A stretch of 64,000 nt of DNA from Oxalobacteraceae bacterium (GTDB lineage Bacteria; Pseudomonadota; Gammaproteobacteria; Burkholderiales; Burkholderiaceae_D). The stretch spans positions 1-64,000 of the forward strand of contig JAIZVZ010000003.1 of the NCBI GenBank assembly GCA_021768485.1, given 5' to 3'. A program made the position numbers and the translations under genes. Of the stretch, positions 1-64,000 are shown in pieces (the first letter of the stretch is position 1; every line of letters starts with the position of its first letter). Below the pieces are notes generated by a model that was not told the DNA's origin, did no database searches, and saw only the letters and a program-made list of their open reading frames with translations.

Positions 1-141
1 CCGGGCCAAAGCCGGGCACGGCCGGTCGCCGCTCGGGCCGGCGCCGGCGGGCGCATGCGCCAGGCCCATTCGGCCAGCGCAAACCATCTGCCTGGCGCGC
101 GATGCAAAAATCCCAATCATGCTATGATCGTCGGCGTGAAA

Positions 142-582
142 ATGAGCTTATTCCAACGCCGCCTGACAGCCTGGATCGCCGCCTGCGCCATCCTCATGGC
201 TTCGCTCGCGCCCGCCGTCTCGCACGCAATGGAAATGTACGGCAGCGGCGCCCAAGCCAGTTTTGCCGGCACCTGGACGCAGATTTGCACGGTCCACGGC
301 AACCGCTTCGTTCAACTCGACGACAACGCCACAATCATCGCCGGCAAACGGCTGCCGCCATCGCCCACCTCGTCGCCCTCGCCGGCCAGCAAATTGATGC
401 ACCTCGAACATTGCCCGTATTGCTCTCTGCATGCCGATCATCCGGCCTTGCCGGGTGCGCCGGGCGTGCTGCCGGCAGCGGCCGACAGCGGCCGCATGCT
501 TCCGGCGCTGTTCCTGCAGGCCCGGCAAACACTGTTCGCATGGCGCGGCCCGCAGCCGCGCGCCCCACCTTCTCCGGCCTGA
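142..582 (+). CDS. DUF2946 family protein (probable copper-linked small exported protein)
   Basis: A 146-residue protein with an N-terminal hydrophobic segment (about residues 8-29, ending SHA) that reads as a signal peptide. It is followed by a Pro/Ser/Ala-rich stretch and a compact motif HLEHCPYCSLHADH with paired Cys and several His, a likely metal ligand set. Size and the CPYC-type motif fit the DUF2946 family, whose members commonly sit beside copper TonB receptors and PCu(A)C chaperones. That is the context here: a TonB receptor follows 149 bases downstream and a PCu(A)C gene lies beyond it. A TATGAT box near position 131 may be a promoter -10. I chose the Met at 142 because it starts directly before the signal peptide; an in-frame ATG at 124 is possible. 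Copper binding is inferred. Confidence 0.72.
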   Translation: MSLFQRRLTAWIAACAILMASLAPAVSHAMEMYGSGAQASFAGTWTQICTVHGNRFVQLDDNATIIAGKRLPPSPTSSPSPASKLMHLEHCPYCSLHADHPALPGAPGVLPAAADSGRMLPALFLQARQTLFAWRGPQPRAPPSPA

Positions 583-731
583 TGCAAACCTGATTGCGCC
601 ACTGGCCCGCCGTGTTCACAGCATTTGCGGGCGGCGGCCAGTCATTTCGGACGTCCCGGCCATCGCAGGCGGCTCGCCCCATTTGCAATCAGCGGCGACC
701 GCGCGTCGTCCGCACACCAATCCATTTGCCC

Positions 732-3035
732 ATGAAAATTCACGCAACTCCGATTGCGGCGACGCTGGCGACTCTGCTCTGCGCCTGCGCCGTCGATACG
801 CAGGCACAAACCGCGCCGTCCGAAGACGTGCGGGCGGTCGGCACCGTCACCATCGTCAGTCCGCGGCCGACCTCGCTGCCGACGCAGATTCCGACCACCA
901 TAGAAGGCGTCGACAGCAAGCAGATCGCCGACCAGATCAATGCCACCGACAGCGAGGATGCGCTCAAATACCTGCCCAGCCTGCTGGTGCGCAAGCGCTA
1001 TATCGGCGACTACAACCATGCGGTGCTGTCGACCCGCGCCTCAGGCACCGGCAACAGCGCACGCTCGATGGTATATGCCGACGGCATCCTGCTCTCGAAT
1101 TACCTCGGCAACGGCGCCGGCTATGCACCGCGCTGGGGCCTGGTCACGCCCGAGGAAATCGAGCGCGTCGATGTGCTGTACGGCCCTTTTTCGGCCGCCT
1201 ATGCCGGCAATTCGGTCGGCGCCGTGGTCGATTACGTCACGCGCATGCCCGAGCGTTTCGAAGCGCATCTGAAACTGGGCCTGCAAAGCCAGCGCTTCGA
1301 CCTCTACAACACCAGCGAGCGCGACAACGGCCGGCAAATGAGCGCGGCGCTGGGCGACCGCAACGGCGCCTTCGCCTGGTGGATCGATGTCAGCCGCCTG
1401 AACAGCAGCGGCCAGCCCTTGGTGATGGCCACCCGCAACCTCAGCGACGGTGTCACCCCCACCAACGGCGTCGCGGTCAGCGGTGCCGTTCTCGGGCAAA
1501 ACAACAAGAACCAGGACTGGTGGATACTGGGCACCACCAGCAGCTACCAGACCACGCAGGAACAGGCCAAGATAAAGCTCAGTTACGACCTGTCGCCGAC
1601 GCTGCGCGCCAGTTATATTCTCGGCTGGTGGAACAATTCGACCGATGCCGACGTCAACACCTATCTGCGCGACGCCGCCGGCAATCCCGTCTATTCCGGC
1701 AATGTCATCATCAACGGCCTGCAGTACAACCTCGATTCTTCGAGCCTGGCCTTTGCGCCGACCAAAAACCGCATCGAACATCTGATGCAAGGCACTTCGG
1801 TCAAAAGCAATACGCGCGGCGACTTTGACTGGGAAGTGGCCGCCAGCCGCTACGATTACCAGACCGACTCGCTGCGCACGCCGACCAGCAGCGCCTCCAA
1901 TACCGTCGACGGTGGCGCCGGGCGCATCACCGACATGCAGGGCAGCGGCTGGAACACGCTCAATCTGCGCGGCATCTGGCGCACCGGCAGCGCGCCGAAC
2001 ACGCCGGGCTCGCACGTGGTCGAATTCGGCGCCCAGCGCGACAGCTACAAGCTGCGCACGCTGGTCTCGGATACCGACAACTGGATCAGCGGCGCGGCCG
2101 GCAACCGCTATTCTGCCTTCAACGGCAATACGCAACTGCTGAGCCTGTATGCGCAAGACACCTGGCGTTTCGCGCCCGACTGGAAGACCACGCTGGGCCT
2201 GCGCGCAGAACACTGGCGCGCTTACGGCGGCGAGCTCGGCAACAGCACGCGCATGGTCGCCTTCGGCAGCGAGCGCAGCGTCAATGCCGGCTCGCCGAAA
2301 GCGGCGCTGGCCTGGCAATATGACGACGACTGGGTATTCAAGAGCTCGCTCGGGCGCGCCGTGCGCATGCCGACCGCCAGCGAACTGTATCAGGGTTCGA
2401 TCAGCGGCAATACCATCATCTATACCGACCCGAACCTGCTGCCGGAAACTTCATGGACCAGCGAATTGACGGCCGAACGCAGGCTGGACGGCGGCGTGCT
2501 GCGCGCCACCGCATTTTTCGAGCGGACCCGCGATGCGCTGTATTCGCAGGCGCTGACCGCAACCGTCAATACGGTGCAAAACATCGATGCCATCCGCACC
2601 CACGGCCTCGAGCTGGCCTGGCAACAAGCCGAGCTGGCCCTCAAGGGACTGGAGCTCGAGGCCAGCGCCACGTATACCGATTCGATCATCACCGCCAACA
2701 GCAAGCTGCCGGCCAGCGTCGGCAAACGCCAGCCGCGCGTGCCGGTGTGGCGCGCCAGCGCCGTGGCCACCTATCGCCCCGATGCCGCCTGGGCATGGAC
2801 ACTGGCCGGCCGCTACAGCGGCGTGCAGTACGGCCAGCTCGACAATAGCGATAGCAACGGCATGAGTTATCTGGGCTTTTCGCGTTTCCTGGTATTCGAT
2901 ACGCGCGTGCGCTACCGCTGGGATCGCCAGTGGTCATCGGCTTTCGGCATCGACAACCTCGGCAATGCGAAATACTGGGCTTACCACCCGTATGCGCAGC
3001 GCACGCTGGTGGCCGAGCTGAAATGGGATTTGTAG
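732..3035 (+). CDS. TonB-dependent outer-membrane receptor, probably for copper
   Basis: A 767-residue protein with a signal peptide (MKIHATPIAATLATLLCACA, cleavage near TQAQ). A TonB-box-like segment (VGTVTIVS) follows near residue 40, then a plug domain (IADQINATDSEDALKYLPSL; ERVDVLYGPFSAAYAGNSVG) and a long 22-strand-type barrel with alternating aromatic residues. The C-terminus is ELKWDL rather than the usual terminal Phe. It should move a metal or metallophore across the outer membrane using TonB/ExbBD energy. Copper is proposed only from the neighbours (DUF2946 upstream, PCu(A)C convergent downstream); the sequence does not fix the substrate. The start at 732 is set by the signal peptide, although the frame is open further upstream. 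No Fur-box-like sequence was seen in front. Confidence 0.85.
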   Translation: MKIHATPIAATLATLLCACAVDTQAQTAPSEDVRAVGTVTIVSPRPTSLPTQIPTTIEGVDSKQIADQINATDSEDALKYLPSLLVRKRYIGDYNHAVLSTRASGTGNSARSMVYADGILLSNYLGNGAGYAPRWGLVTPEEIERVDVLYGPFSAAYAGNSVGAVVDYVTRMPERFEAHLKLGLQSQRFDLYNTSERDNGRQMSAALGDRNGAFAWWIDVSRLNSSGQPLVMATRNLSDGVTPTNGVAVSGAVLGQNNKNQDWWILGTTSSYQTTQEQAKIKLSYDLSPTLRASYILGWWNNSTDADVNTYLRDAAGNPVYSGNVIINGLQYNLDSSSLAFAPTKNRIEHLMQGTSVKSNTRGDFDWEVAASRYDYQTDSLRTPTSSASNTVDGGAGRITDMQGSGWNTLNLRGIWRTGSAPNTPGSHVVEFGAQRDSYKLRTLVSDTDNWISGAAGNRYSAFNGNTQLLSLYAQDTWRFAPDWKTTLGLRAEHWRAYGGELGNSTRMVAFGSERSVNAGSPKAALAWQYDDDWVFKSSLGRAVRMPTASELYQGSISGNTIIYTDPNLLPETSWTSELTAERRLDGGVLRATAFFERTRDALYSQALTATVNTVQNIDAIRTHGLELAWQQAELALKGLELEASATYTDSIITANSKLPASVGKRQPRVPVWRASAVATYRPDAAWAWTLAGRYSGVQYGQLDNSDSNGMSYLGFSRFLVFDTRVRYRWDRQWSSAFGIDNLGNAKYWAYHPYAQRTLVAELKWDL

Positions 3036-3042
3036 CCGTGGA

Positions 3043-3130
3043 ACATGGCTGTGGGGTATGGCTGTGGGGTACAGCCATGAGGTACAGCTATGAGGTACAG
3101 CTATGAGGTACAGCTATAAAACATGGCTGT
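3043..3130. repeat. 13-bp tandem repeat with self-complementary units
   Basis: From 3045 about six and a half 13-bp units run through the gap between two convergent genes. The first two read ATGGCTGTGGGGT and the following ones ACAGCCATGAGGT or ACAGCTATGAGGT. ATGGCTGT and ACAGCCAT are reverse complements, so neighbouring units can fold into an 8-bp stem with a GGGGT loop. The block may act as a transcription barrier between the TonB receptor and PCu(A)C genes. It is one of a dozen short-unit repeat blocks in the window. Confidence 0.85.
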
Positions 3131-3173
3131 AAAGCCGGTGCCGCGCCGGGCCGGACGGCGGCACCGGCTCGGC

Positions 3174-3617
3174 TTACTCGTTCATGGCCCGCACCGGCAC
3201 ATTGACCGTCATCGTCGTGCGCGACTTGTCCTTGGCTTCGACGATCAGCGTCACCGGCACCGTTTCGCCGGGCCGGATCTGGCGTTTCAATTGCATCAGC
3301 ATCAAGTGATAGGCGCCCGGCCGCAGGGCGACTGCCTTGCCGGCCGGCAGATCGATGCCGGCAACGGCGTGCATCTTCATCACATTGCCGTCCATTTCCA
3401 TTTGATGGATTTCGACCAGCCCGGCCACCGGCGATTGCGCCTCGACCAGGCGCGCATCTTTCGAGGCCGTCAATTGCATGAAGGCGCCGGTCACCGCTTG
3501 CGTCGAAACCGTGGCGCGCACCCAGGGCGCATCGACCTTCAGACTGACTTGCGCACTGGCGGCGCCCGCATACAGCAAGCCACAGGCAAAAGTCATGGCC
3601 GCAAAAACTCGTTTCAT
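3174..3617 (-). CDS. Periplasmic copper chaperone PCu(A)C
   Basis: A 147-residue protein with a signal peptide (MKRVFAAMTFACGLLYAGAASA) and the full PCu(A)C copper motif H-X10-M-X21-H-X-M, read as His71, Met82, His104 and Met106. In this family it binds Cu(I) and passes copper to periplasmic or membrane targets, such as the CuA or CuB sites of terminal oxidases, often together with Sco proteins. It is convergent with the TonB receptor. The Met at 3617 was chosen because it begins the signal peptide; the frame extends ten codons further upstream. A Sco family protein lies about 45 kb away beside nirK, so a PCu(A)C-Sco partnership is possible but unproven. Confidence 0.9.
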   Translation of the reverse strand: MKRVFAAMTFACGLLYAGAASAQVSLKVDAPWVRATVSTQAVTGAFMQLTASKDARLVEAQSPVAGLVEIHQMEMDGNVMKMHAVAGIDLPAGKAVALRPGAYHLMLMQLKRQIRPGETVPVTLIVEAKDKSRTTMTVNVPVRAMNE

Positions 3618-3671
3618 ATTCCATCCTTTGTCTACCGGGGCCGCCACGCTGGCGGCACCATATTGGGTTTA

Positions 3672-3727
3672 ACTGCGTGATTTTACTGCGTGATTTTACT
3701 GCGTGGCTTTACCACATGGTTTTACTG
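3672..3727. repeat. 13-bp tandem repeat (ACTGCGTGATTTT)
   Basis: Four consecutive 13-bp units, the first two exact copies of ACTGCGTGATTTT and the next two diverged, then a partial unit. The block fills the space between the start of the PCu(A)C gene and the 3' end of the yaeQ-like gene, so it lies in the 5' upstream region of the chaperone. Confidence 0.85.
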
Positions 3728-3750
3728 TAACACCCCGACATATCGACAGT

Positions 3751-3777
3751 GCCGAAGCCCGTCGTGCCGGCTTCGGC
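3751..3777 (-). terminator. Strong hairpin just after the yaeQ-like gene
   Basis: A perfect 9-bp stem (GCCGAAGCC / GGCTTCGGC) with a 9-base loop directly follows the yaeQ stop codon. It lacks a long T run, so it may end transcription weakly or protect the mRNA 3' end. Confidence 0.55.
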
Positions 3778-3778
3778 C

Positions 3779-4321
3779 TTACTGCCCGTCCTTGTCGGTC
3801 GTCACCGCGATTTCGACGGTATCGCTGCCGTCGCTGAACCAGATCTGCCCATCCTGTATCGTGCACTGCAATTGCATATTGCGTTGCGCCAGCTTGGACA
3901 GGGCCAGACTGCTGGGCGCAGCAATATTATAGACCGTCAGGTTTTTTGCGCGCTCGAGCTTGGACGCGATCTGCTTCCACCAGATGCCGCTGTTGCTGGC
4001 GTAACTATAAACGACCACGCGGGCAGCGCGTCCGCAGGCTTTGAGCAAGCGTTTTTCATCGGGCTGGCCGACTTCGATCCACAAGTCGATGGCGCCGGTC
4101 AAATCCTTTTGCCACAGGTCCGGTTCGTCAACGTCAAACAGACCCTTGGTAAATACCAGCGCCGGATCGGCGTGGCGCGCAAACGCAAACAGGCGCACCA
4201 TCATGCGCTCGTCGGTCTCGGACGGATGACGGGCCAGTGTCAGCAGTTGCGTGTCGTAATAGTTACGGTCCATATCCGCAATTTGCAGGTCTGCCTTGAA
4301 TATCGTTGCTTTAAGTGCCAT
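3779..4321 (-). CDS. yaeQ: YaeQ family protein
   Basis: A 180-residue protein that matches YaeQ from end to end: MALKATIFKADLQIADMDRNYY at the start, then HPSETDERMMVRLFAFA, DEPDLW and LWIEVGQPDEKRLLKA. YaeQ has a PD-(D/E)XK nuclease-like fold. The E. coli protein was reported as a multicopy suppressor in RfaH-deficient haemolysin expression, and its molecular job is unsettled. It is cytoplasmic, with no signal peptide or membrane segment. The gene stands alone, with a strong hairpin immediately downstream and a GAAGAAAT stretch as a weak ribosome site before the ATG. The family call is secure; a nuclease activity is not shown by the sequence. Confidence 0.9.
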   Translation of the reverse strand: MALKATIFKADLQIADMDRNYYDTQLLTLARHPSETDERMMVRLFAFARHADPALVFTKGLFDVDEPDLWQKDLTGAIDLWIEVGQPDEKRLLKACGRAARVVVYSYASNSGIWWKQIASKLERAKNLTVYNIAAPSSLALSKLAQRNMQLQCTIQDGQIWFSDGSDTVEIAVTTDKDGQ

Positions 4322-4623
4322 TGATCAATTTCTTCAAAAATTCCAGAATTAATTTTAAAGGCGACAGCCTGCTCGCCAATTTATAAAACCCGGTGCCGGG
4401 CAAACCATCTCGAGGCCGGCGCCGCTGACGCCCATCCGGCACCACGCGCATTGTCGCATGAGCCGGGCCGTGCGCCGCACCGAATGCCGCCAAAAAACAA
4501 AAAGCACGGCCGTCTTTTTCACAATATCTCGTTCATAATATTTTGCGTTATCATCATATACATTCGCCGCGATCCCGTTTTTTTTCGATAAGCGGGACGA
4601 CGGCTCACATTTTCGGAGACATG

Positions 4624-5658
4624 ATGAGCACTACATTGACGAACCAGCAATTCCGTCTGGCCTCGCGCCCGGCGGGCATGCCGACCGCCACCAACTGGCA
4701 TTTCACGAGCAGCGCGCTGCCGGCCCTGGCCGAGGGCGAAATTCTGGTCAAGACCATCTATCTGTCGCTCGATCCGGCCATGCGCGGCTGGATGAACGAT
4801 ACGCCCTCCTACATCCGGCCGGTGGCCATTGATGAAGTCATGCGCGCCATCGGCATCGGCCGCGTCATCGCCTCGCGCGCGCCGGCTTTCGAGGTCGGCG
4901 ACATCGTCGCCGGCGGCATCGGCGTGCAGCAGTACTGGAGCGGCCCTGCGAACGACAAGAGCGCCGGCTTTCATAAAATCGATGCGCGCGTGGCGCCGCT
5001 GCCGAAATTTTTAAGCGTGCTGGGCATGCCCGGCATGACCGCCTACTTCGGCCTGATGGAAGTGGGCAAGCCGAAGCCGGCCGATATGGTCGTGGTGTCG
5101 GGCGCGGCCGGCGCAGTCGGCATGGCGGTCGGCCAGATCGCCCGCCATCAGGGTTGCCGCGCGATCGGGATTGCCGGCGGCCCGCAGAAATGCAATTTCG
5201 TCGTGCATGAACTGGGCTTCGACGCCTGCATCGACTACAAAAAGGATTCGGTCAGGGACGCCCTGAAACATATCTGTCCGAACGGTGTCGATATTTATTT
5301 CGACAATGTCGGCGGCGAGATTCTCGACACCGTGCTGCCGCGCCTGGCGCTGCACGCACGCGTCGTATTGTGCGGTGCGATTTCGCAATACAACAATACA
5401 ACGCCGGTGCAGGGACCGTCGAATTATCTGTCGCTGCTGGTCAAGCGCGCCCGCATGGAAGGCATGGTCGTATTCGACTATGCCGAACGCTATCCGGAAG
5501 CGGTCAAGGAAATGGCGCGCTGGATGAAGAACGGCACGCTGAAGAGCCGCGAAGACATCGTCGAGGGCATAGAAAATTTCCCGCAAGCGCTGCAGATGCT
5601 CTTTGAAGGGAAAAATTTCGGCAAGCTGATCTTGCAGCTTGCCCCGGAAGAAGCATAA
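4624..5658 (+). CDS. NADP-dependent oxidoreductase, zinc-independent MDR (leukotriene B4 dehydrogenase/CurA-like)
   Basis: About 344 residues of a medium-chain dehydrogenase without the structural or catalytic zinc ligands. Recognisable parts are [20 protein letters not shown] in the N-terminal half, the nucleotide-binding loop [15 protein letters not shown] near residue 160, CIDYKKD, and [16 protein letters not shown]. These are hallmarks of the YncB/CurA/prostaglandin reductase branch, which reduces the C=C bond of enones and related electrophiles with NADPH. GGAG at 4615 favours the ATG at 4624; the adjacent ATG at 4621 would leave only two bases of spacing. A DUF1348 gene and a VOC gene follow on the same strand at 88 and 77 bases, so the three may be co-transcribed. 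The physiological substrate is unknown. Confidence 0.9.
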
Positions 5659-5746
5659 CAACAGCTCGCCCGTCCGCGCCTGCAGCATTGCCGCGGCCCG
5701 GCGCGAGTCCATCTTTGATTTGCCGTTTTCAAAACTGGAGCCTGTC

Positions 5747-6226
5747 ATGTCAAACATTCCCGCCGTCCGTCCGCCATTGCCGCCCTTCACGCGCGAAACG
5801 GCAATCGAGAAAATCCGCCTGGCCGAAGACGGCTGGAATAGCCGCAATGCCGAAAAAGTCGCACAGGCTTATAGCGTCGATACCAAATGGCGCAACCGCG
5901 CCGAATTCGTCAGCAGCCGCAGCGAAGCCCAGGCCTTTCTCGAACGCAAATGGAATAAAGAGCTCGAATACCGCCTGATCAAGGAGTTATGGGCTTTTAC
6001 CGACAATCGCATCGCGGTGCGCTATGCTTACGAATGGCATGACGATGCCGGCAACTGGTTCCGCTCTTATGGCAATGAAAACTGGGAGTTCGGCGCCGAC
6101 GGCTTGATGAGCACGCGCCATGCCAGCATCAACGACATGCCGATCAAGGAGAGCGAGCGCAAATACCACTGGCCGCTCGGGCGCCGCCCCGACGACCATC
6201 CGGGCCTGTCGGAACTCGGTTTATGA
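5747..6226 (+). CDS. DUF1348 / NTF2-like protein
   Basis: A 159-residue protein with the fold signature of the SnoaL/NTF2 superfamily and the specific DUF1348 pattern: [21 protein letters not shown], then [41 protein letters not shown] and a C-terminal LGRRPDDHP. The cone-shaped fold often binds or turns over small hydrophobic molecules, but no function is established for this family. It is cytoplasmic. It lies between the NADP oxidoreductase and a VOC protein on the same strand, which hints at a shared role in handling small reactive compounds. The Met at 5747 is preferred because the conserved N-terminus begins there. Confidence 0.88.
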
Positions 6227-6303
6227 CCGTGTTCCGCATGCATATCGAGCGCGCAGCCTTTTGCACCGACGGTTGCGCGGACTGACACCTCAGGGAGCAC
6301 GCG

Positions 6304-6672
6304 ATGTTCGATCATATCGGCCTTGGCGCCAGCGACTATGAAGCCAGCAAGGCTTTTTTTCTCAGGGCGCTGGCGCCGCTAGGCGTTGGCGTGGCAATGG
6401 AAGGACCGGACGGCATCGGCCTGGGAAAAAATGGCAAACCCTCGCTATGGCTGCAACAGGCGGCTGACAAGCCGGCCCGCTTGCACCTGGCGTTTGCCGC
6501 CGACAGCCGGCAGCAGGTCGATGCCTTTTACCGCGCCGCGCTCGACGCCGGCGCCACCGACAACGGTCCGCCCGGCATTCGCGCGCATTATCATCCGAAT
6601 TACTACGGCGCCTTCGTCATCGGCCCCGACGGCCACAATATCGAAGCGGTGTGCCAGAAGGCACCCGCCTGA
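6304..6672 (+). CDS. VOC family (glyoxalase/bleomycin-resistance fold) protein
   Basis: A 122-residue vicinal-oxygen-chelate protein: MFDHIGLGASDYEASKAFF at the start, HLAFAADSRQQVDAFYRAALDAGA in the middle, and the closing block HYHPNYYGAFVIGPDGHNIEAVC. Likely metal ligands are the first-strand His and the His/Glu of the closing block. Such proteins are small cytoplasmic dimers that act as lyases, dioxygenases or binding proteins; which applies here cannot be told. An AGGGAGCACGCG ribosome site precedes the ATG. It is the last gene of the possible three-gene group and is convergent with oleate hydratase. Confidence 0.9.
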   Translation: MFDHIGLGASDYEASKAFFLRALAPLGVGVAMEGPDGIGLGKNGKPSLWLQQAADKPARLHLAFAADSRQQVDAFYRAALDAGATDNGPPGIRAHYHPNYYGAFVIGPDGHNIEAVCQKAPA

Positions 6673-6747
6673 AAACAGCGGCGCGGACGAAGGCGGCGGT
6701 GCCGGTCAAAAAAAACGGCGCAGGCCTGTCGCCGGCGCCGCCCGGTC

Positions 6748-8346
6748 CTACTCAAACGCTTTGAGCAAGGTGTCGAACCTGACCCGCACCGACTGGTCGT
6801 AATGATGGACCGGCGGCACTTGCCGCTCGACGCCGAGCAACTGATAGACGGCCATCTGCGCCGCCCGCACCGAATACTCGACCGTGAACACGACATCTTC
6901 GGGCACTTCGACAAACTGGCTGACGAAGGCCAGATTTTTCGAATTTTCCGGCACCGGCAGCGGCCGGTCGCCATGCGAGCGCGGCATGAACATGCTGGTA
7001 ATGTATGGCATGCGGCAAGGGATGCAATTGGCGCTCGCCATCACCTCCGGCTCGAAATTCAGATGTCCGCATAATTCCTGCAAAATCTCGCGTCCGCTAC
7101 ACTCGGTCATGGACTTGGCGACGAAATTGCCGATCCGGTCGGGATGCAGGCCATAGCCCCAGAATACCGTCACGCCTTCCGGCTGGCCGGCAAAGTGCGG
7201 CTGGAAGGCCAGCACCACCGACATCAGCCAGTTGGAATCCTTGAACGTGACCAGGCCGCCGGTGCCGGCGCGGTTGCCGCTAAAGCGTTCCATACACTGG
7301 AAAAATTTGTCGTCTTGCAGCGTCACCGTAAACGATTCCCAGAACGACTGCGCAATGGTGGAGTTGAAGACCGCCGGCTTGCCGAACTCGGGCCGGCCCT
7401 CGGCCAGTTTTTCCCACAAGGCCCAGCCGCCGCTATCGTGCTTGCTCAACTTCGGCGGCGCGCTATCCATGCTGCCGAAGCTCGAAGCATCGGTCATCGA
7501 ACCGTTTTGAAAAAACACCAGGTCGTCGGCATCGACCGCCAGCACTTGCGGCGCGCCTTCCTGGCCATCGGCGGCGCGCTGCCGATAATGCAGCGCACTG
7601 ACCACGTGCTTGCCGTCGCGCTGCGTCAGCGCAATGTCCGACACCACGGTATCGACCAGCACATTGACACCTTGCTCGCGCAACCAGTGCCACAGCGGAC
7701 GGACAAAGGAATCGTACTGGTTGTAGACGGTGCGCTTGACACCGGCCAGCGTTTCGATGCGCGTAAATTCGAGCATGAAGCGATGCAGATAGCGCTTGAA
7801 TTCGACCGCGCTATGCCATGGCTGGAAGGCGAAGGTGGTAGCCCACATATACCAGAATTTGGTCTCGAAAAACTCCGGTGACAGCCAGTCGGTAATCGCG
7901 CTGCTTCCCAGAGTCGTTTCATCGGCATCGGCCAGGCGCAGCAATTCAATTCTGTCCTGCAGCGAAAAACCCATCGAGCGCACATCGACCCGGAAGCGGT
8001 TGCGGTCCACCAGGCGGGCCTGCGAATGCGATTTGTTTTGTTCGTTGAAGGCCAGCGTTTCGTCGAATACGCTTTGCCCCTGGTGCTCGAGCGAAGGGAT
8101 CGACTTGAACAAATCCCAGGTGCATTCATAATTATCGGTAGTGAGCATACGCCCGCCGCGCAGGGTATAGCCATGCTGCGGACCGCCGCCGCCGTCGAGG
8201 CTACCGCCGGGCAGCGGCATCGATTCAAAAATGGTGATGTTGCGGCCGGCGACATTGGCGTCGCGGATCATGAAAGCGGCGGCGGCGAGAGATCCGATGC
8301 CGCCGCCAACCAGGTAGGCTTTAATATTGTTCAATTTATTCTCCAA
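6748..8346 (-). CDS. ohyA: Oleate hydratase (MCRA family)
   Basis: A 532-residue FAD-dependent fatty-acid double-bond hydratase that converts oleate to 10-hydroxystearate. The N-terminal dinucleotide-binding loop reads AYLVGGGIGSLAAAAFMIRD (residues ~11-30). Family blocks follow: ESMPLPGGSLDGGGGPQHGYTLRGGRM, the YECTWDLF segment, WATTFAFQPWHSAVEFKRYLHRF, and the C-terminal CIPCRMPYITSMFMPR. Length matches the bacterial family. The enzyme is cytoplasmic or membrane-peripheral and is thought to detoxify or modify exogenous unsaturated fatty acids. The gene is monocistronic, convergent with the VOC gene, and its upstream region holds two short tandem repeat blocks. No dedicated regulator is adjacent. 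Confidence 0.95.
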   Translation of the reverse strand: MENKLNNIKAYLVGGGIGSLAAAAFMIRDANVAGRNITIFESMPLPGGSLDGGGGPQHGYTLRGGRMLTTDNYECTWDLFKSIPSLEHQGQSVFDETLAFNEQNKSHSQARLVDRNRFRVDVRSMGFSLQDRIELLRLADADETTLGSSAITDWLSPEFFETKFWYMWATTFAFQPWHSAVEFKRYLHRFMLEFTRIETLAGVKRTVYNQYDSFVRPLWHWLREQGVNVLVDTVVSDIALTQRDGKHVVSALHYRQRAADGQEGAPQVLAVDADDLVFFQNGSMTDASSFGSMDSAPPKLSKHDSGGWALWEKLAEGRPEFGKPAVFNSTIAQSFWESFTVTLQDDKFFQCMERFSGNRAGTGGLVTFKDSNWLMSVVLAFQPHFAGQPEGVTVFWGYGLHPDRIGNFVAKSMTECSGREILQELCGHLNFEPEVMASANCIPCRMPYITSMFMPRSHGDRPLPVPENSKNLAFVSQFVEVPEDVVFTVEYSVRAAQMAVYQLLGVERQVPPVHHYDQSVRVRFDTLLKAFE

Positions 8347-8378
8347 AGGCAGATTACATCTTTACTTGGATATTGACC

Positions 8379-8424
8379 TGTTCACCGACTCTTTCACCAC
8401 TCATTCACTAACTCGTTCACTGAT
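8379..8424. repeat. Degenerate 11-12-bp tandem repeat (TCNTTCACYNAC)
   Basis: Four imperfect units built around TTCAC lie 33 bases upstream of the oleate hydratase start. Unit length varies between 11 and 12 bp, so this is one of the more degraded repeat blocks of the window. Confidence 0.6.
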
Positions 8425-8574
8425 CCTCGCACCGTCAAGCCGCGTGCTCGTCGCCTGCTTGCGCATTGCGCCCCTGCCGATCGAATCATTTACCGATTGA
8501 CGCATTTGTTTATTTTTGCTATTACTAAATCATCTATACAACAGATGATAATATCGCCATATTCGCCCCTCAGG

Positions 8575-8622
8575 GGATAAATATCGGGATAAATATCGCG
8601 ATAAATATCGCGATAAAAATGC
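8575..8622. repeat. 12-bp tandem repeat (GGATAAATATCG)
   Basis: Four consecutive 12-bp units (GGATAAATATCG twice, then CGATAAATATCG and a diverged copy). They are AT-rich and contain the dyad CGATAAATATCG. The block lies between divergent genes: oleate hydratase on the left and an exported lipocalin-like protein on the right. It could influence promoter geometry for either. Confidence 0.85.
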
Positions 8623-8663
8623 AGTCGGGGATTTGTTAAATCTATTTCTCGGAACTCGATCTC

Positions 8664-9173
8664 ATGCGCCATTCAATTGCCCTCATACTTTTATTGCAAT
8701 CGCTGACAGCTTTCGCTCAAAGCCCGCCGGCCGCGGCGGCCAGCGACAGCAGGCCGCCGCTCTTGAAAGCGCTCGATGGCGACTGGCAGATGACGGGCGA
8801 CGTGCGCGGCAAAGCGGTCACGTATGCCATGCATGCCGCGCCGACGCTGCAGGACAAATTTACGGAAATACACATGACCGATGTCCAGCGCCCGCCCAAA
8901 TATGAAGCGCGCCTGTTCATCGCCTATGACCCGCTCAAAAAGTCGCTGATTGCCCATTGGCTCGACAATTTCGGCGGCGAAGCATCGATTCCGCATGCGA
9001 GCGGCCAGATCGAAGGCAATACCATAGAATTTGTGTTTCCCTACAAAGATGGGCCCTTCCGCGACCGTCTCACTTATGATTCGAAAACCTCGTCATGGAC
9101 CTTCACCATCGAGGCCGGAAGTGCCGACGGCAGCTGGCGGCATTTTGCGCGTTACGACATGCGGCGCCAATGA
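8664..9173 (+). CDS. Exported lipocalin-like protein (DUF1579-like), function unknown
   Basis: A 169-residue protein with a clear signal peptide (MRHSIALILLLQSLTAFAQS) and a mature part reading LKALDGDWQMTGDVRGKAVTYAM, RLFIAYDPLKKSLIAHWLDNFGG and DRLTYDSKTSSWTFTIEAG. The regular beta-strand pattern with a WxMxG opening resembles DUF1579/lipocalin-like beta-barrel proteins. It is probably periplasmic. No operon partner: oleate hydratase is divergent and the next + strand gene starts about 320 bases away. I do not recognise a specific function. Confidence 0.7.
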   Translation: MRHSIALILLLQSLTAFAQSPPAAAASDSRPPLLKALDGDWQMTGDVRGKAVTYAMHAAPTLQDKFTEIHMTDVQRPPKYEARLFIAYDPLKKSLIAHWLDNFGGEASIPHASGQIEGNTIEFVFPYKDGPFRDRLTYDSKTSSWTFTIEAGSADGSWRHFARYDMRRQ

Positions 9174-9494
9174 GCGGCGCCCGGCTTTTATGCGCATCAG
9201 GCTTATGCCGATTCGCCGCCGTATCTCGCACAGAAAATTAACTTGCTGCGGCCCCGGCGACTTATGGCGTCGCCGCCCGCGCGTCCCTCGATGACCGCAA
9301 GCCGCAAACAGCGAGCGCAACCGCCCTCGCCATACTCAACTATAATGATTCGCGGGCAAACACGCGAATCGCTCCGATGACGGTCGCGCCCACCGCGATG
9401 CGGCCCGCCCGACGCCTGCCAGCAAGCCCGGAGCCGCGCCTGGCCCTGGCCGCGTGCGGCCTGCAAGCCGATTCCATTTTATGAGAAAAAAAAT
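9174..9494. other. Intergenic, no gene seen
   Basis: About 320 bases with no supportable coding frame. It contains a short GGCGAC / GTCGCC hairpin near 9256-9273 and an A-rich stretch just before the next start codon. Nothing else stands out. Confidence 0.5.
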
Positions 9495-10595
9495 ATGACT
9501 GCACTATTTACCTCCTTCAAACTGAAAGACGTCACCCTGCGCAACCGCATCGCGGTGCCGCCGATGTGCCAGTACAGCGCCGTCGACGGCCTCACCAACG
9601 ACTGGCATCTGGCGCATTACACGAGCATCGCGCGCGGCGGCGCCGGTCTGGTCATCGTCGAGGCCACCGCGGTCTCGGCGGACGGCCGGATTTCGCCGGG
9701 CTGCGCCGGTCTGTGGAACGAGCAGCAAGCCGAAGGCATGGCGCGCATCGCTGCCGCCATCAAGGCCGCCGGCGCCGCGCCCGGCATCCAGATCGCCCAT
9801 GCGGGCCGCAAGGCCAGCGCCAACCGGCCATGGGAAGGCGACGACCATATCGCCGCCGGCGATCCGCGCGGCTGGCAAACCATCGCCCCTTCGGCCATCG
9901 CATACGGCGCCAACCTGCCGCAAGTGCCGCGCGCCATGACGCTCGACGATATCGCGCGGGTCAAGGCCGATTTCGTCGCAGCCGCTCGGCGCGCCCGCGA
10001 GGCCGGCTTCGAATGGCTGGAACTGCATTTTGCCCATGGCTATCTGGCGCAGAGTTTTTTCTCGGCGCACAGCAACCAGCGCAGCGACCAATACGGCGGC
10101 AGTTTCGCCGGGCGCAGCCGCTTTTTGCTCGAAACGCTGGCCGCCGTGCGCGAAGTCTGGCCCGAAAACCTGCCGCTCACGGCCCGCTTCGGCGTCATCG
10201 AATACGACGGCCGCGACGAACAGACGCTGGCCGAATCGATCGAGCTGACGCGCGCCTTCCGCCAGGGCGGCCTCGACTTGCTCAATGTGAGCGTCGGCTT
10301 CACGATTGCCGAGACCAATATTCCGTGGGGACCGGCGTTCCTGGCGCCGGTCGCCGAACGCGTGCGGCGCGAAGCCGGACTGCCGGTCGCCTCGTCCTGG
10401 GGCATCGACGCGCCGCTGCTCGCCAACCGCGTGGTGGCCGATCAGCAGATGGACCTGGTCATGATCGGCCGCGCGCATCTGGCCAACCCGCACTATGCCT
10501 ATCACGCCGCCAAGGAACTCAAGCTCGAGCGGCCATCCTGGGTTTTGCCGGCGCCCTATGCGCACTGGCTCGAACGCTATCGCGCGCAAGAGTAA
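9495..10595 (+). CDS. NADH:flavin oxidoreductase, old yellow enzyme of the YqjM/XenA class
   Basis: A 366-residue FMN TIM-barrel ene-reductase. It has the thermophilic-like/YqjM signature near the N-terminus (RNRIAVPPMCQYSA) with Cys25 as the redox-tuning residue. The QIAHAGRKA segment lies mid-protein, and HFAHGYLAQSFFSAHSNQRSDQYGG supplies substrate and flavin contacts. IGRAHLANPHYAYHAAKEL closes the phosphate-binding site. It should reduce activated alkenes, quinones or nitro compounds with NAD(P)H, often as an electrophile or oxidative stress defence. It is cytoplasmic. The gene is alone, with a 422-base gap downstream and no adjacent regulator. Physiological substrate unknown. Confidence 0.93.
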   Translation: MTALFTSFKLKDVTLRNRIAVPPMCQYSAVDGLTNDWHLAHYTSIARGGAGLVIVEATAVSADGRISPGCAGLWNEQQAEGMARIAAAIKAAGAAPGIQIAHAGRKASANRPWEGDDHIAAGDPRGWQTIAPSAIAYGANLPQVPRAMTLDDIARVKADFVAAARRAREAGFEWLELHFAHGYLAQSFFSAHSNQRSDQYGGSFAGRSRFLLETLAAVREVWPENLPLTARFGVIEYDGRDEQTLAESIELTRAFRQGGLDLLNVSVGFTIAETNIPWGPAFLAPVAERVRREAGLPVASSWGIDAPLLANRVVADQQMDLVMIGRAHLANPHYAYHAAKELKLERPSWVLPAPYAHWLERYRAQE

Positions 10596-11017
10596 ATGCG
10601 AGCATAAACACGAAGTCAAAGTAACAGCAGCGCCGACACGCGTCTTGTGGCCATGGCCGATGCAATCAAGAACATCGCCATCGCAACAAGATGCGTCAAC
10701 AATGCCACCATTGCGGTGCATTAGCGGGCATCAAATCATCCCCGATGAATACTGTTAAATTCAATTTCGGGAATATTTATTTGATAAAAGAATGTTACTC
10801 GGCAATAATGGACGCTTATACAATCATGGCGCTGCCGGCATTGCAATCAGCGCATGTCCAAAAGGCAAACCCAAAATGCCTGCGTAGAAATGCCGACACA
10901 CGCCACGCTTGAGAGTTAACGACATCACATCTGCCAGCCGCCCCCATCAAAACCGGGGGCTTTGCCAAGCCGGTCTTTGAACAAGCCGATCGCCATCATA
11001 CCGATACACATATATTC
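10596..11017. other. Intergenic, no gene seen; one GC hairpin
   Basis: 422 bases without a credible gene. A CCCCC / GGGGG hairpin at about 10941-10959, followed by CTTT, could be a weak terminator for the upstream oxidoreductase gene. The rest is low in structure and moderately AT-rich. Confidence 0.5.
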
Positions 11018-12853
11018 ATGAGCTACGAATTCAATCCCGAGAGTGCTGTTTTCGAATTTCCCAATCCCTACAAGGTCGAAAATCTGTCGCTAATCGTCTC
11101 GGCGACTTTTATGATTCTTGGTGGTATTTTTACCATGCTGACTGTACGCGAACGACTTGGGCACGGCCTGGACCGGCACGCCGTCTTGGTCGCCGCCATT
11201 GCCATCTTGTTGCTACTGTTCGGCATTGGCCTGCTCGGCTGGGCGTTTTCGCAACTACGCTATTTTTTTGGCCGCAACCGCCCGGCCAGCCTCGCCCCGC
11301 TGCTCGCCAACGACAGCGACGGCTCCAGCGCCACCGCCACGCAACTGAAGGAAACGCTCAGGCAAAATGCCGTGACCTGGCGCGAACCGAGCGGCGCCCT
11401 CAACGGCTTGCTCTATTCGTGGCTGCCGCACCTGATCTTCGCCCCGCAAAAAATCCAGGATGCGGCGCAAAAACAATTCCATACCTTCCTGTCCTTGTCG
11501 GCGACATTGCTGAGTTTTTTGATTTGCTGGTTCCTGTTCGGCCGTGGCGAAGCCAGCGGCTGGATCGGCCTGATTTACGCAGCCTTCGCCGCCCCGCAAA
11601 TTTTGCCCAAGCTGCGCCACCCGGCCAGAAATACCAACGAAGCAGCGCAGAGCGGCGCCAAAAACCTGATTGTGCTAGTCGTCATGGCCTTGCTGGGCCC
11701 GGCCATTCTGGCGCTGCTGGCCTCGCACCTGCCCTCGCTCGGCCAGCTGTCGATCAATGGCGCGCTGGCGCTGGCCCTGGTCTGCGCCCTGATCGGTTGC
11801 TGGGCTTTTGGCATTGCGCTTAAAAATCAATTGCAGCCCTCGCCGCAAGCAGTCGGCTCGGCGCGCGTGATGGAAACGCTGACCATGAACGCCCATCCGA
11901 ACAAGCTGATCGAAGAACTCGACCGCATCCTGATGACGCGCTGGTATAGCCGCATCCCGAACCGCCGCTATGCGCGCCAGTCGCCCAATGTCGTTGGCCA
12001 GCAAGGCCGCTTCACCGCCGATATTTTTGAAGAAACACAGCCGCGCCCGCAGCCGAACCGCACCGCAACCGGCGTCGGCCACGCGCTGGCGACGCCGCAA
12101 TTTCGCTGGATTGCTGTCCTGAGCGGTCTGGCCAGCTTTTATCTGTTTTTGGGAACCGTCGCCGCAGTGCTGCTTGCGCGCGACATTCTGGCCGGCGAAG
12201 CCATTTCAACCACAGCCACTTTTGCCCTTAGCCAACTTGCAGTCGGCATGTTTTGCGGCGAGGCCGCCCACATGCTGTGGGGTCGTTTTGACTTCGTTTC
12301 CGAACTGATCTGGGTCGACCTCAACGGCAGTTTCGAATCGGCCCACGTCAAGCTCGGCAACCAGATCTCGGGCAATATCCAGACGACGAAAAACGTCATC
12401 AATATTGAAGAGATGACGATGCGGGTCTGGGTCTCGGAAATCGATACCGTCATTTTCGGCAAGGACGACTGGCGTCAGCTGATCGGCATGCGCGGCCTGC
12501 AAGACACGGCCGACGAGCTGGCAACGGCGCTCAAGGCCTTTGGCGAGACACGCTCGATGGTGGTCGCTCCGACCTCAGCCGCCGACCTCGAGCGCGCGCA
12601 ACAGATCGGCGCCCTGCATCAGCTCGCCGGCGGCGCAGCGACGCGCGAAGGCGAAACGGCGCATATCGCAAATTTGCTGACCAGTAAGCTCGGCGCGGCG
12701 ACGATGGAAGACAAGGCAGAAAGCAAGACTGACGATAGTGGCAGTAGTGGCAGTAGTGGCACGCCAAAATCGCTGTTTTGCACGGGCTGCGGCGGCGGAC
12801 TCGACGCCAATATGCGCTTTTGCAGCGCGTGCGGAAAAGCGGTGGCTCAATAG
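11018..12853 (+). CDS. Polytopic membrane protein with C-terminal zinc ribbon, function unknown
   Basis: A 611-residue protein with about seven predicted membrane segments: near residues 25-45, 55-80, 155-195, 215-240, 250-270, 365-390 and 400-415. A soluble segment follows (residues ~430-540, including IWVDLNGSFESAHVKLGNQISG), then a Ser/Gly-rich linker (DDSGSSGSSGTP) and a C-terminal double CxxC zinc ribbon (FCTGCGGGLDANMRFCSACGKAVAQ). Cytoplasmic zinc ribbons of this type usually cap membrane or signalling proteins, but I recognise no family that gives a job. No operon partners. The start has no obvious Shine-Dalgarno sequence, so the N-terminus is tentative. The linker is encoded by a 9-bp tandem repeat. 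Confidence 0.75.
   Translation: MSYEFNPESAVFEFPNPYKVENLSLIVSATFMILGGIFTMLTVRERLGHGLDRHAVLVAAIAILLLLFGIGLLGWAFSQLRYFFGRNRPASLAPLLANDSDGSSATATQLKETLRQNAVTWREPSGALNGLLYSWLPHLIFAPQKIQDAAQKQFHTFLSLSATLLSFLICWFLFGRGEASGWIGLIYAAFAAPQILPKLRHPARNTNEAAQSGAKNLIVLVVMALLGPAILALLASHLPSLGQLSINGALALALVCALIGCWAFGIALKNQLQPSPQAVGSARVMETLTMNAHPNKLIEELDRILMTRWYSRIPNRRYARQSPNVVGQQGRFTADIFEETQPRPQPNRTATGVGHALATPQFRWIAVLSGLASFYLFLGTVAAVLLARDILAGEAISTTATFALSQLAVGMFCGEAAHMLWGRFDFVSELIWVDLNGSFESAHVKLGNQISGNIQTTKNVINIEEMTMRVWVSEIDTVIFGKDDWRQLIGMRGLQDTADELATALKAFGETRSMVVAPTSAADLERAQQIGALHQLAGGAATREGETAHIANLLTSKLGAATMEDKAESKTDDSGSSGSSGTPKSLFCTGCGGGLDANMRFCSACGKAVAQ
12737..12760. repeat. 9-bp tandem repeat inside the zinc-ribbon gene
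   Basis: About two and a half copies of AGTGGCAGT encode the Ser-Gly-Ser linker just before the zinc ribbon. Linker length could vary by slippage without breaking the frame, because the unit is a multiple of three. Confidence 0.7.
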
Positions 12854-13010
12854 GCGAAGAGCCGGCAAGCGCTGGCCGCATACCGCGGCGCCTCTTTTAA
12901 CAAACCTCCCCCGCAGGCCAGCCCGCGCCCCTGGCCTGTATCGTTTACTGTATTGTTGCACCGTATTCTTATACTGCGAGCCGGCGTCGCGCACCGCGCA
13001 GCGGCCTATG

Positions 13011-13080
13011 CTGCGGCTTGTGCTGCGGCTCGTGCTGCGGCTTGTGCTGCGGCTTGTGCTGCGGCTTGTGCTGCGGCCTG
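13011..13080. repeat. 12-bp tandem repeat (CTGCGGCTTGTG)
   Basis: Nearly six units of CTGCGGCTTGTG, most of them exact, lie in the 496-base gap between the zinc-ribbon gene and the GbsR-type regulator. Each frame across it reads as low-complexity peptide, so apparent open frames here are not credible genes. The rest of the gap holds no gene. Confidence 0.9.
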
Positions 13081-13349
13081 CCATCGGCTTGTCTTCAAGC
13101 GCATCTTCCCGAAAAGCAATACTCAATAGCCAGCCCTGACAGGCTTGATGCCGCCGTTCGTCCAGCAATCGGGCAGACAAGGCCGAATCACGGCCATTTC
13201 CCATATTGCGCGCCAAAGCGGGCGTTATAGCGCAAGATCGCCGCAAATACGAGGACTGCGGCCATTTTGAGGCAGCGCCAGCAAAGAATTCCGATCCACT
13301 TTATACTTCAGACATTCCTGAAAATACAATAAGTAAAGATAAGATCGTC

Positions 13350-13937
13350 ATGCACAAATTGACACCCCTGACGCAGCGCTTTATCTTGCATTTCGGCGAG
13401 ATGGGTAGCCGCTGGGGCATCAATCGCACCGTCGGCCAGATTTATGCCCTGCTATACGTGCAGGGCAAGCCGCTGAATGCCGATGAAATCGCAGAGCATT
13501 TGTCGTTCTCGCGCTCGAATGTCTCGATGGGCTTGAAAGAATTGCAATCCTGGCGCCTGGTCAAACTATTGCACAAGCAAGATGACCGCCGCGAATACTT
13601 CGAACCGCCGAAAAACATCTGGGACATCTTCAAGACGCTGCTCGAAGAAAGGCGCCGGCGCGAAGTCGAGCCGACGCTGTCGATGCTGCGCGACGCCTTG
13701 CTCGAAACCCCGCTCAACGCTGACGATGCATTCGCCCAGCAACGCATGCGCGAAATGTATGAGCTGATCGAATTGTCGAGCAACTGGTTCGGCGAAGTGC
13801 AAAAGCTGTCGCCGGAAACGCTGGGCCGCCTGATGAAAATGGGAAGCACCGTCAAGCGCGTGCTCGAAATCAAGGACAGCTTGCGCGATAAATTCGGCGT
13901 CGGCAATATCGCGGCGCCGCCAGAGGATGAGCGATGA
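13350..13937 (+). CDS. GbsR/MarR family transcriptional regulator, first gene of the cyd operon
   Basis: A 195-residue winged-helix regulator: HFGEMGSRWGINRTVGQIYALLYV and GKPLNADEIAEHLSFSRSNVSMGLKELQSWRLV form the HTH, followed by LLHKQDDRREYFEPPKNIWDIFKTLLEERRRREVEP, the GbsR-type wing and dimer helix. GbsR proteins are MarR-like repressors that sense small ligands; the family is best known from Bacillus glycine betaine synthesis. Here the stop codon overlaps the start of cydP (ATGA), and cydA and cydB are joined by the same overlap. The regulator is therefore translated in one unit with cytochrome bd oxidase and probably controls it. The Met at 13350 begins the conserved region. The effector is unknown. 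Confidence 0.88.
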   Translation: MHKLTPLTQRFILHFGEMGSRWGINRTVGQIYALLYVQGKPLNADEIAEHLSFSRSNVSMGLKELQSWRLVKLLHKQDDRREYFEPPKNIWDIFKTLLEERRRREVEPTLSMLRDALLETPLNADDAFAQQRMREMYELIELSSNWFGEVQKLSPETLGRLMKMGSTVKRVLEIKDSLRDKFGVGNIAAPPEDER

Positions 13938-14248
13938 GTCCCCTGCGAGCCAGACTGCAGCAGCGCTCAACGCGCTTCGGCCACCTGCCTTTGGGCGCCG
14001 AGATCGCCTTGATCGTCGTCGTCAAGCTTATCGTGCTATATGCACTTTACCGCGCATTTTTCAGCGCCCCGCAGGCAATCCACATGCACATGCCGCCCGC
14101 CAGCGTCGAGCGGCATCTGCTCGCCCCCACCAATCCGTCGCAGCATCTGCCCGCCTCCACCAATTCGTCGCCGCATCTGCCTGCAGCCCCCGCGCAGCCG
14201 CTGTCGCCCGCCCCCGATTCCGCAACTTTGCACCAAGGCCATCCATGA
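13934..14248 (+). CDS. cydP: CydP, putative small subunit of cytochrome bd oxidase
   Basis: A 104-residue protein with one N-terminal membrane helix (AEIALIVVVKLIVLYALYRAFF, residues ~22-43) preceded by Arg-rich sequence. This is the pattern of CydP proteins encoded directly before cydA in betaproteobacteria. It overlaps the regulator gene and cydA by four bases each, so translation is coupled. The C-terminal half is unusual: a Pro/Ser/His-rich tail of roughly 10-residue repeats (HLLAPTNPSQ, HLPASTNSSP, HLPAAPAQPL) not expected in the short family core. The tail would lie outside the bilayer. Family assignment rests on the helix, size and position. Confidence 0.75.
   Translation: MSPLRARLQQRSTRFGHLPLGAEIALIVVVKLIVLYALYRAFFSAPQAIHMHMPPASVERHLLAPTNPSQHLPASTNSSPHLPAAPAQPLSPAPDSATLHQGHP
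14113..14205. repeat. 30-bp tandem repeat in the 3' half of cydP
   Basis: Three imperfect 30-bp units encode the HLxAxTNxSx repeats of the CydP tail. Unit length is a multiple of three, so copy-number change keeps the frame and the coupling to cydA. Confidence 0.65.
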
Positions 14249-15819
14249 TACCGATCGATGAAGTCGTCAACCTGTCGCGGCTGCAGTTCGCCGTCACCGC
14301 GCTCTACCATTTTCTCTTTGTCCCCCTGACGCTGGGACTGGCCTGGATTCTGGTCATCATGGAGTCGGTCTATGTCATGACCGGCCAGGAAATCTACCGC
14401 GACATGACCAAATTCTGGGGCAAGCTGTTCGGGATTAATTTTGCGATGGGCGTCGCCACCGGCATCACGCTCGAATTCCAGTTCGGCACCAACTGGGCCT
14501 ATTACTCGCATTACGTCGGCGATATCTTCGGCACGCCGCTGGCCATCGAAGGCATTCTCGCCTTCTTCCTCGAATCGTCTTTCGTCGGCCTGTTTTTCTT
14601 CGGCTGGAAGCGGCTGTCGCGGGTCCAGCATCTGTTCGTCACCTTTTTGCTGGCCTTCGGTTCGTCGATGTCGGCGGTCTGGATCCTGATCGCCAACGGC
14701 TGGATGAATAATCCGGTCGGCGCCGAATTCAATTTCGAAACCATGCGCATGGAACTGGTCAGCATCACCGATGTGTTCTTCAATCCGGTGGCGCAAGTCA
14801 AATTCGTGCACACGGTGGCGGCCGGCTATGTGACGGCCTCGATGTTCGTGCTCGGCATTTCCTCTTATTACCTGCTCAAGGCGCGCGACGTGCCGTTTGC
14901 GCTGCGCTCGTTTGCGATTGCCGCCGGCTTCGGCCTGGCGTCGACGCTGTCGGTGATCGTACTCGGCGACGAGTCCGGTTACACGACCGGCGAAGTCAAC
15001 AAGGTCAAGCTGGCCGCCATCGAAGCAGAATGGGAAACCCACGAAGCGCCGGCCTCGATCACCGTCTTCGGCCTGCCCAACGAAGCCATGCAACGCACCG
15101 ATTATGCGATCCACGTACCCTACATGCTGGGCCTGATCGCGACGCGCTCCTTCGATAAAAAAGTCATCGGCATCAGGGATTTGAAAATCATTAACGAAGG
15201 CCGCGTCAAGAACGGCATGCTGGCCTATGCCGCGCTGACCCGCCTGAAATCGGGCGACAGATCGCCGGCGGCGCGCGCTGCCTTCAACGACTTGAAGGCC
15301 GATCTCGGCTACGGCCTGCTGCTGAAAAAATACACGCCGAACGTGATCGACGCCACGCCGCAGCAGATCCGGATGGCGGTCAACGACACGATTCCGCATG
15401 TGGCGCCGATCTTCTGGTCATTCCGCATCATGGTCGGCCTCGGCCTGCTATTCCTGGGCATTTTCAGCGCCTCGTTCTACTTCCTGATCAAGAAGCGTCT
15501 GGCCAGCCAGCGCTGGCTGCTGCGCCTGGCGCTGTTTTCGATTCCGCTGCCGTGGGTGGCGGCCGAGCTTGGCTGGGTCGTGGCCGAATACGGCCGCCAG
15601 CCATGGACCATCGCCGGCGTGCTGCCGACGCATCTGTCGGCCTCGACCCTGCAACCATCGAATCTGTATTTCAGCCTGGCCGGTTTCGTGCTGTTTTATA
15701 CGACGCTATTCGTGGTCGAGATTTACCTGATGACCAAGACCGCGCGCAAGGGGCCGTCGGCCCTGCATACCGGTAACTACTACTGGGAACAAGCCGCACA
15801 CGCCGGGGAGGCCGCATGA
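14245..15819 (+). CDS. cydA: Cytochrome bd ubiquinol oxidase subunit I
   Basis: A 524-residue, nine-helix membrane protein with the CydA landmarks. These are an axial His in the first helix (TALYHFLFVPLTLG, His22), GxxGxxLEFQFGTNWAYYSHYVGDIFG, FFLESSFVGLFFFGW, the long quinol-binding Q-loop (residues ~240-400), and WVVAEYGRQPWTIAGVLPT near the C-terminus. Length equals the long-Q-loop E. coli type. It carries haems b558, b595 and d with subunit II and reduces O2 to water using quinol, with high O2 affinity and resistance to NO and cyanide. The start at 14245 gives an ATGA overlap with cydP. NO tolerance fits the denitrification genes elsewhere in the window. Confidence 0.97.
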   Translation: MIPIDEVVNLSRLQFAVTALYHFLFVPLTLGLAWILVIMESVYVMTGQEIYRDMTKFWGKLFGINFAMGVATGITLEFQFGTNWAYYSHYVGDIFGTPLAIEGILAFFLESSFVGLFFFGWKRLSRVQHLFVTFLLAFGSSMSAVWILIANGWMNNPVGAEFNFETMRMELVSITDVFFNPVAQVKFVHTVAAGYVTASMFVLGISSYYLLKARDVPFALRSFAIAAGFGLASTLSVIVLGDESGYTTGEVNKVKLAAIEAEWETHEAPASITVFGLPNEAMQRTDYAIHVPYMLGLIATRSFDKKVIGIRDLKIINEGRVKNGMLAYAALTRLKSGDRSPAARAAFNDLKADLGYGLLLKKYTPNVIDATPQQIRMAVNDTIPHVAPIFWSFRIMVGLGLLFLGIFSASFYFLIKKRLASQRWLLRLALFSIPLPWVAAELGWVVAEYGRQPWTIAGVLPTHLSASTLQPSNLYFSLAGFVLFYTTLFVVEIYLMTKTARKGPSALHTGNYYWEQAAHAGEAA

Positions 15820-16958
15820 TTTTCGATTACATGACCCTGAAGCTGATCTGGTGGTGCCTGGTCGGCGTGCTGCTGCTCGGTTTTGCGCTGACGGCCGGCT
15901 TCGATTTCGGCGTCGGCATGATGCTGCCCTTCGCCGGCAAGACCGATATGGAGCGGCGCGTGCTGATCAACAGCATTGGCCCGACCTGGGAGGGCAACCA
16001 GACCTGGTTCATCACGGCCGGCGCCTCGATGTTCGCGGCCTGGCCGCTCGTCTATGCGGCCGCTTTTTCCAGTTTTTATGTGGCGCTGATGCTGCTGCTG
16101 TTTTCGCTGCTGCTGCGCCCGGCCGGTTTCGACTACCGCAACAAGGTGCCGAGCGCGCACTGGCGCAGTGTCTGGGACTGGGGCCTGTTCGCCGGTGGCC
16201 TGGTACCGCCGCTGATCTTCGGCGTCGCGTTCGGCAATCTCTTGACCGGCATTCCATTTCACTACGACGACACCATGCGCCTCGCATACAGCGGCAATTT
16301 CTTTGCCTTGCTGACGCCGTTCGGCCTGTTGTGCGGCCTGCTGGCGATTGCCCTGATGCTGATGCATGGCGCTACTTTTTTACGCACCAAGACCGAAGGC
16401 CTGATCGCCGAACGCGCCGCCCGCACGGCAATGGCGGCGGCGGCCGTCAGCCTGCTCGCATTCATCGGCGCCGGCATCTGGATCAAGTACGGCATCGCCG
16501 GTTACCGGATCAGCGCCATGCCCGATCCCAACAGCGCCTTCATACCGACCATGAAAACGGTAAGCATGGCGCGCGGCGCCTGGCTCGACAATTACGCGCG
16601 CTGGCCGCTGGCCATGCTGTTGCCGGCAATCGGCATCGGTGCTGCCGTGCTGACCGTGGTCCTGAGCCGCACGCGCGCTGCGCTGGCAGCCTTTCTGTGC
16701 AGCGGGCTGACGATTTCCATGATTCTGCTGACGGCGGCGGTATCGATGTTCCCCTTCGTCTTGCCGTCCTCGCAAGACCCGAACAGCAGTCTGACGGCAT
16801 GGGACGCGGTATCGAGCCAGAAGACGCTCGGACTGATGTTCTGGATCATGCTGTTCATGGTGCCGGTGGTATCGCTTTACACGACCTGGGTCTATCGCAT
16901 CATGCGCGGCAAAGTCACCGAAGCGCATATCCGCGAAGATGAACATTCACTGTATTGA
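15816..16958 (+). CDS. cydB: Cytochrome bd ubiquinol oxidase subunit II
   Basis: A 380-residue polytopic protein matching CydB: LIWWCLVGVLLLGFALTAGFDFGVGMMLPF, then INSIGPTWEGNQTWFITAGASMFAAWPLVYA, a conserved stretch that places the acidic proton-channel region. The remainder alternates hydrophobic helices with short loops, and total length equals the E. coli protein. It pairs with CydA in the inner membrane. The ATG at 15816 overlaps the cydA stop by four bases, and cydX follows 18 bases after the stop, so gbsR-cydP-A-B-X forms one transcription unit. Confidence 0.97.
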   Translation: MIFDYMTLKLIWWCLVGVLLLGFALTAGFDFGVGMMLPFAGKTDMERRVLINSIGPTWEGNQTWFITAGASMFAAWPLVYAAAFSSFYVALMLLLFSLLLRPAGFDYRNKVPSAHWRSVWDWGLFAGGLVPPLIFGVAFGNLLTGIPFHYDDTMRLAYSGNFFALLTPFGLLCGLLAIALMLMHGATFLRTKTEGLIAERAARTAMAAAAVSLLAFIGAGIWIKYGIAGYRISAMPDPNSAFIPTMKTVSMARGAWLDNYARWPLAMLLPAIGIGAAVLTVVLSRTRAALAAFLCSGLTISMILLTAAVSMFPFVLPSSQDPNSSLTAWDAVSSQKTLGLMFWIMLFMVPVVSLYTTWVYRIMRGKVTEAHIREDEHSLY

Positions 16959-16976
16959 CGAGGCAAGGATAACGCT

Positions 16977-17141
16977 ATGTGGTATTTCACCTGGATTTTG
17001 GGCATCGGCCTGGCGCTGGCATTCGGCATCATCAATGTGATGTGGCTGGAAGCCAATTACGCCTTCGGCCAGCGCGAAGAAGATGTCACGCGCAGCAGCT
17101 TCGAGCGGGCGCGCGCCGCCGAACTGGCGGGCGGCAAGTAA
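16977..17141 (+). CDS. cydX: Cytochrome bd small subunit CydX
   Basis: A 54-residue protein beginning MWYFTWILGIGLALAFGIIN, with a single membrane helix and a short charged C-terminus (ANYAFGQREEDVTRSSF). MWYFxWxLG and the following helix are diagnostic of CydX/YbgT, the small subunit that stabilises haem d in CydAB. A GGCAAGGATAACGCT stretch upstream offers a ribosome site. It is the last gene of the operon and is followed by a strong hairpin. Both CydP and CydX are therefore present in one operon. Confidence 0.95.
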   Translation: MWYFTWILGIGLALAFGIINVMWLEANYAFGQREEDVTRSSFERARAAELAGGK

Positions 17142-17181
17142 CAACAATGCCAAGCCAGAAAATGAAGTAAATTGCAGACGA

Positions 17182-17221
17182 AAAAAATGACCCGCAGGCA
17201 TAAGCCGGCGGGCCATTTTTC
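17182..17221. terminator. Bidirectional intrinsic terminator between cydX and efp
   Basis: A hairpin with CCCGC, GGC / GCC and GCGGG arms around an ATAA loop, flanked by a run of A on the left and T on the right, so it can end both the cyd operon (+) and the efp transcript (-). Confidence 0.85.
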
Positions 17222-17299
17222 AGATTGTGCCAGCGCAATCGCGGCGCGATAAAAACCGCGCTTATCGGCCGGCAACCAGACTCGAAATCAACTCGACGA

Positions 17300-17875
17300 T
17301 CAGTTACGTACGACGCGCTTGAATTCGTTGGTGCGGGTATCGATTTCGATGACGTCGTCCTGGCTCACGAACAGCGGTACCGGTACGATATGCTGATGGC
17401 CTTCGATCGCATTTTCGATCTTGGCTTCCTTCAAGACGTTACCCGAAGTATTGCCCTTGACTGCAGGCTCGGAATAAATCACCTTGCGCGAAATCGTGAT
17501 TGGCAATTCAACCGAAATCGCCTTGCCATCGTAGAATACGGCTTCGCATGTCATGCCGTCTTTCAGATAGTGCAGCGCATCGCCGAGGTTTTCTTCTTCG
17601 ATTTCGTACTGATTGTATTCTTCGTCCATGAAGACATACAGCGGATCGGCGAAATACGAATATGTGACCGGTTTTTTATCGAGCACAACAACATCGAACT
17701 TGTCGTCGCCGCGGAATACGTTTTCCAATGGGCTATTAGTCAGAAGATTCTTCATCTTCCACTTGTATGTGAAGCCCGTGCGGCTCGAACCGTTGACATC
17801 AGAACGCAACACGATCATTGGTTTGCTGTCGACCATAATGATGTTGCCAACACGAATTTCTTTTGCAGGTTTCAT
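17300..17875 (-). CDS. efp: Elongation factor P, EarP-type with Arg32
   Basis: A 191-residue EF-P with the usual three beta-barrel domains: KOW-like N-terminal, OB, and C-terminal with [30 protein letters not shown] rescues ribosomes stalled at polyproline stretches. The tip of domain I reads [18 protein letters not shown]. The modified residue is Arg32, not the Lys34 of the E. coli EpmA pathway. Arginine EF-Ps are rhamnosylated by EarP, which is encoded immediately upstream on the same strand (137-base gap), so substrate and enzyme form a pair. It is cytoplasmic. Confidence 0.97.
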
Positions 17876-18012
17876 AGAGAATGTAAGTAAAAAGTAGGTT
17901 GCATAAAAATCATCTGTCGCCTACTGGCCAAAAGCCCCGCAAGCCCACGTTTGATCGAATTAGGAACATCTTGAAAATTAACCCGAGATTGTACCTTATT
18001 TTTGGCCTATCT

Positions 18013-19197
18013 CTAGCAAAACGAACGCGCAAACGCCAGTAAATTGCCCGTCAAATCCCCATTTTCGTGCATTTCGCGCCGCCAACCGGCGGCCCGGCGC
18101 ACCATATCGGGCATCTCGGATTGAAACGACAGCCACAGCGCAGACCAATCGGCTTGCGCTTTTCCGCTACTGCCTTCAGTTTGACCGACGGCACCATTCC
18201 AGCGCCAGGAAAATGCCGTCAAGCTATCAAGTTCGCTGGCATAGCGTTGCAGAAATGCCCGCAATTTTACATGATGCAAATTTTCATCTTGCGGATAAAT
18301 ATGCCAGACAAATGGTTTGCCGGCCCATTGCGCACGCACAACAGAGTCCTCGCCACGCACGAAATTGAGGTCGCACGCCCATAACAGCTTGTCATACTCG
18401 GGCTGGGCGACAAACGGCAAAACGCGCACGCTCAGGCTGCCGCGGCGGCGCATGGCGCCGGCAACGGCCGGCGCGCCGAGAAATGCGGCAATCGCTTCGG
18501 GCGCCACCCCTTCCGGCACCAGGCAGGCAGTGGCATGTTCGGCATGTTCCCAGGTATCGAACAAGGCCGCAATCGGCGCCTGCGGATAGCAAAACAGCGA
18601 CACTTTCAAGGCCGCCATCTCGGCCGCCGTCACCCCGAGTTGCGCCAGAAAGCCGGCGGCCTGCGCCGGGTCGGACTGGAACCGCAAACGCTGCTGCTCC
18701 AGAGCCGCTTCGCACAGCAGGCCACCGGTCCTGGCGGTAAAGCCGGGAAAGAAAAAATACTTGGTCAGAGGCAGGCGCGGATGCGACGATGGCAAGGTAT
18801 GGCAGCCCTCGACCCATTCCTCGGCGCTCAGTCCTTCCAGATTGAGCCAGACCCGGCGCGGCTGGCACTCGGCCATGGCGGCGATATAGCCGGGAGGAAT
18901 ATCGCAACCGAAAAATTCGATGACGATATCGGCGATATCGGCGGCGGCGAACACGCCATCCTGATCGCGCCAGTGACGCACGGTGACGCCGGCCACGTGC
19001 TGCAACTCGGCATCAAGCGCAAGCGGTGGGCAAATCCGCTGAAAACTGCGCAAGTCGTCAACCCACAAGGTCACGGCAATGCCATGCTCGTCTTGCAATT
19101 GCCGCGCCAGGCGCCAGCAGATGCCGATATCGCCATAGTTATCGACGACTTTACAAAATAAGGCCAGACTCGTGGCCGGTTTTTCATTGGGCTGCAT
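18013..19197 (-). CDS. earP: EF-P arginine 32 rhamnosyltransferase EarP
   Basis: A 394-residue GT-B type glycosyltransferase of family GT104. The N-terminal motif FCKVVDNYGDIGICWRLARQL contains the two catalytic-region aspartates (Asp19 and Asp23, matching Asp13 and Asp17 of the Pseudomonas enzyme). Later blocks are VWLNLEGLSAEEWVEGCHTLPS and the nucleotide-sugar region with FVRGEDSVVRAQWAGKPFVWHIYPQ, which holds the essential RGEDS segment. It transfers rhamnose from dTDP-rhamnose to Arg32 of EF-P. The Met at 19197 was chosen because conserved sequence starts a few residues later. It is followed by efp on the same strand. Confidence 0.96.
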   Translation of the reverse strand: MQPNEKPATSLALFCKVVDNYGDIGICWRLARQLQDEHGIAVTLWVDDLRSFQRICPPLALDAELQHVAGVTVRHWRDQDGVFAAADIADIVIEFFGCDIPPGYIAAMAECQPRRVWLNLEGLSAEEWVEGCHTLPSSHPRLPLTKYFFFPGFTARTGGLLCEAALEQQRLRFQSDPAQAAGFLAQLGVTAAEMAALKVSLFCYPQAPIAALFDTWEHAEHATACLVPEGVAPEAIAAFLGAPAVAGAMRRRGSLSVRVLPFVAQPEYDKLLWACDLNFVRGEDSVVRAQWAGKPFVWHIYPQDENLHHVKLRAFLQRYASELDSLTAFSWRWNGAVGQTEGSSGKAQADWSALWLSFQSEMPDMVRRAAGWRREMHENGDLTGNLLAFARSFC

Positions 19198-19409
19198 GTG
19201 TGGTGATTCAATGGTGAGATAGCGCAGGTAGCCTGGGCCAGCAGTCATCGCGGGCGCCGCAAAGGGCAGCGCAGCACTGAAAAGACGCCTGCCGGTGGCC
19301 GCTGCCGAACGCCGGAAACGCCCATGATACGGCAAAATCCGGAACAACTGCCCGCTACCGGATGATGCCGAACCACGATTCCTGCGCCGCCGGCGCCCCG
19401 GCTCAGCCC

Positions 19410-19808
19410 TTAGCCGCGAGGCCCGCTGCCAGGCCGAATCGTGCGCCGCAGCGCTTCAGGCGTAATCACGCCCGCCGCGGTGCCGTCTTTAGCGCCCGGC
19501 TTACTGTCCGTTTTACTGCCCGTTTTACTGCCCGTGCCGGACGAGCAGCCGTCGCAGCCACCGCAACTGCCGGCCTCGGGCACCTCATCATCGGCGCGCT
19601 CGGCACGGCGCTGCACAAAGGCTTGCAGGCGCCGCCCCAGGCCAGGCATGCCGCAGACGCGCATGATGGCCGCCAGCGGCGCGCACAGGCGCAACTGCGA
19701 GCGCAGCCAGAGCCGCGAGAAGGCGCGCCGCCAGGCTTTGGGCAGGTATTTTCGCAGCACGACCCAGAGTGCGTACAAAACGATGGCGGCAACGATCAGA
19801 TTTTGCAT
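19410..19808 (-). CDS. FeoB-associated Cys-rich membrane protein (DUF6587-like)
   Basis: About 132 residues: an N-terminal membrane helix (MMQNLIVAAIVLYALWVVLRKYL), an Arg/Leu-rich amphipathic part, and a Cys cluster (GSCGGCDGCSS). A low-complexity tail of GSKTGSKTDSKPGAKD follows. It begins 14 bases after the feoB stop behind an AGGAGG site, so it is the third gene of the feo operon. Cys-rich membrane-anchored proteins in this position occur in several phyla and are presumed to assist or regulate FeoB, but the mechanism is not known. The Cys motif could bind Fe(II) or an Fe-S cluster; that is inference. ATG at 19811 or 19808. Confidence 0.72.
   Translation of the reverse strand: MQNLIVAAIVLYALWVVLRKYLPKAWRRAFSRLWLRSQLRLCAPLAAIMRVCGMPGLGRRLQAFVQRRAERADDEVPEAGSCGGCDGCSSGTGSKTGSKTDSKPGAKDGTAAGVITPEALRRTIRPGSGPRG
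19501..19536. repeat. 12-bp tandem repeat in the 3' end of the feo third gene
   Basis: Three units of TTACTGYCCGTT on the + strand encode the SKTG/SKTD repeat of the tail on the minus strand. It is in frame, like the repeats in cydP and the zinc-ribbon gene. Confidence 0.8.
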
Positions 19809-19821
19809 CATCAACCTCCTG

Positions 19822-21726
19822 TCAATGGATGAAATGACGGCTGATCTGGTAAGTGAGAAAAGACGCCAGATAAGCCAGCGCAAACATATAGGCCGCCATG
19901 GCCAGCGCCGGCTTCCAGGAATTGGTCTCGCGCTTGACCGTGATAAGGGTCGAGACGCACTGCGGCGCAAACACATACCAGGCCAGCAGCGAAAGCGCGG
20001 TCGGCAAGCCCCAGGTGGCCGCTATCATCGGCGTCAGCGTCGACGTCAGCTGGTCGCCGGTGGCCGACAATGCATACACGGTGCCGAGCGCGCCGACCGC
20101 CACTTCGCGCGCGGCCAGGCCGGGAATGAGGGCAATCGAAATCTGCCAGTTAAAACCGATCGGCGCAAAAATCACCTGCAGCAGGGTGCCGAGCTGACCG
20201 GCCAGGCTGTACTGGATGGCCGGCCCCGTGGCGCCGGCCGGCGGTGCCGGAAAGCTCGATAAAAACCACAGCAAGACCATCAGCGCCAAGATGATGCTGC
20301 CGACGCGGCCGATAAAAATCTTGGCCCGTTCCCACAGGCCCAGCGTCAGATTGCGCAGATTCGGCCAGTGATAATTAGGCAGCTCCAGCATCAGCGGCTG
20401 ATAACGGCCACGCCCTATCGTTTGCTTGAACAGATAGGCAATCGCCATCGCCGACACGATCCCGGCCAGATAAAGACCGAACAGTACCAGCCCCTGCAGA
20501 TTGAACCAGCCGATCGCCCGGTCCGGAATGAAGGCGCCGATGATCAGGGCATACACGGGCAAGCGGGCCGAACATGTCATCAAGGGCGCGATCATGATGG
20601 TGGCCAGGCGGTCGCGCGGATTTTGTATGGTGCGGGTAGCCATGATGCCGGGAATGGCACAGGCAAAACTCGACAGCAGCGGAATGAAGGCGCGCCCCGA
20701 CAGGCCGACGGTGCCCATCAGGCGATCGAGCAAAAACGCCGCGCGCGGCAGATAACCGGAATCTTCGAGCGCCAGGATAAACAGGAACAAGATCAGGATC
20801 TGCGGCAAAAATACCAGCACGCTGCCGACGCCCGACAAGATACCGTCGACAATCAGGCTGCGCAAGACGCCTTCCGGCATCCAAGTATAGACCAGGTGGC
20901 CGAAACCGTCGATCGCGTTCTTGATCAAGTCCATCGGTTCCTTGGACCAGCTGAAAACGGCCTGAAAGATCAAAAACAGCAGCACCGTCAAAATCACATA
21001 GCCGAACACCGGATGCAAGACGATCGCATCGATCTTGTCGCCCGTATGATGGTCGCTTCCTTCGTAGCTGACCACGGCGTCGAGAATGCGGCGCACTTCG
21101 CGCTGCGTCTTTTCCAGTTGCGCGCCATTGTCCAGATTGAAGCGCGCGCCATCGATCTCGGCCGCAACGGCGGCGGCGCCCCCGGCAGCCGCTTGCGGCA
21201 TGTCGCGCACCATGACGTCGAGCTCGGCGATCAAATCGTTGGCGCCGCCCGGTTTGACGGCAACCGCCGAGATGACGGGAATGCCCAGTTCAAGCTGCAA
21301 GGCGGCGATATCGATGACCACGCCGCGTTTGTGGGCGACATCCATCATGTTGAGGACCAGCACGGTCGGGCGCTGCAAACGCAAGACTTCGAGCACCAGG
21401 CGCAAATTAAGTTGCAAATTGGTGGCGTCGGCCACCAGCACGATAACGTCCGGCAGCACATCGTCGTGGCGCACGCCGAACAGCACGTCGCGCGTGATCG
21501 CCTCGTCAGGCGTCATCGCATTTAGGCTATAAGCCCCCGGCAAATCGACAACGCGGTACTGGGTGCCTGCCTTGGAAACGAATTGCCCTTCCTTGCGCTC
21601 GACCGTCACGCCGGCATAATTGGCGACTTTTTGGCGGGCGCCGGTCAGGCGGTTAAAGAGTGCCGTCTTGCCGCAATTGGGATTGCCGACCAACGCCAGA
21701 CTATGCGTGAGCGCTGCTGTACTCAT
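19822..21726 (-). CDS. feoB: Ferrous iron transporter FeoB
   Basis: A 634-residue protein. The N-terminal G domain has G1 GNPNCGKT (residues ~14-21), G3 DLPGAYSL and G4 NMMD. A helical GDI-like spacer follows, and then two Gate regions and multiple membrane helices (LVFLPQILILFLFILALEDSGYLPRAAFLLDRLM; SSFACAIPGIMATRTI). It transports Fe(II) across the inner membrane, driven or gated by nucleotide hydrolysis. The size suits the shorter proteobacterial FeoB class. feoA precedes it by about 100 bases and a Cys-rich membrane protein follows 14 bases later. A Fur-box-like sequence lies upstream of feoA. Confidence 0.97.
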   Translation of the reverse strand: MSTAALTHSLALVGNPNCGKTALFNRLTGARQKVANYAGVTVERKEGQFVSKAGTQYRVVDLPGAYSLNAMTPDEAITRDVLFGVRHDDVLPDVIVLVADATNLQLNLRLVLEVLRLQRPTVLVLNMMDVAHKRGVVIDIAALQLELGIPVISAVAVKPGGANDLIAELDVMVRDMPQAAAGGAAAVAAEIDGARFNLDNGAQLEKTQREVRRILDAVVSYEGSDHHTGDKIDAIVLHPVFGYVILTVLLFLIFQAVFSWSKEPMDLIKNAIDGFGHLVYTWMPEGVLRSLIVDGILSGVGSVLVFLPQILILFLFILALEDSGYLPRAAFLLDRLMGTVGLSGRAFIPLLSSFACAIPGIMATRTIQNPRDRLATIMIAPLMTCSARLPVYALIIGAFIPDRAIGWFNLQGLVLFGLYLAGIVSAMAIAYLFKQTIGRGRYQPLMLELPNYHWPNLRNLTLGLWERAKIFIGRVGSIILALMVLLWFLSSFPAPPAGATGPAIQYSLAGQLGTLLQVIFAPIGFNWQISIALIPGLAAREVAVGALGTVYALSATGDQLTSTLTPMIAATWGLPTALSLLAWYVFAPQCVSTLITVKRETNSWKPALAMAAYMFALAYLASFLTYQISRHFIH

Positions 21727-21827
21727 AAAAATTTTTCAAGAAAACACGGTGAAATGGCATAGGCAAAAAATCAGCCTGACATGGGGAGAAAATGCGCAAA
21801 GAAAAAGACAAGAAAATACGGCGTCAA

Positions 21828-22148
21828 TTAGACCTTGTCGCAATTTTCAGCGCAATTCTTGTCGCGCTGAATTTGAATCAAGCCCGCCTCATGGCGCCGC
21901 AAGGCAAAGGTTGTATTACCGAGGCGCACTGCAATCGGATCGCGGCGCGGAAATGATTCGGCGACCACGCGCACTTTTTCGCCGACCGCGAAACCGAGTT
22001 CCAGCAGCCTGGTCTTGATTGCCAATTGCTCGGCACTATCGCAAGCGCCCAGGCCGGTCACAATGGCGCAGTCGCCTTTTTTAAGCTCTGCCAAAGACAA
22101 ACTGTCGCTCTGTGCAAGCAAGTCTGGTTTCAATTGTGCCGACATCAT
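21828..22148 (-). CDS. feoA: FeoA family ferrous iron transport protein A
   Basis: About 106 residues with the SH3-like FeoA core: LSLAELKKGDCAIVTGLG, LAIKTRLLELGFAVGEKVRVVAESFPRRDPIAVRLGNTTFALRRHEAGLIQI. FeoA is a small cytoplasmic partner needed for FeoB function. A C-terminal NCAENCDKV adds two Cys. The frame is open to 22202, but a start there would put the coding region only 17 bases from the Fur-box-like site. The double Met at 22148/22145 just before the conserved core is more plausible. First gene of feoAB plus the Cys-rich protein. Confidence 0.88.
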   Translation of the reverse strand: MMSAQLKPDLLAQSDSLSLAELKKGDCAIVTGLGACDSAEQLAIKTRLLELGFAVGEKVRVVAESFPRRDPIAVRLGNTTFALRRHEAGLIQIQRDKNCAENCDKV

Positions 22149-22218
22149 GTCATGTGCTTTCTTCGCTATGAGCAAAATGATTACAGGGTTGTGCTCCAAC
22201 AAGTTCAGTATATCACGC

Positions 22219-22237
22219 GAATGATAACTATTCTTAA
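22219..22237 (-). promoter_or_regulatory. Fur-box-like site upstream of feoA
   Basis: GAATGATAACTATTCTTAA matches the overlapping GATAAT hexamer layout of Fur boxes at most positions. It lies about 70 bases before the proposed feoA start, so iron-responsive repression of feoAB is likely. It could equally face the opposite strand, toward the hairpin at 22343-22378. Confidence 0.7.
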
Positions 22238-22342
22238 TTGGATGCGCATCGCGCCCTTATTTTTTGCCAAATACGCTTTGATAAATACAGTCCAATACCC
22301 GCCACATGCGAAATATGGCCGCAGCTGATTATTTTAATGCAA

Positions 22343-22378
22343 AAAAAATCCTGTCTTGGGCACAAGACAGGATTTTTT
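22343..22378. terminator. Perfect long-stem intrinsic terminator, no obvious owner
   Basis: ATCCTGTCTT and AAGACAGGAT pair perfectly around a six-base loop, extended by an A run on the left and six T on the right (15 bp with the A-T part). It works in either direction. No protein gene ends nearby: feoA starts to the left heading away, and the SPW gene already has its own hairpin at 22583-22619. It may end an unannotated small transcript. Confidence 0.8.
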
Positions 22379-22440
22379 GAGGAAATTGTTGCAATTACAG
22401 TAATTACAACATTTAGGGTAATAAACGCAGTAATGCCGCA

Positions 22441-22500
22441 GTAATAAACAACGCAAGAATAAACAACGCAGGAATAAACAACGCAAGAATAAACAACGCA
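22441..22500. repeat. 15-bp tandem repeat (GTAATAAACAACGCA)
   Basis: Four units of RRAATAAACAACGCA with degraded partial copies on both sides (22420-22545). It lies between two hairpins in the 434-base gap between feoA and the SPW protein gene. The frame through it gives only VVYSC repeats and is not a gene. Confidence 0.9.
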
Positions 22501-22582
22501 GTAACGCAATACAATCAAAAACGCAATGCAATCAAAACGCGTTAATGAAAATACAGGGCATCGCTAAGGCAGCGATGACGGC

Positions 22583-22619
22583 GCAAAACTGCCCGCCCCA
22601 CAAAGAGCGGGCAATTTGC
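22583..22619 (-). terminator. Hairpin following the SPW protein gene
   Basis: TGCCCGC / GCGGGCA stem extended by GCAAA / TTTGC lies 18 bases after the SPW stop codon, with GTTTTGC after the stem on the minus strand. Confidence 0.65.
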
Positions 22620-22636
22620 ATCTGCGCGGTCTTTGA

Positions 22637-23032
22637 TTATTGCGATTGAGCATGACGATCATGGCGCCATTTTTCGAAATCCTTATCGCGCATCATTGCC
22701 CATAGCGCCAAGGCGGCGACCACGATCCCGACCAGAACTGCATTGGCACGCAAATCGAGAAACATTGCATAGGCCAAGACCCACGGCGAAATAACCATCC
22801 ATAGGCCTAGCACGATATTGATGCCCTCCTCCCATATTTTCGGCAGATATACGGCGTAAATGGAAAACACGAGAATACCCAAGCCGACCAGGCAAGCATT
22901 CCATATCGCGGCAGGATTGTCAGCCGGATATGTCATGACCCATGGCGATATGACCAGCCAGGCACCCAATAACAAGTTGACCCAGTCCTGCCATCGTTTC
23001 ACTTTGACTTTTACATTCACATTGCTGTCCAT
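22637..23032 (-). CDS. SPW repeat membrane protein
   Basis: A 131-residue protein with four hydrophobic helices and two copies of the SPW motif: WQDWVNLLLGAWLVISPWVM near residues 14-33 and GINIVLGLWMVISPWVLAY near residues 70-88. This defines the SPW repeat family of small integral membrane proteins, which have no known function. The start at 23032 is well supported by GGAGGGCGCG before the ATG. The charged C-terminus (DKDFEKWRHDRHAQSQ) is cytoplasmic by the positive-inside rule. No clear operon partner: the DUF5335 gene upstream is on the same strand, but 142 bases away. Confidence 0.87.
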   Translation of the reverse strand: MDSNVNVKVKVKRWQDWVNLLLGAWLVISPWVMTYPADNPAAIWNACLVGLGILVFSIYAVYLPKIWEEGINIVLGLWMVISPWVLAYAMFLDLRANAVLVGIVVAALALWAMMRDKDFEKWRHDRHAQSQ

Positions 23033-23174
23033 CGCGCCCTCCCTTTCAAGCCTCGATATGAAAAACCAATTTGTCGATCTGCGCCCAGTAGACAAAGCGA
23101 GGGACAGATGGTTCGTTAAATAATCGTCATCATCGCCGCTGCGCAGTGCCGACGGCGGCGCCGTTCGCCCGGCC

Positions 23175-23555
23175 TCAGGCCGAGGGCCGCGCCGCCGTTT
23201 TCGGCTGCGAATCGGGCACTAATGGATTGGGCAATAGCAAAGGACTGCGCAACCTGACGATTTGCCGCGTCCCATCCTCATCGACAATTTCGATGCTGGC
23301 CAGACCCAGCATGTCGTAAGTGATATAGATCTCGCGAGGCTTGTGGATCAGGTGATCCAGGCCTTCGAGCAAGACCTCGAGCAGATCGCCCTTGCGGTCA
23401 TAGACAATGCCCTGCAAGGGTAACCAGTCGGCTTCCACCTGCACGCCGATATCGAGCGCGGCAATTTCGATCTCTGCCTGCTTGCCGCTCACAGTTTTCG
23501 AGAGATGGTCAAAATAGCTTTGCCATGCATTCTTTTCCAGCTTTGCGATCGCCAT
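23175..23555 (-). CDS. DUF5335 family protein
   Basis: A 126-residue soluble protein: LEKNAWQSYFDHLSKTVSGKQAEIEI, WLPLQGIVYDRKGDLLEVLLEGLDHLIHKPREIYI and SIEIVDEDGTRQIVRLRSPLLLP. The alternation of short beta strands and the DHLIHxPxxI block are typical of DUF5335, a family without assigned function often found near other stress-linked small proteins (here SPW). A 14-bp repeat array lies 25 bases before its start codon, within its presumed promoter or 5' leader. Confidence 0.8.
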   Translation of the reverse strand: MAIAKLEKNAWQSYFDHLSKTVSGKQAEIEIAALDIGVQVEADWLPLQGIVYDRKGDLLEVLLEGLDHLIHKPREIYITYDMLGLASIEIVDEDGTRQIVRLRSPLLLPNPLVPDSQPKTAARPSA

Positions 23556-23579
23556 CGTCGGCCTCTCCGTGTTTCGTCA

Positions 23580-23677
23580 TTCAAGCTTGTCTGTTCAAGA
23601 TTGTCCGTTCACGATTGCCTGTTCACGATTGTCCGTTCACGATTGCCTGTTCACGATTGTCCGTTCACGATTGCCTG
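23580..23677. repeat. 14-bp tandem repeat (TTCACGATTGCCTG), seven units
   Basis: Seven consecutive 14-bp units with a second-order alternation (units ending CCTG and TCCG alternate, giving a 28-bp period). This indicates growth by duplication of pairs. It lies directly upstream of the DUF5335 gene. An AT-rich TAATTATTAATC repeat follows at 23782-23822 before the DUF3460 gene. Confidence 0.92.
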
Positions 23678-23817
23678 CTTTTGAGTGCATGCCCGCACTC
23701 ATTTTTTTGCGCTCATCGGCTTGCAGTCATTTACGCGCGGCCGGCCCCGGCGCGGCAAGCCGGCGGCCGTCAATCGCGGCCGCTAATTATTAATCATTAA
23801 TTATTAATCGCTAATTA

Positions 23818-24021
23818 CTAATCGTAGTAGCTATAGGGTTTCAACTTGACCTCAACACTCTGCGCGCGATCGATTTCAGGCGGCGACAGCGGCGGCCGGT
23901 CCCACCAGATTGCGCGCGCCTGGCGCTGCTGCTCTTCGAGCTCGGGATGCGCGCGCTTCAGGGCATCGATGAACAGCCCGAATTCGGATTCGTAGATTTG
24001 CGAATGCCTGCCGAAGTTCAT
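23818..24021 (-). CDS. DUF3460 family small protein, copy 1
   Basis: 67 residues: MNFGRHSQIYESEFGLFIDALKRAHPELEEQQRQARAIWWDRPPLSPPE plus a short tail ending KPYSYYD. It shares with the protein at 34896 the pattern YESExxLFxxxLKxxxPxLEExQRxxRAxxWDxxPLxxxExxR, the DUF3460 signature of Burkholderiales. Cytoplasmic, no known function. It is flanked by repeats on its 3' side and faces away from the ftr operon. The likely Fur site of ftrA is about 130 bases upstream of its start. Confidence 0.85.
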   Translation of the reverse strand: MNFGRHSQIYESEFGLFIDALKRAHPELEEQQRQARAIWWDRPPLSPPEIDRAQSVEVKLKPYSYYD

Positions 24022-24148
24022 GAGCGAATTGTCGCGATATTAATGACAGTTCGACCACGCGATTACCTCGAAGTTCTCCGCCACGCCGGCTGTCTGTCGT
24101 GATTTTAACAACATGAATAGACATATTTCATGGCTTCTCTTGCGAATG

Positions 24149-24170
24149 CAAATAACAATCGTTATCATTT
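24149..24170 (+). promoter_or_regulatory. Fur-box-like site upstream of the ftr operon
   Basis: CAAATAACAATCGTTATCATTT closely follows the AATAATNATTATCATT type of Fur box. It lies 40 bases before the ftrA start codon, where repression by Fe-Fur would be expected. Confidence 0.8.
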
Positions 24171-24209
24171 ACATGTTGTTTTAAACAAACTATTTCAAGG
24201 GAATACCCC

Positions 24210-24776
24210 ATGTTTTCAAGCAAACTCGCCTCCGTTACCTCATTTACAAAAGCCGCGCTCCTCTTGAGTGCCGCGCTGGCCAGCATCGACGCCTCGGCCA
24301 TCGAATATCCGATCGGCTCCCCGCAACAGCGCTTCGGCATGGAGCTGGCCGCCGTCTATCTGCAGCCCGTGGTCATGGAACCGGACGGCATGATGAAAAA
24401 GGCGGAAGAATCGGACATCCATATCGAGGCCGACATCCATGCGATGGCCGGCAACCCAAACGGCTTTGAAGAAGGCGCCTGGATTCCCTATCTGGTGGTC
24501 AAATTCGAGGTCAACAAAGTCGGCACCGCGCAAACCGTGTCGGGCGAATTCATGCCGATGGTGGCCAACGATGGTCCGCATTACGGCGACAACATCAAGC
24601 TGTTCGGCCCCGGCAAATACCATGTCAAATACACGATTTATCCGCCATCGGAAAACAAGCATGCGCATTTTGGCCGCCATACCGACCGCCTGACCGGCGT
24701 GCGGCCATGGTTCAAGCCTTTTGTCGTCGAATATGACTTCACCTACGTCGGCATCGGCAAGAAAGGCGGGTATTGA
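24210..24776 (+). CDS. ftrA: Periplasmic iron-binding protein FtrA (P19/Tp34 family)
   Basis: A 188-residue protein with a signal peptide (KAALLLSAALASIDASA) and the P19-type core: IEYPIGSPQQRFGMELAAVYLQPVVMEP, DIHIEADIHAMAGNPNGF, GEFMPMVANDGPHYGDNIKLFGPGKYHVKYTIYPP and FGRHTDRLTGVRPWFKPF. Metal ligands of the family are the conserved Glu, Met and His residues in these blocks, including HAM and DGPHYG. It binds iron or copper in the periplasm and works with the FTR1 permease in ferrous iron uptake, as in Bordetella FtrABCD. A Fur-box-like site lies just upstream. First gene of a five-gene unit. Confidence 0.93.
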   Translation: MFSSKLASVTSFTKAALLLSAALASIDASAIEYPIGSPQQRFGMELAAVYLQPVVMEPDGMMKKAEESDIHIEADIHAMAGNPNGFEEGAWIPYLVVKFEVNKVGTAQTVSGEFMPMVANDGPHYGDNIKLFGPGKYHVKYTIYPPSENKHAHFGRHTDRLTGVRPWFKPFVVEYDFTYVGIGKKGGY

Positions 24777-24779
24777 GCG

Positions 24780-26294
24780 ATGCGCCTGCCTTTGTCCCCG
24801 TCCCTGAGCTCGCTGGCAAGCGCCTGCGCGCTGTTATGCGCGAGCGGCGGCGCGCTGGCCGCCGCGCCCTCGACCACAGAACTGCAGCAACTGCTCGACA
24901 AGCTCAGCGCCCGCATGGAACGGCTTGAGCAGCGCAATGCCGAGCTCGAACGCCAGTTGCAGGCCAGCGGCCAGCCCGCGGCCAAGGCGGCGCCGGCGGT
25001 CGACCTCGAAAAACGCGTGCAAGCGCTGGAAGTGCAGCAAACCCACACCAGCACCAGCCTCGAGCGCGAAACGATTAGCGAAAACGAGCCCGAACTGACA
25101 TCGCGCCTGAAGGCGGTCGAAGTCCAGGCGCAACACGCGCAAAGCGCGGCGCGCAAGATCGAGGCGCTGTCGGGCCTCAGCGCCGGCTTCAGCCTGACCA
25201 CCATGGCGCAAAAGCCGTACGGCATGGCCGACACCAACAGCCAGCTCAATTACCGCGCCGATGCCTATGTCTCGCTACCGCTCGATAATATCGGCGATGT
25301 CGAGCAGAAGCTGTATACCCAGGTCAGGATTGGCCAGGGCGCCGGTCTGAACGACCTGGCCAGTTTTTCCAAACCGAATGCGACGGCCTTCCGCGTGCTG
25401 GGCGGCTTGCGGCCCGACGATTCGGTGGCGGTGCTGGCGCAAGCCTGGTATCAGGCCAGTATCCCGCTACCGTTCGGTGGCTATCGCCCGCATTCGCGGG
25501 AAATGCTTGAAGTAAATTTCGGCAAGATGGATCCGTTCGCCTTCTTCGACCAGAATGCCGCAGCCAACGACGAGACACGGCAATTCGTCAATACGATTTT
25601 CGTGCATAACCCGCTGCTCGACGCCGGTGGCGATATCGGCGTCGACGCCAACGGCTTCACGCCGGGCTTGCGCCTGTCTTATCTCAATACCCGCGACAAA
25701 CCCGAAAACTGGCGCCTCTCGTTTGGCGTGTTCGGCGCCGGCGACAAGGGTTCCAATTATCAGCGCAGCCTGTCGTCGCCGCTGCTGATGCTGCAGGCCG
25801 AAACCCAGCAGAGGCTGTTGACTGGCCTGCCCGGCAATTACCGCATCTATACCTGGCGTAATGCCGCCGCCAGCAATTTCGCACTCGACGACGACAGTAC
25901 CGAAGTCCATAGCGGCTGGGGCCTGTCGGTCGACCAGCGTCTTGGCGACGGCCTGACGGTGTTCGGCCGCTACGGCCAGCAAATGCAGGGCCATGTGCGC
26001 TTCGACAAGGCGCTCACGCTCGGTACCGAAATCAACGGCGCCTACTGGAGCCGCGGCGGCGACAGCCTTGGCCTGGCGCTGGGCCTGCTGAAAACAAGCC
26101 GCGATTACCGCGATCTCTATGCCGCCAGCACGCCGGCCGGCAATGGCGAACGGGTGGCGGAACTGTACTACCGCTGGCGCATCGGCAAGCAATTCGAACT
26201 CTCGCCCAACCTTCAGTACATTGCGCAACCGGCCGGCATCAAGGATGCCGATGCCGTCAAGATCCTCGGGGTGCGCGCGCAGCTCAGTTATTGA
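24780..26294 (+). CDS. Outer-membrane porin-like protein inside the ftr operon (OprB-like)
   Basis: 504 residues with a signal peptide ending ALAAAPS. An N-terminal coiled-coil segment follows (LQQLLDKLSARMERLEQRNAELERQL, then LEKRVQALEV), and then a beta-barrel with alternating aromatic and glycine residues that ends GVRAQLSY. Proteins of this build are outer-membrane porins whose coiled coil reaches toward the cell wall. It starts three bases after the ftrA stop and overlaps the frame leading to ftrB, so it belongs to the operon. Known Bordetella ftr operons have no porin between ftrA and ftrB. A role in letting iron through the outer membrane is inferred from position. Confidence 0.82.
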   Translation: MRLPLSPSLSSLASACALLCASGGALAAAPSTTELQQLLDKLSARMERLEQRNAELERQLQASGQPAAKAAPAVDLEKRVQALEVQQTHTSTSLERETISENEPELTSRLKAVEVQAQHAQSAARKIEALSGLSAGFSLTTMAQKPYGMADTNSQLNYRADAYVSLPLDNIGDVEQKLYTQVRIGQGAGLNDLASFSKPNATAFRVLGGLRPDDSVAVLAQAWYQASIPLPFGGYRPHSREMLEVNFGKMDPFAFFDQNAAANDETRQFVNTIFVHNPLLDAGGDIGVDANGFTPGLRLSYLNTRDKPENWRLSFGVFGAGDKGSNYQRSLSSPLLMLQAETQQRLLTGLPGNYRIYTWRNAAASNFALDDDSTEVHSGWGLSVDQRLGDGLTVFGRYGQQMQGHVRFDKALTLGTEINGAYWSRGGDSLGLALGLLKTSRDYRDLYAASTPAGNGERVAELYYRWRIGKQFELSPNLQYIAQPAGIKDADAVKILGVRAQLSY

Positions 26295-26371
26295 TGTCCG
26301 CAAATGAAATCAGCGCGCAATGCCGCGGCAGGCGCGCCACGCTGTTGAACTGCTTTATCAGAAAGAAAACA

Positions 26372-26728
26372 ATGCTTATATCCCTGCGTAAAAATCGCGG
26401 CGTGCTGGGCGCCTTGCTGGCGCTAGCTGCGCTGTTCGCGAGCGCCCCCTCGCAAGCCGACGACATGCCGACCATCAGCCTGACGATTCGTGACGGCCGT
26501 TTCGTGCCCGATACATTGAACGTGCCGGCCAATACGAAATTTCGCCTGCTGATCAAGAACGAAGGACCCGGCGCCGAAGAGTTCGAAAGCGTCGAATTGC
26601 GCAAGGAAAAAGTGTTGGCGCCGGGCGCCTCGAGCTTTTTGATTTTCCAGCCGCTGAAACCGGGCACCTACAAATTCTTCGGTGATTTTCATCCGGCCAC
26701 GGCGCAAGGCCGGATGATTGCCAAATAA
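26372..26728 (+). CDS. ftrB: Cupredoxin-domain protein FtrB
   Basis: 118 residues: a signal peptide (LLALAALFASAPSQA) and a small cupredoxin-like beta-sandwich (ISLTIRDGRFVPDTLNVPANTKFRLLIKNEGPGAEEFES, then KPGTYKFFGDFHPATAQGRMIAK). It has EfeO-type cupredoxin features but lacks the canonical Cys-His-Met type-1 copper set; FHP and GRM supply His and Met. In FtrABCD systems FtrB is thought to oxidise Fe(II) before permeation by FtrC. The Met at 26372 begins the signal peptide; an upstream ATG overlapping the porin stop is less likely. Confidence 0.85.
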   Translation: MLISLRKNRGVLGALLALAALFASAPSQADDMPTISLTIRDGRFVPDTLNVPANTKFRLLIKNEGPGAEEFESVELRKEKVLAPGASSFLIFQPLKPGTYKFFGDFHPATAQGRMIAK

Positions 26729-26737
26729 GGCAGCACG

Positions 26738-27547
26738 ATGGCAAATGTGCTCTTCATTGTCTGGCGCGAAAGCGTCGAAGCGATGCTGGTGATCGGCATC
26801 CTGTATGCGTGGCTGAAAAATAAGGACGGCGATGGCCGCGGCTTGCGCGCATTATGGGCCGGGGTCGGCGCCGGACTGGCAATGGCAGCACTGCTTGGCT
26901 GGTGCATGGTCGCTGCGCAAAGCGAATTGTCGGGCGCCGCGCTCGAGTGGTTTCAGATCGCCATGCTGTTTGGCGCCGCCGCCCTGATCGTGCAGATGGT
27001 GTTATGGATGCAAAACCACGGCCGCCAGCTCAGGCACTCGCTCGAGCGCGACATGGCGCGCGCCGCCGAACGCTCCGGCACGCTTGGCGTGGCGCTGGTG
27101 GCGGCGCTGGCGATTGCGCGCGAAGGCGCGGAAACGGTGGTGTTTTTATATGGCATGGGACTCGAGCACAATGCCGGCCCCGGCCTGGCCGGCGCCGCCG
27201 CCGCCGGCTTCGGCCTGGCGGCATTGACGGCCTGGGCCATCCATCGCGGTCTCGGCTTTCTCAGTTACCGCCAGTTTTTTCGCCTCAGCGGCTTGCTGCT
27301 GTTGCTGTTCGCCGCGGCCTTGCTGGCAACCGGCATCGACCGCCTGATCGGCGGCGGCTACCTGCCGCCGCTGCTCGATCCGCTGTGGGACAGCAGCGCC
27401 CTGCTCGACGATGGCAGTGCCGGCGGCGCCTTGCTGGCAGCCTTCAGCGGCTATCGCGCGCGGCCGTCGCTGACGTTGGTGCTGGTCTATTGCGCTTATT
27501 GGGGCGCCATCTTGCTGGCGCGGCGCAAGCCCGCCGGAAAAGGATAA
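26738..27547 (+). CDS. ftrC: FTR1 family iron permease FtrC
   Basis: A 269-residue, seven-helix inner-membrane permease with the two REXXE iron motifs: RESVE at residues 10-14 and REGAE at 128-132. It moves Fe(III) produced by the periplasmic oxidation step into the cytoplasm. Nine bases separate it from ftrB and one base from ftrD, indicating translational coupling. The segment LVAALAIAREGAETVVFLYGM is typical of the family's second repeat. Start supported by a GCAGC-type weak ribosome site and family N-terminus. Confidence 0.95.
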   Translation: MANVLFIVWRESVEAMLVIGILYAWLKNKDGDGRGLRALWAGVGAGLAMAALLGWCMVAAQSELSGAALEWFQIAMLFGAAALIVQMVLWMQNHGRQLRHSLERDMARAAERSGTLGVALVAALAIAREGAETVVFLYGMGLEHNAGPGLAGAAAAGFGLAALTAWAIHRGLGFLSYRQFFRLSGLLLLLFAAALLATGIDRLIGGGYLPPLLDPLWDSSALLDDGSAGGALLAAFSGYRARPSLTLVLVYCAYWGAILLARRKPAGKG

Positions 27548-27548
27548 T

Positions 27549-28991
27549 ATGCCAGCGCCCGACACCGATGCGCCGCTCACAACGCGCCCGACGATCGCAA
27601 TCGTAACGGCGCCGGGCAGCACGCCGCCCGCGACGAGGCCGCGGCAAAGCCTGCTGGCCCGCCTCGGCTCGCTGATGCGGCGCCACCGGCGTCTGATCAT
27701 GGCGATCCAGTGGAGCGTGGTGGTCTTTTATTTTTCGCTCCTGATCATTCCGGCCTTCATGGAGCTGCCACCGGAAGACGCGCATCTGTACAGCAATCTG
27801 CGCCTGTTTGCGCAATTTCTGTTCTGGGGGATCTGGTGGCCGTTCGTCATGCTCAGCACCATGCTGCTCGGCCGCCTGTGGTGCGGCGTATTCTGCCCCG
27901 AAGGCGCGCTGAGCGAGCTGGCCAGCCGCCATGGGCTGGGCTTGCCGATTCCGCGCTGGCTGCGCTGGAGCGGCTGGCCGATGATTGCCTTCATGTGCAC
28001 CACCGTCTATGGCCAGCTGGTCAGCGTCTATGAATATCCGAAAGCGGCGCTCTTGATTCTGGGCGGCTCGACGCTGGCGGCGATCGGCATCGGCCTGCTG
28101 TTCGGCAAGGGCAAGCGCGTCTGGTGTCGCTATCTGTGTCCGGCCAGCGGCGTATTTTCATTGCTGGCTAAAATCGCGCCCGTGCATTTCCGCGTCGATG
28201 AACAAGCCTGGCAGAATGCTCGCGGGCGGCCGCCGATGGTCGATTGCGCGCCGCTGATCGATATCCGCCACATGAAAAGCGCCTCGGCCTGCCATTCCTG
28301 CGGCCGCTGCGCCGATTACAAGGGCGCGGTCGAACTGGCGCTGCGCTCGCCGGCCAGCGAAATCCTCAGCTCGGCCACGCGTCACGTCAAGACCGAGGAA
28401 GCGCTGACCCTGCTGTTCGGCGCCATCGGCGTCGCCACCGCCGCCTTCCTGTGGACTGCCAGCACCCGCTTCGTCGAAATGAAAACCGCGCTGGCCACCT
28501 GGCTGATCGAGCACGACTCTTTTCTGCTATTGCAGGACAATGCGCCGTGGTGGATATTGACGCACTACCCGCAGGCCAACGATGTCTTTACCTGGCTCGA
28601 CGGTCTGTGCATTCTGGCTTTTATCGTCGGCGGCGGTCTGGCGCTGGGGCTGGCCCTGATGCTTGTGCTGCGCCTTGCAGCGCGCATCAACGCCGATCGC
28701 GCCATGCCGTGGCAGAGACTGGCGCTGGCGCTGGTGCCAATGGCCGGCGCCGGCATCTTTCTCGGCCTGTCGATGCTGACCCTGACGCACCTGAAGGCCG
28801 AGCGCATCGCGCTCGACTGGGTGCCGGCGGTGCGCATCGCCCTGCTGACGGCCGGCAGCCTGTTTTCGGCTTATCTCAGCTGGAAACTGATCGTCGCCAG
28901 GCTGTCGCTGCGGCGCCTGCTGGCCTTTGGCGTGGCGCTGCTGCCGATTGCCCTGATCGACAAGATCTGGATCACGATGTTTTTCGCTTAA
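27549..28991 (+). CDS. ftrD: Membrane ferredoxin FtrD (NapH/CcoG-like 4Fe-4S protein)
   Basis: 480 residues with several membrane helices and cytoplasmic Cys clusters: WCGVFCPEGALSEL near residue 115, WCRYLCPASGVFSLL near 195, and CHSCGRCADYKGAVEL near 250. The CxxxCP pairs are the NapH/polyferredoxin signature, and FtrD is the last gene of FtrABCD systems. It likely feeds or removes electrons during iron oxidation and uptake. The C-terminal half is a further set of helices (LTLLFGAIGVATAAFLW and beyond). It ends the operon, about 230 bases before the tRNA genes. Confidence 0.9.
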   Translation: MPAPDTDAPLTTRPTIAIVTAPGSTPPATRPRQSLLARLGSLMRRHRRLIMAIQWSVVVFYFSLLIIPAFMELPPEDAHLYSNLRLFAQFLFWGIWWPFVMLSTMLLGRLWCGVFCPEGALSELASRHGLGLPIPRWLRWSGWPMIAFMCTTVYGQLVSVYEYPKAALLILGGSTLAAIGIGLLFGKGKRVWCRYLCPASGVFSLLAKIAPVHFRVDEQAWQNARGRPPMVDCAPLIDIRHMKSASACHSCGRCADYKGAVELALRSPASEILSSATRHVKTEEALTLLFGAIGVATAAFLWTASTRFVEMKTALATWLIEHDSFLLLQDNAPWWILTHYPQANDVFTWLDGLCILAFIVGGGLALGLALMLVLRLAARINADRAMPWQRLALALVPMAGAGIFLGLSMLTLTHLKAERIALDWVPAVRIALLTAGSLFSAYLSWKLIVARLSLRRLLAFGVALLPIALIDKIWITMFFA

Positions 28992-29113
28992 ACGGGTAAA
29001 AATTTTGATGAAAAAAGCGCGGCATGAAGTGGCACTGCGCGCGCATGCGCAACAGCGACATCCAAAAATATGAAATGAATTTTTTCGCGGCGAATTTGGT
29101 GCGCGCAAAAACG

Positions 29114-29136
29114 AAAAAAGCCGCTATCGGCGGCTT
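29114..29136 (-). terminator. Intrinsic terminator after the second tRNA-Glu
   Basis: AAGCCGC / GCGGCTT stem with a T run on the minus strand, about 90 bases beyond the tRNA 3' end. Confidence 0.75.
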
Positions 29137-29224
29137 GTATTTTTCGTATATCGGCAACATGCGTCAAGCATGTCCCGAGTGTCATGACTGCGACCTCGCT
29201 CCTGCTTTTTACGCCGCATGAAAC

Positions 29225-29300
29225 TGGCGTCCCCAAGGGGATTCGAACCCCTGTACTCACCGTGAAAGGGTGATGTCCTAGGCCTCTAGACGATGGGGAC
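29225..29300 (-). tRNA. tRNA-Glu (anticodon TTC), copy 2
   Basis: A 76-base cloverleaf with encoded CCA: acceptor GTCCCCA / TGGGGAC, anticodon loop CTTTCAC (anticodon TTC) and T-loop GGTTCGAATCC. It is identical to the copy at 29409-29484. A terminator lies between the two, so this copy probably depends on readthrough or its own promoter. Confidence 0.97.
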
Positions 29301-29365
29301 CTGAACTGTTTTTTTCGACCAGGCTGGGATGGTCGAAAATACTGCAAAAAACGCACACTGCTAAA

Positions 29366-29390
29366 ATAAAAAACCCTGACATAATCAGGG
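29366..29390 (-). terminator. Intrinsic terminator between the two tRNA-Glu genes
   Basis: CCCTGA / TCAGGG stem with five-base loop and a TTTTTT run on the minus strand, 19 bases after the first tRNA-Glu. Confidence 0.8.
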
Positions 29391-29408
29391 CATTTTAAAC
29401 CTCAATCC

Positions 29409-29484
29409 TGGCGTCCCCAAGGGGATTCGAACCCCTGTACTCACCGTGAAAGGGTGATGTCCTAGGCCTCTAGACGATGGGGAC
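29409..29484 (-). tRNA. tRNA-Glu (anticodon TTC), copy 1
   Basis: A 76-base cloverleaf with encoded CCA and anticodon TTC, same sequence as the copy at 29225. It lies 42 bases after tRNA-Ala in the direction of transcription and is followed by an intrinsic terminator. Confidence 0.97.
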
Positions 29485-29526
29485 TGCGGTAAAACATTTT
29501 CTACGCCGGCACATCCAAAAAGATGT

Positions 29527-29602
<76 letters not shown>

Positions 29603-29666
29603 CCTGCGCAGAAACAGAATTATAGCAACATTAATCCTGTTCTGTAAATCACCTTTTGAAAATCTT

Positions 29667-31058
29667 TTATAAATATTTTGAAAGGCGCGAAACAACTGTT
29701 GCGCGGCCAAACAATTCAAGCACGGCATCGATTGCCGGTGTGTGCAATTGTCCAGTCAACATCAGGCGAATCGGCATCGCCAGATGCGGCATCTTCAACT
29801 GATGCGCGGCCAGCACTTCCTTGAACATCGGCGCCAGCGCCGCCCGGCTCCACTCGATGCCGGCGCAGCGCTGCACGAAGTCGGCCAGAGCCGGCTTGAC
29901 GGCCTCGGTGTAGTGCTGCGTCAGCAGCGCGGCCTCCGGCTGCGGTTCGACATAGAACAGCATGGCGGCCTCGGCGATCTCGAGCGTGGTGTGGGCGCGC
30001 TCTTTCATCAGCGCCACCGCTGCCGCCAGCTCGGGCGCGCCGTCGAACACGGCGCCACGGTCGAGCATGGCCGGCCGGATCAGCTCGGCCAGGCGCGTGT
30101 TGTCGGCCAGCTTGATGTAATGGTTATTTAGCCACTGCAGTTTTTCGGGATTGAACTGGGCCGCCGATTTCGACAGATGATCGAGATCGAACCATTCGCA
30201 AAACTGTTCCATGCTGAAGACTTCATCATCGCCGTGGCTCCAGCCGAGGCGCGCCAGGTAATTGAGCATCGCTTCGGGCAGATAGCCTTCGGCCGGATAC
30301 TCCATGACGCTGACCGCGCCGTGGCGTTTCGACAGCTTTTCACCGTCGGCACCGAGAATCATCGGCAAGTGCCCGTACAAAGGCACCGGGGCGCCGATCG
30401 CGCGCAGGATATTCATCTGGCGCGGTGTGTTGTTAACATGGTCGTCGCCGCGGATCACATGCGTGACCTGCATGTCCCAGTCGTCGACCGCGACGCAGAA
30501 ATTATAGGTCGGCGTGCCGTCCGGACGCGCAATCACGAGATCGTCGAGCTCGCGGTTGGAAATGGTGATGGTGCCCTTGACCACGTCGTCCCAGCTGACG
30601 TCGCCATCGAGCGGATTCTTGAAGCGCACCACCGGCTTGCGGTCGGCAGGCACCGGCGGCAGCGTCTTGCCCGGCTCCGGGCGCCAGGTGCCGTCGTAAC
30701 GCGGCTTCTCGCCGGCCGCGCGCAACCGTTCGCGCATCGCTTCGACTTCTTCGGGCGAGGAATAACAGTAATAAGCCGTGCCATCAAGCAGCATCTGGGC
30801 GATCACTTCGCGATAACGGTCCATGCGCCGCATCTGGTAGAACGGACCTTCGTCATGCTGCAGGCCTAGCCACTGCATGCCGTCGATGATGGCCTGCACC
30901 GCTTCCGGCGTCGAGCGCTCGAGATCGGTGTCTTCGATACGCAAAATAAAGGTGCCGCCGAAACGGCGCGCATAGGCCCAGGAAAACAGGGCCGTGCGGG
31001 CGCCGCCCAGATGGAGAAAGCCGGTCGGGCTGGGAGCAAAACGGGTGCGAACGATCAT
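29667..31058 (-). CDS. gltX: Glutamyl-tRNA synthetase
   Basis: A 463-residue class I synthetase. The HIGH-type motif is in [22 protein letters not shown] (residues ~5-26) and the KMSKS-type motif is [13 protein letters not shown] near residue 240. The C-terminal anticodon-binding helical domain is complete. It charges tRNA-Glu with glutamate in the cytoplasm. Two tRNA-Glu genes and one tRNA-Ala gene follow on the same strand within 500 bases, so enzyme and substrate may be co-transcribed through the first terminator. Start at 31058 matches the family N-terminus ([13 protein letters not shown]). Confidence 0.98.
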
Positions 31059-31286
31059 GATTATTTACGCCTGACAAAACAAAATGACAAGACGCTATTT
31101 TACCGCGTTGGACGGCCCAAGCCTACCTCGAACGGGCGGACCGATGCGAAATGAAGACGCGCAGGGCAAGCGCTACCGATAAAAGCGCATGAATCAGCTG
31201 CAGGAAGCACCGGCAGGGAGCACCGGCCGGAGCGCCGGCAGGAAGCCGCCGGCGGCGCCCTCAGGCTTGGCGGAGCCGATAAGACA

Positions 31287-31314
31287 GGCCGGGGCGCAGA
31301 AAAACGCCCCGGCC
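31287..31314 (-). terminator. GC-rich hairpin following apbC
   Basis: GGCCGGGGCG / CGCCCCGGCC, a perfect 10-bp stem with an eight-base loop, immediately after the apbC stop. It lacks a T run. Between it and gltX, 31197-31255 holds degraded copies of a CCGGCAGGAAGC-type repeat. Confidence 0.65.
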
Positions 31315-31320
31315 CTGCCA

Positions 31321-32409
31321 TCAATCGTTCTTGACGACGATGCTCGGGAACTTGCTGCTCATGTCCTTGGCCTTGTCGGCCACCTTGATCGCCATCTTGC
31401 GCGCAATATCCTTGTAGATCTGCGCCACCGGACCGTCCGGCTCGGCGACCACGGTCGGCTTGCCGGAATCGGCCTGCTCGCGGATCGAGAGCGTCAGCGG
31501 CAAGGCGCCAAGAAAGTCGACGCCGTATTCGCCGCACATCTTTTCACCGCCGCCGGTGCCGAAAATGGCTTCGGCATGGCCGCAGTTGGAGCAGATATGG
31601 GTGCTCATATTTTCGACCACGCCGAGAATCGGAATGCCGACTTTTTCGAACATTTTCAAGCCCTTGCGGGCATCGAGCAAGGCGATGTCTTGCGGCGTGG
31701 TGACGATCACGGCACCGGTCACCGGCACTTTTTGCGACAGCGACAACTGGATGTCGCCGGTACCGGGCGGCATGTCGATAATCAGGTAATCGAGGTCGCG
31801 CCAGTTGGTTTGCTCGAGCAATTGGCTCAAGGCCTGGGTGACCATCGGCCCGCGCCAGATCATCGGCTGGTCGGGATCGATCAGAAAGCCGATCGAGGCC
31901 ACCTGCACGCCGTAATTGGCGAGCGGCTCCATGGTCTTGCCGTCCATGGTTTCGGGACGGTCGTTAATGCCCATCATGGTCGGCTGCGACGGTCCGTAGA
32001 TGTCGGCGTCGAGAATGCCGACTTCGGCGCCCTCGGCCGCCAGCGCCAGCGCCAGGTTGACGGCGGTGGTCGATTTGCCGACCCCGCCCTTGCCGGAGGC
32101 CACCGCAATGATGTTCTTGATATTGGGCATCAGCTTGACGCCGCGCTGCACCGCATGCGAGACGATGTTGGTGCGAACCTTGGCACTGACCGTGCCCACG
32201 CCCGGCAAGGCCGCCACGGCCGCCTCGACGGCGGCGCCGATGGCCGCAAACTGGCTTTTTCCCGGATATGGCAATTCGATCTCAAAAGCGACGTTGGCGC
32301 CCTCGACGACCAGATTCTTCAGGGCGCGCATGGCGACGAAATCCTTGCCGGTATTCGGATCGATGACGGCGGCCAGCGCCGACTTGACTGTTTCTGCTGT
32401 GATGCTCAT
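31321..32409 (-). CDS. apbC: Iron-sulfur cluster carrier protein ApbC (Mrp family P-loop ATPase)
   Basis: 362 residues: an N-terminal MIP18/DUF59-like domain (VKSALAAVIDPNTGKDFVAMRALKNL), then a deviant Walker A (ASGKGGVGKS, residues ~105-113), ADIYGPSQPTMMG, IDMPPGTGDIQLSL, and the Cys pair CSNC that bridges an Fe-S cluster between subunits. It binds and transfers 4Fe-4S clusters to apoproteins in the cytoplasm. It is transcribed away from the divergent metG gene, with a 133-base shared promoter region. In-window clients could include HemN and FtrD, but that is inference. Confidence 0.96.
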   Translation of the reverse strand: MSITAETVKSALAAVIDPNTGKDFVAMRALKNLVVEGANVAFEIELPYPGKSQFAAIGAAVEAAVAALPGVGTVSAKVRTNIVSHAVQRGVKLMPNIKNIIAVASGKGGVGKSTTAVNLALALAAEGAEVGILDADIYGPSQPTMMGINDRPETMDGKTMEPLANYGVQVASIGFLIDPDQPMIWRGPMVTQALSQLLEQTNWRDLDYLIIDMPPGTGDIQLSLSQKVPVTGAVIVTTPQDIALLDARKGLKMFEKVGIPILGVVENMSTHICSNCGHAEAIFGTGGGEKMCGEYGVDFLGALPLTLSIREQADSGKPTVVAEPDGPVAQIYKDIARKMAIKVADKAKDMSSKFPSIVVKND

Positions 32410-32542
32410 GACATCCTTTCAAAAGAATTGGGCTAGTCTAGCGCAAAATTGGTATAAAAACAGGGAGCTGCGCGCAAACGCCGCTGCCAAGCCAGCTTTC
32501 CGCTGTTAAAATGCTTGTTTTCCTTATTCGATACTTTCAATC

Positions 32543-34699
32543 ATGACCCGCAAGTTGTTCGTCACCACTGCCCTGCCCTATGCCAACGCCGGTTTCCATA
32601 TCGGCCATATGATGGAATACATCCAGGCCGACATCTGGGTCCGTTTCCAGCGCATGCAGCAGGACAACGGCCAGCCGCGCCAGGTGCATTTCGTCTGCGC
32701 CGATGATGCCCACGGCACGCCGATCATGATTGCCGCCGAAAAGGAAGGTATCACGCCGCAGCAATTCGTGGCCAATATCGCCGCCGGCCGCCCGCAATAC
32801 CTCGACGGTTTCCAGATCAAGTTCGACAACTGGTATTCGACCGATTCGCCGGAAAACGTCGAACTGTCGCAAAGCATCTACGTCAAGCTGCGCGAGGCCG
32901 GCCTGATCGTCACCAAGACGGTCGACCGCTTTTTCGACCCCGTCAAGGGCATGTTCCTGGCCGACCGCAACATCAAGGGCGAATGTCCGAAATGCGGCGC
33001 CAAGGATCAGTACGGCGACAATTGCGAGGTATGCGGCGCCGCTTACCAGCCGACCGAACTGAAGAACCCGTACTCGGCGTTTTCGGGCTCGGCGCCGATC
33101 ATGAAGCCGTCTGAACAGTATTTCTTCAAGCTGTCCGATCCGCGCTGCTTCGAATTCTTGAAGGACTGGCTCAACACGCCGGGCCGCCTGCAGCCGGAAA
33201 TGGTCAACAAGGTCAGCGAATGGCTCGGCGAAGCCGGCGAAAAGCTGGCCGACTGGGACATCAGCCGCGACGCGCCGTATTTCGGCATCCCGATTCCCGA
33301 TGCGCCGGGCAAGTTCTTCTATGTCTGGCTTGATGCGCCGGTCGGCTATCTGGCCAGCCTGAAAAACTACTGTAGCAAAACAGGCATCGATTTCGAGGCC
33401 TTGCTGCGCGATCCGGCCACCGAACAAATCCATTTCATCGGCAAGGACATTGTCTCTTTCCATTTGCTGTTCTGGCCGGCGATGCTGAAATTCTCGCAAC
33501 ATCCGGTGATCGACAAGCTCAAGGTCAACGTCCACGGCCACCTGACGGTCAACGGCGAAAAGATGTCGAAGTCGCGCGGCACCGGCATTTCGCCGCTGCG
33601 CTACCTTCAGCTGGGCATGAATCCGGAATGGCTGCGCTATTACATCGCCTTCAAGCTCAATGCCCGGGTCGAAGATCTCGACTTCAACGGCGACGATTTC
33701 ATCGCCCGCGTCAATAGCGACCTGATCGGCAAATACGTCAATATCGCCAGCCGCTGCGCCGGCTTCATCGCCAAGAAATTCGACGGCCGGCTGGCTGCCA
33801 CGTTGTCGCCGAAAGCACAGGAATGGCTGGCGCGCGCGCTGACGAAAGACGGTGCACCACGCGCCGCGCAGATCGCCGAGCACTTTGAAAACCGCGAATA
33901 CGGCAAGGCGCTGCGCGAAATCATGGAAATTACCGACGTGACGAATCAATACGTCGATGAAAACAAGCCATGGGTGCTGGCCAAGGATGCCGAACAGACT
34001 GCCTTGCTGCATGAAGTATGCACGACCGCGCTGCTGCTGTTCCGCCAGATAACGGTCATGCTCGCGCCCGTGCTGCCGAACATCGGCGCGCGCGTTGCCG
34101 AGTTCTTTAACGACGCGCCGTACGCCTGGCAAGACACGCAGGATGGCGGCGTGAATGGCGGCGTAACTGCGCCGCTCGGGCGCACGGTGCAGGCATACAA
34201 CCATCTGATGGGCCGCATCGATGCGAAAATGGTAGCCGACCTGTTCGATGCCCCGGCTGCCGCACCTGCCGCCGCGCCGGTAGCCGCACCAGGCAAGGCC
34301 GCCGCCACCGCACCGGCGCCCGCCGTGGCGCTGCCGGCCGGTATCGCCCCGCTCGAAGCCGAAATCAAGATCGATGACTTTTTCAAGGTCGATCTGCGCA
34401 TCGCCCAAATCGTCAATTGCGAGCTGGTCGACGGTTCCGACAAATTGCTGCGCCTGACGCTGGACGCCGGCGAAGGCCGCTTGCGCAACGTCTTTTCTGG
34501 CATCAAGGCCAATTACGATCCGGCCGAACTGGTCGGCAAACTGACGGTGCTGGTGGCCAATCTGGCGCCGCGCAAGATGAAGTTCGGCGTTTCCGAAGGC
34601 ATGGTGCTGGCGGCGACGGCGGCCGACGAAAAAGCCGAACCGGGCGTCTACATTCTTCATCCATGGCCGGGCGCCAAGCCGGGCATGCGGATTGGCTGA
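32543..34699 (+). CDS. metG: Methionyl-tRNA synthetase
   Basis: A 718-residue class I synthetase of the long dimeric type. HIGH motif in [21 protein letters not shown], zinc-knuckle [18 protein letters not shown] near residue 150, and KMSKS in [15 protein letters not shown] near residue 340. An Ala/Pro-rich linker (residues ~575-600) leads to the C-terminal tRNA-binding OB domain ([31 protein letters not shown]). It charges initiator and elongator tRNA-Met. It is divergent from apbC, an arrangement common in proteobacteria. A GC-rich dyad at 34743-34785 may end the transcript. Confidence 0.98.
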
Positions 34700-34895
34700 A
34701 GATTGACGGCACGCAGGCAGTGAAAGATTCAGGCACACGGGGCGGCGGCAGACCGGCACACGCGGCAAACAGCGCCGGCCGCCCCATAAAATTGGTAAAT
34801 TGGCAACACCATTGAAAAAACCGTGCAGGCATTTAAAGGAAAGTTGCCGCTAACGCGGTAAAATACCTGCGGCATTCAACCGATCGGCATAAAAC

Positions 34896-35111
34896 ATGAA
34901 ACTGTCCAAACAATTCCAGTTATACGAATCCGAAGCGACTTTGTTTTTGAAAGACTTAAAGAAAAACAATCCTCATCTGGAAGAAGGCCAGCGCGAAGGC
35001 CGCGCCCGGCTGTGGGACAAGGCGCCGCTGACGCTCGACGAACAAGACCGCGTGCTCGACTCGAAAGTCCGGCAACAGGCTTACGTCTATCAAACGCAAA
35101 CCAGCAAATAA
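34896..35111 (+). CDS. DUF3460 family small protein, copy 2
   Basis: 71 residues: MKLSKQFQLYESEATLFLKDLKKNNPHLEEGQREGRARLWDKAPLTLDE and a tail ending YQTQTSK. It shares the DUF3460 signature with the protein at 23818 but differs in charge, being more basic. It sits 15 bases before the scpA start on the same strand, a typical Burkholderiales pairing of DUF3460 with scpA and panC. Cytoplasmic, function unknown. Confidence 0.88.
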   Translation: MKLSKQFQLYESEATLFLKDLKKNNPHLEEGQREGRARLWDKAPLTLDEQDRVLDSKVRQQAYVYQTQTSK

Positions 35112-35126
35112 GGCTGGAGTCATTCA

Positions 35127-36023
35127 GTGCCGCCTGCACAAGGCTTTAGCCCCGATCCTGCTATTGTCACGCCAGCGCCCTCGCTCGACGCGCTGGCACT
35201 GACGCCACCCGGCACCCGCGATTCGACCCCCGATGTGGTCGACGGCGTCGGCTTTGCGCGCCTCTACGGCGAACCGCTGTTCCGTCTGCCGACCGATCTG
35301 TATATCCCGCCCGACGCTCTGGAAGTGTTTCTGGAAGCGTTCGAAGGCCCGCTCGACTTGCTGCTTTATCTGATTCGCAAGCAAAATTTCAACATCCTCG
35401 ATATTCCGATGGCGCAGGTCACCCTGCAATACCTGAAGTATGTCGACCAGATCCGCGAACACAACCTGGAACTGGCGGCCGAATATCTGCTGATGGCGGC
35501 CATGCTAATCGAAATCAAGTCGCGCATGCTGCTGCCGGCCCGCAAGGTCGACGGCGCCGACGAAGGTCTCGATCCGCGCGCCGAACTGGTACGCCGCCTG
35601 CTCGAATACGAGCAGATGAAACTGGCGGCCTACGATTTGAATACCATGCCACAGCTGGGACGCGACTTCGTGCGGCCCCAGGTGTTTATTGAACAAAGCT
35701 CGATTCCGACCTTCCCCGAAGTCGAGCTGGCCGACCTGCAGCAAGCGTGGGCCGATATTCTGCGCAGAGCAACGCTGGTCCAGCGCCACAAGATCAGCCG
35801 CGAAGAATTATCGGTGCGCGAGCACATGTCGGCCATCCTGCGCCAATTGCAAGCGGCGCGCTTTGTCGAGTTTTGCGACTTGTTTGAACCAAGCCGCGGC
35901 ATACCCGTTCTGGTCGTCAATTTCGTGGCGCTACTCGAACTTGCCAAAGAAACCCTCATCGAAATCACGCAAGCCGAAGCGTTTGCACCGATCTACGTCA
36001 GGCTCGCCTATTCGCCGAATTAA
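35127..36023 (+). CDS. scpA: Segregation and condensation protein A
   Basis: 298 residues of the kleisin partner of SMC: after a divergent 60-residue N-terminus come LEVFLEAFEGPLDLLLYLIRKQNFNILDIPMAQVTLQYLKYV and AAEYLLMAAMLIEIKSRMLLP. The C-terminal winged-helix follows (FVEFCDLFEPSRGIPVLVVNFVALLELAKETLIEI). It bridges the SMC heads in chromosome segregation. The start is a GTG at 35127 behind GGAG. ScpB is not adjacent. It follows the DUF3460 gene by 15 bases and precedes panC by 54. Confidence 0.94.
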   Translation: MPPAQGFSPDPAIVTPAPSLDALALTPPGTRDSTPDVVDGVGFARLYGEPLFRLPTDLYIPPDALEVFLEAFEGPLDLLLYLIRKQNFNILDIPMAQVTLQYLKYVDQIREHNLELAAEYLLMAAMLIEIKSRMLLPARKVDGADEGLDPRAELVRRLLEYEQMKLAAYDLNTMPQLGRDFVRPQVFIEQSSIPTFPEVELADLQQAWADILRRATLVQRHKISREELSVREHMSAILRQLQAARFVEFCDLFEPSRGIPVLVVNFVALLELAKETLIEITQAEAFAPIYVRLAYSPN

Positions 36024-36053
36024 GCCTGCACGCCGATATCATCCTCCTTTTAA

Positions 36054-36929
<876 letters not shown>

Positions 36930-36992
36930 AGTACAGGCAACAGGCGAGGCAGCGAGCCAGCAGGCGGGGCAGATGGCGGCCCCGCCTGAGCG

Positions 36993-37691
36993 TCACGGCT
37001 GCCTGTCGGGCGCCGGGCTCTGGTAGCCGTGTTCGACCGCATACACGGCGGCCTGCACCCGGCTGCTCAGCTTGAGTTTTTTCAGCACGTTTTGCACATG
37101 AATTTTCACCGTGCTTTCGGCCAGGTCGAGCGTACGGGCAATGCCTTTATTGCTCTCGCCACGCGCCAGGCAAGCGATGATGTCCTTTTCACGCGGCGTC
37201 AGCCGGTCCATCTCCGACAGCGCTTCGCCGCGCTGAGTCCCGGCCTGCAGCTGCGCCACCAGTTTGCCCGTCATCGCTTCGGCCACCACGGTCTCGCCGG
37301 CGGCGGCGCGGCGGATCGCCCGCACCAGATAGTCGGCATCGATGTTCTTGATCAGATAGCCGCAGGCACCGGCCTTCAGGGCGCCGGTCAGGTCGCCGGC
37401 GTCTTCCGATACGGTCAGCATCAGCACCGCCGTCTCCGGACAATACTGCTCAATCAGCTGCAAGGTTTCGATGCCCGACATGCCCGGCATGTTCAAATCG
37501 AGCAGCACCACGTCCGGTTGAAACTGACGCGCGCGCTTGATGCCTTCGACGCCGTCGGCCGCCTCGCCGACGATGGAAAAATCGGCCTGTCTTTGCAAGA
37601 GCGAGCGTATGCCGCTGCGAAACAGCGTGTGGTCGTCGATCAGCACGATGCTGATCGGCTTATCTGTGGCAACGGCCGTACTTTCTTCCAT
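36993..37691 (-). CDS. NarL/FixJ family response regulator
   Basis: 232 residues: receiver domain with acidic pair Asp19-Asp20, phosphorylation site Asp65 (VVLLDLNMPGMSG) and the Lys of YLIKNIDADY. A LuxR-type HTH follows (LTPREKDIIACLARGESNKGIARTLDLAESTVKIHVQNVLKKLKLSSRVQAAVYAVEHG). The overall sequence resembles NarL. The histidine kinase gene upstream ends 17 bases before this start on the same strand, so the two form a two-component system. The ATG at 37691 has a GGGGGAAAC ribosome site. Likely targets are the adjacent nitrogen-oxide genes, by position only. Confidence 0.92.
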   Translation of the reverse strand: MEESTAVATDKPISIVLIDDHTLFRSGIRSLLQRQADFSIVGEAADGVEGIKRARQFQPDVVLLDLNMPGMSGIETLQLIEQYCPETAVLMLTVSEDAGDLTGALKAGACGYLIKNIDADYLVRAIRRAAAGETVVAEAMTGKLVAQLQAGTQRGEALSEMDRLTPREKDIIACLARGESNKGIARTLDLAESTVKIHVQNVLKKLKLSSRVQAAVYAVEHGYQSPAPDRQP

Positions 37692-37708
37692 GTTTCCCCC
37701 GATTTTGT

Positions 37709-39640
37709 TTATGCCGCGCGGCGCTGGCCGTGGTGCAGTTGCAGGCGCACCGTGGTGCCGCCGCCAGGCACCGATTCGACGCCGAACGAGGCTTCGATAC
37801 GCTGCGCGCGCTCGCGCATGATGTGGATGCCGACATGGTTCTCGCTCTTGTCGGCCAACATGCCGGCATCGAAGCCGACCCCGTTGTCCTTGATCGTCAG
37901 GCAAAAGTCGTGGCTGTCTTCGAGCCGGATCTCGACCCGGCTGGCCAGCGCATGCTTGCGGATATTCGACAGCGCTTCCTGGACAATGAATAATAACTGC
38001 AATTGCTGCTCGCGCGGAAAAGGCGCGCCGTCGACATCGGCCACCAGTTCGGCGGCGATCCCGGTCTGGCGCCGGAAGCGCTCGATCGTCGTTTGCAGCG
38101 AACCGATCAAATCGTCTTCCATCAGGCGGCTGCGGTAATTGAGCAGCAATTCGCGCACGTCTTCGTAACTTTCCTGGACGCCGGCGCGCAGCGCCGGGAC
38201 GATGTCGGCGATCTCGTCGAAGCGATTGTCCTGCACCGACTGGTCCAGCATCTGCACCTGCAAATTAAGGTAGTTGAGGCTTTGCGCGATGCTGTCGTGC
38301 AGGCCTTGCGCCACCAGATTGCGCTCTTCCGACACGGCCATTTCGCGTTCGCGCCCGCCCAGGCGCAAATTTTCGATCGCCACCCCGAGCAAGCGTCCGA
38401 GCGCTTCCATCAAGGCTTCTTCGCGCGCAGAAAACACGCGCTCCTGGCGAAAATGCAAATTGCACGAACCGAGATTCTGCTGGCGCGCCAGGATATGAAA
38501 TACCGATACCGAGGCAAAGCCGTCGTGGCGGCACTTGAGCGCGATGCGCGGATCGAGGCTGCGCAAATCGTGCAACACCGGCAGCGGCCGCTCGAGTACC
38601 TCGCCGCAGGCGCACTCGCTGACCTTCATGCAGCGCACCGATTCCACCAGTTCGTCCGACAGGCCCTGATGGGCAACGATATGCAAATTGCCGCGGCCGG
38701 GATCGAGAATCCGCACCGCGCCGCCATCGGCACGAAAATACGCGAGCAGGCGCTGCATGAAGCCCTCGCACAAGGCTTCCAGCGGTTGCGGCTGCTGCAG
38801 GAAGGCGGCACTGTCGTAGAGCAGCGCCAGTTCACCGTTCTGGTCTTCCAGCGCGCGCGTCTTGTCGCGCACGCGTTCTTCGAGATTGCTGTAGAGCGCC
38901 TGCAGGCGGTCGGCCATCTCATTGAAGCCGAGCGCCAGCTGGCCGAACTCGTCGCCGCGGTCGATCGTCAGGCGGACATCGAAATCCTCGTTTTTCATGC
39001 GCACGATGCCCTCGCGCAAGCGGTTGACCGGCGCGATAATCAGACGGAACATCAGGCAGATCAAGCCCAGCGTGCCGATCACGGCCAGCACCACCAGCAC
39101 CAGTTGCCAGCTGCGCAGCCAGAACGTGCGCTGCTCGCTGTCGCGCTCCATCAGGTGGACAAAGGTATTGAGGCTGGCAACATAGTTGTCGATCTGTTGC
39201 TGGAAAGGACGCCAGGCCGCTTCGCGCATCGACAAGGGCAAAGTGCTCAGGGCGGCGGCCGACGGCCGCACGGTCGCGCTCCAGTATTGCTGCAGTTGCG
39301 CAAACTGGCGATGAATGGCGGGATCGGGCGGCAAAAACAAGGGGCGCGAGGGATCGCCGCGGCCGATCTGCCCGAGCGTGACATCGATGGCCGCCATCTG
39401 TTCCTGGACGGCGCCCGGCACCGGCTGTTGCTGCAAACCCGACAGCAGAACGGTCAGGCGATAGCATTGCATGCGCAGGCTGCCGGCATCGTTGATGGCC
39501 GCCGCGCTGCCTTCCAGCTGCCAGGACAGATACAGCGTGACGCAAATGGCCACCAGCGCCGGCACCAGAAAGGCCAGCAGCGCACCGACGATCTTCGACG
39601 ACAGCTTTTGCCAGTGCGAAAAGCGGTAAGCCGTATTCAT
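37709..39640 (-). CDS. NarX-type sensor histidine kinase
   Basis: 643 residues. A first membrane helix (ALLAFLVPALVAICVTLYLSW, residues ~20-40) leads to a periplasmic four-helix PilJ_N/NarX sensor with the nitrate P-box-like SLRMQCYRLTVLLSG. A second helix and a HAMP linker follow near residues 165-235, then a GAF-like module with the Cys cluster CMKVSECACGE. The catalytic part is HisKA_3 (QGLHDSIAQSLNYLNLQ) and an HATPase with VQEALSNIRKHALAS. This layout is that of NarX/NarQ, which sense nitrate or nitrite in the periplasm. No nitrate reductase gene lies in the window. The Met at 39640 starts the conserved region. Confidence 0.9.
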   Translation of the reverse strand: MNTAYRFSHWQKLSSKIVGALLAFLVPALVAICVTLYLSWQLEGSAAAINDAGSLRMQCYRLTVLLSGLQQQPVPGAVQEQMAAIDVTLGQIGRGDPSRPLFLPPDPAIHRQFAQLQQYWSATVRPSAAALSTLPLSMREAAWRPFQQQIDNYVASLNTFVHLMERDSEQRTFWLRSWQLVLVVLAVIGTLGLICLMFRLIIAPVNRLREGIVRMKNEDFDVRLTIDRGDEFGQLALGFNEMADRLQALYSNLEERVRDKTRALEDQNGELALLYDSAAFLQQPQPLEALCEGFMQRLLAYFRADGGAVRILDPGRGNLHIVAHQGLSDELVESVRCMKVSECACGEVLERPLPVLHDLRSLDPRIALKCRHDGFASVSVFHILARQQNLGSCNLHFRQERVFSAREEALMEALGRLLGVAIENLRLGGREREMAVSEERNLVAQGLHDSIAQSLNYLNLQVQMLDQSVQDNRFDEIADIVPALRAGVQESYEDVRELLLNYRSRLMEDDLIGSLQTTIERFRRQTGIAAELVADVDGAPFPREQQLQLLFIVQEALSNIRKHALASRVEIRLEDSHDFCLTIKDNGVGFDAGMLADKSENHVGIHIMRERAQRIEASFGVESVPGGGTTVRLQLHHGQRRAA

Positions 39641-39978
39641 GAGCACTCCCACGGCGTCATCGGGATTGCCCTGCTGCGCTCGCAAGTCTGCTTCATGGCG
39701 GTATCTTCCTTATCAATGCGGGCAAGGCCGCTGGCCGCATGGCGGGACTGTTAACATCACTGGCCAGCGCCAGTATAGTCCGGCAAACTTTCGACCGCGA
39801 CATTATATCGCCGTGCCTATCAATTTCCCCAAGCAAGATGACTAAGCCGACTAGTCATTTTGGCCTATGCCAGGCTTGCATAGCAGGCTTGAAAACCGCT
39901 GCCAGCCGCCCCTGTATTCCGGCGTAGATACAAACCCGCCGGCAACTGGCAAAATGCCATTTTTAAACGGGGAAAACC
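39641..39978. promoter_or_regulatory. Divergent promoter region with a perfect dyad TGACTA-N7-TAGTCA
   Basis: 338 bases between the kinase gene (-) and the DUF2249 gene (+). A perfect 6-7-6 inverted repeat lies at 39839-39857 (TGACTA, AGCCGAC, TAGTCA), about 120 bases before the DUF2249 start. It does not match FNR, NarL or NsrR consensus. No gene is visible in the gap. Confidence 0.5.
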
Positions 39979-40200
39979 ATGGCCGATATTGCGCTCGATG
40001 TCTGCATGCTGGAACCGCCCGAACCGATGACGCGCATCTTCGATGCTCTGGCGCAACTGGCCGATGACGACCGGCTGGCGGTGCTGATCGAGCGCGAACC
40101 GCATCCGCTGTATGCGGCGCTGGCACGCCAGCATTACCGCCACAGCATCATGGCGCGCGCCGACCGCCGCTTCGACCTGCTGATCTGGCGCAGCCGCTGA
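39979..40200 (+). CDS. DUF2249 domain protein
   Basis: 73 residues: MADIALDVCMLEPPEPMTRIFDALAQLADDDRLAVLIEREPHPLYAAL, then HYRHSIMARADRRFDLLIWRS. The LDVCMLEPPEP... LxxLxxDDRLAVLIEREPHPLYxxL pattern is the TusA-like DUF2249 family, small soluble proteins often encoded among denitrification and NO-response genes. The TusA-like Cys is at residue 9. A GGGGAAAACC ribosome site precedes the ATG. Its stop codon overlaps the start of the next gene (TGATG), so the two are coupled. Biochemical role unknown. Confidence 0.87.
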   Translation: MADIALDVCMLEPPEPMTRIFDALAQLADDDRLAVLIEREPHPLYAALARQHYRHSIMARADRRFDLLIWRSR

Positions 40201-41435
40201 TGCAGCGCGTGCTGGCGCTCGAAGACAGCCTGCCGCTGGCCCTGTCGCTGCGCTTTTTCGTCAGCGCGGCCTTGTTTGCGGCGCTCGCCGGTGCCCTCTT
40301 GCTGTGGCACGGCGAGACCGCCCTGGCCTCGAACTGGTCGCCGGCCATGCTGGCGGCCACGCACCTGATCGTTCTGGGCACGCTCAGCATGGCGATGGTC
40401 GGCGCCCTGCTGCAAATCCTGCCTGTCGTGTGCGGCGTGGCGATTGCCTGGCCGGCCCGCAGCGCGGCAGCAATTCACGCCTCGCTGAGCGGCGGCACGC
40501 TATGGCTGGCGCTGGCCTTGCTGCTGCAGCAGCGGTCCTGGCTGGCGCCGGCGGCCTCTTTGCTGTTGCTGGCCGTGGGCTGGCTGCTCGCCTGCTGCAT
40601 CCAATCTTTATGGCAAGCGCGGCCGGCCGCCGCCGGCGCCACCGAGAAGGCGATCCGCCTGGCGCTGCCGGCCTTGCTGATCACGGCCTTGCTCGGTGCC
40701 GGCATGGCGCTGGCCCTGGCATGGCAGCGTCCCGTGCCGCTGCTGGCGCTGCTGGGCATGCATGTGCGCTGGGGCCTGGGCGGCTGGATCGGCATCCTGA
40801 TCGTCGGCGTCGCCTTCCAGGTCATCCCGATGTTCCAGGTCACGCCGCTCTACCCGCGGCGCCTCGAACAATGGCTGCCGCCGGCCTTGCTGTTGCTGGT
40901 GACGGCCGCGAGCATCGGCGAGTTTGCGCCATGGCCTGGCGGCACGGCCTGGCAGATGGCGCTGGCGGCCGCCTATGCCGGCTTCGGCATCGTCACTCTG
41001 GTCTTGCTGGCGCGCCGCAAACGCCCGGCACCCGATCCGACCACCTGGTTCTGGCGGCTGTCGATCGCCAGCCTGCTGCTCGGCTGCATACTGCTGCCGA
41101 CCACGCTGCCGTGCCTGACGCCGGGCATTTTGTTCGTGCTCGGCTTTGCCTGTTCGGCGGTGATGGGCATGCTGTACAAGATCGTGCCCTTTCTGCTGTG
41201 GCTGCACTGGCAGCAGCTGGGCCTGCCGCGGCCGGTGGCCAGCATCCGCCTGGTGATTCCGCAAGCGCAGGCATTCGGCCAGTGCGCCTGCCATGCGGCG
41301 GCGGTCGCGCTGCTGGCCGCCGCCTCGCTGTGGCCGGCGGCGCTGAGCCGGCCGGCGGCGCTGGCGCTGTTACTGTCGGCGCTGTATTTGCTGCTCAATC
41401 TCGTGCGCGCGGTACGCCTGCGGGCACGAGATTGA
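40200..41435 (+). CDS. Polytopic membrane protein, haem-copper-oxidase-subunit-I-like or NnrS-like
   Basis: 411 residues with about eleven hydrophobic helices and few loops. Conserved-looking features are a His in THLIVLGTLSMAMVGALLQILPVVCG, another His in MHVRWGLGGWIGILIVGVAFQVIPMFQVTPLYPR, and MLYKIVPFLLWLHWQQLG near residue 325. The spaced intramembrane His residues and its place among nitrogen-oxide genes recall NnrS and haem-copper oxidase subunit I-like proteins, so haem or metal binding is possible but not shown. It is translationally coupled to the DUF2249 gene and convergent with hemN. The exact family is not certain. Confidence 0.7.
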   Translation: MQRVLALEDSLPLALSLRFFVSAALFAALAGALLLWHGETALASNWSPAMLAATHLIVLGTLSMAMVGALLQILPVVCGVAIAWPARSAAAIHASLSGGTLWLALALLLQQRSWLAPAASLLLLAVGWLLACCIQSLWQARPAAAGATEKAIRLALPALLITALLGAGMALALAWQRPVPLLALLGMHVRWGLGGWIGILIVGVAFQVIPMFQVTPLYPRRLEQWLPPALLLLVTAASIGEFAPWPGGTAWQMALAAAYAGFGIVTLVLLARRKRPAPDPTTWFWRLSIASLLLGCILLPTTLPCLTPGILFVLGFACSAVMGMLYKIVPFLLWLHWQQLGLPRPVASIRLVIPQAQAFGQCACHAAAVALLAAASLWPAALSRPAALALLLSALYLLLNLVRAVRLRARD

Positions 41436-41459
41436 GCATTGCCGCAGGCGGCGCCGGCC

Positions 41460-42890
41460 TCAAATCATCTTCGAGTGGCGCACCGGGCCGCCCTCCTCGG
41501 CCGCCGTCAGATAGCGGTCGAATACCATGCAGACGTTGCGGATCAATAAGCGTCCGCGCAAGGTCACGCGCATGCCGCCGCTGTCGAGTTCGATCAGGCC
41601 ATCGTTCTGCAACTGCCGCAGGGCGTCGAGCTCGCGCGCGAAATAGCTGCCGAAAGTCCGGCCCGCGGGCAAATCGACGCTGTCGAAACGCAGCGCAAAA
41701 TCGCACATCAGGCGGCCGATGATCTCGCGCCGCAGCAAGTCGTCCTGGTCGAGCTGCACGCCGCGCGCGATCGGCAACTGGCCGAGGTCGAGCTGGGCGT
41801 AATAGCCGGCCAGCGTCTTGTCGTTCTGGCTATAGCTGGCGCCGACCGCGCTGATGGCCGACACGCCCAGCGCCACCATATCGGTTTCGGCATGGGTCGA
41901 ATAGCCCTGGAAATTGCGGTGCAAGCGCCCTTCGCGCTGCGACACGGCCAGATCGTCGGCCGGCCTGGCGAAATGGTCCATGCCGATATACACATAGCCG
42001 GCCGCGCACAGCCGCTCGATACACAGCTGCAGCATGTCGAGCTTGATATCGGCCGCCGGCATGTCGCTCGCCGCCATCAGGCGCTGCGACTTGAACAGGT
42101 GCGGCATGTGGGCATAATTGTAGATCGCGATGCGGTCGGGACTGGCGGCGATCACCTTTTCCAGCGTGGTGGCCATGGTAACCATGCTTTGCCTGGGCAG
42201 GCCATAGATGAGGTCGATGCTGACCGAGCGAAAACCGGCCGTGCGCGCCGCCGCGATCACGGCCACCGTCTGCGCCTCGGGCTGGATGCGGTTGACCGCC
42301 ACCTGCACCTCGTGATCGAAATCCTGCACGCCGAGGCTGATGCGGTTGAAACCCTGCTCGCGCAAGGTGGCGATGCGCTGCGGCGTGACCGTGCGCGGAT
42401 CGACTTCGACCGAATATTCGCCCTGTGCATCGGGCACGAAATCGAACCACTGGCGCAAAAACCCGATCAGGTCGCCCATCTGCCGGTCGCTCAGATAGGT
42501 CGGCGTGCCGCCGCCGAAATGCAATTGCTCGACGCGGTTGACGCCGGCCAGCAGCGCCCCCTGCAAGGCGATTTCGCGCCGCAGATAATCGAGGTAGAGC
42601 GCCGCCTTGCCGCGGTCCTGCGTGATGATCTTGTTGCAAGCGCAGTAATAGCACAGCGATTCGCAAAACGGGATGTGCACATACAAGGACAGCGCGCGCG
42701 CCGCCTTGCCGCTGCCCTTGTGCAGGCCGGCCACCGCCTGCCGGTATTGGGCGGCGCCGAAATGGCGCGAAAAGCGGTCGGCCGTCGGATACGAGGTGTA
42801 GCGCGGCCCCATGCGGTCGTGCCTGCGGATCAGGGCGGCGTCGAATTGAACCGATGGCATCAGCGGAATGACCTTGGGCCTAGCTAGCAT
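41460..42890 (-). CDS. hemN: Oxygen-independent coproporphyrinogen III oxidase
   Basis: A 476-residue radical SAM enzyme that decarboxylates coproporphyrinogen III to protoporphyrinogen IX without O2. The cluster motif CxxxCxxC is in YVHIPFCESLCYYCACNKI near residue 70. Other landmarks are LHFGGGTPTYLS, SVEVDPRTVT, GFNRISLGVQDF, SIDLIYGLPRQS and MDHFARPADDLAVSQREGRLHRNFQGYST. Length and the RHDRMGPRYTSYPTADRF opening mark true HemN rather than HemW. The ATG at 42890 has CGGAG eight bases before it. It serves anaerobic haem supply, fitting cytochrome-dependent denitrification. Confidence 0.96.
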   Translation of the reverse strand: MLARPKVIPLMPSVQFDAALIRRHDRMGPRYTSYPTADRFSRHFGAAQYRQAVAGLHKGSGKAARALSLYVHIPFCESLCYYCACNKIITQDRGKAALYLDYLRREIALQGALLAGVNRVEQLHFGGGTPTYLSDRQMGDLIGFLRQWFDFVPDAQGEYSVEVDPRTVTPQRIATLREQGFNRISLGVQDFDHEVQVAVNRIQPEAQTVAVIAAARTAGFRSVSIDLIYGLPRQSMVTMATTLEKVIAASPDRIAIYNYAHMPHLFKSQRLMAASDMPAADIKLDMLQLCIERLCAAGYVYIGMDHFARPADDLAVSQREGRLHRNFQGYSTHAETDMVALGVSAISAVGASYSQNDKTLAGYYAQLDLGQLPIARGVQLDQDDLLRREIIGRLMCDFALRFDSVDLPAGRTFGSYFARELDALRQLQNDGLIELDSGGMRVTLRGRLLIRNVCMVFDRYLTAAEEGGPVRHSKMI

Positions 42891-43191
42891 CTTGCGTACT
42901 CCGTATGGTGGTGCCGGCCTGCCGGTCTCCGGCAGTGCTCAGGTGGCAAGCCGGCAAAGAAATGAGATAAAAACAAGATGGCAATCGTCGCTGGCAAAGC
43001 GTGCCGGCAAGCAGATTCATCTGGCTCGGAACTACCGGCGTCCGTCGTTGCGGCGCCGGCATCGCCGCGACGACGGACGCTCGCGCGCGGCGGTCAAACC
43101 CGCCAGGCACCGATCATATACGCAGCGCGCGGACTTGAATATCGCGCTTACGGCTTAGCCTGCCGGGAACCCATCTAGGTCGGAATGATTA

Positions 43192-43225
43192 TGTACAGCA
43201 CTAAATGATGCACCTAGAATACATC
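43192..43225 (+). promoter_or_regulatory. Candidate norZ promoter overlapped by an NsrR-like operator
   Basis: GATGCA-N7-TACATC at 43207-43225 is an inverted repeat of the NsrR type (GATGYA / TRCATC). It overlaps a possible sigma70 -10 TAGAAT at 43215-43220, which lies 17 bases from TGTACA at 43192-43197. Repression by NsrR, relieved by NO, would suit the downstream NO reductase. The rest of the 429-base gap between hemN and norZ shows no gene. Confidence 0.6.
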
Positions 43226-43319
43226 TTTAATGCAACATACGTGCGCGGGCAGCAGGCACGGCGTGGCGTACCAAGGCATTAACCGGCTTTTCAATCAATC
43301 ATCATAAGGAATCGATACC

Positions 43320-45593
43320 ATGCACCCCACGCGCAAACTGTGGACCTGGCTCGGCATCATCTGTGCACTGTCCTTCGCCGTACTCGGCTGGGTCGGCACC
43401 GAGATTTACCTGACAGCCCCTCCCATTCCGAAGCAAGTCCTCAGCGTCGACGGCAGCGTGCTGTTCGACGAGGGCCAGGTGGTGCGCGGCCAGCAAGCCT
43501 GGCTGTCGGCCGGCGGCCAGCAGTTGGGCACCGTCTGGGGCCACGGCAGCTATGTCGCGCCCGACTGGTCGGCCGACTGGCTGCACCGCGAAGCGCTGGC
43601 GCTGCGCGATATCTGGGCCCGGCGCAGCTACGGCGCCGCGTTCGAAACCCTGACGGTCGGCCAGCAGGCAGAACTGAACGGCCGCCTGAAGGATGAAATG
43701 CGGCGCAATACCTACGACAAGGCCAGCGACACGATCGTCGTCTCCAAGGACCGCGCCGCCGCCATTGCCGCCATCGCCAGCCACTACACTGGCCTGTTCG
43801 GCACCGATCCGGCGCTCGACAAGCTGCGCACGCAATATGCGATGAATGCCAATTCGCTACCGGATCAGGGCGACCTGAAAGCATTGCCGGCCTTTGTCTT
43901 CTGGTCGGCCTGGGCGGCCGCCACCGACCGCCCCGGCGCGCTGAACCTGTCCTACACCAGCAACTGGCCGCATGAGCCGCTGGTCGGCAATACGCCAACG
44001 GCCGGCGCCGGCATCTGGTCGATCGCCAGCGTGATCCTGATGATCGCCGCCATCGCCGCCATGATTTTCTATCATTCGATGCACAAGGAAGAGGCCGATC
44101 CGACGCCGCCGAAAAGCGATCCGCTGTTCAGCCTGAAAGCCACGCCATCGATGCAGGCCACGAAAAAGTACTTTGTGGTCGTGATCGGCCTGATCCTGGC
44201 CCAGGTCGCGATGGGCGTCGTCACCGCCCACTACGCGGTCGAAGGCAAGAGCTTCTTCGGCTTCCCGCTGGCCGACTTCCTGCCGTTTATCGTCAGCCGC
44301 ACCATCCATACGCAATTTGCGGTCTTGTGGATCGCCACCGCCTGGCTCGCCACCGGCCTGTACATTGCGCCGGCCATTTCCGGCCATGAGCCGCGCTTCC
44401 AGAAATTCGGCGTCAATTTCCTGTTCTATGCGCTGCTGGTGATCGTGGTCGGTTCGACCGTCTGCGGCTGGCTCGGCACCCTGCAGCACAAGGGCACGGC
44501 GTTCGCATTCTGGATCGGCAATCAGGGCCTCGAATTTACCAGCATGGGCCGCATCTGGCAGATCCTGCTGTTCGTCGGCCTGCTGCTGTGGGCAACCTTG
44601 CTCGGACGAGGCTTGTGGCCGGCGCTGAAAAAGCCATCGGAAAGCCGCGGCCTGATCGCCATGGTGTTTCTGGCGGCGACCTGCATCGGCGGCTTTTATG
44701 CCACCTCGCTGACCTGGGGTCCGCACACCCACTACTCGATGATCGAATACTGGCGCTGGTGGCTCGTGCATCTGTGGGTCGAAGGCTTTTTCGAAGTATT
44801 CGCCACGGCCGTGATCGCCCTGCTGTTCACGCGTCTCGGTCTGATCCGGGCCGCCACCGCGAACACCGCGATCGTACTGGAAACCATCGTGTTCCTGTTC
44901 GGCGGCATCCTCGGCACCCTGCATCACCTGTACTTTACCGGCACGCCGACTTTCGTGATCGCCATCGGCGCCATGTTCTCGGCACTCGAAGTGGTGCCGC
45001 TGGCAATGATCGGTTTCGACGCCTACAACAGCTACCGGCGCTCGAAGGCCGCACCGTGGGTACAGACTTACAAGTGGTCGATCCTGTGCTTCCTGGCGGT
45101 CGGCTTCTGGAACATGATCGGCGCCGGCCTGCTGGGCTTTTCGATCAATACGCCGATCGCGCTGTATTACATGCAGGGCCTGAACATGACGGCGGCCCAT
45201 GGCCATGCAGCCCTGTTCGGTGTCTACGGCATGCTCGGCATCGGCCTGATGCTGTTCTGCCTGCGCGGTCTGACCGAGCGCGCCGCCTGGTCCGACAAGC
45301 TGCTCGGCGCGATGTTCTGGCTGCTCAATATCGGCCTGGCGATGATGGTCTTCATCTCGCTGGTCCCGGCCGGCATTTACCAGGCGTTCGCCAGCGTCAC
45401 CAAAGGCATGTGGTATGCGCGTTCGCCGGAAGTGATCCATTCGAAGGTAATGGAAACCCTGGTCTGGCTGCGGGTGCCCGGCGACGTCGTGTTCGCGCTC
45501 GGCGTGCTGTGCCTGGCACTGTTTGCGTGGCGCCTGCTGACGGCCGCCCGAGCGCCAAGCACGAAAAGCGCAACAGCCGCGGGCAAGGCATAA
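43320..45593 (+). CDS. norZ: Quinol-dependent nitric oxide reductase (qNOR)
   Basis: 757 residues, the length of the fused single-subunit enzyme. The N-terminal periplasmic extension resembles NorC without a haem-c motif (residues ~30-220). The twelve-helix NorB core holds the haem and iron ligands: RTIHTQFAVLWIATAWLATGLYI, WWLVHLWVEGFFEVFATA, GTLHHLYFTG and AAHGHAALFGVYG. It reduces two NO to N2O with quinol electrons at the inner membrane. A UUCG-loop terminator follows 40 bases after the stop, and a candidate NsrR operator precedes it. It removes the NO made by NirK, encoded downstream. Confidence 0.97.
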   Translation: MHPTRKLWTWLGIICALSFAVLGWVGTEIYLTAPPIPKQVLSVDGSVLFDEGQVVRGQQAWLSAGGQQLGTVWGHGSYVAPDWSADWLHREALALRDIWARRSYGAAFETLTVGQQAELNGRLKDEMRRNTYDKASDTIVVSKDRAAAIAAIASHYTGLFGTDPALDKLRTQYAMNANSLPDQGDLKALPAFVFWSAWAAATDRPGALNLSYTSNWPHEPLVGNTPTAGAGIWSIASVILMIAAIAAMIFYHSMHKEEADPTPPKSDPLFSLKATPSMQATKKYFVVVIGLILAQVAMGVVTAHYAVEGKSFFGFPLADFLPFIVSRTIHTQFAVLWIATAWLATGLYIAPAISGHEPRFQKFGVNFLFYALLVIVVGSTVCGWLGTLQHKGTAFAFWIGNQGLEFTSMGRIWQILLFVGLLLWATLLGRGLWPALKKPSESRGLIAMVFLAATCIGGFYATSLTWGPHTHYSMIEYWRWWLVHLWVEGFFEVFATAVIALLFTRLGLIRAATANTAIVLETIVFLFGGILGTLHHLYFTGTPTFVIAIGAMFSALEVVPLAMIGFDAYNSYRRSKAAPWVQTYKWSILCFLAVGFWNMIGAGLLGFSINTPIALYYMQGLNMTAAHGHAALFGVYGMLGIGLMLFCLRGLTERAAWSDKLLGAMFWLLNIGLAMMVFISLVPAGIYQAFASVTKGMWYARSPEVIHSKVMETLVWLRVPGDVVFALGVLCLALFAWRLLTAARAPSTKSATAAGKA

Positions 45594-45633
45594 TGCCGGG
45601 ATAGGCAGGCGGCATCACGGTTTTGCGGCACCT

Positions 45634-45659
45634 GGGCCGGCTTCGGCCGGCCCTTTTTT
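45634..45659 (+). terminator. Intrinsic terminator of norZ
   Basis: GGGCCGGC-TTCG-GCCGGCCC followed by six T: a perfect 8-bp stem with a UUCG tetraloop. Confidence 0.95.
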
Positions 45660-45676
45660 CGACATAAAGGCATGAC

Positions 45677-46057
45677 ATGGATTATCTGGCGATCAAGCAT
45701 CTGCACATGACTTGCGCCGCCCTCAGCGGCAGCCTGTTCCTGCTGCGCGCCGGCTGGATGTGGCGCGACTCGGCGCTGCTGCAGCAACGCTGGGTCAGGC
45801 TGGCGCCGCACGTGATCGATACCGCCCTGCTCGGCAGCGCCGTCATGCTGGCCTATCTGAGCGGCCAGACGCCATGGGGCCAGGCCTGGCTCGGTGCCAA
45901 GCTCGGCGCGCTGCTGCTGTATATCGTGCTCGGCACGCTTGCGCTCAAGCGCGGCAAAACAAAAGCCGTCCGCCGCACGGCCAGCGTGCTGGCGCTCCTG
46001 GTGTTTTTGTATATCGGCGCGGTCGCCATCAGCAAGCAGCCCCTGATCTTCGCCTAA
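45677..46057 (+). CDS. SirB2 family membrane protein
   Basis: 126 residues with four hydrophobic helices: MDYLAIKHLHMTCAALSGSLFLLRAGWMW, then VIDTALLGSAVMLAYLSGQTPW, AKLGALLLYIVLGTLALKRG and VLALLVFLYIGAVAISKQP. The HxxxAxLSGxLFxLRxxWMW opening is the SirB2 (invasion gene expression up-regulator) signature. Members are widespread small membrane proteins with conserved His residues, often near respiratory genes, and without a proven function. It stands between the norZ terminator and nirK, so it has its own promoter. Confidence 0.88.
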   Translation: MDYLAIKHLHMTCAALSGSLFLLRAGWMWRDSALLQQRWVRLAPHVIDTALLGSAVMLAYLSGQTPWGQAWLGAKLGALLLYIVLGTLALKRGKTKAVRRTASVLALLVFLYIGAVAISKQPLIFA

Positions 46058-46446
46058 TTTCAAGCCGGGCCGCCAGGCAGGCCAATTGGGCGCAGCATTT
46101 TTTGCATTCGCCCGCATGCCATTGACAGCGGCATTGCGCACTTGCCACCCAGGACCTCTTCGCTTTCCGCGATTCCCGCAATCTTTCCATCGCTCCCGCC
46201 TTGCTCCTCGAAACACTCGCGCGATTCCCATCGCTTCAACTCAGCCGGATGAACTCCTAGTTCTTCTTGACTAGGCCGTGCTTCATTTTCCGGCGCAGCG
46301 CATCGGTCATCCGGCGCGGCCAGCCCAGCCCTGTGACCGATAGCGGCAAGGGGAAACGCGGCGTACGCTCCACCTACAATATTGCCGCAAATCTAGCTCG
46401 GCACGCGCGGCTCGCTTCACTGTTTTCTTTATCTGAAGGAAAGTCC
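46058..46446. other. Intergenic before nirK, no gene seen
   Basis: 389 bases without a credible gene. I looked for FNR, Dnr/NnrR and NsrR sites and found none that match well. AAGGAAAGTCC directly before 46447 is the nirK ribosome site. Confidence 0.5.
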
Positions 46447-47979
46447 ATGAAACGTTTGCCTCAGGCCGCACTCATCTCGCTGACGCTGGCCGCCGTCGTA
46501 TTGAGCTTTGCCATAGGGCCCCAGGTGGTGGCCGGCGCCGCAATTGTCGCCCCCGCGGTCGCCCCCGAAGTCGCCTCCGCGGGCGACTTCGGGGCACCGC
46601 AAGGCATGCCGATCCGCGCCGTTCTGACCAGTCCGCCCTTCGTGCCGCCAGCACTCAAGCGCAACTATCCGGCCAAGGTCATCGTCGAACTCGAAGTGAT
46701 CGAAAAAGAGATGCCGATCTCGGAAGGCGTCAGCTATACCTTCTGGACTTTTGGCGGCACGGTGCCGGGCAGCTTCATCCGCGTGCGCCAGGGCGATACC
46801 GTCGAATTCCACCTGAAAAATCATCCGAGCAGCAAGATGCCGCACAATATAGACCTGCATGGCGTGACCGGCCCCGGCGGCGGCGCGGCGTCGAGTTTCA
46901 CGGCCCCCGGCCACGAATCGCAATTCAGCTTCAAGGCCCTCAACGAAGGCATATATGTTTATCACTGCGCCACGGCGCCAGTCGGCATGCACGTCGCCAA
47001 CGGCATGTATGGACTGATTCTGGTCGAGCCGCCAGGCGGCCTGGCCGCCGTCGATCACGAATATTATGTGATGCAGGGCGACTTTTACACCACCGGCAAA
47101 TACCGCGCCAAGGGCTGGCAAGGCTTCGACATGGAAAAAGCCATCGACGAACGGCCGACCTATGTCTTGTTCAACGGCGCCGAAGGGGCCCTGACCGGCG
47201 ACAAGGCCTTGCGGGCCAAGACCAATGAAACCGTGCGCCTGTTCGTGGGCAATGGCGGTCCCAATCTGGTATCGAGTTTTCATGTGATCGGTGCCATTTT
47301 CGACAAGGTCCGCTTCGAAGGCGGCAGCAACTTCCAGCAAAATGTGCAGACCACCTTGATTCCGGCCGGCGGCGCGGCAGTGGTCGAATACCAGACCAAG
47401 GTACCGGGCAGCTATGTGATGGTCGACCATTCGATCTTCCGCGCATTTAACAAAGGGGCACTGGCCATCATGAAAGTCGACGGCCCTGAAAACAAGGAAA
47501 TCTATTCGGGCAAAGAAGTCGATTCCGTTTATCTGGGCGACCGCGCTGCGCCGAATATGGCGGCAGTCAGCAAGGCGACGGCGGCCGCCGCCAGCGGTTC
47601 GCTGACGGTGCGCGACCAGGTCAATGCCGGCAAAGCGCTCTTCAACGGCACCTGCTCGGTCTGCCATCAGGCCAATGGCGCGGGCTTGCCCGGCGTCTTT
47701 CCGCCGCTGGCGAAATCGGATTATCTGAACGCCAATCCGAAACGCGCAATCGGCGTCGTGATCCATGGCCTAAGCGGCAAACTGAAGGTCAACGGCAAGG
47801 AATACGAATCGACCATGCCGCCGATGAGCCAGCTGAACGACGACGAAGTGGCCAACATCCTCACCTACGTGCTCAACAGCTGGGACAATAAAGGCACGCA
47901 CATCAAGGCCGCCGAAGTCAAGGCGGAACGTGCCAAAACCGCGCCCAAAACCGGCCCCAAAGCAGCCGGCGAACACTGA
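46447..47979 (+). CDS. nirK: Copper nitrite reductase NirK with fused C-terminal cytochrome c domain
   Basis: 510 residues: signal peptide ([21 protein letters not shown]), two cupredoxin domains, and a class I cytochrome c at the C-terminus. Type 1 and 2 copper ligands appear in [16 protein letters not shown] (with the catalytic Asp) and [20 protein letters not shown], and the second-domain His in [11 protein letters not shown]. The haem site is [16 protein letters not shown] with Met in STMPPMSQL. It reduces nitrite to NO in the periplasm. The tethered cytochrome is the three-domain type known from Ralstonia pickettii. nirV follows one base after the stop. The frame is open further upstream, but the signal peptide sets the start. 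Confidence 0.96.
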
Positions 47980-47980
47980 C

Positions 47981-48814
47981 ATGGCGTACGAGACGCGCGC
48001 CGCCGGCAAATGGTGTGGCATCGCATGCGCCATGCTGCTGGCCAGCGCGCTGCCGGCCCGCGGCGCGCCCGCCGAGGTGAACATGAGCAGCATGCCGGCG
48101 CCGCATTACGTGGCCGTGCCGGCCGGCCAATTGCGCAGCGTGCTGTCGACCGGCAGCGCGGCGCAGACGCCGGTCAGCGTCGCCGCCTTCGCGCTGCGCG
48201 AAACAGTTGTCACCAACAGCGAATTCGCGGCATTCCTCGATCGTCACCCGGAATGGCAAAAAGCGGCCGTGCCCGAGGTCTTTGCCGACCCCGGCTATCT
48301 GCACGCCCTGGCGTTCGATATGCGACATGAAAACGCGGCGGCGGCCGTCACCAGCGTCAGCTGGTTCGCGGCCCAGGCTTATTGCGAGAGCGAAGCGGCG
48401 CGCCTGCCGAACTGGTACGAATGGGAATACGTGGCGGCGGCCGATGCCAGACGGCGCGATGCGCGCGACGATCCGCAATGGCGCGCCCGCATCCTGAACT
48501 GGTATGCACAGCCGGCCACGCGCACGCGCGCAGCCGCCGGCGGCGCCCCGAATGCCTATGGCGTGCGCGACATGCATGGCCTGGTATGGGAATGGGTGGC
48601 CGACTTCAACGCCCTGCTGGTCGCGGCCGACAGCCGCAATCAGGGCGACCCCGATCAACTGCAATACTGCGGCGCCGGCGCCATCAGTTTGCAAGACCGT
48701 GACAATTATGCAGTCCTCATGCGCATCGCCTTGCTCTCTTCGCTGAACGGCAAGGACACCACCGACAGCCTCGGTTTCCGCTGCGCCCGATCCACTGAAA
48801 CGGAGTCAAAATGA
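47981..48814 (+). CDS. nirV: NirV-like formylglycine-generating-enzyme (SUMF1) domain protein
   Basis: 277 residues with a signal peptide (GIACAMLLASALPARGA). The FGE-sulfatase domain includes FALRETVVTNSEFAAFLDRHPEW, VSWFAAQAYCESEAARLPNWYEWEYVAAAD and MHGLVWEWVADFN, ending TDSLGFRCARS. NirV proteins accompany nirK in many denitrifiers, and their biochemical role is not settled. The gene starts one base after nirK and its stop overlaps the sco start (ATGA), so nirK-nirV-sco is one operon. Export to the periplasm is expected. Confidence 0.9.
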   Translation: MAYETRAAGKWCGIACAMLLASALPARGAPAEVNMSSMPAPHYVAVPAGQLRSVLSTGSAAQTPVSVAAFALRETVVTNSEFAAFLDRHPEWQKAAVPEVFADPGYLHALAFDMRHENAAAAVTSVSWFAAQAYCESEAARLPNWYEWEYVAAADARRRDARDDPQWRARILNWYAQPATRTRAAAGGAPNAYGVRDMHGLVWEWVADFNALLVAADSRNQGDPDQLQYCGAGAISLQDRDNYAVLMRIALLSSLNGKDTTDSLGFRCARSTETESK

Positions 48815-49473
48815 AAACACTTCTTGCGTCACATCCGCGCACCGCTCTGCTCGGCCTGCTCTTGCTGAGCAACTTCGCACCAGGTGCGGCAAGGGCATCA
48901 AACGCCACCGCACCGACATCGGCGGCGGCACTGCCGGCCACGCCAGCGGCGGCGCCGCGCCCATTGCCCGGCAATTCCATCTATCAATTAGCAGCAACCA
49001 TGGTCGATCAGGACGGCCGCGCCTCCGCCTGGCGCGAGCGGCGCGGTCAGCCAATACTGGTCAGCATGTTTTACAATTCCTGCGAATTTGTCTGTCCGCT
49101 GCTGATCGATACCATGCGCCTGACCGAGCAGGGCTTGAGCGCCGCCGAACGCGGGCAGCTGGGCATGCTGCTCATTACCTTCGATCCGGAGCGCGACGAT
49201 GTCAAGACGCTCAAGACCGTCTTCGAACAACGCCAGCTCGATCCGCGGCAATGGACGCTGGCGCGCACCGATGCGGCCAGCGTGCGCAAGATCGCCGCCA
49301 CGCTCGACATTCAATACCGGCGCCTGGCCAGCGGCGACTACAATCATACGACAGTGCTGGTGCTGCTCGACGCCGAAGGCCGCATCGTCGGCCGCACAAA
49401 AAAGGTCGGCGCTATCGATCCGGCGTTTCTGGCACTGATCCGGCAGACCATTGCCGCCGCCCACCCTTCCTGA
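48811..49473 (+). CDS. SCO family copper/redox protein
   Basis: 220 residues with a signal peptide or N-terminal anchor (TALLGLLLLSNFAPGAARA) and a thioredoxin-like domain with the Sco copper set: the Cys pair in SMFYNSCEFVCPLLID (CxxxC) and the distal His in GDYNHTTVLVLLD. Sco proteins deliver copper or reduce Cys at CuA sites; beside nirK this one may metallate NirK or the periplasmic copper pool. It overlaps nirV by four bases and is the last gene of the nir operon. Confidence 0.93.
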   Translation: MKTLLASHPRTALLGLLLLSNFAPGAARASNATAPTSAAALPATPAAAPRPLPGNSIYQLAATMVDQDGRASAWRERRGQPILVSMFYNSCEFVCPLLIDTMRLTEQGLSAAERGQLGMLLITFDPERDDVKTLKTVFEQRQLDPRQWTLARTDAASVRKIAATLDIQYRRLASGDYNHTTVLVLLDAEGRIVGRTKKVGAIDPAFLALIRQTIAAAHPS

Positions 49474-49826
49474 AAAAGCGCCGCGCGCCGGCCCGCTCAG
49501 CTTGGCTGCTGCTTGGCAGCCCTGCTTGTCTCCAGTATTGCCTGTCCCGCGCCTGCCGGCGCCGCCGGCCCGCGAACGGCGAGGCTCCCGCCTTGCACCG
49601 CCCCACGCAAAAAACCGCCCGCCTGTCGCTGCGCCGCCGGCTCGGTGAACAAGCGGACGAACAACTGGACGCGCTCGCCCCCATCCTTTACACTTATTGA
49701 GATGCTGCAACAAAAATATTGTCGGCATTGACAGACGAGCAGGCGACATTCATCCCCATAAGATAGCCGCAGCGGCCCCGGACGTGAGCGGCAACAGAAA
49801 AATCTCGCAGCGAAGGAAAAACTCGA
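49474..49826. other. Intergenic, no gene seen
   Basis: 353 bases of GC-rich sequence between the nir operon and the CBS gene. Frames here are shadows of each other with no family pattern. GCGAAGGAAAAACTCGA directly before 49827 contains the ribosome site for the CBS gene. Confidence 0.5.
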
Positions 49827-50264
49827 ATGGACAAATCGATACAAATCAAACAGATCATGACTGCCAAAGTGGTCAAGGTCGAATTGGACGACAAGCTCTC
49901 TTTACTAAAAGAAATATTCGAAAACCTGAAATTCCATCATATTCTCGTGGTCGACGAAGGCGAGTTGCTCGGCATCGTCTCCGATCGCGATTTATTCAAA
50001 GCCCTCAGTCCGAATTTGGGATCGTCGACCGAAAACTATAAGGATGTCGCAACGCTCAACAAACGCGTCCATCAAGTGATGTCGCGCAATCCGGTTTCGC
50101 TCAATGAAAACGCGACCGTCAACGATGCGATCGCCCTCTTCAATACGCGCGGCGTATCGTGCATTCCGATTGTCGACAAAGATAATAAACCGGTCGGCAT
50201 CGTCAGCTGGCGTGATGTGATGCGCAATCTGCACGCAGTCCATGTCACGCAGGCAGCGGTCTGA
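49827..50264 (+). CDS. CBS-domain pair protein
   Basis: 145 residues made of two CBS motifs: IKQIMTAKVVKVELDDKLSLLKEIFENLKFHHILVVDEGELLGIVSDRDLFKAL (residues ~6-60), and VHQVMSRNPVSLNENATVNDAIALFNTRGVSCIPIVDKDNKPVGIVSWRDVMRNL (~80-135). A tandem pair forms a Bateman module that binds adenine nucleotides as an energy sensor. There is no effector domain, so it probably acts on a partner. It follows the nir operon and is convergent with the first small-RNA candidate. Stand-alone CBS proteins occur near anaerobic respiration genes, but the partner is unknown. Confidence 0.92.
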   Translation: MDKSIQIKQIMTAKVVKVELDDKLSLLKEIFENLKFHHILVVDEGELLGIVSDRDLFKALSPNLGSSTENYKDVATLNKRVHQVMSRNPVSLNENATVNDAIALFNTRGVSCIPIVDKDNKPVGIVSWRDVMRNLHAVHVTQAAV

Positions 50265-50381
50265 ATTGATTTGATGGCCCCATGCGCGGCACTCTGCTGG
50301 CGCATGGCGGACCTGCTCCTGGCCGCGACAAGCACCACTTGCAGCAGGCACAGGCGCAAATGAGACGGAAAAACACGATCT

Positions 50382-50525
50382 AAAAAAACAAAAGCCCGCG
50401 ACCGGAAGGTGGCAGGCTATATTTACTCTATATCTATCTGATAAGTAGTAAATCAATCAATATACAATTCCGGCGACTATATTGCGACGTGAACTACATA
50501 TTTCCAGGTCAATTTCTTTTCCTGT
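50382..50525 (-). ncRNA. Candidate small RNA, copy 1 of a tandem pair
   Basis: A 144-base predicted transcript. Promoter: -35 TTGCGT (50554-50559 on the minus strand), 16-base spacer, -10 TATTAT (50532-50537). Terminator: AGCC-TGC-ACC / GGT-GC-GGCT stem (50393-50418) followed by TTTTGTTTTTTT. The body contains ATATGTAG, CACGTCGCA, a TTTACT / AGTAAA stem and TCAGATAGAT, all shared with copy 2. No open frame of note runs along it. Homology between copies covers promoter, body and terminator, as expected of a duplicated RNA gene. Convergent with the CBS gene. Family not recognised. Confidence 0.68.
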
Positions 50526-50756
50526 GATTTAATAATACCAGAAAAAAACTTCTACGCAAGCATTATTTTCAATTTTTTCGAATTTCAGCAACAGCCGACG
50601 GCGACCGCCATCGCACGCCCCTTCAAACCCGACAATTGCGGCAATGACGGCACAAACCTAGGCGGCGGGGTCGGCGACCGGACTGGAAAAACGCGGCATG
50701 CCCCGGAAAAAGCAAGACGTCGAAAAAGCCGGTTCAACGAATCGCGCCTCACAATA

Positions 50757-50896
50757 TAAAAAGCCCGCGACCCAAAGGTGGCAGGCTGGCATTTACCCTA
50801 ATCTATCTGAATAGTAGTAAATTGAAACAATATATAAATCCGGCGGCTATAGTGCGACGTGACCTACATATTTGCAAGCGATTTGATGTCGCCCAC
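50757..50896 (-). ncRNA. Candidate small RNA, copy 2 of a tandem pair
   Basis: A 140-base predicted transcript. Promoter: -35 TTGCGC (50925-50930, minus strand), 16-base spacer, -10 TATTAT (50903-50908). Terminator: AGCC-TGC-ACC / GGT-GC-GGCT stem (50762-50787) followed by TTTTTA. The body aligns with copy 1 almost throughout, while the 5' leader (first ~25 bases) differs. The TTTAC / GTAAA stem is kept despite a base change in one arm. It starts about 370 bases upstream of copy 1 on the same strand. Likely a regulatory RNA gene; target unknown. Confidence 0.68.
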
Positions 50897-51183
50897 GAAT
50901 TAATAATATCAGAAATATTTTTCCGCGCAACTCTTTTTTTATCTTGTCGTCGATTGGCAACAACAGCAGCGGCAACCATGAAATCGCGGCCGCAAAAGCG
51001 ATGCGGCGAGGCCGCACGGCGCCCACGTGTTCCATCCAAATCAGGCCCGGCCTCGCCCCTTCCCTGGCAAGTTCAGCAGGCATTTGATCGCAAATTGTGT
51101 TCATCCCGCGAGTGTGATGCAGCAAGCGCAAATAATTTGCCGAAACTCAATGTGGCTGCTTGCCGCGCGCGTTATCCTTTAGC

Positions 51184-51357
51184 ATGAAGCAAAAGTTACA
51201 AACAACACCGCCTCCCACCCCCAACCGGCAAGCCCTTATTCAAGAGGCCTTGCGCATCCAGGCCGAACTCGACGACATGAGCGCGACGGCCTATCTGATG
51301 CGGGCCGGTCTTGGCTTTGCCGATGCGCTCCGCATTTTGCTGTTAAAGCACAAGTAA
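51184..51357 (+). CDS. Small hypothetical protein
   Basis: 57 residues: MKQKLQTTPPPTPNRQALI, then a helix-rich QEALRIQAELDDMSATAYLMRAGLGFADALRILLLKHK. The second part is amphipathic with even codon use typical of the genome, which favours a real gene. There is no strong ribosome site, and I recognise no family. It lies just upstream of the DnaA-box-like element before pdxH. An alternative start at 51160 would add eight residues. Confidence 0.5.
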   Translation: MKQKLQTTPPPTPNRQALIQEALRIQAELDDMSATAYLMRAGLGFADALRILLLKHK

Positions 51358-51362
51358 GCAGA

Positions 51363-51427
51363 TATCCCCACAAACTGTGCGCAAGCTTGTGGATAAGATC
51401 GCTCAGCCCTCCGCAAACCATTGATTT
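51363..51427. repeat. Bipartite DnaA-box-like element, copy 1
   Basis: TATCCCCA, 17 bases with TGTGCGCAA in the middle, TGTGGATAA (reverse complement of the consensus DnaA box), 22 bases, then CATTGATTT. The same parts with identical spacings occur at 56245-56309. It lies 250 bases before the pdxH start codon. Between it and pdxH there is a CCTCGATT / AATCGAGG dyad at 51442-51459 and a possible -10 TATACT near 51638. Confidence 0.75.
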
Positions 51428-51678
51428 ATTACAAGATAATGGCCTCGATTAAAATCGAGGCGCCGTCAAGATTTGTTCATGCAAAAAACCGAGCGCATCG
51501 CTCAGACATACGCTGCAATAAAACGATGCCGGAAGTGGCGCGCTCAACAGCGCCTACATTGAAGCACGCATCGGGCGCGCTTCGCCGCGCAGTGCGTTCC
51601 GCAGTTTTTTCTGCAATTTTTCTGCATTTTTTCTATATACTGGACAGTTATCGTCAACCAGCACCCCATTACCACCGC

Positions 51679-52317
51679 ATGACATCGCTCGCCGATCTTC
51701 GCAAGACCTACGCCCGGGATTCCTTGACCATGTCCGCCGTCAATCCCGATCCCATACTGCAATTTAAGAGCTGGATGGAAGAGGCACTCAAGGCCGAGCT
51801 GCCGGAACCGAATGCGATGACGCTCGCCACCGTCGACGCCGAAGGCAAGCCATCGGCACGCATCGTCCTGATCAAGGGCGTCGATCAGCGCGGCTTCATA
51901 TTTTTCACCAACTATGAGAGCCACAAGGGCCGCGATCTGGCAGGCAATCAAAATGCCGCGCTATTGTTTCACTGGATAGAATTGGAACGACAGGTACGCA
52001 TCGAAGGACGCGTCGAAAAACTGCCCGATGCCGAAAGCGACGCCTATTATGCATCGCGTCCGCTCGACTCGCGCATCGGCGCCTGGGCCTCCGAACAGAG
52101 CCAGGAAGTGTCCAATCGCATGACTCTGCTGGCCCGCGCCGCCAAATTCGCCGCCAAATTCGGCCTGCACCCGCCGCGCCCGCCGCATTGGGGCGGCTAT
52201 CTGGTGGTCCCCGAATCGATGGAATTCTGGCAGGGCCGGCCATCGCGCCTGCACGACCGCATCACCTATGGCCGACAGGCCGATGGCAGCTGGCGACTGG
52301 CCAGGCTGGCGCCATAA
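51679..52317 (+). CDS. pdxH: Pyridoxamine 5'-phosphate oxidase
   Basis: 212 residues, normal for PdxH. FMN enzyme that oxidises pyridoxine or pyridoxamine phosphate to pyridoxal phosphate. Landmarks are [80 protein letters not shown] and the C-terminal [18 protein letters not shown] with the substrate-binding Arg and His. The Met at 51679 begins [11 protein letters not shown], the family N-terminus; the open frame upstream is not conserved. Single gene, possibly driven from the region holding the DnaA-box-like element. Confidence 0.97.
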
Positions 52318-52555
52318 GAAAATAGTAAGTCAAAGAAAAACAGGAAATCTCGTCAAGAAACCGCTGGTATCGGCGCCGGTCGAGAGCGCAAACGATTTCG
52401 AGATTTCACGAATTTCTGCATTCGGCGTTTGCCGGAATCTGCCGGCGCACACCCATGTCCATGGATCCGCATCAAACCCGGTCTTCGGGCGCCCGGCCAT
52501 AAAATGCGCCGCCTGCTTGCTGTATTTTCCTGCCGAACCGGCCAGGCTAGACCAT

Positions 52556-52885
52556 TCAAACGCCCGGCGAACCCGGATCGCCCGCATTTTTACCCTTCAG
52601 CGGCAGTTCCATGCCGGAACTGAACTTGGCGCGGTAGTCACCCATCAAGTGGCGTAATTCACGAATCGACATGCCTGTTACTTCATGCATGCGCAACAAC
52701 ATCGAGGCACTGATCGTCAAACGCTGGTGACGAATCTTGCTGATAAGCGGAGGGGCAACTTCAAGCGCCCGCGACAAAGCCGCATCATTCTTGAGTCCAA
52801 GAAGATTGATGATGCCATCCAGTAATTGATCAGGGTTATATGTGAAGCTCTGATTTTCACCCGGATTAAGTGCAGCAGACGTCAT
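52556..52885 (-). CDS. Small helix-turn-helix-like protein
   Basis: 109 residues: YNPDQLLDGIINLLGLKNDAALSRALEVAPPLISKIRHQRLTISASMLLRMHEVTGMSIRELRHLMGDYRAKF. The stretch KNDAALSRALEVAPPLISKIRHQRLTISASMLLRM reads as a five-helix XRE-like HTH in which residues ~41-52 would recognise DNA. Such proteins are common in Oxalobacteraceae without an assigned role. GGAG six bases before the ATG supports the start. It is convergent with pdxH and has an AT-rich upstream region. Confidence 0.72.
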   Translation of the reverse strand: MTSAALNPGENQSFTYNPDQLLDGIINLLGLKNDAALSRALEVAPPLISKIRHQRLTISASMLLRMHEVTGMSIRELRHLMGDYRAKFSSGMELPLKGKNAGDPGSPGV

Positions 52886-53462
52886 GATTCTCTCCAGTAA
52901 TCATCTATTTATTAATTTGCCGTCGAATAATGTATTTAACAAAATTGACAAGTTTGTGTGGCCGCAGGCAAAAAATCGGCGAATAAAAAAGGAAATCGAA
53001 GCGAGCGATTCCCCCTCACGCAAGGATTGCCGCGTGGAAATAAAGAAATAAGGTGTTGTGTTTTTATAAAATTTGTTCCTTACAGCAATTATTGTAATGC
53101 ATTTTTAAATGAAACACATATTTTTTGCTTTATTTGTTTAATTTGATACATCCCTCAAGAAATTGATGGATAGTAACAAATTGCATCGATAAAAATACCA
53201 AAAGTTTCGCGCGAAGGGGCCGATGCAATGGCGGCGCATGCAGCTACCGGCAAATCTGCTTTTTCAGCTGAAAAGGAAAGGTAAGGACGATGTCCGGCTT
53301 GAGCGTCGGCCGGCCGCGGCGCCGGCTTCAATGCCGTCTCGCCGGAATGCGAACAAGACGCAGTTTGCATCGCCTGTGTCGGCACCTGTGTCGGCAGTTG
53401 CGTCGGCTCGGAAGCCGGTTCAAAAATGCAAAGGAAAGGCCGCTCCAAAGCCGACAGGAAAA
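52886..53462. other. AT-rich intergenic region with a 12-bp repeat
   Basis: 577 bases. 52890-53215 is markedly AT-rich against the rest of the window and carries no gene. 53373-53408 holds three 12-bp units (CCTGTGTCGGCA twice, then GTTGCGTCGGCT). A minus-strand frame at 53155-53448 spans the repeat but shows no family pattern, and I do not call it. Confidence 0.6.
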
Positions 53463-54137
53463 TCAGCCCGCCGGCACACTGCTCCGCACGAGATCGATAC
53501 GCCGGCGCAGACGCTGCTCCTCGGCCGCATCGCCGCCCTGCCGCGCCCGCATCGCCTGCACGCCGAGCCAGGCCAGCAAGGGCCGGCGCCAGCCCTGCGC
53601 CGATGCGGTATCGACCGCGATTGCGATCACTTGCGGATCGGCGCGGCCGCTGCGCAGCAAAACCGCGGCTGCCACCAATTGCGACAAAGGATCGTCGATG
53701 CTCGCAACAGCGGCAGCCAAGGCTTGCGGCGCGGCGCTCAAGACGCTGCGCTGCGCCGGCGGCAGCAAGGCGGCATCGGCCAGCGGCGCACGGCCAGCAA
53801 GATAATCGGCATAAGCACGGCTCGCGGCATCGCTGTCGGCGCGCAGTTTTTCAAATCCGCTGCATTCGTCCAGTACCAGGCTGGCAACTCGCATGGCGCA
53901 GCGCAGCAGCTCCACCCGCGCCACCTGCACCACCTGCCCGCTGCTGGCCATGGCGGCGCGCGCCCTGGCGAACTCGGCGCCCTCGACCCGGTCGTTGCCG
54001 GCCATGTAAGCGGCGGTCATGCTGTCGGCGCTGCTGCTGGCATTGAGCTGCCAGTCGGGGATGGCGCGGCCGCCGGCACAGGCGGCCAGCATTAAGGCCA
54101 GCATCACGGCCATGCTGGCGACGATTGGAATTTTCAT
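53463..54137 (-). CDS. Lipoprotein of the Mce operon, function unknown
   Basis: 224 residues with a lipoprotein signal (MAVMLALMLAACAGG, Cys at about residue 20). The mature part is Ala-rich and helical: DWQLNASSSADSMTAAYMAGNDRVEGAEFARARAAM and LLPPAQRSVLSAAPQALAAAVASI. It overlaps the end of the Mce gene by four bases and is its last partner. It does not resemble the usual ABC-type auxiliary lipoprotein of Mla-like systems. A role as outer-membrane partner of the Mce protein is inferred from position only. Confidence 0.72.
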   Translation of the reverse strand: MKIPIVASMAVMLALMLAACAGGRAIPDWQLNASSSADSMTAAYMAGNDRVEGAEFARARAAMASSGQVVQVARVELLRCAMRVASLVLDECSGFEKLRADSDAASRAYADYLAGRAPLADAALLPPAQRSVLSAAPQALAAAVASIDDPLSQLVAAAVLLRSGRADPQVIAIAVDTASAQGWRRPLLAWLGVQAMRARQGGDAAEEQRLRRRIDLVRSSVPAG

Positions 54138-55144
54138 GGCAGCTTGACCTCGGCTTCGCGTTTGAACGGCCATTTGCGGTTGATTTCATTGACCAGTTGT
54201 TCGACCTTGCGCAAATTGCTTTCTACCTCGGCGCGCAGCGGACCGAGGTCGGCACTGGCGCCTTTCAGATTGGCGCCCACTACCTGGGCATCGGCCAACA
54301 GGCCGTCGACTTTTTTCAGGCTGGCGCGGGTATCGGCCAGCAGACCATTCAATTGAGCGATTGCCGCCTGCGCTTCGGGCAAGGCGCCCTGCTTGCCGAA
54401 GACCTGGCTATCGGCCTTGCGCGCCAGCTGGTCGACGCTGGCCAGCAAACGGTTGGCGCGGTCGATCATGACAAACATCTTTTGCGCATTCTCGTCGCTG
54501 CCGGCCAGTACGCCCAGCGCACCGCTCTTGCCGGCCAGACGCTCGGTGGCCGCGCGCACGTTGCGCAGGCTCGCTTCGAGCGACGAATCATTGGCCGTCA
54601 GCGTGTTCAGGTTTTGCAGCAAATCCTTGGCGGCCGCCACCAGCGCCGGGATTTCAGCCGCGGCATCCCCCACCAGCACCTCGCGCACCGCCCCTTCGGG
54701 CAGCGGCGGATCGCTCAAGATGCCGCTGAAAGCGCGCAGGCGGGTGCCGCCGACGAGCGCCCTCTCCATCGTAAAGACACTGGAAGTGCGCAGCCAGTGC
54801 GCATCTTTTTTGGCGACGTCGACAATCATCCTGGCCTTGCCGTCCTGGCTCAGCTCTATCTGGCTGACGCGGCCGATCGGAAAACCGGAAAACGTCACAT
54901 CCATGCCGACCATCACGCCTTCGGCATCGTTGGCCATCAACACCAGCTTTTGCACCGATTCGAATGCCCCGCGCGCATACATCAGATAAGCCACGGTAGC
55001 GGCCATCAACAGCAGCATCGCACTGAGCAGCAGCGCGGCCTTGAATTCGACATTGGCAATCGGCGGCAGCGGCGCCAGCGCTGCGGCGTCCTGCCCAGCG
55101 CCTTGTTCAGCGCCGTTTTCAGGCACCTCGTTTTGCCCGTTCAT
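54134..55144 (-). CDS. MCE/MlaD domain protein
   Basis: About 336 residues: one membrane helix (FKAALLLSAMLLLMAATVAYLMYARG, residues ~28-53) and a MlaD/MCE beta-barrel domain (LVLMANDAEGVMVGMDVTFSGFPIGRVSQIELSQDGKARMIVDVAKKD). A long helical tail with heptads follows (LLASVDQLARKADSQ... LRAEVESNLRKVEQLV). MCE proteins form periplasmic rings that pass lipids between membranes. The permease gene precedes it by 80 bases and the lipoprotein gene overlaps it. The ATG at 55144 is preferred to a TTG at 55162. Confidence 0.9.
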   Translation of the reverse strand: MNGQNEVPENGAEQGAGQDAAALAPLPPIANVEFKAALLLSAMLLLMAATVAYLMYARGAFESVQKLVLMANDAEGVMVGMDVTFSGFPIGRVSQIELSQDGKARMIVDVAKKDAHWLRTSSVFTMERALVGGTRLRAFSGILSDPPLPEGAVREVLVGDAAAEIPALVAAAKDLLQNLNTLTANDSSLEASLRNVRAATERLAGKSGALGVLAGSDENAQKMFVMIDRANRLLASVDQLARKADSQVFGKQGALPEAQAAIAQLNGLLADTRASLKKVDGLLADAQVVGANLKGASADLGPLRAEVESNLRKVEQLVNEINRKWPFKREAEVKLP

Positions 55145-55224
55145 GAGGGCGCACGCCCGCAAGCATCACTCGTCTCAGGCGCTGGCCCGCATGCATTGTC
55201 ATGGTCCATTTCGAATCCCGCTAT

Positions 55225-56040
55225 TTAATAATAATTGCCCATCAGGGAAGCCACCTCAATCAGCAACACCACCGAAAACAGGCGGACCACGCCGGCCTGT
55301 CCACTGGTGCCGCGCCGGCGGCGCTGGCGAACATCGCTGGCGGCGCCGTCGGAATAAGCCGATGCCATCGGAATGAAAGAAACAGCAAGGCTGAAAAAAA
55401 ACAGCTTCAATACCAGAATCAGGTTGACGGCAGAATTGAACACCTGGCCGACCACCCGCGTATACATCGCCACCGCCCACGGCGTAAAGCCATAAATGGC
55501 CAGATAGGCCAGCACCAGCGTCATGATGCAGCTGACCGTGCCCAGCATCCATACTGAAAACACGCCGGCCAGTACGCGCGGCAGAAATTCCTGACGCACC
55601 GGATCGACTCCCCGCTGCCGCAAACCGAGCAAAACACCGGCGGCGCGCATCTGGCCGACCAGGGCCGCTTCCGGCAGCATATGACGCAAGGCGATGAACA
55701 GGGCGGCCGTAAGCGGAATCAATTCCAGCACCAGCACCCGCACCACCATTTCGATGGCAAACCGCGACAGGCCGTAACTGAGCGCAGTCACCACCACGAT
55801 CCGGATCAGAACCACCCCGACCAGCGCCGACAGTACGGTAAACCATAGCAGATTGGGCAAGGCGGCACGGACGATATGATGCGCGATCAGGCGCCGCCGG
55901 CTGCGGTCATAGGTCGACGGCGACAGCGCCAGCGCGACGATCACGACCCCGAACAACAGGATATTCCACCACGTGGCAAGCCACGCCAGGGCAGCCGATC
56001 CAAGACGCTTGAACGCCGATGAGGGAATTGATCGATTCAT
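55225..56040 (-). CDS. MlaE family ABC permease
   Basis: 271 residues with five to six helices and MlaE-type features: a long first cytoplasmic loop, the LELIPLTAALFIALR segment (the E-P-TALxxALR permease signature) and FFFSLAVSFIPMASAYSDG. It would form the membrane part of an Mce lipid transporter. No ATP-binding subunit gene lies in the operon or elsewhere in the window, so the ATPase must come from another locus or the system is degenerate. The sequence is divergent from canonical MlaE. First gene of permease-mce-lipoprotein. Confidence 0.85.
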   Translation of the reverse strand: MNRSIPSSAFKRLGSAALAWLATWWNILLFGVVIVALALSPSTYDRSRRRLIAHHIVRAALPNLLWFTVLSALVGVVLIRIVVVTALSYGLSRFAIEMVVRVLVLELIPLTAALFIALRHMLPEAALVGQMRAAGVLLGLRQRGVDPVRQEFLPRVLAGVFSVWMLGTVSCIMTLVLAYLAIYGFTPWAVAMYTRVVGQVFNSAVNLILVLKLFFFSLAVSFIPMASAYSDGAASDVRQRRRRGTSGQAGVVRLFSVVLLIEVASLMGNYY

Positions 56041-56244
56041 GTCTACGCTTGTTCAAAGGACAAGACAGTGTACACAGATATGGCGCCGCCGGGCAGCCGC
56101 CGCGCAATGCCGGGCGATGTTTATTAGCGCGCCCAAAGTACCGGCGGCACCGGCGGCGCCGGCCCGTGATTTATCGCCACGCGCCATCGCCGCTGCCGCC
56201 TTCGCTTTCATCCCTTTCATTGGCGATTTTGCCATCCTCCCTGT

Positions 56245-56309
56245 TATCCCCACTTGTTGTGCGCAAATCTGTGGATAAGTTGTTGCACTCTTGTCTACAT
56301 CATTGATTT
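56245..56309. repeat. Bipartite DnaA-box-like element, copy 2
   Basis: TATCCCCA, 17 bases with TGTGCGCAA, TGTGGATAA, 22 bases, then CATTGATTT, the same layout as at 51363-51427. Here the left box extends to TTATCCCCA (from 56244), one mismatch from the DnaA box. It lies 119 bases before the mnmH start, in the 387-base gap between the divergent Mce operon and mnmH, which shows no gene. Confidence 0.75.
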
Positions 56310-56427
56310 CATGGCCATTTTCAGGCGTGATTAAACGCAAGGCAGGCATGTGCCGCGCGCGATGAACCCGGCGCTCCGTTTATCGGCGATAATGTCAGAC
56401 CGTCATTGCCGCCTCCATTCGTCCAAA

Positions 56428-57507
56428 ATGAAGTACCCCGCCGTGCTGCCCATTAGCGAGATCTTGCCGCAACTCGAACGTTTCGATGCCATCATCGACG
56501 TTCGCAGTCCGGTCGAATTCGCCGAAGACCACTTGCCCGGCGCAATCAATTGCCCGGTGCTCGATGACGCCCAGCGCATCGCGGTCGGTACCATGTACAA
56601 GAGCGTCAGTGCATTCGAGGCAAAAAAGCTCGGCGCCGCGCTGGTCGCCAAAAACATCGCCTGGCATATCGAAAACACCTTCATGCAGTATCCGCAGGGC
56701 TGGAAGCCGCTGATTTATTGCTGGCGCGGCGGCAACCGCAGCGGCGCCATGGCGCTGATTCTGGCCAAGATAGGCTGGCCGGCGACCCAGCTCGAGGGCG
56801 GCTACAAAGCCTTTCGGGGCCATGTCAATGCCGAACTGGCGACGCTGCCGCAACGCTTCCATTACAACGTGCTGTGCGGCCCGACCGGCAGCGGCAAAAG
56901 CCGCCTGCTGCAAACGCTGGCGGCCCAGGGCGCGCAGGTACTCGATCTAGAACTGCTGGCCCGGCACCGCGGTTCGGTGTTGGGCAATTTGCCGACCGGG
57001 CCGCAACCGTCGCAAAAACGTTTTGAAAGCCTGATCTGGGACTTGCTGCGCAGCCTGGACCCGGCGCGTCCCGTGTTTGTCGAGTCGGAAAGCAAAAAGA
57101 TTGGAAAACTTCGGGTGCCGGAAGCACTGATCGTGGCCATGCGCGCCGCCAGCTGCACCGCGGTCGACCTCGCGCTGGGGCAGCGGGTACAATTGCTGAT
57201 GCAGGATTATCTGCATTTTGTCGACCAGCCGGCACTGCTCGCCGCGCCGCTCGATTTGCTGGCCCATTTGCATGGCCGCGAAAAAATCAGCCATTGGCAG
57301 CAATTGGCACAAGAGGGGCATATGGAAAAAATGGTGGAGGAATTGTTGACCGAACATTACGACCCGGCCTATCTGCATTCGATCAAGCGCAATTTCGATC
57401 GGCTCGAACAGGCCATCCCCCTGACATTGAGCGATATCTCCGAACAATCTTTCGAGCAGGCTGCCGCACAGTTGTGCAAGCTGGCCGCCAGCGCTCTTCC
57501 GGCCTGA
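56428..57507 (+). CDS. mnmH: tRNA 2-selenouridine synthase
   Basis: 359 residues: an N-terminal rhodanese domain with the active Cys98 in LIYCWRGGNRSGAMALIL, then a P-loop ATPase-like domain (GPTGSGKS at residues 151-158). QRFESLIWDLLRSLDPARPVFVESESKKIG is also typical. It replaces sulfur by selenium at the wobble 2-thiouridine of tRNA-Lys, Glu and Gln via a geranylated intermediate, using selenophosphate. selD follows 30 bases later, the donor enzyme. The Met at 56428 starts the conserved region. tRNA-Glu, one of its substrates, is encoded in this window. Confidence 0.95.
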   Translation: MKYPAVLPISEILPQLERFDAIIDVRSPVEFAEDHLPGAINCPVLDDAQRIAVGTMYKSVSAFEAKKLGAALVAKNIAWHIENTFMQYPQGWKPLIYCWRGGNRSGAMALILAKIGWPATQLEGGYKAFRGHVNAELATLPQRFHYNVLCGPTGSGKSRLLQTLAAQGAQVLDLELLARHRGSVLGNLPTGPQPSQKRFESLIWDLLRSLDPARPVFVESESKKIGKLRVPEALIVAMRAASCTAVDLALGQRVQLLMQDYLHFVDQPALLAAPLDLLAHLHGREKISHWQQLAQEGHMEKMVEELLTEHYDPAYLHSIKRNFDRLEQAIPLTLSDISEQSFEQAAAQLCKLAASALPA

Positions 57508-57537
57508 ATTCAGGCGTTTTCTTCAAACAGAATCGAT

Positions 57538-58593
57538 ATGACAGACCTTGCCCAAGCAAACATCAGATTGACCGAGTTTTCCCATGGCGGCGGTTGCGGT
57601 TGCAAGATCGCACCGGGCGTCCTGGCCAGCATCCTGAAAAATTCCGGCGGTTTTCCGATCCCGAAAGAACTGATGGTCGGCATCGAAACCGCCGACGATG
57701 CCGCCGTCTACCGCCTCAATGATGAGCAGGCCCTGATCGCCACCACCGATTTTTTCATGCCCATCGTCGACGATCCTTTCGACTTCGGCCGCATCGCCGC
57801 CACCAATGCGATTTCGGACGTGTATGCGATGGGCGGCACGCCGATCATGGCGCTGGCGCTGGTCGGCATGCCGATCGACAAGCTGCCGCTCGACGTCATC
57901 GCCAACATCCTCAAGGGCGGCGAAGCGATCTGCGCCGAAGCCGGGATCCCGATCGCCGGCGGCCATACCATCGATTCGGTCGAGCCGATTTACGGCCTGG
58001 TCGTGCTGGGCCTGGTCCATCCTTCGCGCGTCAAGCGCAATGCCGATGCCCGCGCCGGCGACAAACTGATTCTCGGCAAACCGCTCGGCGTCGGCGTGCT
58101 GTCGGCGGCCCTGAAAAAAAATGCGCTCGACGCCGCCGGCTACGCCTCGCTGATCGACAGCACCACCCGCCTCAACACCCCGGGCAAGAAACTGGCCGGG
58201 CTCGCCGGCGTGCATGGCCTGACCGACGTCACCGGCTTTGGCCTTTTGGGCCATCTGCTGGAACTGGCACGCGGTGCGCAGCTGACAGCCAGGCTCGAAA
58301 TGGCCGCCATCCCCTTCTTGCCGCAAGTCGAACAACTGGCGCAGCGCGGCTTTGTTACCGGGGCCTCGGCCCGCAACTGGCTCGGCTATGGCGCCGAAGT
58401 CGAACTGGCGCCGGCCATCGGCGAATTGCATAAGGCGCTGCTGACCGATCCGCAAACGGCCGGCGGCCTGCTGGTGTCGTGCGCGCCGGCGGCCGTCGGG
58501 CAAGTCCTGGCCTTGTTTGCCGAGGAAGGTTTTGCCCATGCGGCCGTCATCGGCGAAATGCAGGCCGGCGCGCCCAAGGTAAGGGTCGCATAA
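57538..58593 (+). CDS. selD: Selenide, water dikinase
   Basis: 351 residues of selenophosphate synthetase. The active loop SHGGGCGCKIAP carries Cys20 and Lys23; the catalytic residue is Cys rather than selenocysteine. Further landmarks are ETADDAAVYRLNDEQALIATTDFFMPIVDDPFDFGRIAATNAISDVYAMGG and GLTDVTGFGLLGH. It makes selenophosphate from selenide and ATP. It is in an operon with mnmH, and a selenate-type ABC transporter follows. No selA or selB is visible, so in this window selenium supply serves tRNA modification only. Confidence 0.97.
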   Translation: MTDLAQANIRLTEFSHGGGCGCKIAPGVLASILKNSGGFPIPKELMVGIETADDAAVYRLNDEQALIATTDFFMPIVDDPFDFGRIAATNAISDVYAMGGTPIMALALVGMPIDKLPLDVIANILKGGEAICAEAGIPIAGGHTIDSVEPIYGLVVLGLVHPSRVKRNADARAGDKLILGKPLGVGVLSAALKKNALDAAGYASLIDSTTRLNTPGKKLAGLAGVHGLTDVTGFGLLGHLLELARGAQLTARLEMAAIPFLPQVEQLAQRGFVTGASARNWLGYGAEVELAPAIGELHKALLTDPQTAGGLLVSCAPAAVGQVLALFAEEGFAHAAVIGEMQAGAPKVRVA

Positions 58594-58627
58594 TAAAACC
58601 CCAAAATAGATTACTTTCACGCAGTAA

Positions 58628-58698
58628 CTGTTGTGCCTGCAGTCGCTGTCGCACCAAAAGTCGCTGTAGCACCGAAAATAGCTGTCGCACCTGTATCA
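58628..58698. repeat. 18-bp tandem repeat (GCTGTCGCACCAAAAGTC)
   Basis: About four 18-bp units (GCTGTCGCACCAAAAGTC, GCTGTAGCACCGAAAATA, GCTGTCGCACCTGTATCA, and a diverged upstream copy) between selD and the binding-protein gene. In frame it gives VAVAPK repeats, but it lies before the real start codon. Confidence 0.85.
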
Positions 58699-58767
58699 TT
58701 CAGTTTCATTCAGTCCTGCCGAATTTTGTTTCATTACTCATACAATCATACAAATAAAGAGGTATCC

Positions 58768-59652
58768 ATGATCCGTCCATCGCTCTCCCGCCTGTTCTCC
58801 TTGCGCGCCCTGCTGGCGCCGGCCCTGACCGCCCTTGCGCTGAGCGCCAGCGGCGCCGCCCTGGCGCAGCAAGTGCTGCGCGTATCGGCCATTCCCGACG
58901 AAGCGCCGACCGAATTGCAGCGCAAGTTCAAGCCGCTGGGCGCCTATCTCGAGAAAAAACTCGGCATGAAGGTTGAATTCACGCCCGTCACCGATTATGC
59001 GGCCTCGGTCGAAGGCCTGATCAACAATAAGCTCGACATGGTCTGGTTCGGCGGTTTCACCTTTGTGCAAGCCAATGTGCGCAGCGGCGGCAAGATCGTG
59101 CCACTGGTGCAGCGCGAAGAAGACCAGCAATTCAAATCGGTCTTCATCACCACCGACAAGTCGATCAAGCGCCTCGAAGACTTGAAGGGCAAGACCTTCA
59201 GCTTCGGTTCGGAATCGTCGACTTCGGGCCATCTGATGCCGCGCTCGTATCTGCTGGCGGCCAAGATCTCGCCCGACACCGACCTCAAACGCATCGCCTT
59301 CTCGGGCGCACATGACGCCACCGTGGCGGCCGTAGCCGGCGGCAAGGTCGATGCCGGCGTCCTCAATATCTCGGTATGGGAAAAACTGGTCGCCAGCGGC
59401 AAGGTCGATCCGAAAGTGGTCCATGTGTTTTACACCACGCCCGGCTTTTACGACTATAACTGGAGCGTGCGCGCCAATATGAACCCTGTCGTCCGCAAAA
59501 AGTTGACCGAGGCCTTTCTGGCCCTGAGCCGCAACGATGCCCAAGGCCGCGAAATCCTCGATTTGCAGCGCGCCACGCGCTTCATTCCGACCAAGGCCGA
59601 AAACTACGCGCCGATCGAAGCGGCCGCGCACAATGCGGGCCTGTTGAAATAA
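58768..59652 (+). CDS. Putative selenate ABC transporter substrate-binding protein (PhnD-like)
   Basis: 294 residues with a signal peptide ending ALA at residue 33, then the PhnD-type type II binding-protein fold: VLRVSAIPDEAPTELQRKFKPLGAYLEKKLGMKVEFTPVTDYAASVEGL, DMVWFGGFTFVQA, TFSFGSESSTSGHLMPR and KVDAGVLNISVWEKLV. This matches the subgroup described as putative selenate ABC transporter periplasmic protein, which is found with selD and selU. AAAGAGGTATCC precedes the ATG. The transport substrate is inferred; phosphonate or phosphite cannot be ruled out. Confidence 0.88.
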   Translation: MIRPSLSRLFSLRALLAPALTALALSASGAALAQQVLRVSAIPDEAPTELQRKFKPLGAYLEKKLGMKVEFTPVTDYAASVEGLINNKLDMVWFGGFTFVQANVRSGGKIVPLVQREEDQQFKSVFITTDKSIKRLEDLKGKTFSFGSESSTSGHLMPRSYLLAAKISPDTDLKRIAFSGAHDATVAAVAGGKVDAGVLNISVWEKLVASGKVDPKVVHVFYTTPGFYDYNWSVRANMNPVVRKKLTEAFLALSRNDAQGREILDLQRATRFIPTKAENYAPIEAAAHNAGLLK

Positions 59653-59769
59653 AGTACGTCAAAAAATTCGTAAAAAAATACGAAACTGGCGGTCCGCGCC
59701 TCGCCGGCGGACCGCTATCGAATGAAATGCCGGGCCCGATAGCGGGCCCGAAAGAATCGATTTATCCGC

Positions 59770-60591
59770 ATGACTTATCTTTTACAAGACGTTTGTGTGC
59801 GCCACGCCGGCGCGCCCGATGCCGCCTTTGCCTTGCGCGGCATCACGCTGTCGATCCGGCAGGGCGAGCAGATCGCATTGATCGGTCCGTCCGGCGCCGG
59901 CAAGACGAGCTTGCTGCACACCCTGGCCTGCGCGCTGCAGCCGGCCTCGGGCAGCATCTCGGTATTTGACGCCGAGCCGTGGGCGCTGTCGAGCCAGGCG
60001 CGCCAGAAGCTGCGTTCGCAATCGTTTCTGGCACCGCAGACGCCGCCGATGCCGCCGCGCCAGCGGGTGGTCAATGCGGTGCTGGCCGGCGCCTTGCCGC
60101 ACTGGAGCGTATGGCAGGCGATCGGCTCGCTGATCCGTCCGCGCGATCCGCAGGCCGCTTTTCTGGCCCTGCAGCGCTTCAACCTGCAAGACAAGCTGTA
60201 TGCGCGCGTCGACCGCCTGTCGGGCGGCGAGCGCCAGCGCTGCGGCATGGCGCGGGCCCTGGTCTCGAGCGCGCGCGCCTTTCTGGTCGACGAGCCGCTG
60301 TCGGCGCTTGACCCGACGCTGGCGCTGCAAACGCTGGCCGTATTACAGCAGGAGGCAGCGCGGCGCCATGCCACGCTGGTCTGCAGCCTGCACCAGGTTG
60401 AACTGGCCCGCGGCAATTTTACGCGCCTGATCGGTTTGCGCGACGGCGCCATCGTCTTCGACGCGGCCAGCGCCGACGTCAGCGATGCCGCCATCGCCGC
60501 GCTGTACGACAATCGCCGGCCGGCCGCCGCCAGCCCGATCGCGGACGACAGCGCCGAACCCGCTCTGCCTGCCTTGCCGCCGGGTTGCTGA
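59770..60591 (+). CDS. ABC transporter ATP-binding protein (PhnC-like, selenate type)
   Basis: 273 residues: Walker A GPSGAGKTS near residues 39-47, Q-loop FLAPQTPPMPPRQRVVNAV, signature LSGGERQRCGMARAL, Walker B AFLVDEPLSALDP and the switch His in CSLHQVELA. It drives the two downstream permeases. It is on the same strand as the binding protein (117-base gap) and its stop overlaps the first permease start (TGATG). The C-terminal 25 residues after LYDNRRP are low-complexity. The substrate follows from the operon. Confidence 0.92.
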   Translation: MTYLLQDVCVRHAGAPDAAFALRGITLSIRQGEQIALIGPSGAGKTSLLHTLACALQPASGSISVFDAEPWALSSQARQKLRSQSFLAPQTPPMPPRQRVVNAVLAGALPHWSVWQAIGSLIRPRDPQAAFLALQRFNLQDKLYARVDRLSGGERQRCGMARALVSSARAFLVDEPLSALDPTLALQTLAVLQQEAARRHATLVCSLHQVELARGNFTRLIGLRDGAIVFDAASADVSDAAIAALYDNRRPAAASPIADDSAEPALPALPPGC

Positions 60592-61436
60592 TGAGTACAA
60601 CCAGTCCCTTGCCAAGACCTGTCGTGCCGGCCGACCCGGCCTGGCGCGGACGCCTGAGCGCCTGCGCCGTATTCGTGCTGATATTGTGGCCCATGCTGGT
60701 GCTGGCCGAATTCAAGCCGTGGCTTTTGTTCGATGCCCAAAGCCTGCAGGCCACCGGCCATTTCCTGGCCAGTTTTGTCCCGCCCGCCCATTCGCTGGAA
60801 TTTTTGCAGATGGTGGCCGGCGCGACCTGGGAAACCATCGCCATGGCCAGTGCCGGCATGGCGCTGGCCTTGCTCGGCGCCATTCCGATGAGTCTGCTGT
60901 CGAGCGAACAGCTGTCGATTTCCCGTATCGGCCGCGCGCATGCCGGCCCCCTGGCCCGCCTGGCGCGGCAATTGGTGCGCTGGCTGCTGGTGCTGCTGCG
61001 CAGCGTGCCGGAACTGGTGTGGGCCTTGCTGCTGGTGCGCATCGTCGGCCTCGGCCCGACCGCCGGCGTGGTCGCCATCGCCCTGACCTATTGCGGCATG
61101 CTGGGCAAGGTGTATGCCGACATCCTCGAATCGAGCGACGCCGCGGCCTGCACGGCCCTGCTGCGCAATGGCAGCGGCCGGCTGGCGGCGCTGCTGTACG
61201 GCGCCCTGCCGGAAGCGGCGGCCGAACTGCTGTCGTACACGATTTACCGCTGGGAATGCGCGATTCGCGGCTCGGTCGTGATGGGTTTCGTCGGTGCCGG
61301 CGGCCTCGGCCAGCGCATGGATGAATCGATGAAAATGATGGCCGGCGACGAATTGTCGACCATGCTCATCGTTTTCGTACTGCTGGTGGCCGCCGCCGAC
61401 GGCGTCTCGGGCATGTTGCGCAGGCGTTTTGCATGA
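60591..61436 (+). CDS. ABC transporter permease (PhnE-like), first
   Basis: 281 residues with about six helices and the binding-protein-dependent permease loop region (RSVPELVWALLLVRIVGLGPTAGVVAIALTYCGMLGKVYADILE; WECAIRGSVVMGFVGAGGLGQ, the EAA-like motif). The start ATG overlaps the ATPase stop codon by one base. It forms the inner-membrane channel together with the next permease. Confidence 0.9.
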   Translation: MSTTSPLPRPVVPADPAWRGRLSACAVFVLILWPMLVLAEFKPWLLFDAQSLQATGHFLASFVPPAHSLEFLQMVAGATWETIAMASAGMALALLGAIPMSLLSSEQLSISRIGRAHAGPLARLARQLVRWLLVLLRSVPELVWALLLVRIVGLGPTAGVVAIALTYCGMLGKVYADILESSDAAACTALLRNGSGRLAALLYGALPEAAAELLSYTIYRWECAIRGSVVMGFVGAGGLGQRMDESMKMMAGDELSTMLIVFVLLVAAADGVSGMLRRRFA

Positions 61437-62260
61437 ACATGAAGACAAGCACGAACATACAGCCCGCAGCCGGGCCGCAACTGCCGGCCGCGCCCGCGCT
61501 GCGCTGGTCCAGCCTGCTGCTCATGGCTGGCCTGGTGGCGCTGGTGATCGCCAGTTTCATCTCGCTGTCGCTCAAATGGGGCGAATTTTTCAGCCGCGAA
61601 GCGCTGGCCACCAGCCTCGATTTCCTGCGCGGTTTTGCCCCGCCCGACCTCAGCGCGGGCCTGCTCGGCAAAATCGCGCTGGCGACCCTGGAAACGCTGG
61701 CCATGTCGGCCATCGGCACCGTCCTGGCGGCGCTGTTCGGCATCTTGCTGGCCTTGCCCGCCAGCGGCCGCTTCGGCGCCGGCATCCGGCTGGCCACGCG
61801 CGCCATATTGAATGTGCTGCGCTCGATTCCGGAACTGGTGTGGGCGGCGATTCTCTTGATCGCCGCCGGCCTGGGGCCGTTCGCCGGCACACTGGCGCTG
61901 GCGCTGCATACGGTAGGCGTATTGGGGCGGCTGTTTGCCGATGCCTTCGAAAACTGTCCGCCGCAGGCGGAAAGCACGCTGCGCATCAACGGCGTCCATC
62001 CGGCGGCAGCCTTTCTGTATGCGACGCTGCCGCACAGCAGCGTGCAAATGATGTCTTACACCTTATACCGCTGGGAAAACAATATCCGCGCCGCCGCCAT
62101 CCTCGGCGTGGTCGGCGCCGGCGGCCTCGGGCAAATGCTCAAGTATCACCTGTCGCTATTCCAGATGCCGCAAGCGGCCAGTGTCATCGTCGCCATGCTG
62201 CTGATGGTGGCGGCGGTCGACGCCGCCAGCTTCCTGCTGCGGCGCGCCATGACTCGCTGA
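61433..62260 (+). CDS. ABC transporter permease (PhnE-like), second
   Basis: 275 residues, similar in build to the previous permease: SISLSLKWGEFFSREALATSLDFLRGF, RSIPELVWAAILLIAAGLGPFAGTLALALHTVGVLGRLFADAFE and WENNIRAAAILGVVGAGGLGQML. It overlaps the first by four bases (ATGA). Two separate permease genes form a heterodimeric channel, as in other selenate/phosphonate-type systems. Last gene of the selenium cluster. Confidence 0.9.
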   Translation: MNMKTSTNIQPAAGPQLPAAPALRWSSLLLMAGLVALVIASFISLSLKWGEFFSREALATSLDFLRGFAPPDLSAGLLGKIALATLETLAMSAIGTVLAALFGILLALPASGRFGAGIRLATRAILNVLRSIPELVWAAILLIAAGLGPFAGTLALALHTVGVLGRLFADAFENCPPQAESTLRINGVHPAAAFLYATLPHSSVQMMSYTLYRWENNIRAAAILGVVGAGGLGQMLKYHLSLFQMPQAASVIVAMLLMVAAVDAASFLLRRAMTR

Positions 62261-62324
62261 GCTCGCCCATCGGGCGCCGATGGCGGCGCACCGGGCTGCC
62301 GGCGCGGCATCTGCGGCCGGCCTG

Positions 62325-62966
62325 TCAGAGGCAAGAGTCGAGTTCGCGCAGCACGTCTTTTTTGAGCCACCAGCGCGAAAAATCGGCCAGGTCCGCGTGC
62401 TGCGAATTGGCACGCGCCAGTTCGGCGCCGACATTGGGGCTGCCGACCGGCTCGCGCAAAATCAGCGCGGCATGGATTTGCGCCGGAATACCGCGCAGAT
62501 AAGGCAGGTAATCGTCGACAAAGGCCAAGGGCTGCAATTGCTGCAGCGCGGCCGCCTTGGGACTGGTGATGGCCTCTCCCGAAACATGGGGCGCGGCAAT
62601 GACGCGGTCAATCGCGAAACCGTGGTCTTGCAGATTACGCAGGCGCGCCGCCTCGAAACGGGTCTCGACCGCACTCACGCACACCAGTTCATAGCCGGCC
62701 GCAACCAGTGTTTCGCAGGCGGCCAGGGCGCCCGGAATGGCCGGCACCGTTGACCAGAACTCCTCATCGAAAAACTGGCGGAAATGCGCGCGCTCGGCGA
62801 CATCGAGCCGTTTGACTTCATAACGGTCCATCGGCCAATAGGCTTGCGGATCGCGGATCGCCGGCAGGCTGCCGAAAGCCTTGGCCCAATTGGCCCGGTA
62901 CGCGGCGTGATAATCGAGTAAGACGCCATCTCCATCGAGAGCGATGATACGGTTTGATTTCTTCAT
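62325..62966 (-). CDS. HAD family hydrolase
   Basis: 213 residues with the HAD motif I IIALDGDGVLLDYHAAY (Asp11 nucleophile, Asp13), a cap region (YEVKRLDVAERAHFRQFFDEEFWSTVPAIPGAL), motif II in LVCVSAVETRFEAAR and motif IV LAFVDDYLPYLRG. It is probably a cytoplasmic phosphatase of small phosphorylated metabolites; the substrate is unknown. The ATG at 62966 begins MKKSNRIIALDGDG. It is convergent with the selenium operon. Confidence 0.88.
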   Translation of the reverse strand: MKKSNRIIALDGDGVLLDYHAAYRANWAKAFGSLPAIRDPQAYWPMDRYEVKRLDVAERAHFRQFFDEEFWSTVPAIPGALAACETLVAAGYELVCVSAVETRFEAARLRNLQDHGFAIDRVIAAPHVSGEAITSPKAAALQQLQPLAFVDDYLPYLRGIPAQIHAALILREPVGSPNVGAELARANSQHADLADFSRWWLKKDVLRELDSCL

Positions 62967-63512
62967 ACCGGCAAGTTTATCATCCCTCGCCCCGCGCGCT
63001 GCAGATACTGCGCTTGAATGCCCGATGCAGCCCCCTGCCGGCAATATAAAAAAAACAAGATGAAATTGCCACAGGCCAATAAAATTCTTGCATTTCACCA
63101 AATTCCGACCTAATATGGATCCATGGTCATGCGCTGCAGTCCGACGCCCACGTCTTTGACTGCAGTAAATTCAGCTTCATTCTGATCGCCCCCGCCTCGC
63201 GATCATGCGTACCGTCTTCCTCGGCCCAAACTCCTCGCCGCAGGCATTTGCTCACATTATCACCACGCTTTCGCTATTTCGGATTTTGCCTTTCTGAGCG
63301 CAGCGGCAAGCTGGCCTGTCCCGATCGCGGACCATGGCCTGCGCTGGCGCCAGACAGCCAAATCGCGACGCATTCGGACAATGCGGGGCGATATCGAATC
63401 GGCGTAGCGACGATTTTGCACAGTTGATGCCTGTTGAAACGGTTTTAGCAAAATCGGCCAGGACGAGCGCAGCGCTCGCCCTCATTCAACTAAAAAAAAA
63501 TCAAGGCTTAAA
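62967..63512. other. Intergenic, no gene seen
   Basis: 546 bases between the HAD gene and the chemoreceptor gene. No credible coding frame or RNA was found. TAAAAAAAAATCAAGGCTTAAA just before 63513 contains the presumed leader of the chemoreceptor gene. Confidence 0.5.
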
Positions 63513-64000
63513 ATGAATATGTCCAATCTGAATATCGGCACCCGGCTGGGGCTCGGTTTTGGCTTCCTGCTCCTGTTGATGAGCACATTGACCGGCATCG
63601 GCGTCTGGCGTTTGTACACGGTGGCCAGCATGGCCGAAACCCTGGTGAAGGAAGAATTGCGCCAGGAGCGTTATGTCGCCGAATGGCTCGGCATTATCGA
63701 AGCCAACGCCGTGCGCACCTATGCCGCAGCCAAGGTCAACGATCCCGAAAGTGAAAAGTTTTTTGTCGACGGTATCGCCGCCAAGACGGTCCGCGCCGGC
63801 GAACTGCTGAAATTGCTGGAAGCGGGCATGAAACCGGAAGGCAAGCCGCTGATGGCCGCCCTGGTGGAAAAGCGTGCCATCTATCAGAGCGCCCGCGCCG
63901 CCGCCTTCAAGATGAAAGCGGCCGGCGACATGGAAGGCGTACGCAAATTCATCAACGTCGAGATGCAGCCGAAACTCGATGCTTTCGTCGAACAGGCCCG
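63513..64000 (+). CDS. Methyl-accepting chemotaxis protein, 5' part (runs off the window)
   Basis: The first ~162 residues: MNMSNLNIGTRLGLGFGFLLLLMSTLTGIGVWRLYTVA (the membrane helix near residues 12-32), then a periplasmic helical segment (LVKEELRQERYVAEWLGIIEANAVRTYAAAKVNDPESEKFFVDGIAAKTVRAGELLKLLEAG). This is the four-helix-bundle ligand domain typical of MCPs. The second helix, HAMP and signalling domain lie beyond the window. The start at 63513 or the ATG at 63519. Confidence 0.88.
   Translation, partial: MNMSNLNIGTRLGLGFGFLLLLMSTLTGIGVWRLYTVASMAETLVKEELRQERYVAEWLGIIEANAVRTYAAAKVNDPESEKFFVDGIAAKTVRAGELLKLLEAGMKPEGKPLMAALVEKRAIYQSARAAAFKMKAAGDMEGVRKFINVEMQPKLDAFVEQA

Follow-up and report, generated by a model that had tools for sequence, protein, structure and literature searches.

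Two predicted tandem small-RNA genes of an Oxalobacteraceae bacterium with hairpins that resemble a hairpin family of related bacteria and phages

Repeated protein-docking hairpins within one RNA are known from the CsrB/RsmZ sponge RNAs, and RtT RNA and 3'ETS-leuZ are hairpin or repeat RNAs transcribed next to tRNA genes. Among small RNAs encoded side by side, NgncR_162 and NgncR_163 of Neisseria are presented in passages of PMC9973317 as adjacent paralogous sRNA genes, 78% identical and with a similar fold of three stem-loops, and passages of PMC4211561 give PrrF1/F2, OmrA/B and AbcR1/2 as tandem siblings and report that read-through of PrrF gives PrrH. For the Oxalobacteraceae, an excerpt of PMC7011215 describes the Betaproteobacteria toxic small RNA (RF02278) as multi-copy and low-GC, with four in Herbaspirillum seropedicae.

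The pair of loci considered here lies in the first 64,000 nucleotides of contig JAIZVZ010000003.1 of an Oxalobacteraceae bacterium (GCA_021768485.1), the whole of which was analysed and is called the window. Like NgncR_162/163, the pair consists of two highly similar adjacent predicted small-RNA genes, a likeness of description and not of compared sequences, but the window RNAs carry two similar hairpin modules each and no seed region was identified in them. RF02278 gave no match in the intergenic gap that holds the pair (E<=5), in six loci sharing its terminator (E<=1) or in four loci with the module described below (E<=10). The module loops differ from CsrB/RsmZ in having no GGA in the folds that were read, and the Csr/Rsm covariance models gave no match in the gap and a chance-level rsmX match in one further locus (L136; 18.6 bits, gathering 56, E=8.4).

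The gap of 919 bases (50265-51183) is bounded by the end of the CBS ORF and by the next plausible start codon, at 51184. The original prediction placed two homologous minus-strand segments with promoter, body and terminator in it, and this is confirmed: the two units, at about 50385-50559 (copy 1) and about 50757-50930 (copy 2), are alike from the -35 to the terminator, and their local alignment scores 154, where the best of 2000 dinucleotide shuffles reaches 30. The identity is 29/42 in the promoter, 12/23 in the leader, 72/84 in the core and 27/29 in the terminator, the leader being the least conserved segment within the unit. The 5' leaders of the two copies thus differ, as had been predicted, yet both are predicted to fold as hairpins. 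Homology in the terminators only, which would have spoken against a pair of RNA genes, is not what is found, the score with the terminator removed still being 117 against a shuffle maximum of 35. The upstream flanks of the two units gave an alignment score of 21, reached by 171/1000 shuffles, and the downstream flanks a score of 18, reached by 326/1000. Homology that is confined to the transcription unit, with flanks within the range of the shuffles, suggests that selection preserved the unit as its surroundings diverged; the same pattern would result if exactly the unit, and nothing else, had been duplicated. No ORF common to both copies was seen when the sequence was inspected by eye.

The predicted promoter arrangement of TTGCGY, 16 bases and TATTAT is present in both copies, all on the minus strand, as TTGCGT (50554..50559) and TATTAT (TGGTATTAT; 50532..50537) in copy 1 and as TTGCGC (50925..50930) and TATTAT (TGATATTAT; 50903..50908) in copy 2, with a TG one base 5' of each -10 that makes it an extended -10. 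The -35-like elements, which have TTGCG in common, agree with the consensus at only 3/6 positions, a scan with the sigma-70 consensus detected no promoter in the region, and a crude promoter score favoured a different -10 for copy 1. The case for the promoters rests on conservation together with the extended -10 (TGNTATTAT).

Each RNA is predicted to fold as a leader hairpin, hairpin 1, hairpin 2 and a terminator. For copy 1 (minus strand, predicted start near 50525), fold and alignment give a 5' leader hairpin at 50505..50524, followed by hairpin 1 with a bulged A and the loop AAUAUA (50459..50502), hairpin 2 with the loop AGAUA and, in the MFE, a 3x3 internal loop that replaces the bulged A (50421..50453), and a terminator hairpin with a long U tract (50385..50418). 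The fold of copy 2 (minus strand, predicted start near 50896) has its 5' leader hairpin at 50874..50896, hairpin 1 with a bulged A and the loop ACUAUA at 50829..50872, hairpin 2 with a bulged A and the loop AGAUA at 50791..50822, and a terminator hairpin with a short U tract, U5 only, at 50757..50787. The terminators are assigned from fold and sequence, both hairpins 2 from the fold and from the scorer discussed below, and both hairpins 1 in addition from structural alignment. Neither terminator was listed in a terminator scan, perhaps because of a 1x1 mismatch in the stem. Since copy 2 is upstream of copy 1, read-through could yield a fused RNA, as with PrrH from PrrF1/F2 (PMC4211561), and may be allowed by the shortness of the copy 2 U tract.

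The fold energies correspond to z-scores of -2.90 (copy 1) and -2.83 (copy 2), with 1/200 shuffles as good for each, and the two leader hairpins are equalled by 9/1000 and 17/1000 single-base shuffles. The substitutions in copy 2 retain 36/38 of the copy-1 pairs, which is equalled by 2/2000 random placements of the same substitutions; the number of MFE pairs shared between the copies is matched by 0/2000, and in the reverse direction each of the two measures by 1/2000. The changes in the stems comprise one compensatory change (hairpin 1, U-A to G-U) and two that are one-sided with the pairing kept; hairpin 2 of copy 1 has two inner pairs that copy 2 does not retain. The matched promoter and terminator segments, the fold-preserving substitutions and the unit-limited homology support the prediction that the two neighbouring loci are tandem paralogous small-RNA genes, with putative minus-strand transcripts of about 140 nt.

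The distribution of the RNA body was investigated by BLASTN and with a body model (R1). Copy 1 searched against 60 genomes, the own genome included, matched the body in the window genome only, with short matches in 2 others, and copy 2 searched against 392 genomes, again with the own genome, matched the body in the window genome only and the terminator only in 8 others. The model finds exactly two copies in the window genome at E<=10, no further copy in 391 other genomes of the family, no other copy in a sample of 399 genomes of the order (which overlaps the family set) and, with looser filters, nothing beyond the window genome among 40 relatives, the genus of the window genome being represented by one genome in the searched sets. 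In 29 non-own pdxH loci the same model had no match, and in 9 terminator loci it had two weak ones (E=0.083 and 1.3). A fixed body pattern had no match in a collection of genome contigs from which the own genome is perhaps absent, and copy 2 had none in plasmid, phage and E. coli collections. Rfam at gathering level returned three tRNAs only for the whole window, and the gap matched no family either at that level or at E<=5, where one chance-level match appeared (Chloroflexi-1, E=2.4). Three minus-strand tRNA genes are situated at 29228-29602 of the window.

Among the 8 genomes that match the terminator, 4, all of genus g22, have a hairpin with a bulged A and the loop ACUAUA just 5' of it. These g22 loci are single-hairpin and sRNA-like, the module being followed by an intrinsic terminator, and a 5' hairpin precedes the module in at least 10 of 16 folded g22 loci (by eye) and is not universal there. 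The window pair has the same layout, with a 5' hairpin before and an intrinsic terminator after the module hairpins. When g22 loci were aligned by sequence with window hairpin 1, most shuffle tests were not significant, and the sole clear sequence match, between L013 and copy 1, falls outside hairpin 1. The structural alignment of six rows, from window hairpin 1, g22 and phage, pairs 72/72 cells; both sides are changed in 8/12 pairs, a number that 8/500 shuffles reach, and the covariation of 0.833, against 0.303 in shuffles, is reached by 0/500. The six rows were picked for likeness, and the structural alignment is therefore support and not proof. A g22 locus gave no match among plasmids. Directly 5' of the same AGCCTGC terminator, three genomes (L009, L010, L012) have another similar stretch (about AGGGCAGCGGC, then ACCTGAAGCCGAGA), which is perhaps another small RNA.

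The module hairpins appear to make up an undescribed family that occurs in bacteria and phages. Its features are a bulged A, a C-G pair, a small internal loop, a 3-bp stem and the loop ACUAUA or AGAUA, the apex being near-constant (UUUCC with GGACUGG or close variants) while the lower stem covaries; four spellings of the apex had no occurrence in the library of open-licence papers that was searched for them. A model built from six hairpins, two of them from the window (R2), was used to search 221 genomes of the family, no more than 30 candidates being scored in each. Its E-values apply to single genomes, and the evidence is for this reason restricted to rows at E<=0.01, of which there are 35 against about 2 expected by chance, 2 of the 35 being those of the window; with a cut-off of E<=0.5 in each genome, chance alone would give about 110 matches over the 221 genomes, and the tally of 55 genomes is not taken as evidence. 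The apical motif is present in 30/33 non-window rows at E<=0.01 (6 of these 30 are model members or share an identical 37-nt hairpin, as judged by eye) and in 41 of 50 loci read, some of them overlapping, which belong to 11 g22, 11 g28 and 3 g26 genomes and to the own contig C218. It is thereby confirmed in 25 other genomes of three genera. The background contains one match to the apical pattern in 1.72 million positions, namely the own C218 copy, a canonical module (L168 1476-1511) located 17 nt 3' of tRNA-Thr within a cluster of five tRNAs. The structural alignment of 34 non-window hairpins pairs 95.4% of cells and has a covariation of 0.662 against 0.167 in shuffles, reached by 0/500, and its 8 doubly changed pairs are a number reached by 132/500 shuffles. 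Eight loci matched by R2 in g2, g5, g63, g64, g19 and g6 were taken as chance, the apical pattern being absent. A near-variant of the ACUAUA module (GCTTTCCACTATAGGATTGCGC) at L149 1101-1136 (G143, genus g64) misses the apical pattern and may be a real member or a chance match.

Tandem arrays of 2-5 units, which carry CACTTTCCAGATAGGACTGG, occur in 6/25 genomes (L154-L159), and none of them was used in building R2. The array of G240 has five copies 134-135 nt apart (L154 1480-2110), those of G209 and G153 have four each, that of G140 three and that of G231 two, and G175 (g26) has four copies at 109-117 nt. Tandem Repeats Finder reports the G240 array and misses the more diverged one of G175. 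The arrays of G240, G209 and G140 (L154, L155, L157) sit downstream of a tRNA-Gly/Cys cluster, and no tRNA was found near the G175 array in the stretch read. Some g28 arrays thus adjoin tRNA genes in the manner of RtT RNA and 3'ETS-leuZ, but there is no tRNA gene close to the window pair. Rfam assigned no family to the arrays that were scanned (L154, L155, L157, L159), nor to the terminator-sharing and module loci that were scanned.

In phages, the exact AGAUA apex occurs in 13 viral contigs (L194-L206), five of which form two near-identical groups by eye, and the ACUAUA apex in one further contig, which gives 14 viral contigs altogether. The AGAUA hairpin lies at most 50 nt from a predicted tRNA in 4/10 viral contigs checked, and in L202 its apex (4534-4553) falls between two predicted tRNA genes. 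The ACUAUA contig (L123 2278-2345) has the module and then a terminator, upstream of a region read from its ORFs as terminase; no tRNA was predicted in this stretch, and its surroundings resemble, by eye, a locus in G021 that is apparently a prophage. A search of viral contigs with a second pattern, which represents the ACUAUA variant with TGGG, was negative. The L123 module had no match among phages and a viral module none in E. coli, and a unit from g26 had no plasmid match and 13 phage matches at chance level (E=5).

Each window RNA combines one ACUAUA-type hairpin (AAUAUA in copy 1, with one change) and one AGAUA hairpin. The C[A]C bulge is found in hairpin 1 of both copies, where the pairs 9-30 and 11-29 are C-G in 6/6 rows of the structural alignment, and the bulged A of hairpin 2 is present in copy 2 and absent from the MFE of copy 1. 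A loop of ACUAUA or AGAUA closed by C-G is found in hairpin 1 of copy 2 and in both hairpins 2. The canonical apex UUUCC / GGACUGG is missing, as the window pair (L132) has no match to the degenerate apical pattern, and this makes the window hairpins divergent members or analogues and not canonical members. A scorer trained solely on the 34 non-window hairpins places hairpin 1 at ranks 1 (copy 2) and 2 (copy 1) and hairpin 2 at ranks 3 (copy 2) and 15 (copy 1) of 127894 positions. In a background of 1.59 million positions, the own C218 aside, one position reaches 19.9 (the top window score is 19.95), 20 reach 14.4 and 158 reach 8.7; three of the four window scores are accordingly not rare singly, and the joint occurrence of such scores within RNAs of about 115 nt is not expected by chance. 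The scorer allows a one-base insertion, an option introduced with hairpin 1 known, and its independence is partial since most of the 34 training rows came via R2, in which 2/6 rows are window hairpins. A standard covariance model made without the window sequences (R3) gives weak scores, with copy 2 hairpin 1 at E=0.59 (rank 2/66), copy 2 hairpin 2 at E=1.9 (rank 13) and copy 1 unlisted. In our judgement the window hairpins are probably members of the wider family. The original prediction, which did not recognise a family, stands in that no Rfam family applies, but it is amended in that the structural alignment, the scorer and the apex survey show hairpins resembling those of Oxalobacteraceae and phages.

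A role in denitrification, redox or NO control had been suggested from the genes nearby. Among the neighbours, Pfam supports nitric oxide reductase B (43320-45590), SCO1, CBS, pyridoxamine phosphate oxidase and a multicopper oxidase that also has a cytochrome c domain and by our reading is NirK-like. Relatives of the CBS protein are present in 34/392 family genomes (own included) and at 42 named loci. A tblastn search with eight other neighbour proteins found none of them in 71 CBS-relative loci, the flanks of which (1.5 kb in 29 loci, at most 4 kb in 42) are too short for norB and cover only nearer neighbours, and R1 found nothing in 66 CBS-relative loci at E<=10. The duplex z-scores from a naive scan are unremarkable (norB 0.03/-0.32, nirK 1.19/-1.11, SCO1 0.68/-0.79, CBS -0.02/0.37), and the hairpin relatives are located elsewhere, some of them beside tRNA genes. 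Overall, these data do not support the suggested link.

The best explanation, which we hold tentatively and at slightly less than even confidence, is that the loci are two paralogous sRNA genes whose modules would be divergent family members docking an RNA-binding protein. In each gene an extended -10 promoter would be followed by a 5' hairpin, the two modules and an intrinsic terminator; the modules would serve as docking sites for the protein, and the RNAs would titrate or recruit what is docked. Protein-binding hairpins typically have an apex that hardly varies on a stem that is free to do so, and the repetition of such a hairpin within one RNA and in arrays has the look of a protein docking site. 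If the modules titrate a protein, their copy number would set the dose, and the tandem arrays fit with titration.

The alternative that survives best, although we consider it rather doubtful, is that the genes encode sibling base-pairing sRNAs of the NgncR_162/163 or PrrF1/2 kind, whose loops or linkers would act on mRNAs together with Hfq; the family likeness would then be superficial. Fast-evolving sRNAs are often genome-restricted, and the body is confined to the window genome in our searches. This genome encodes Hfq, the 3' end of copy 1 is a long U tract, and tandem sibling sRNAs of such a type are known from parts of PMC4211561 and PMC9973317. However, much of the conserved body falls in hairpins, and a duplex scan of the window, which ignores accessibility, brings out none of the 54 heuristically called genes as a target. 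An element acting at the level of DNA or of processing, that is, a DNA strand whose folded form serves a REP-type transposase, or else a processing signal of an RNase or a phage close to tRNAs, of which the window pair would be a domesticated or decayed form, is unlikely: the hairpins do occur in phage contigs, beside some tRNA genes and as tandem repeats, but the body has two copies only in the genome, the units have promoter-like and terminator segments of their own, and the lower stems covary and are not copied. Plain terminator and promoter repeats that have no functional RNA body are highly improbable, for although a body-less terminator is matched in 8/391 other family genomes, 4/8 of these have the module just upstream, and between the copies both the body and its structure have been conserved, unlike the flanks.

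Returning to the preferred reading of paralogous genes with protein-docking modules, a wider extension of it is possible, though to be held with more reserve: a new modular hairpin family may titrate an RNA-binding protein in Oxalobacteraceae, where hosts would have it in sRNA genes of one or two modules and in tandem arrays, some of these next to tRNA genes; phages, some of which have the hairpin within tRNA clusters, may use it to capture or mimic the host regulator, and the window pair may be a divergent version with two genes and four modules. The family has a short, clearly delimited apex. Should the modules bind a single protein, they would make up an RNA sponge system whose copy number climbs from one hairpin to arrays of five and which is common to hosts and phages, and Rfam-blank intergenic regions of Oxalobacteraceae would gain annotation.
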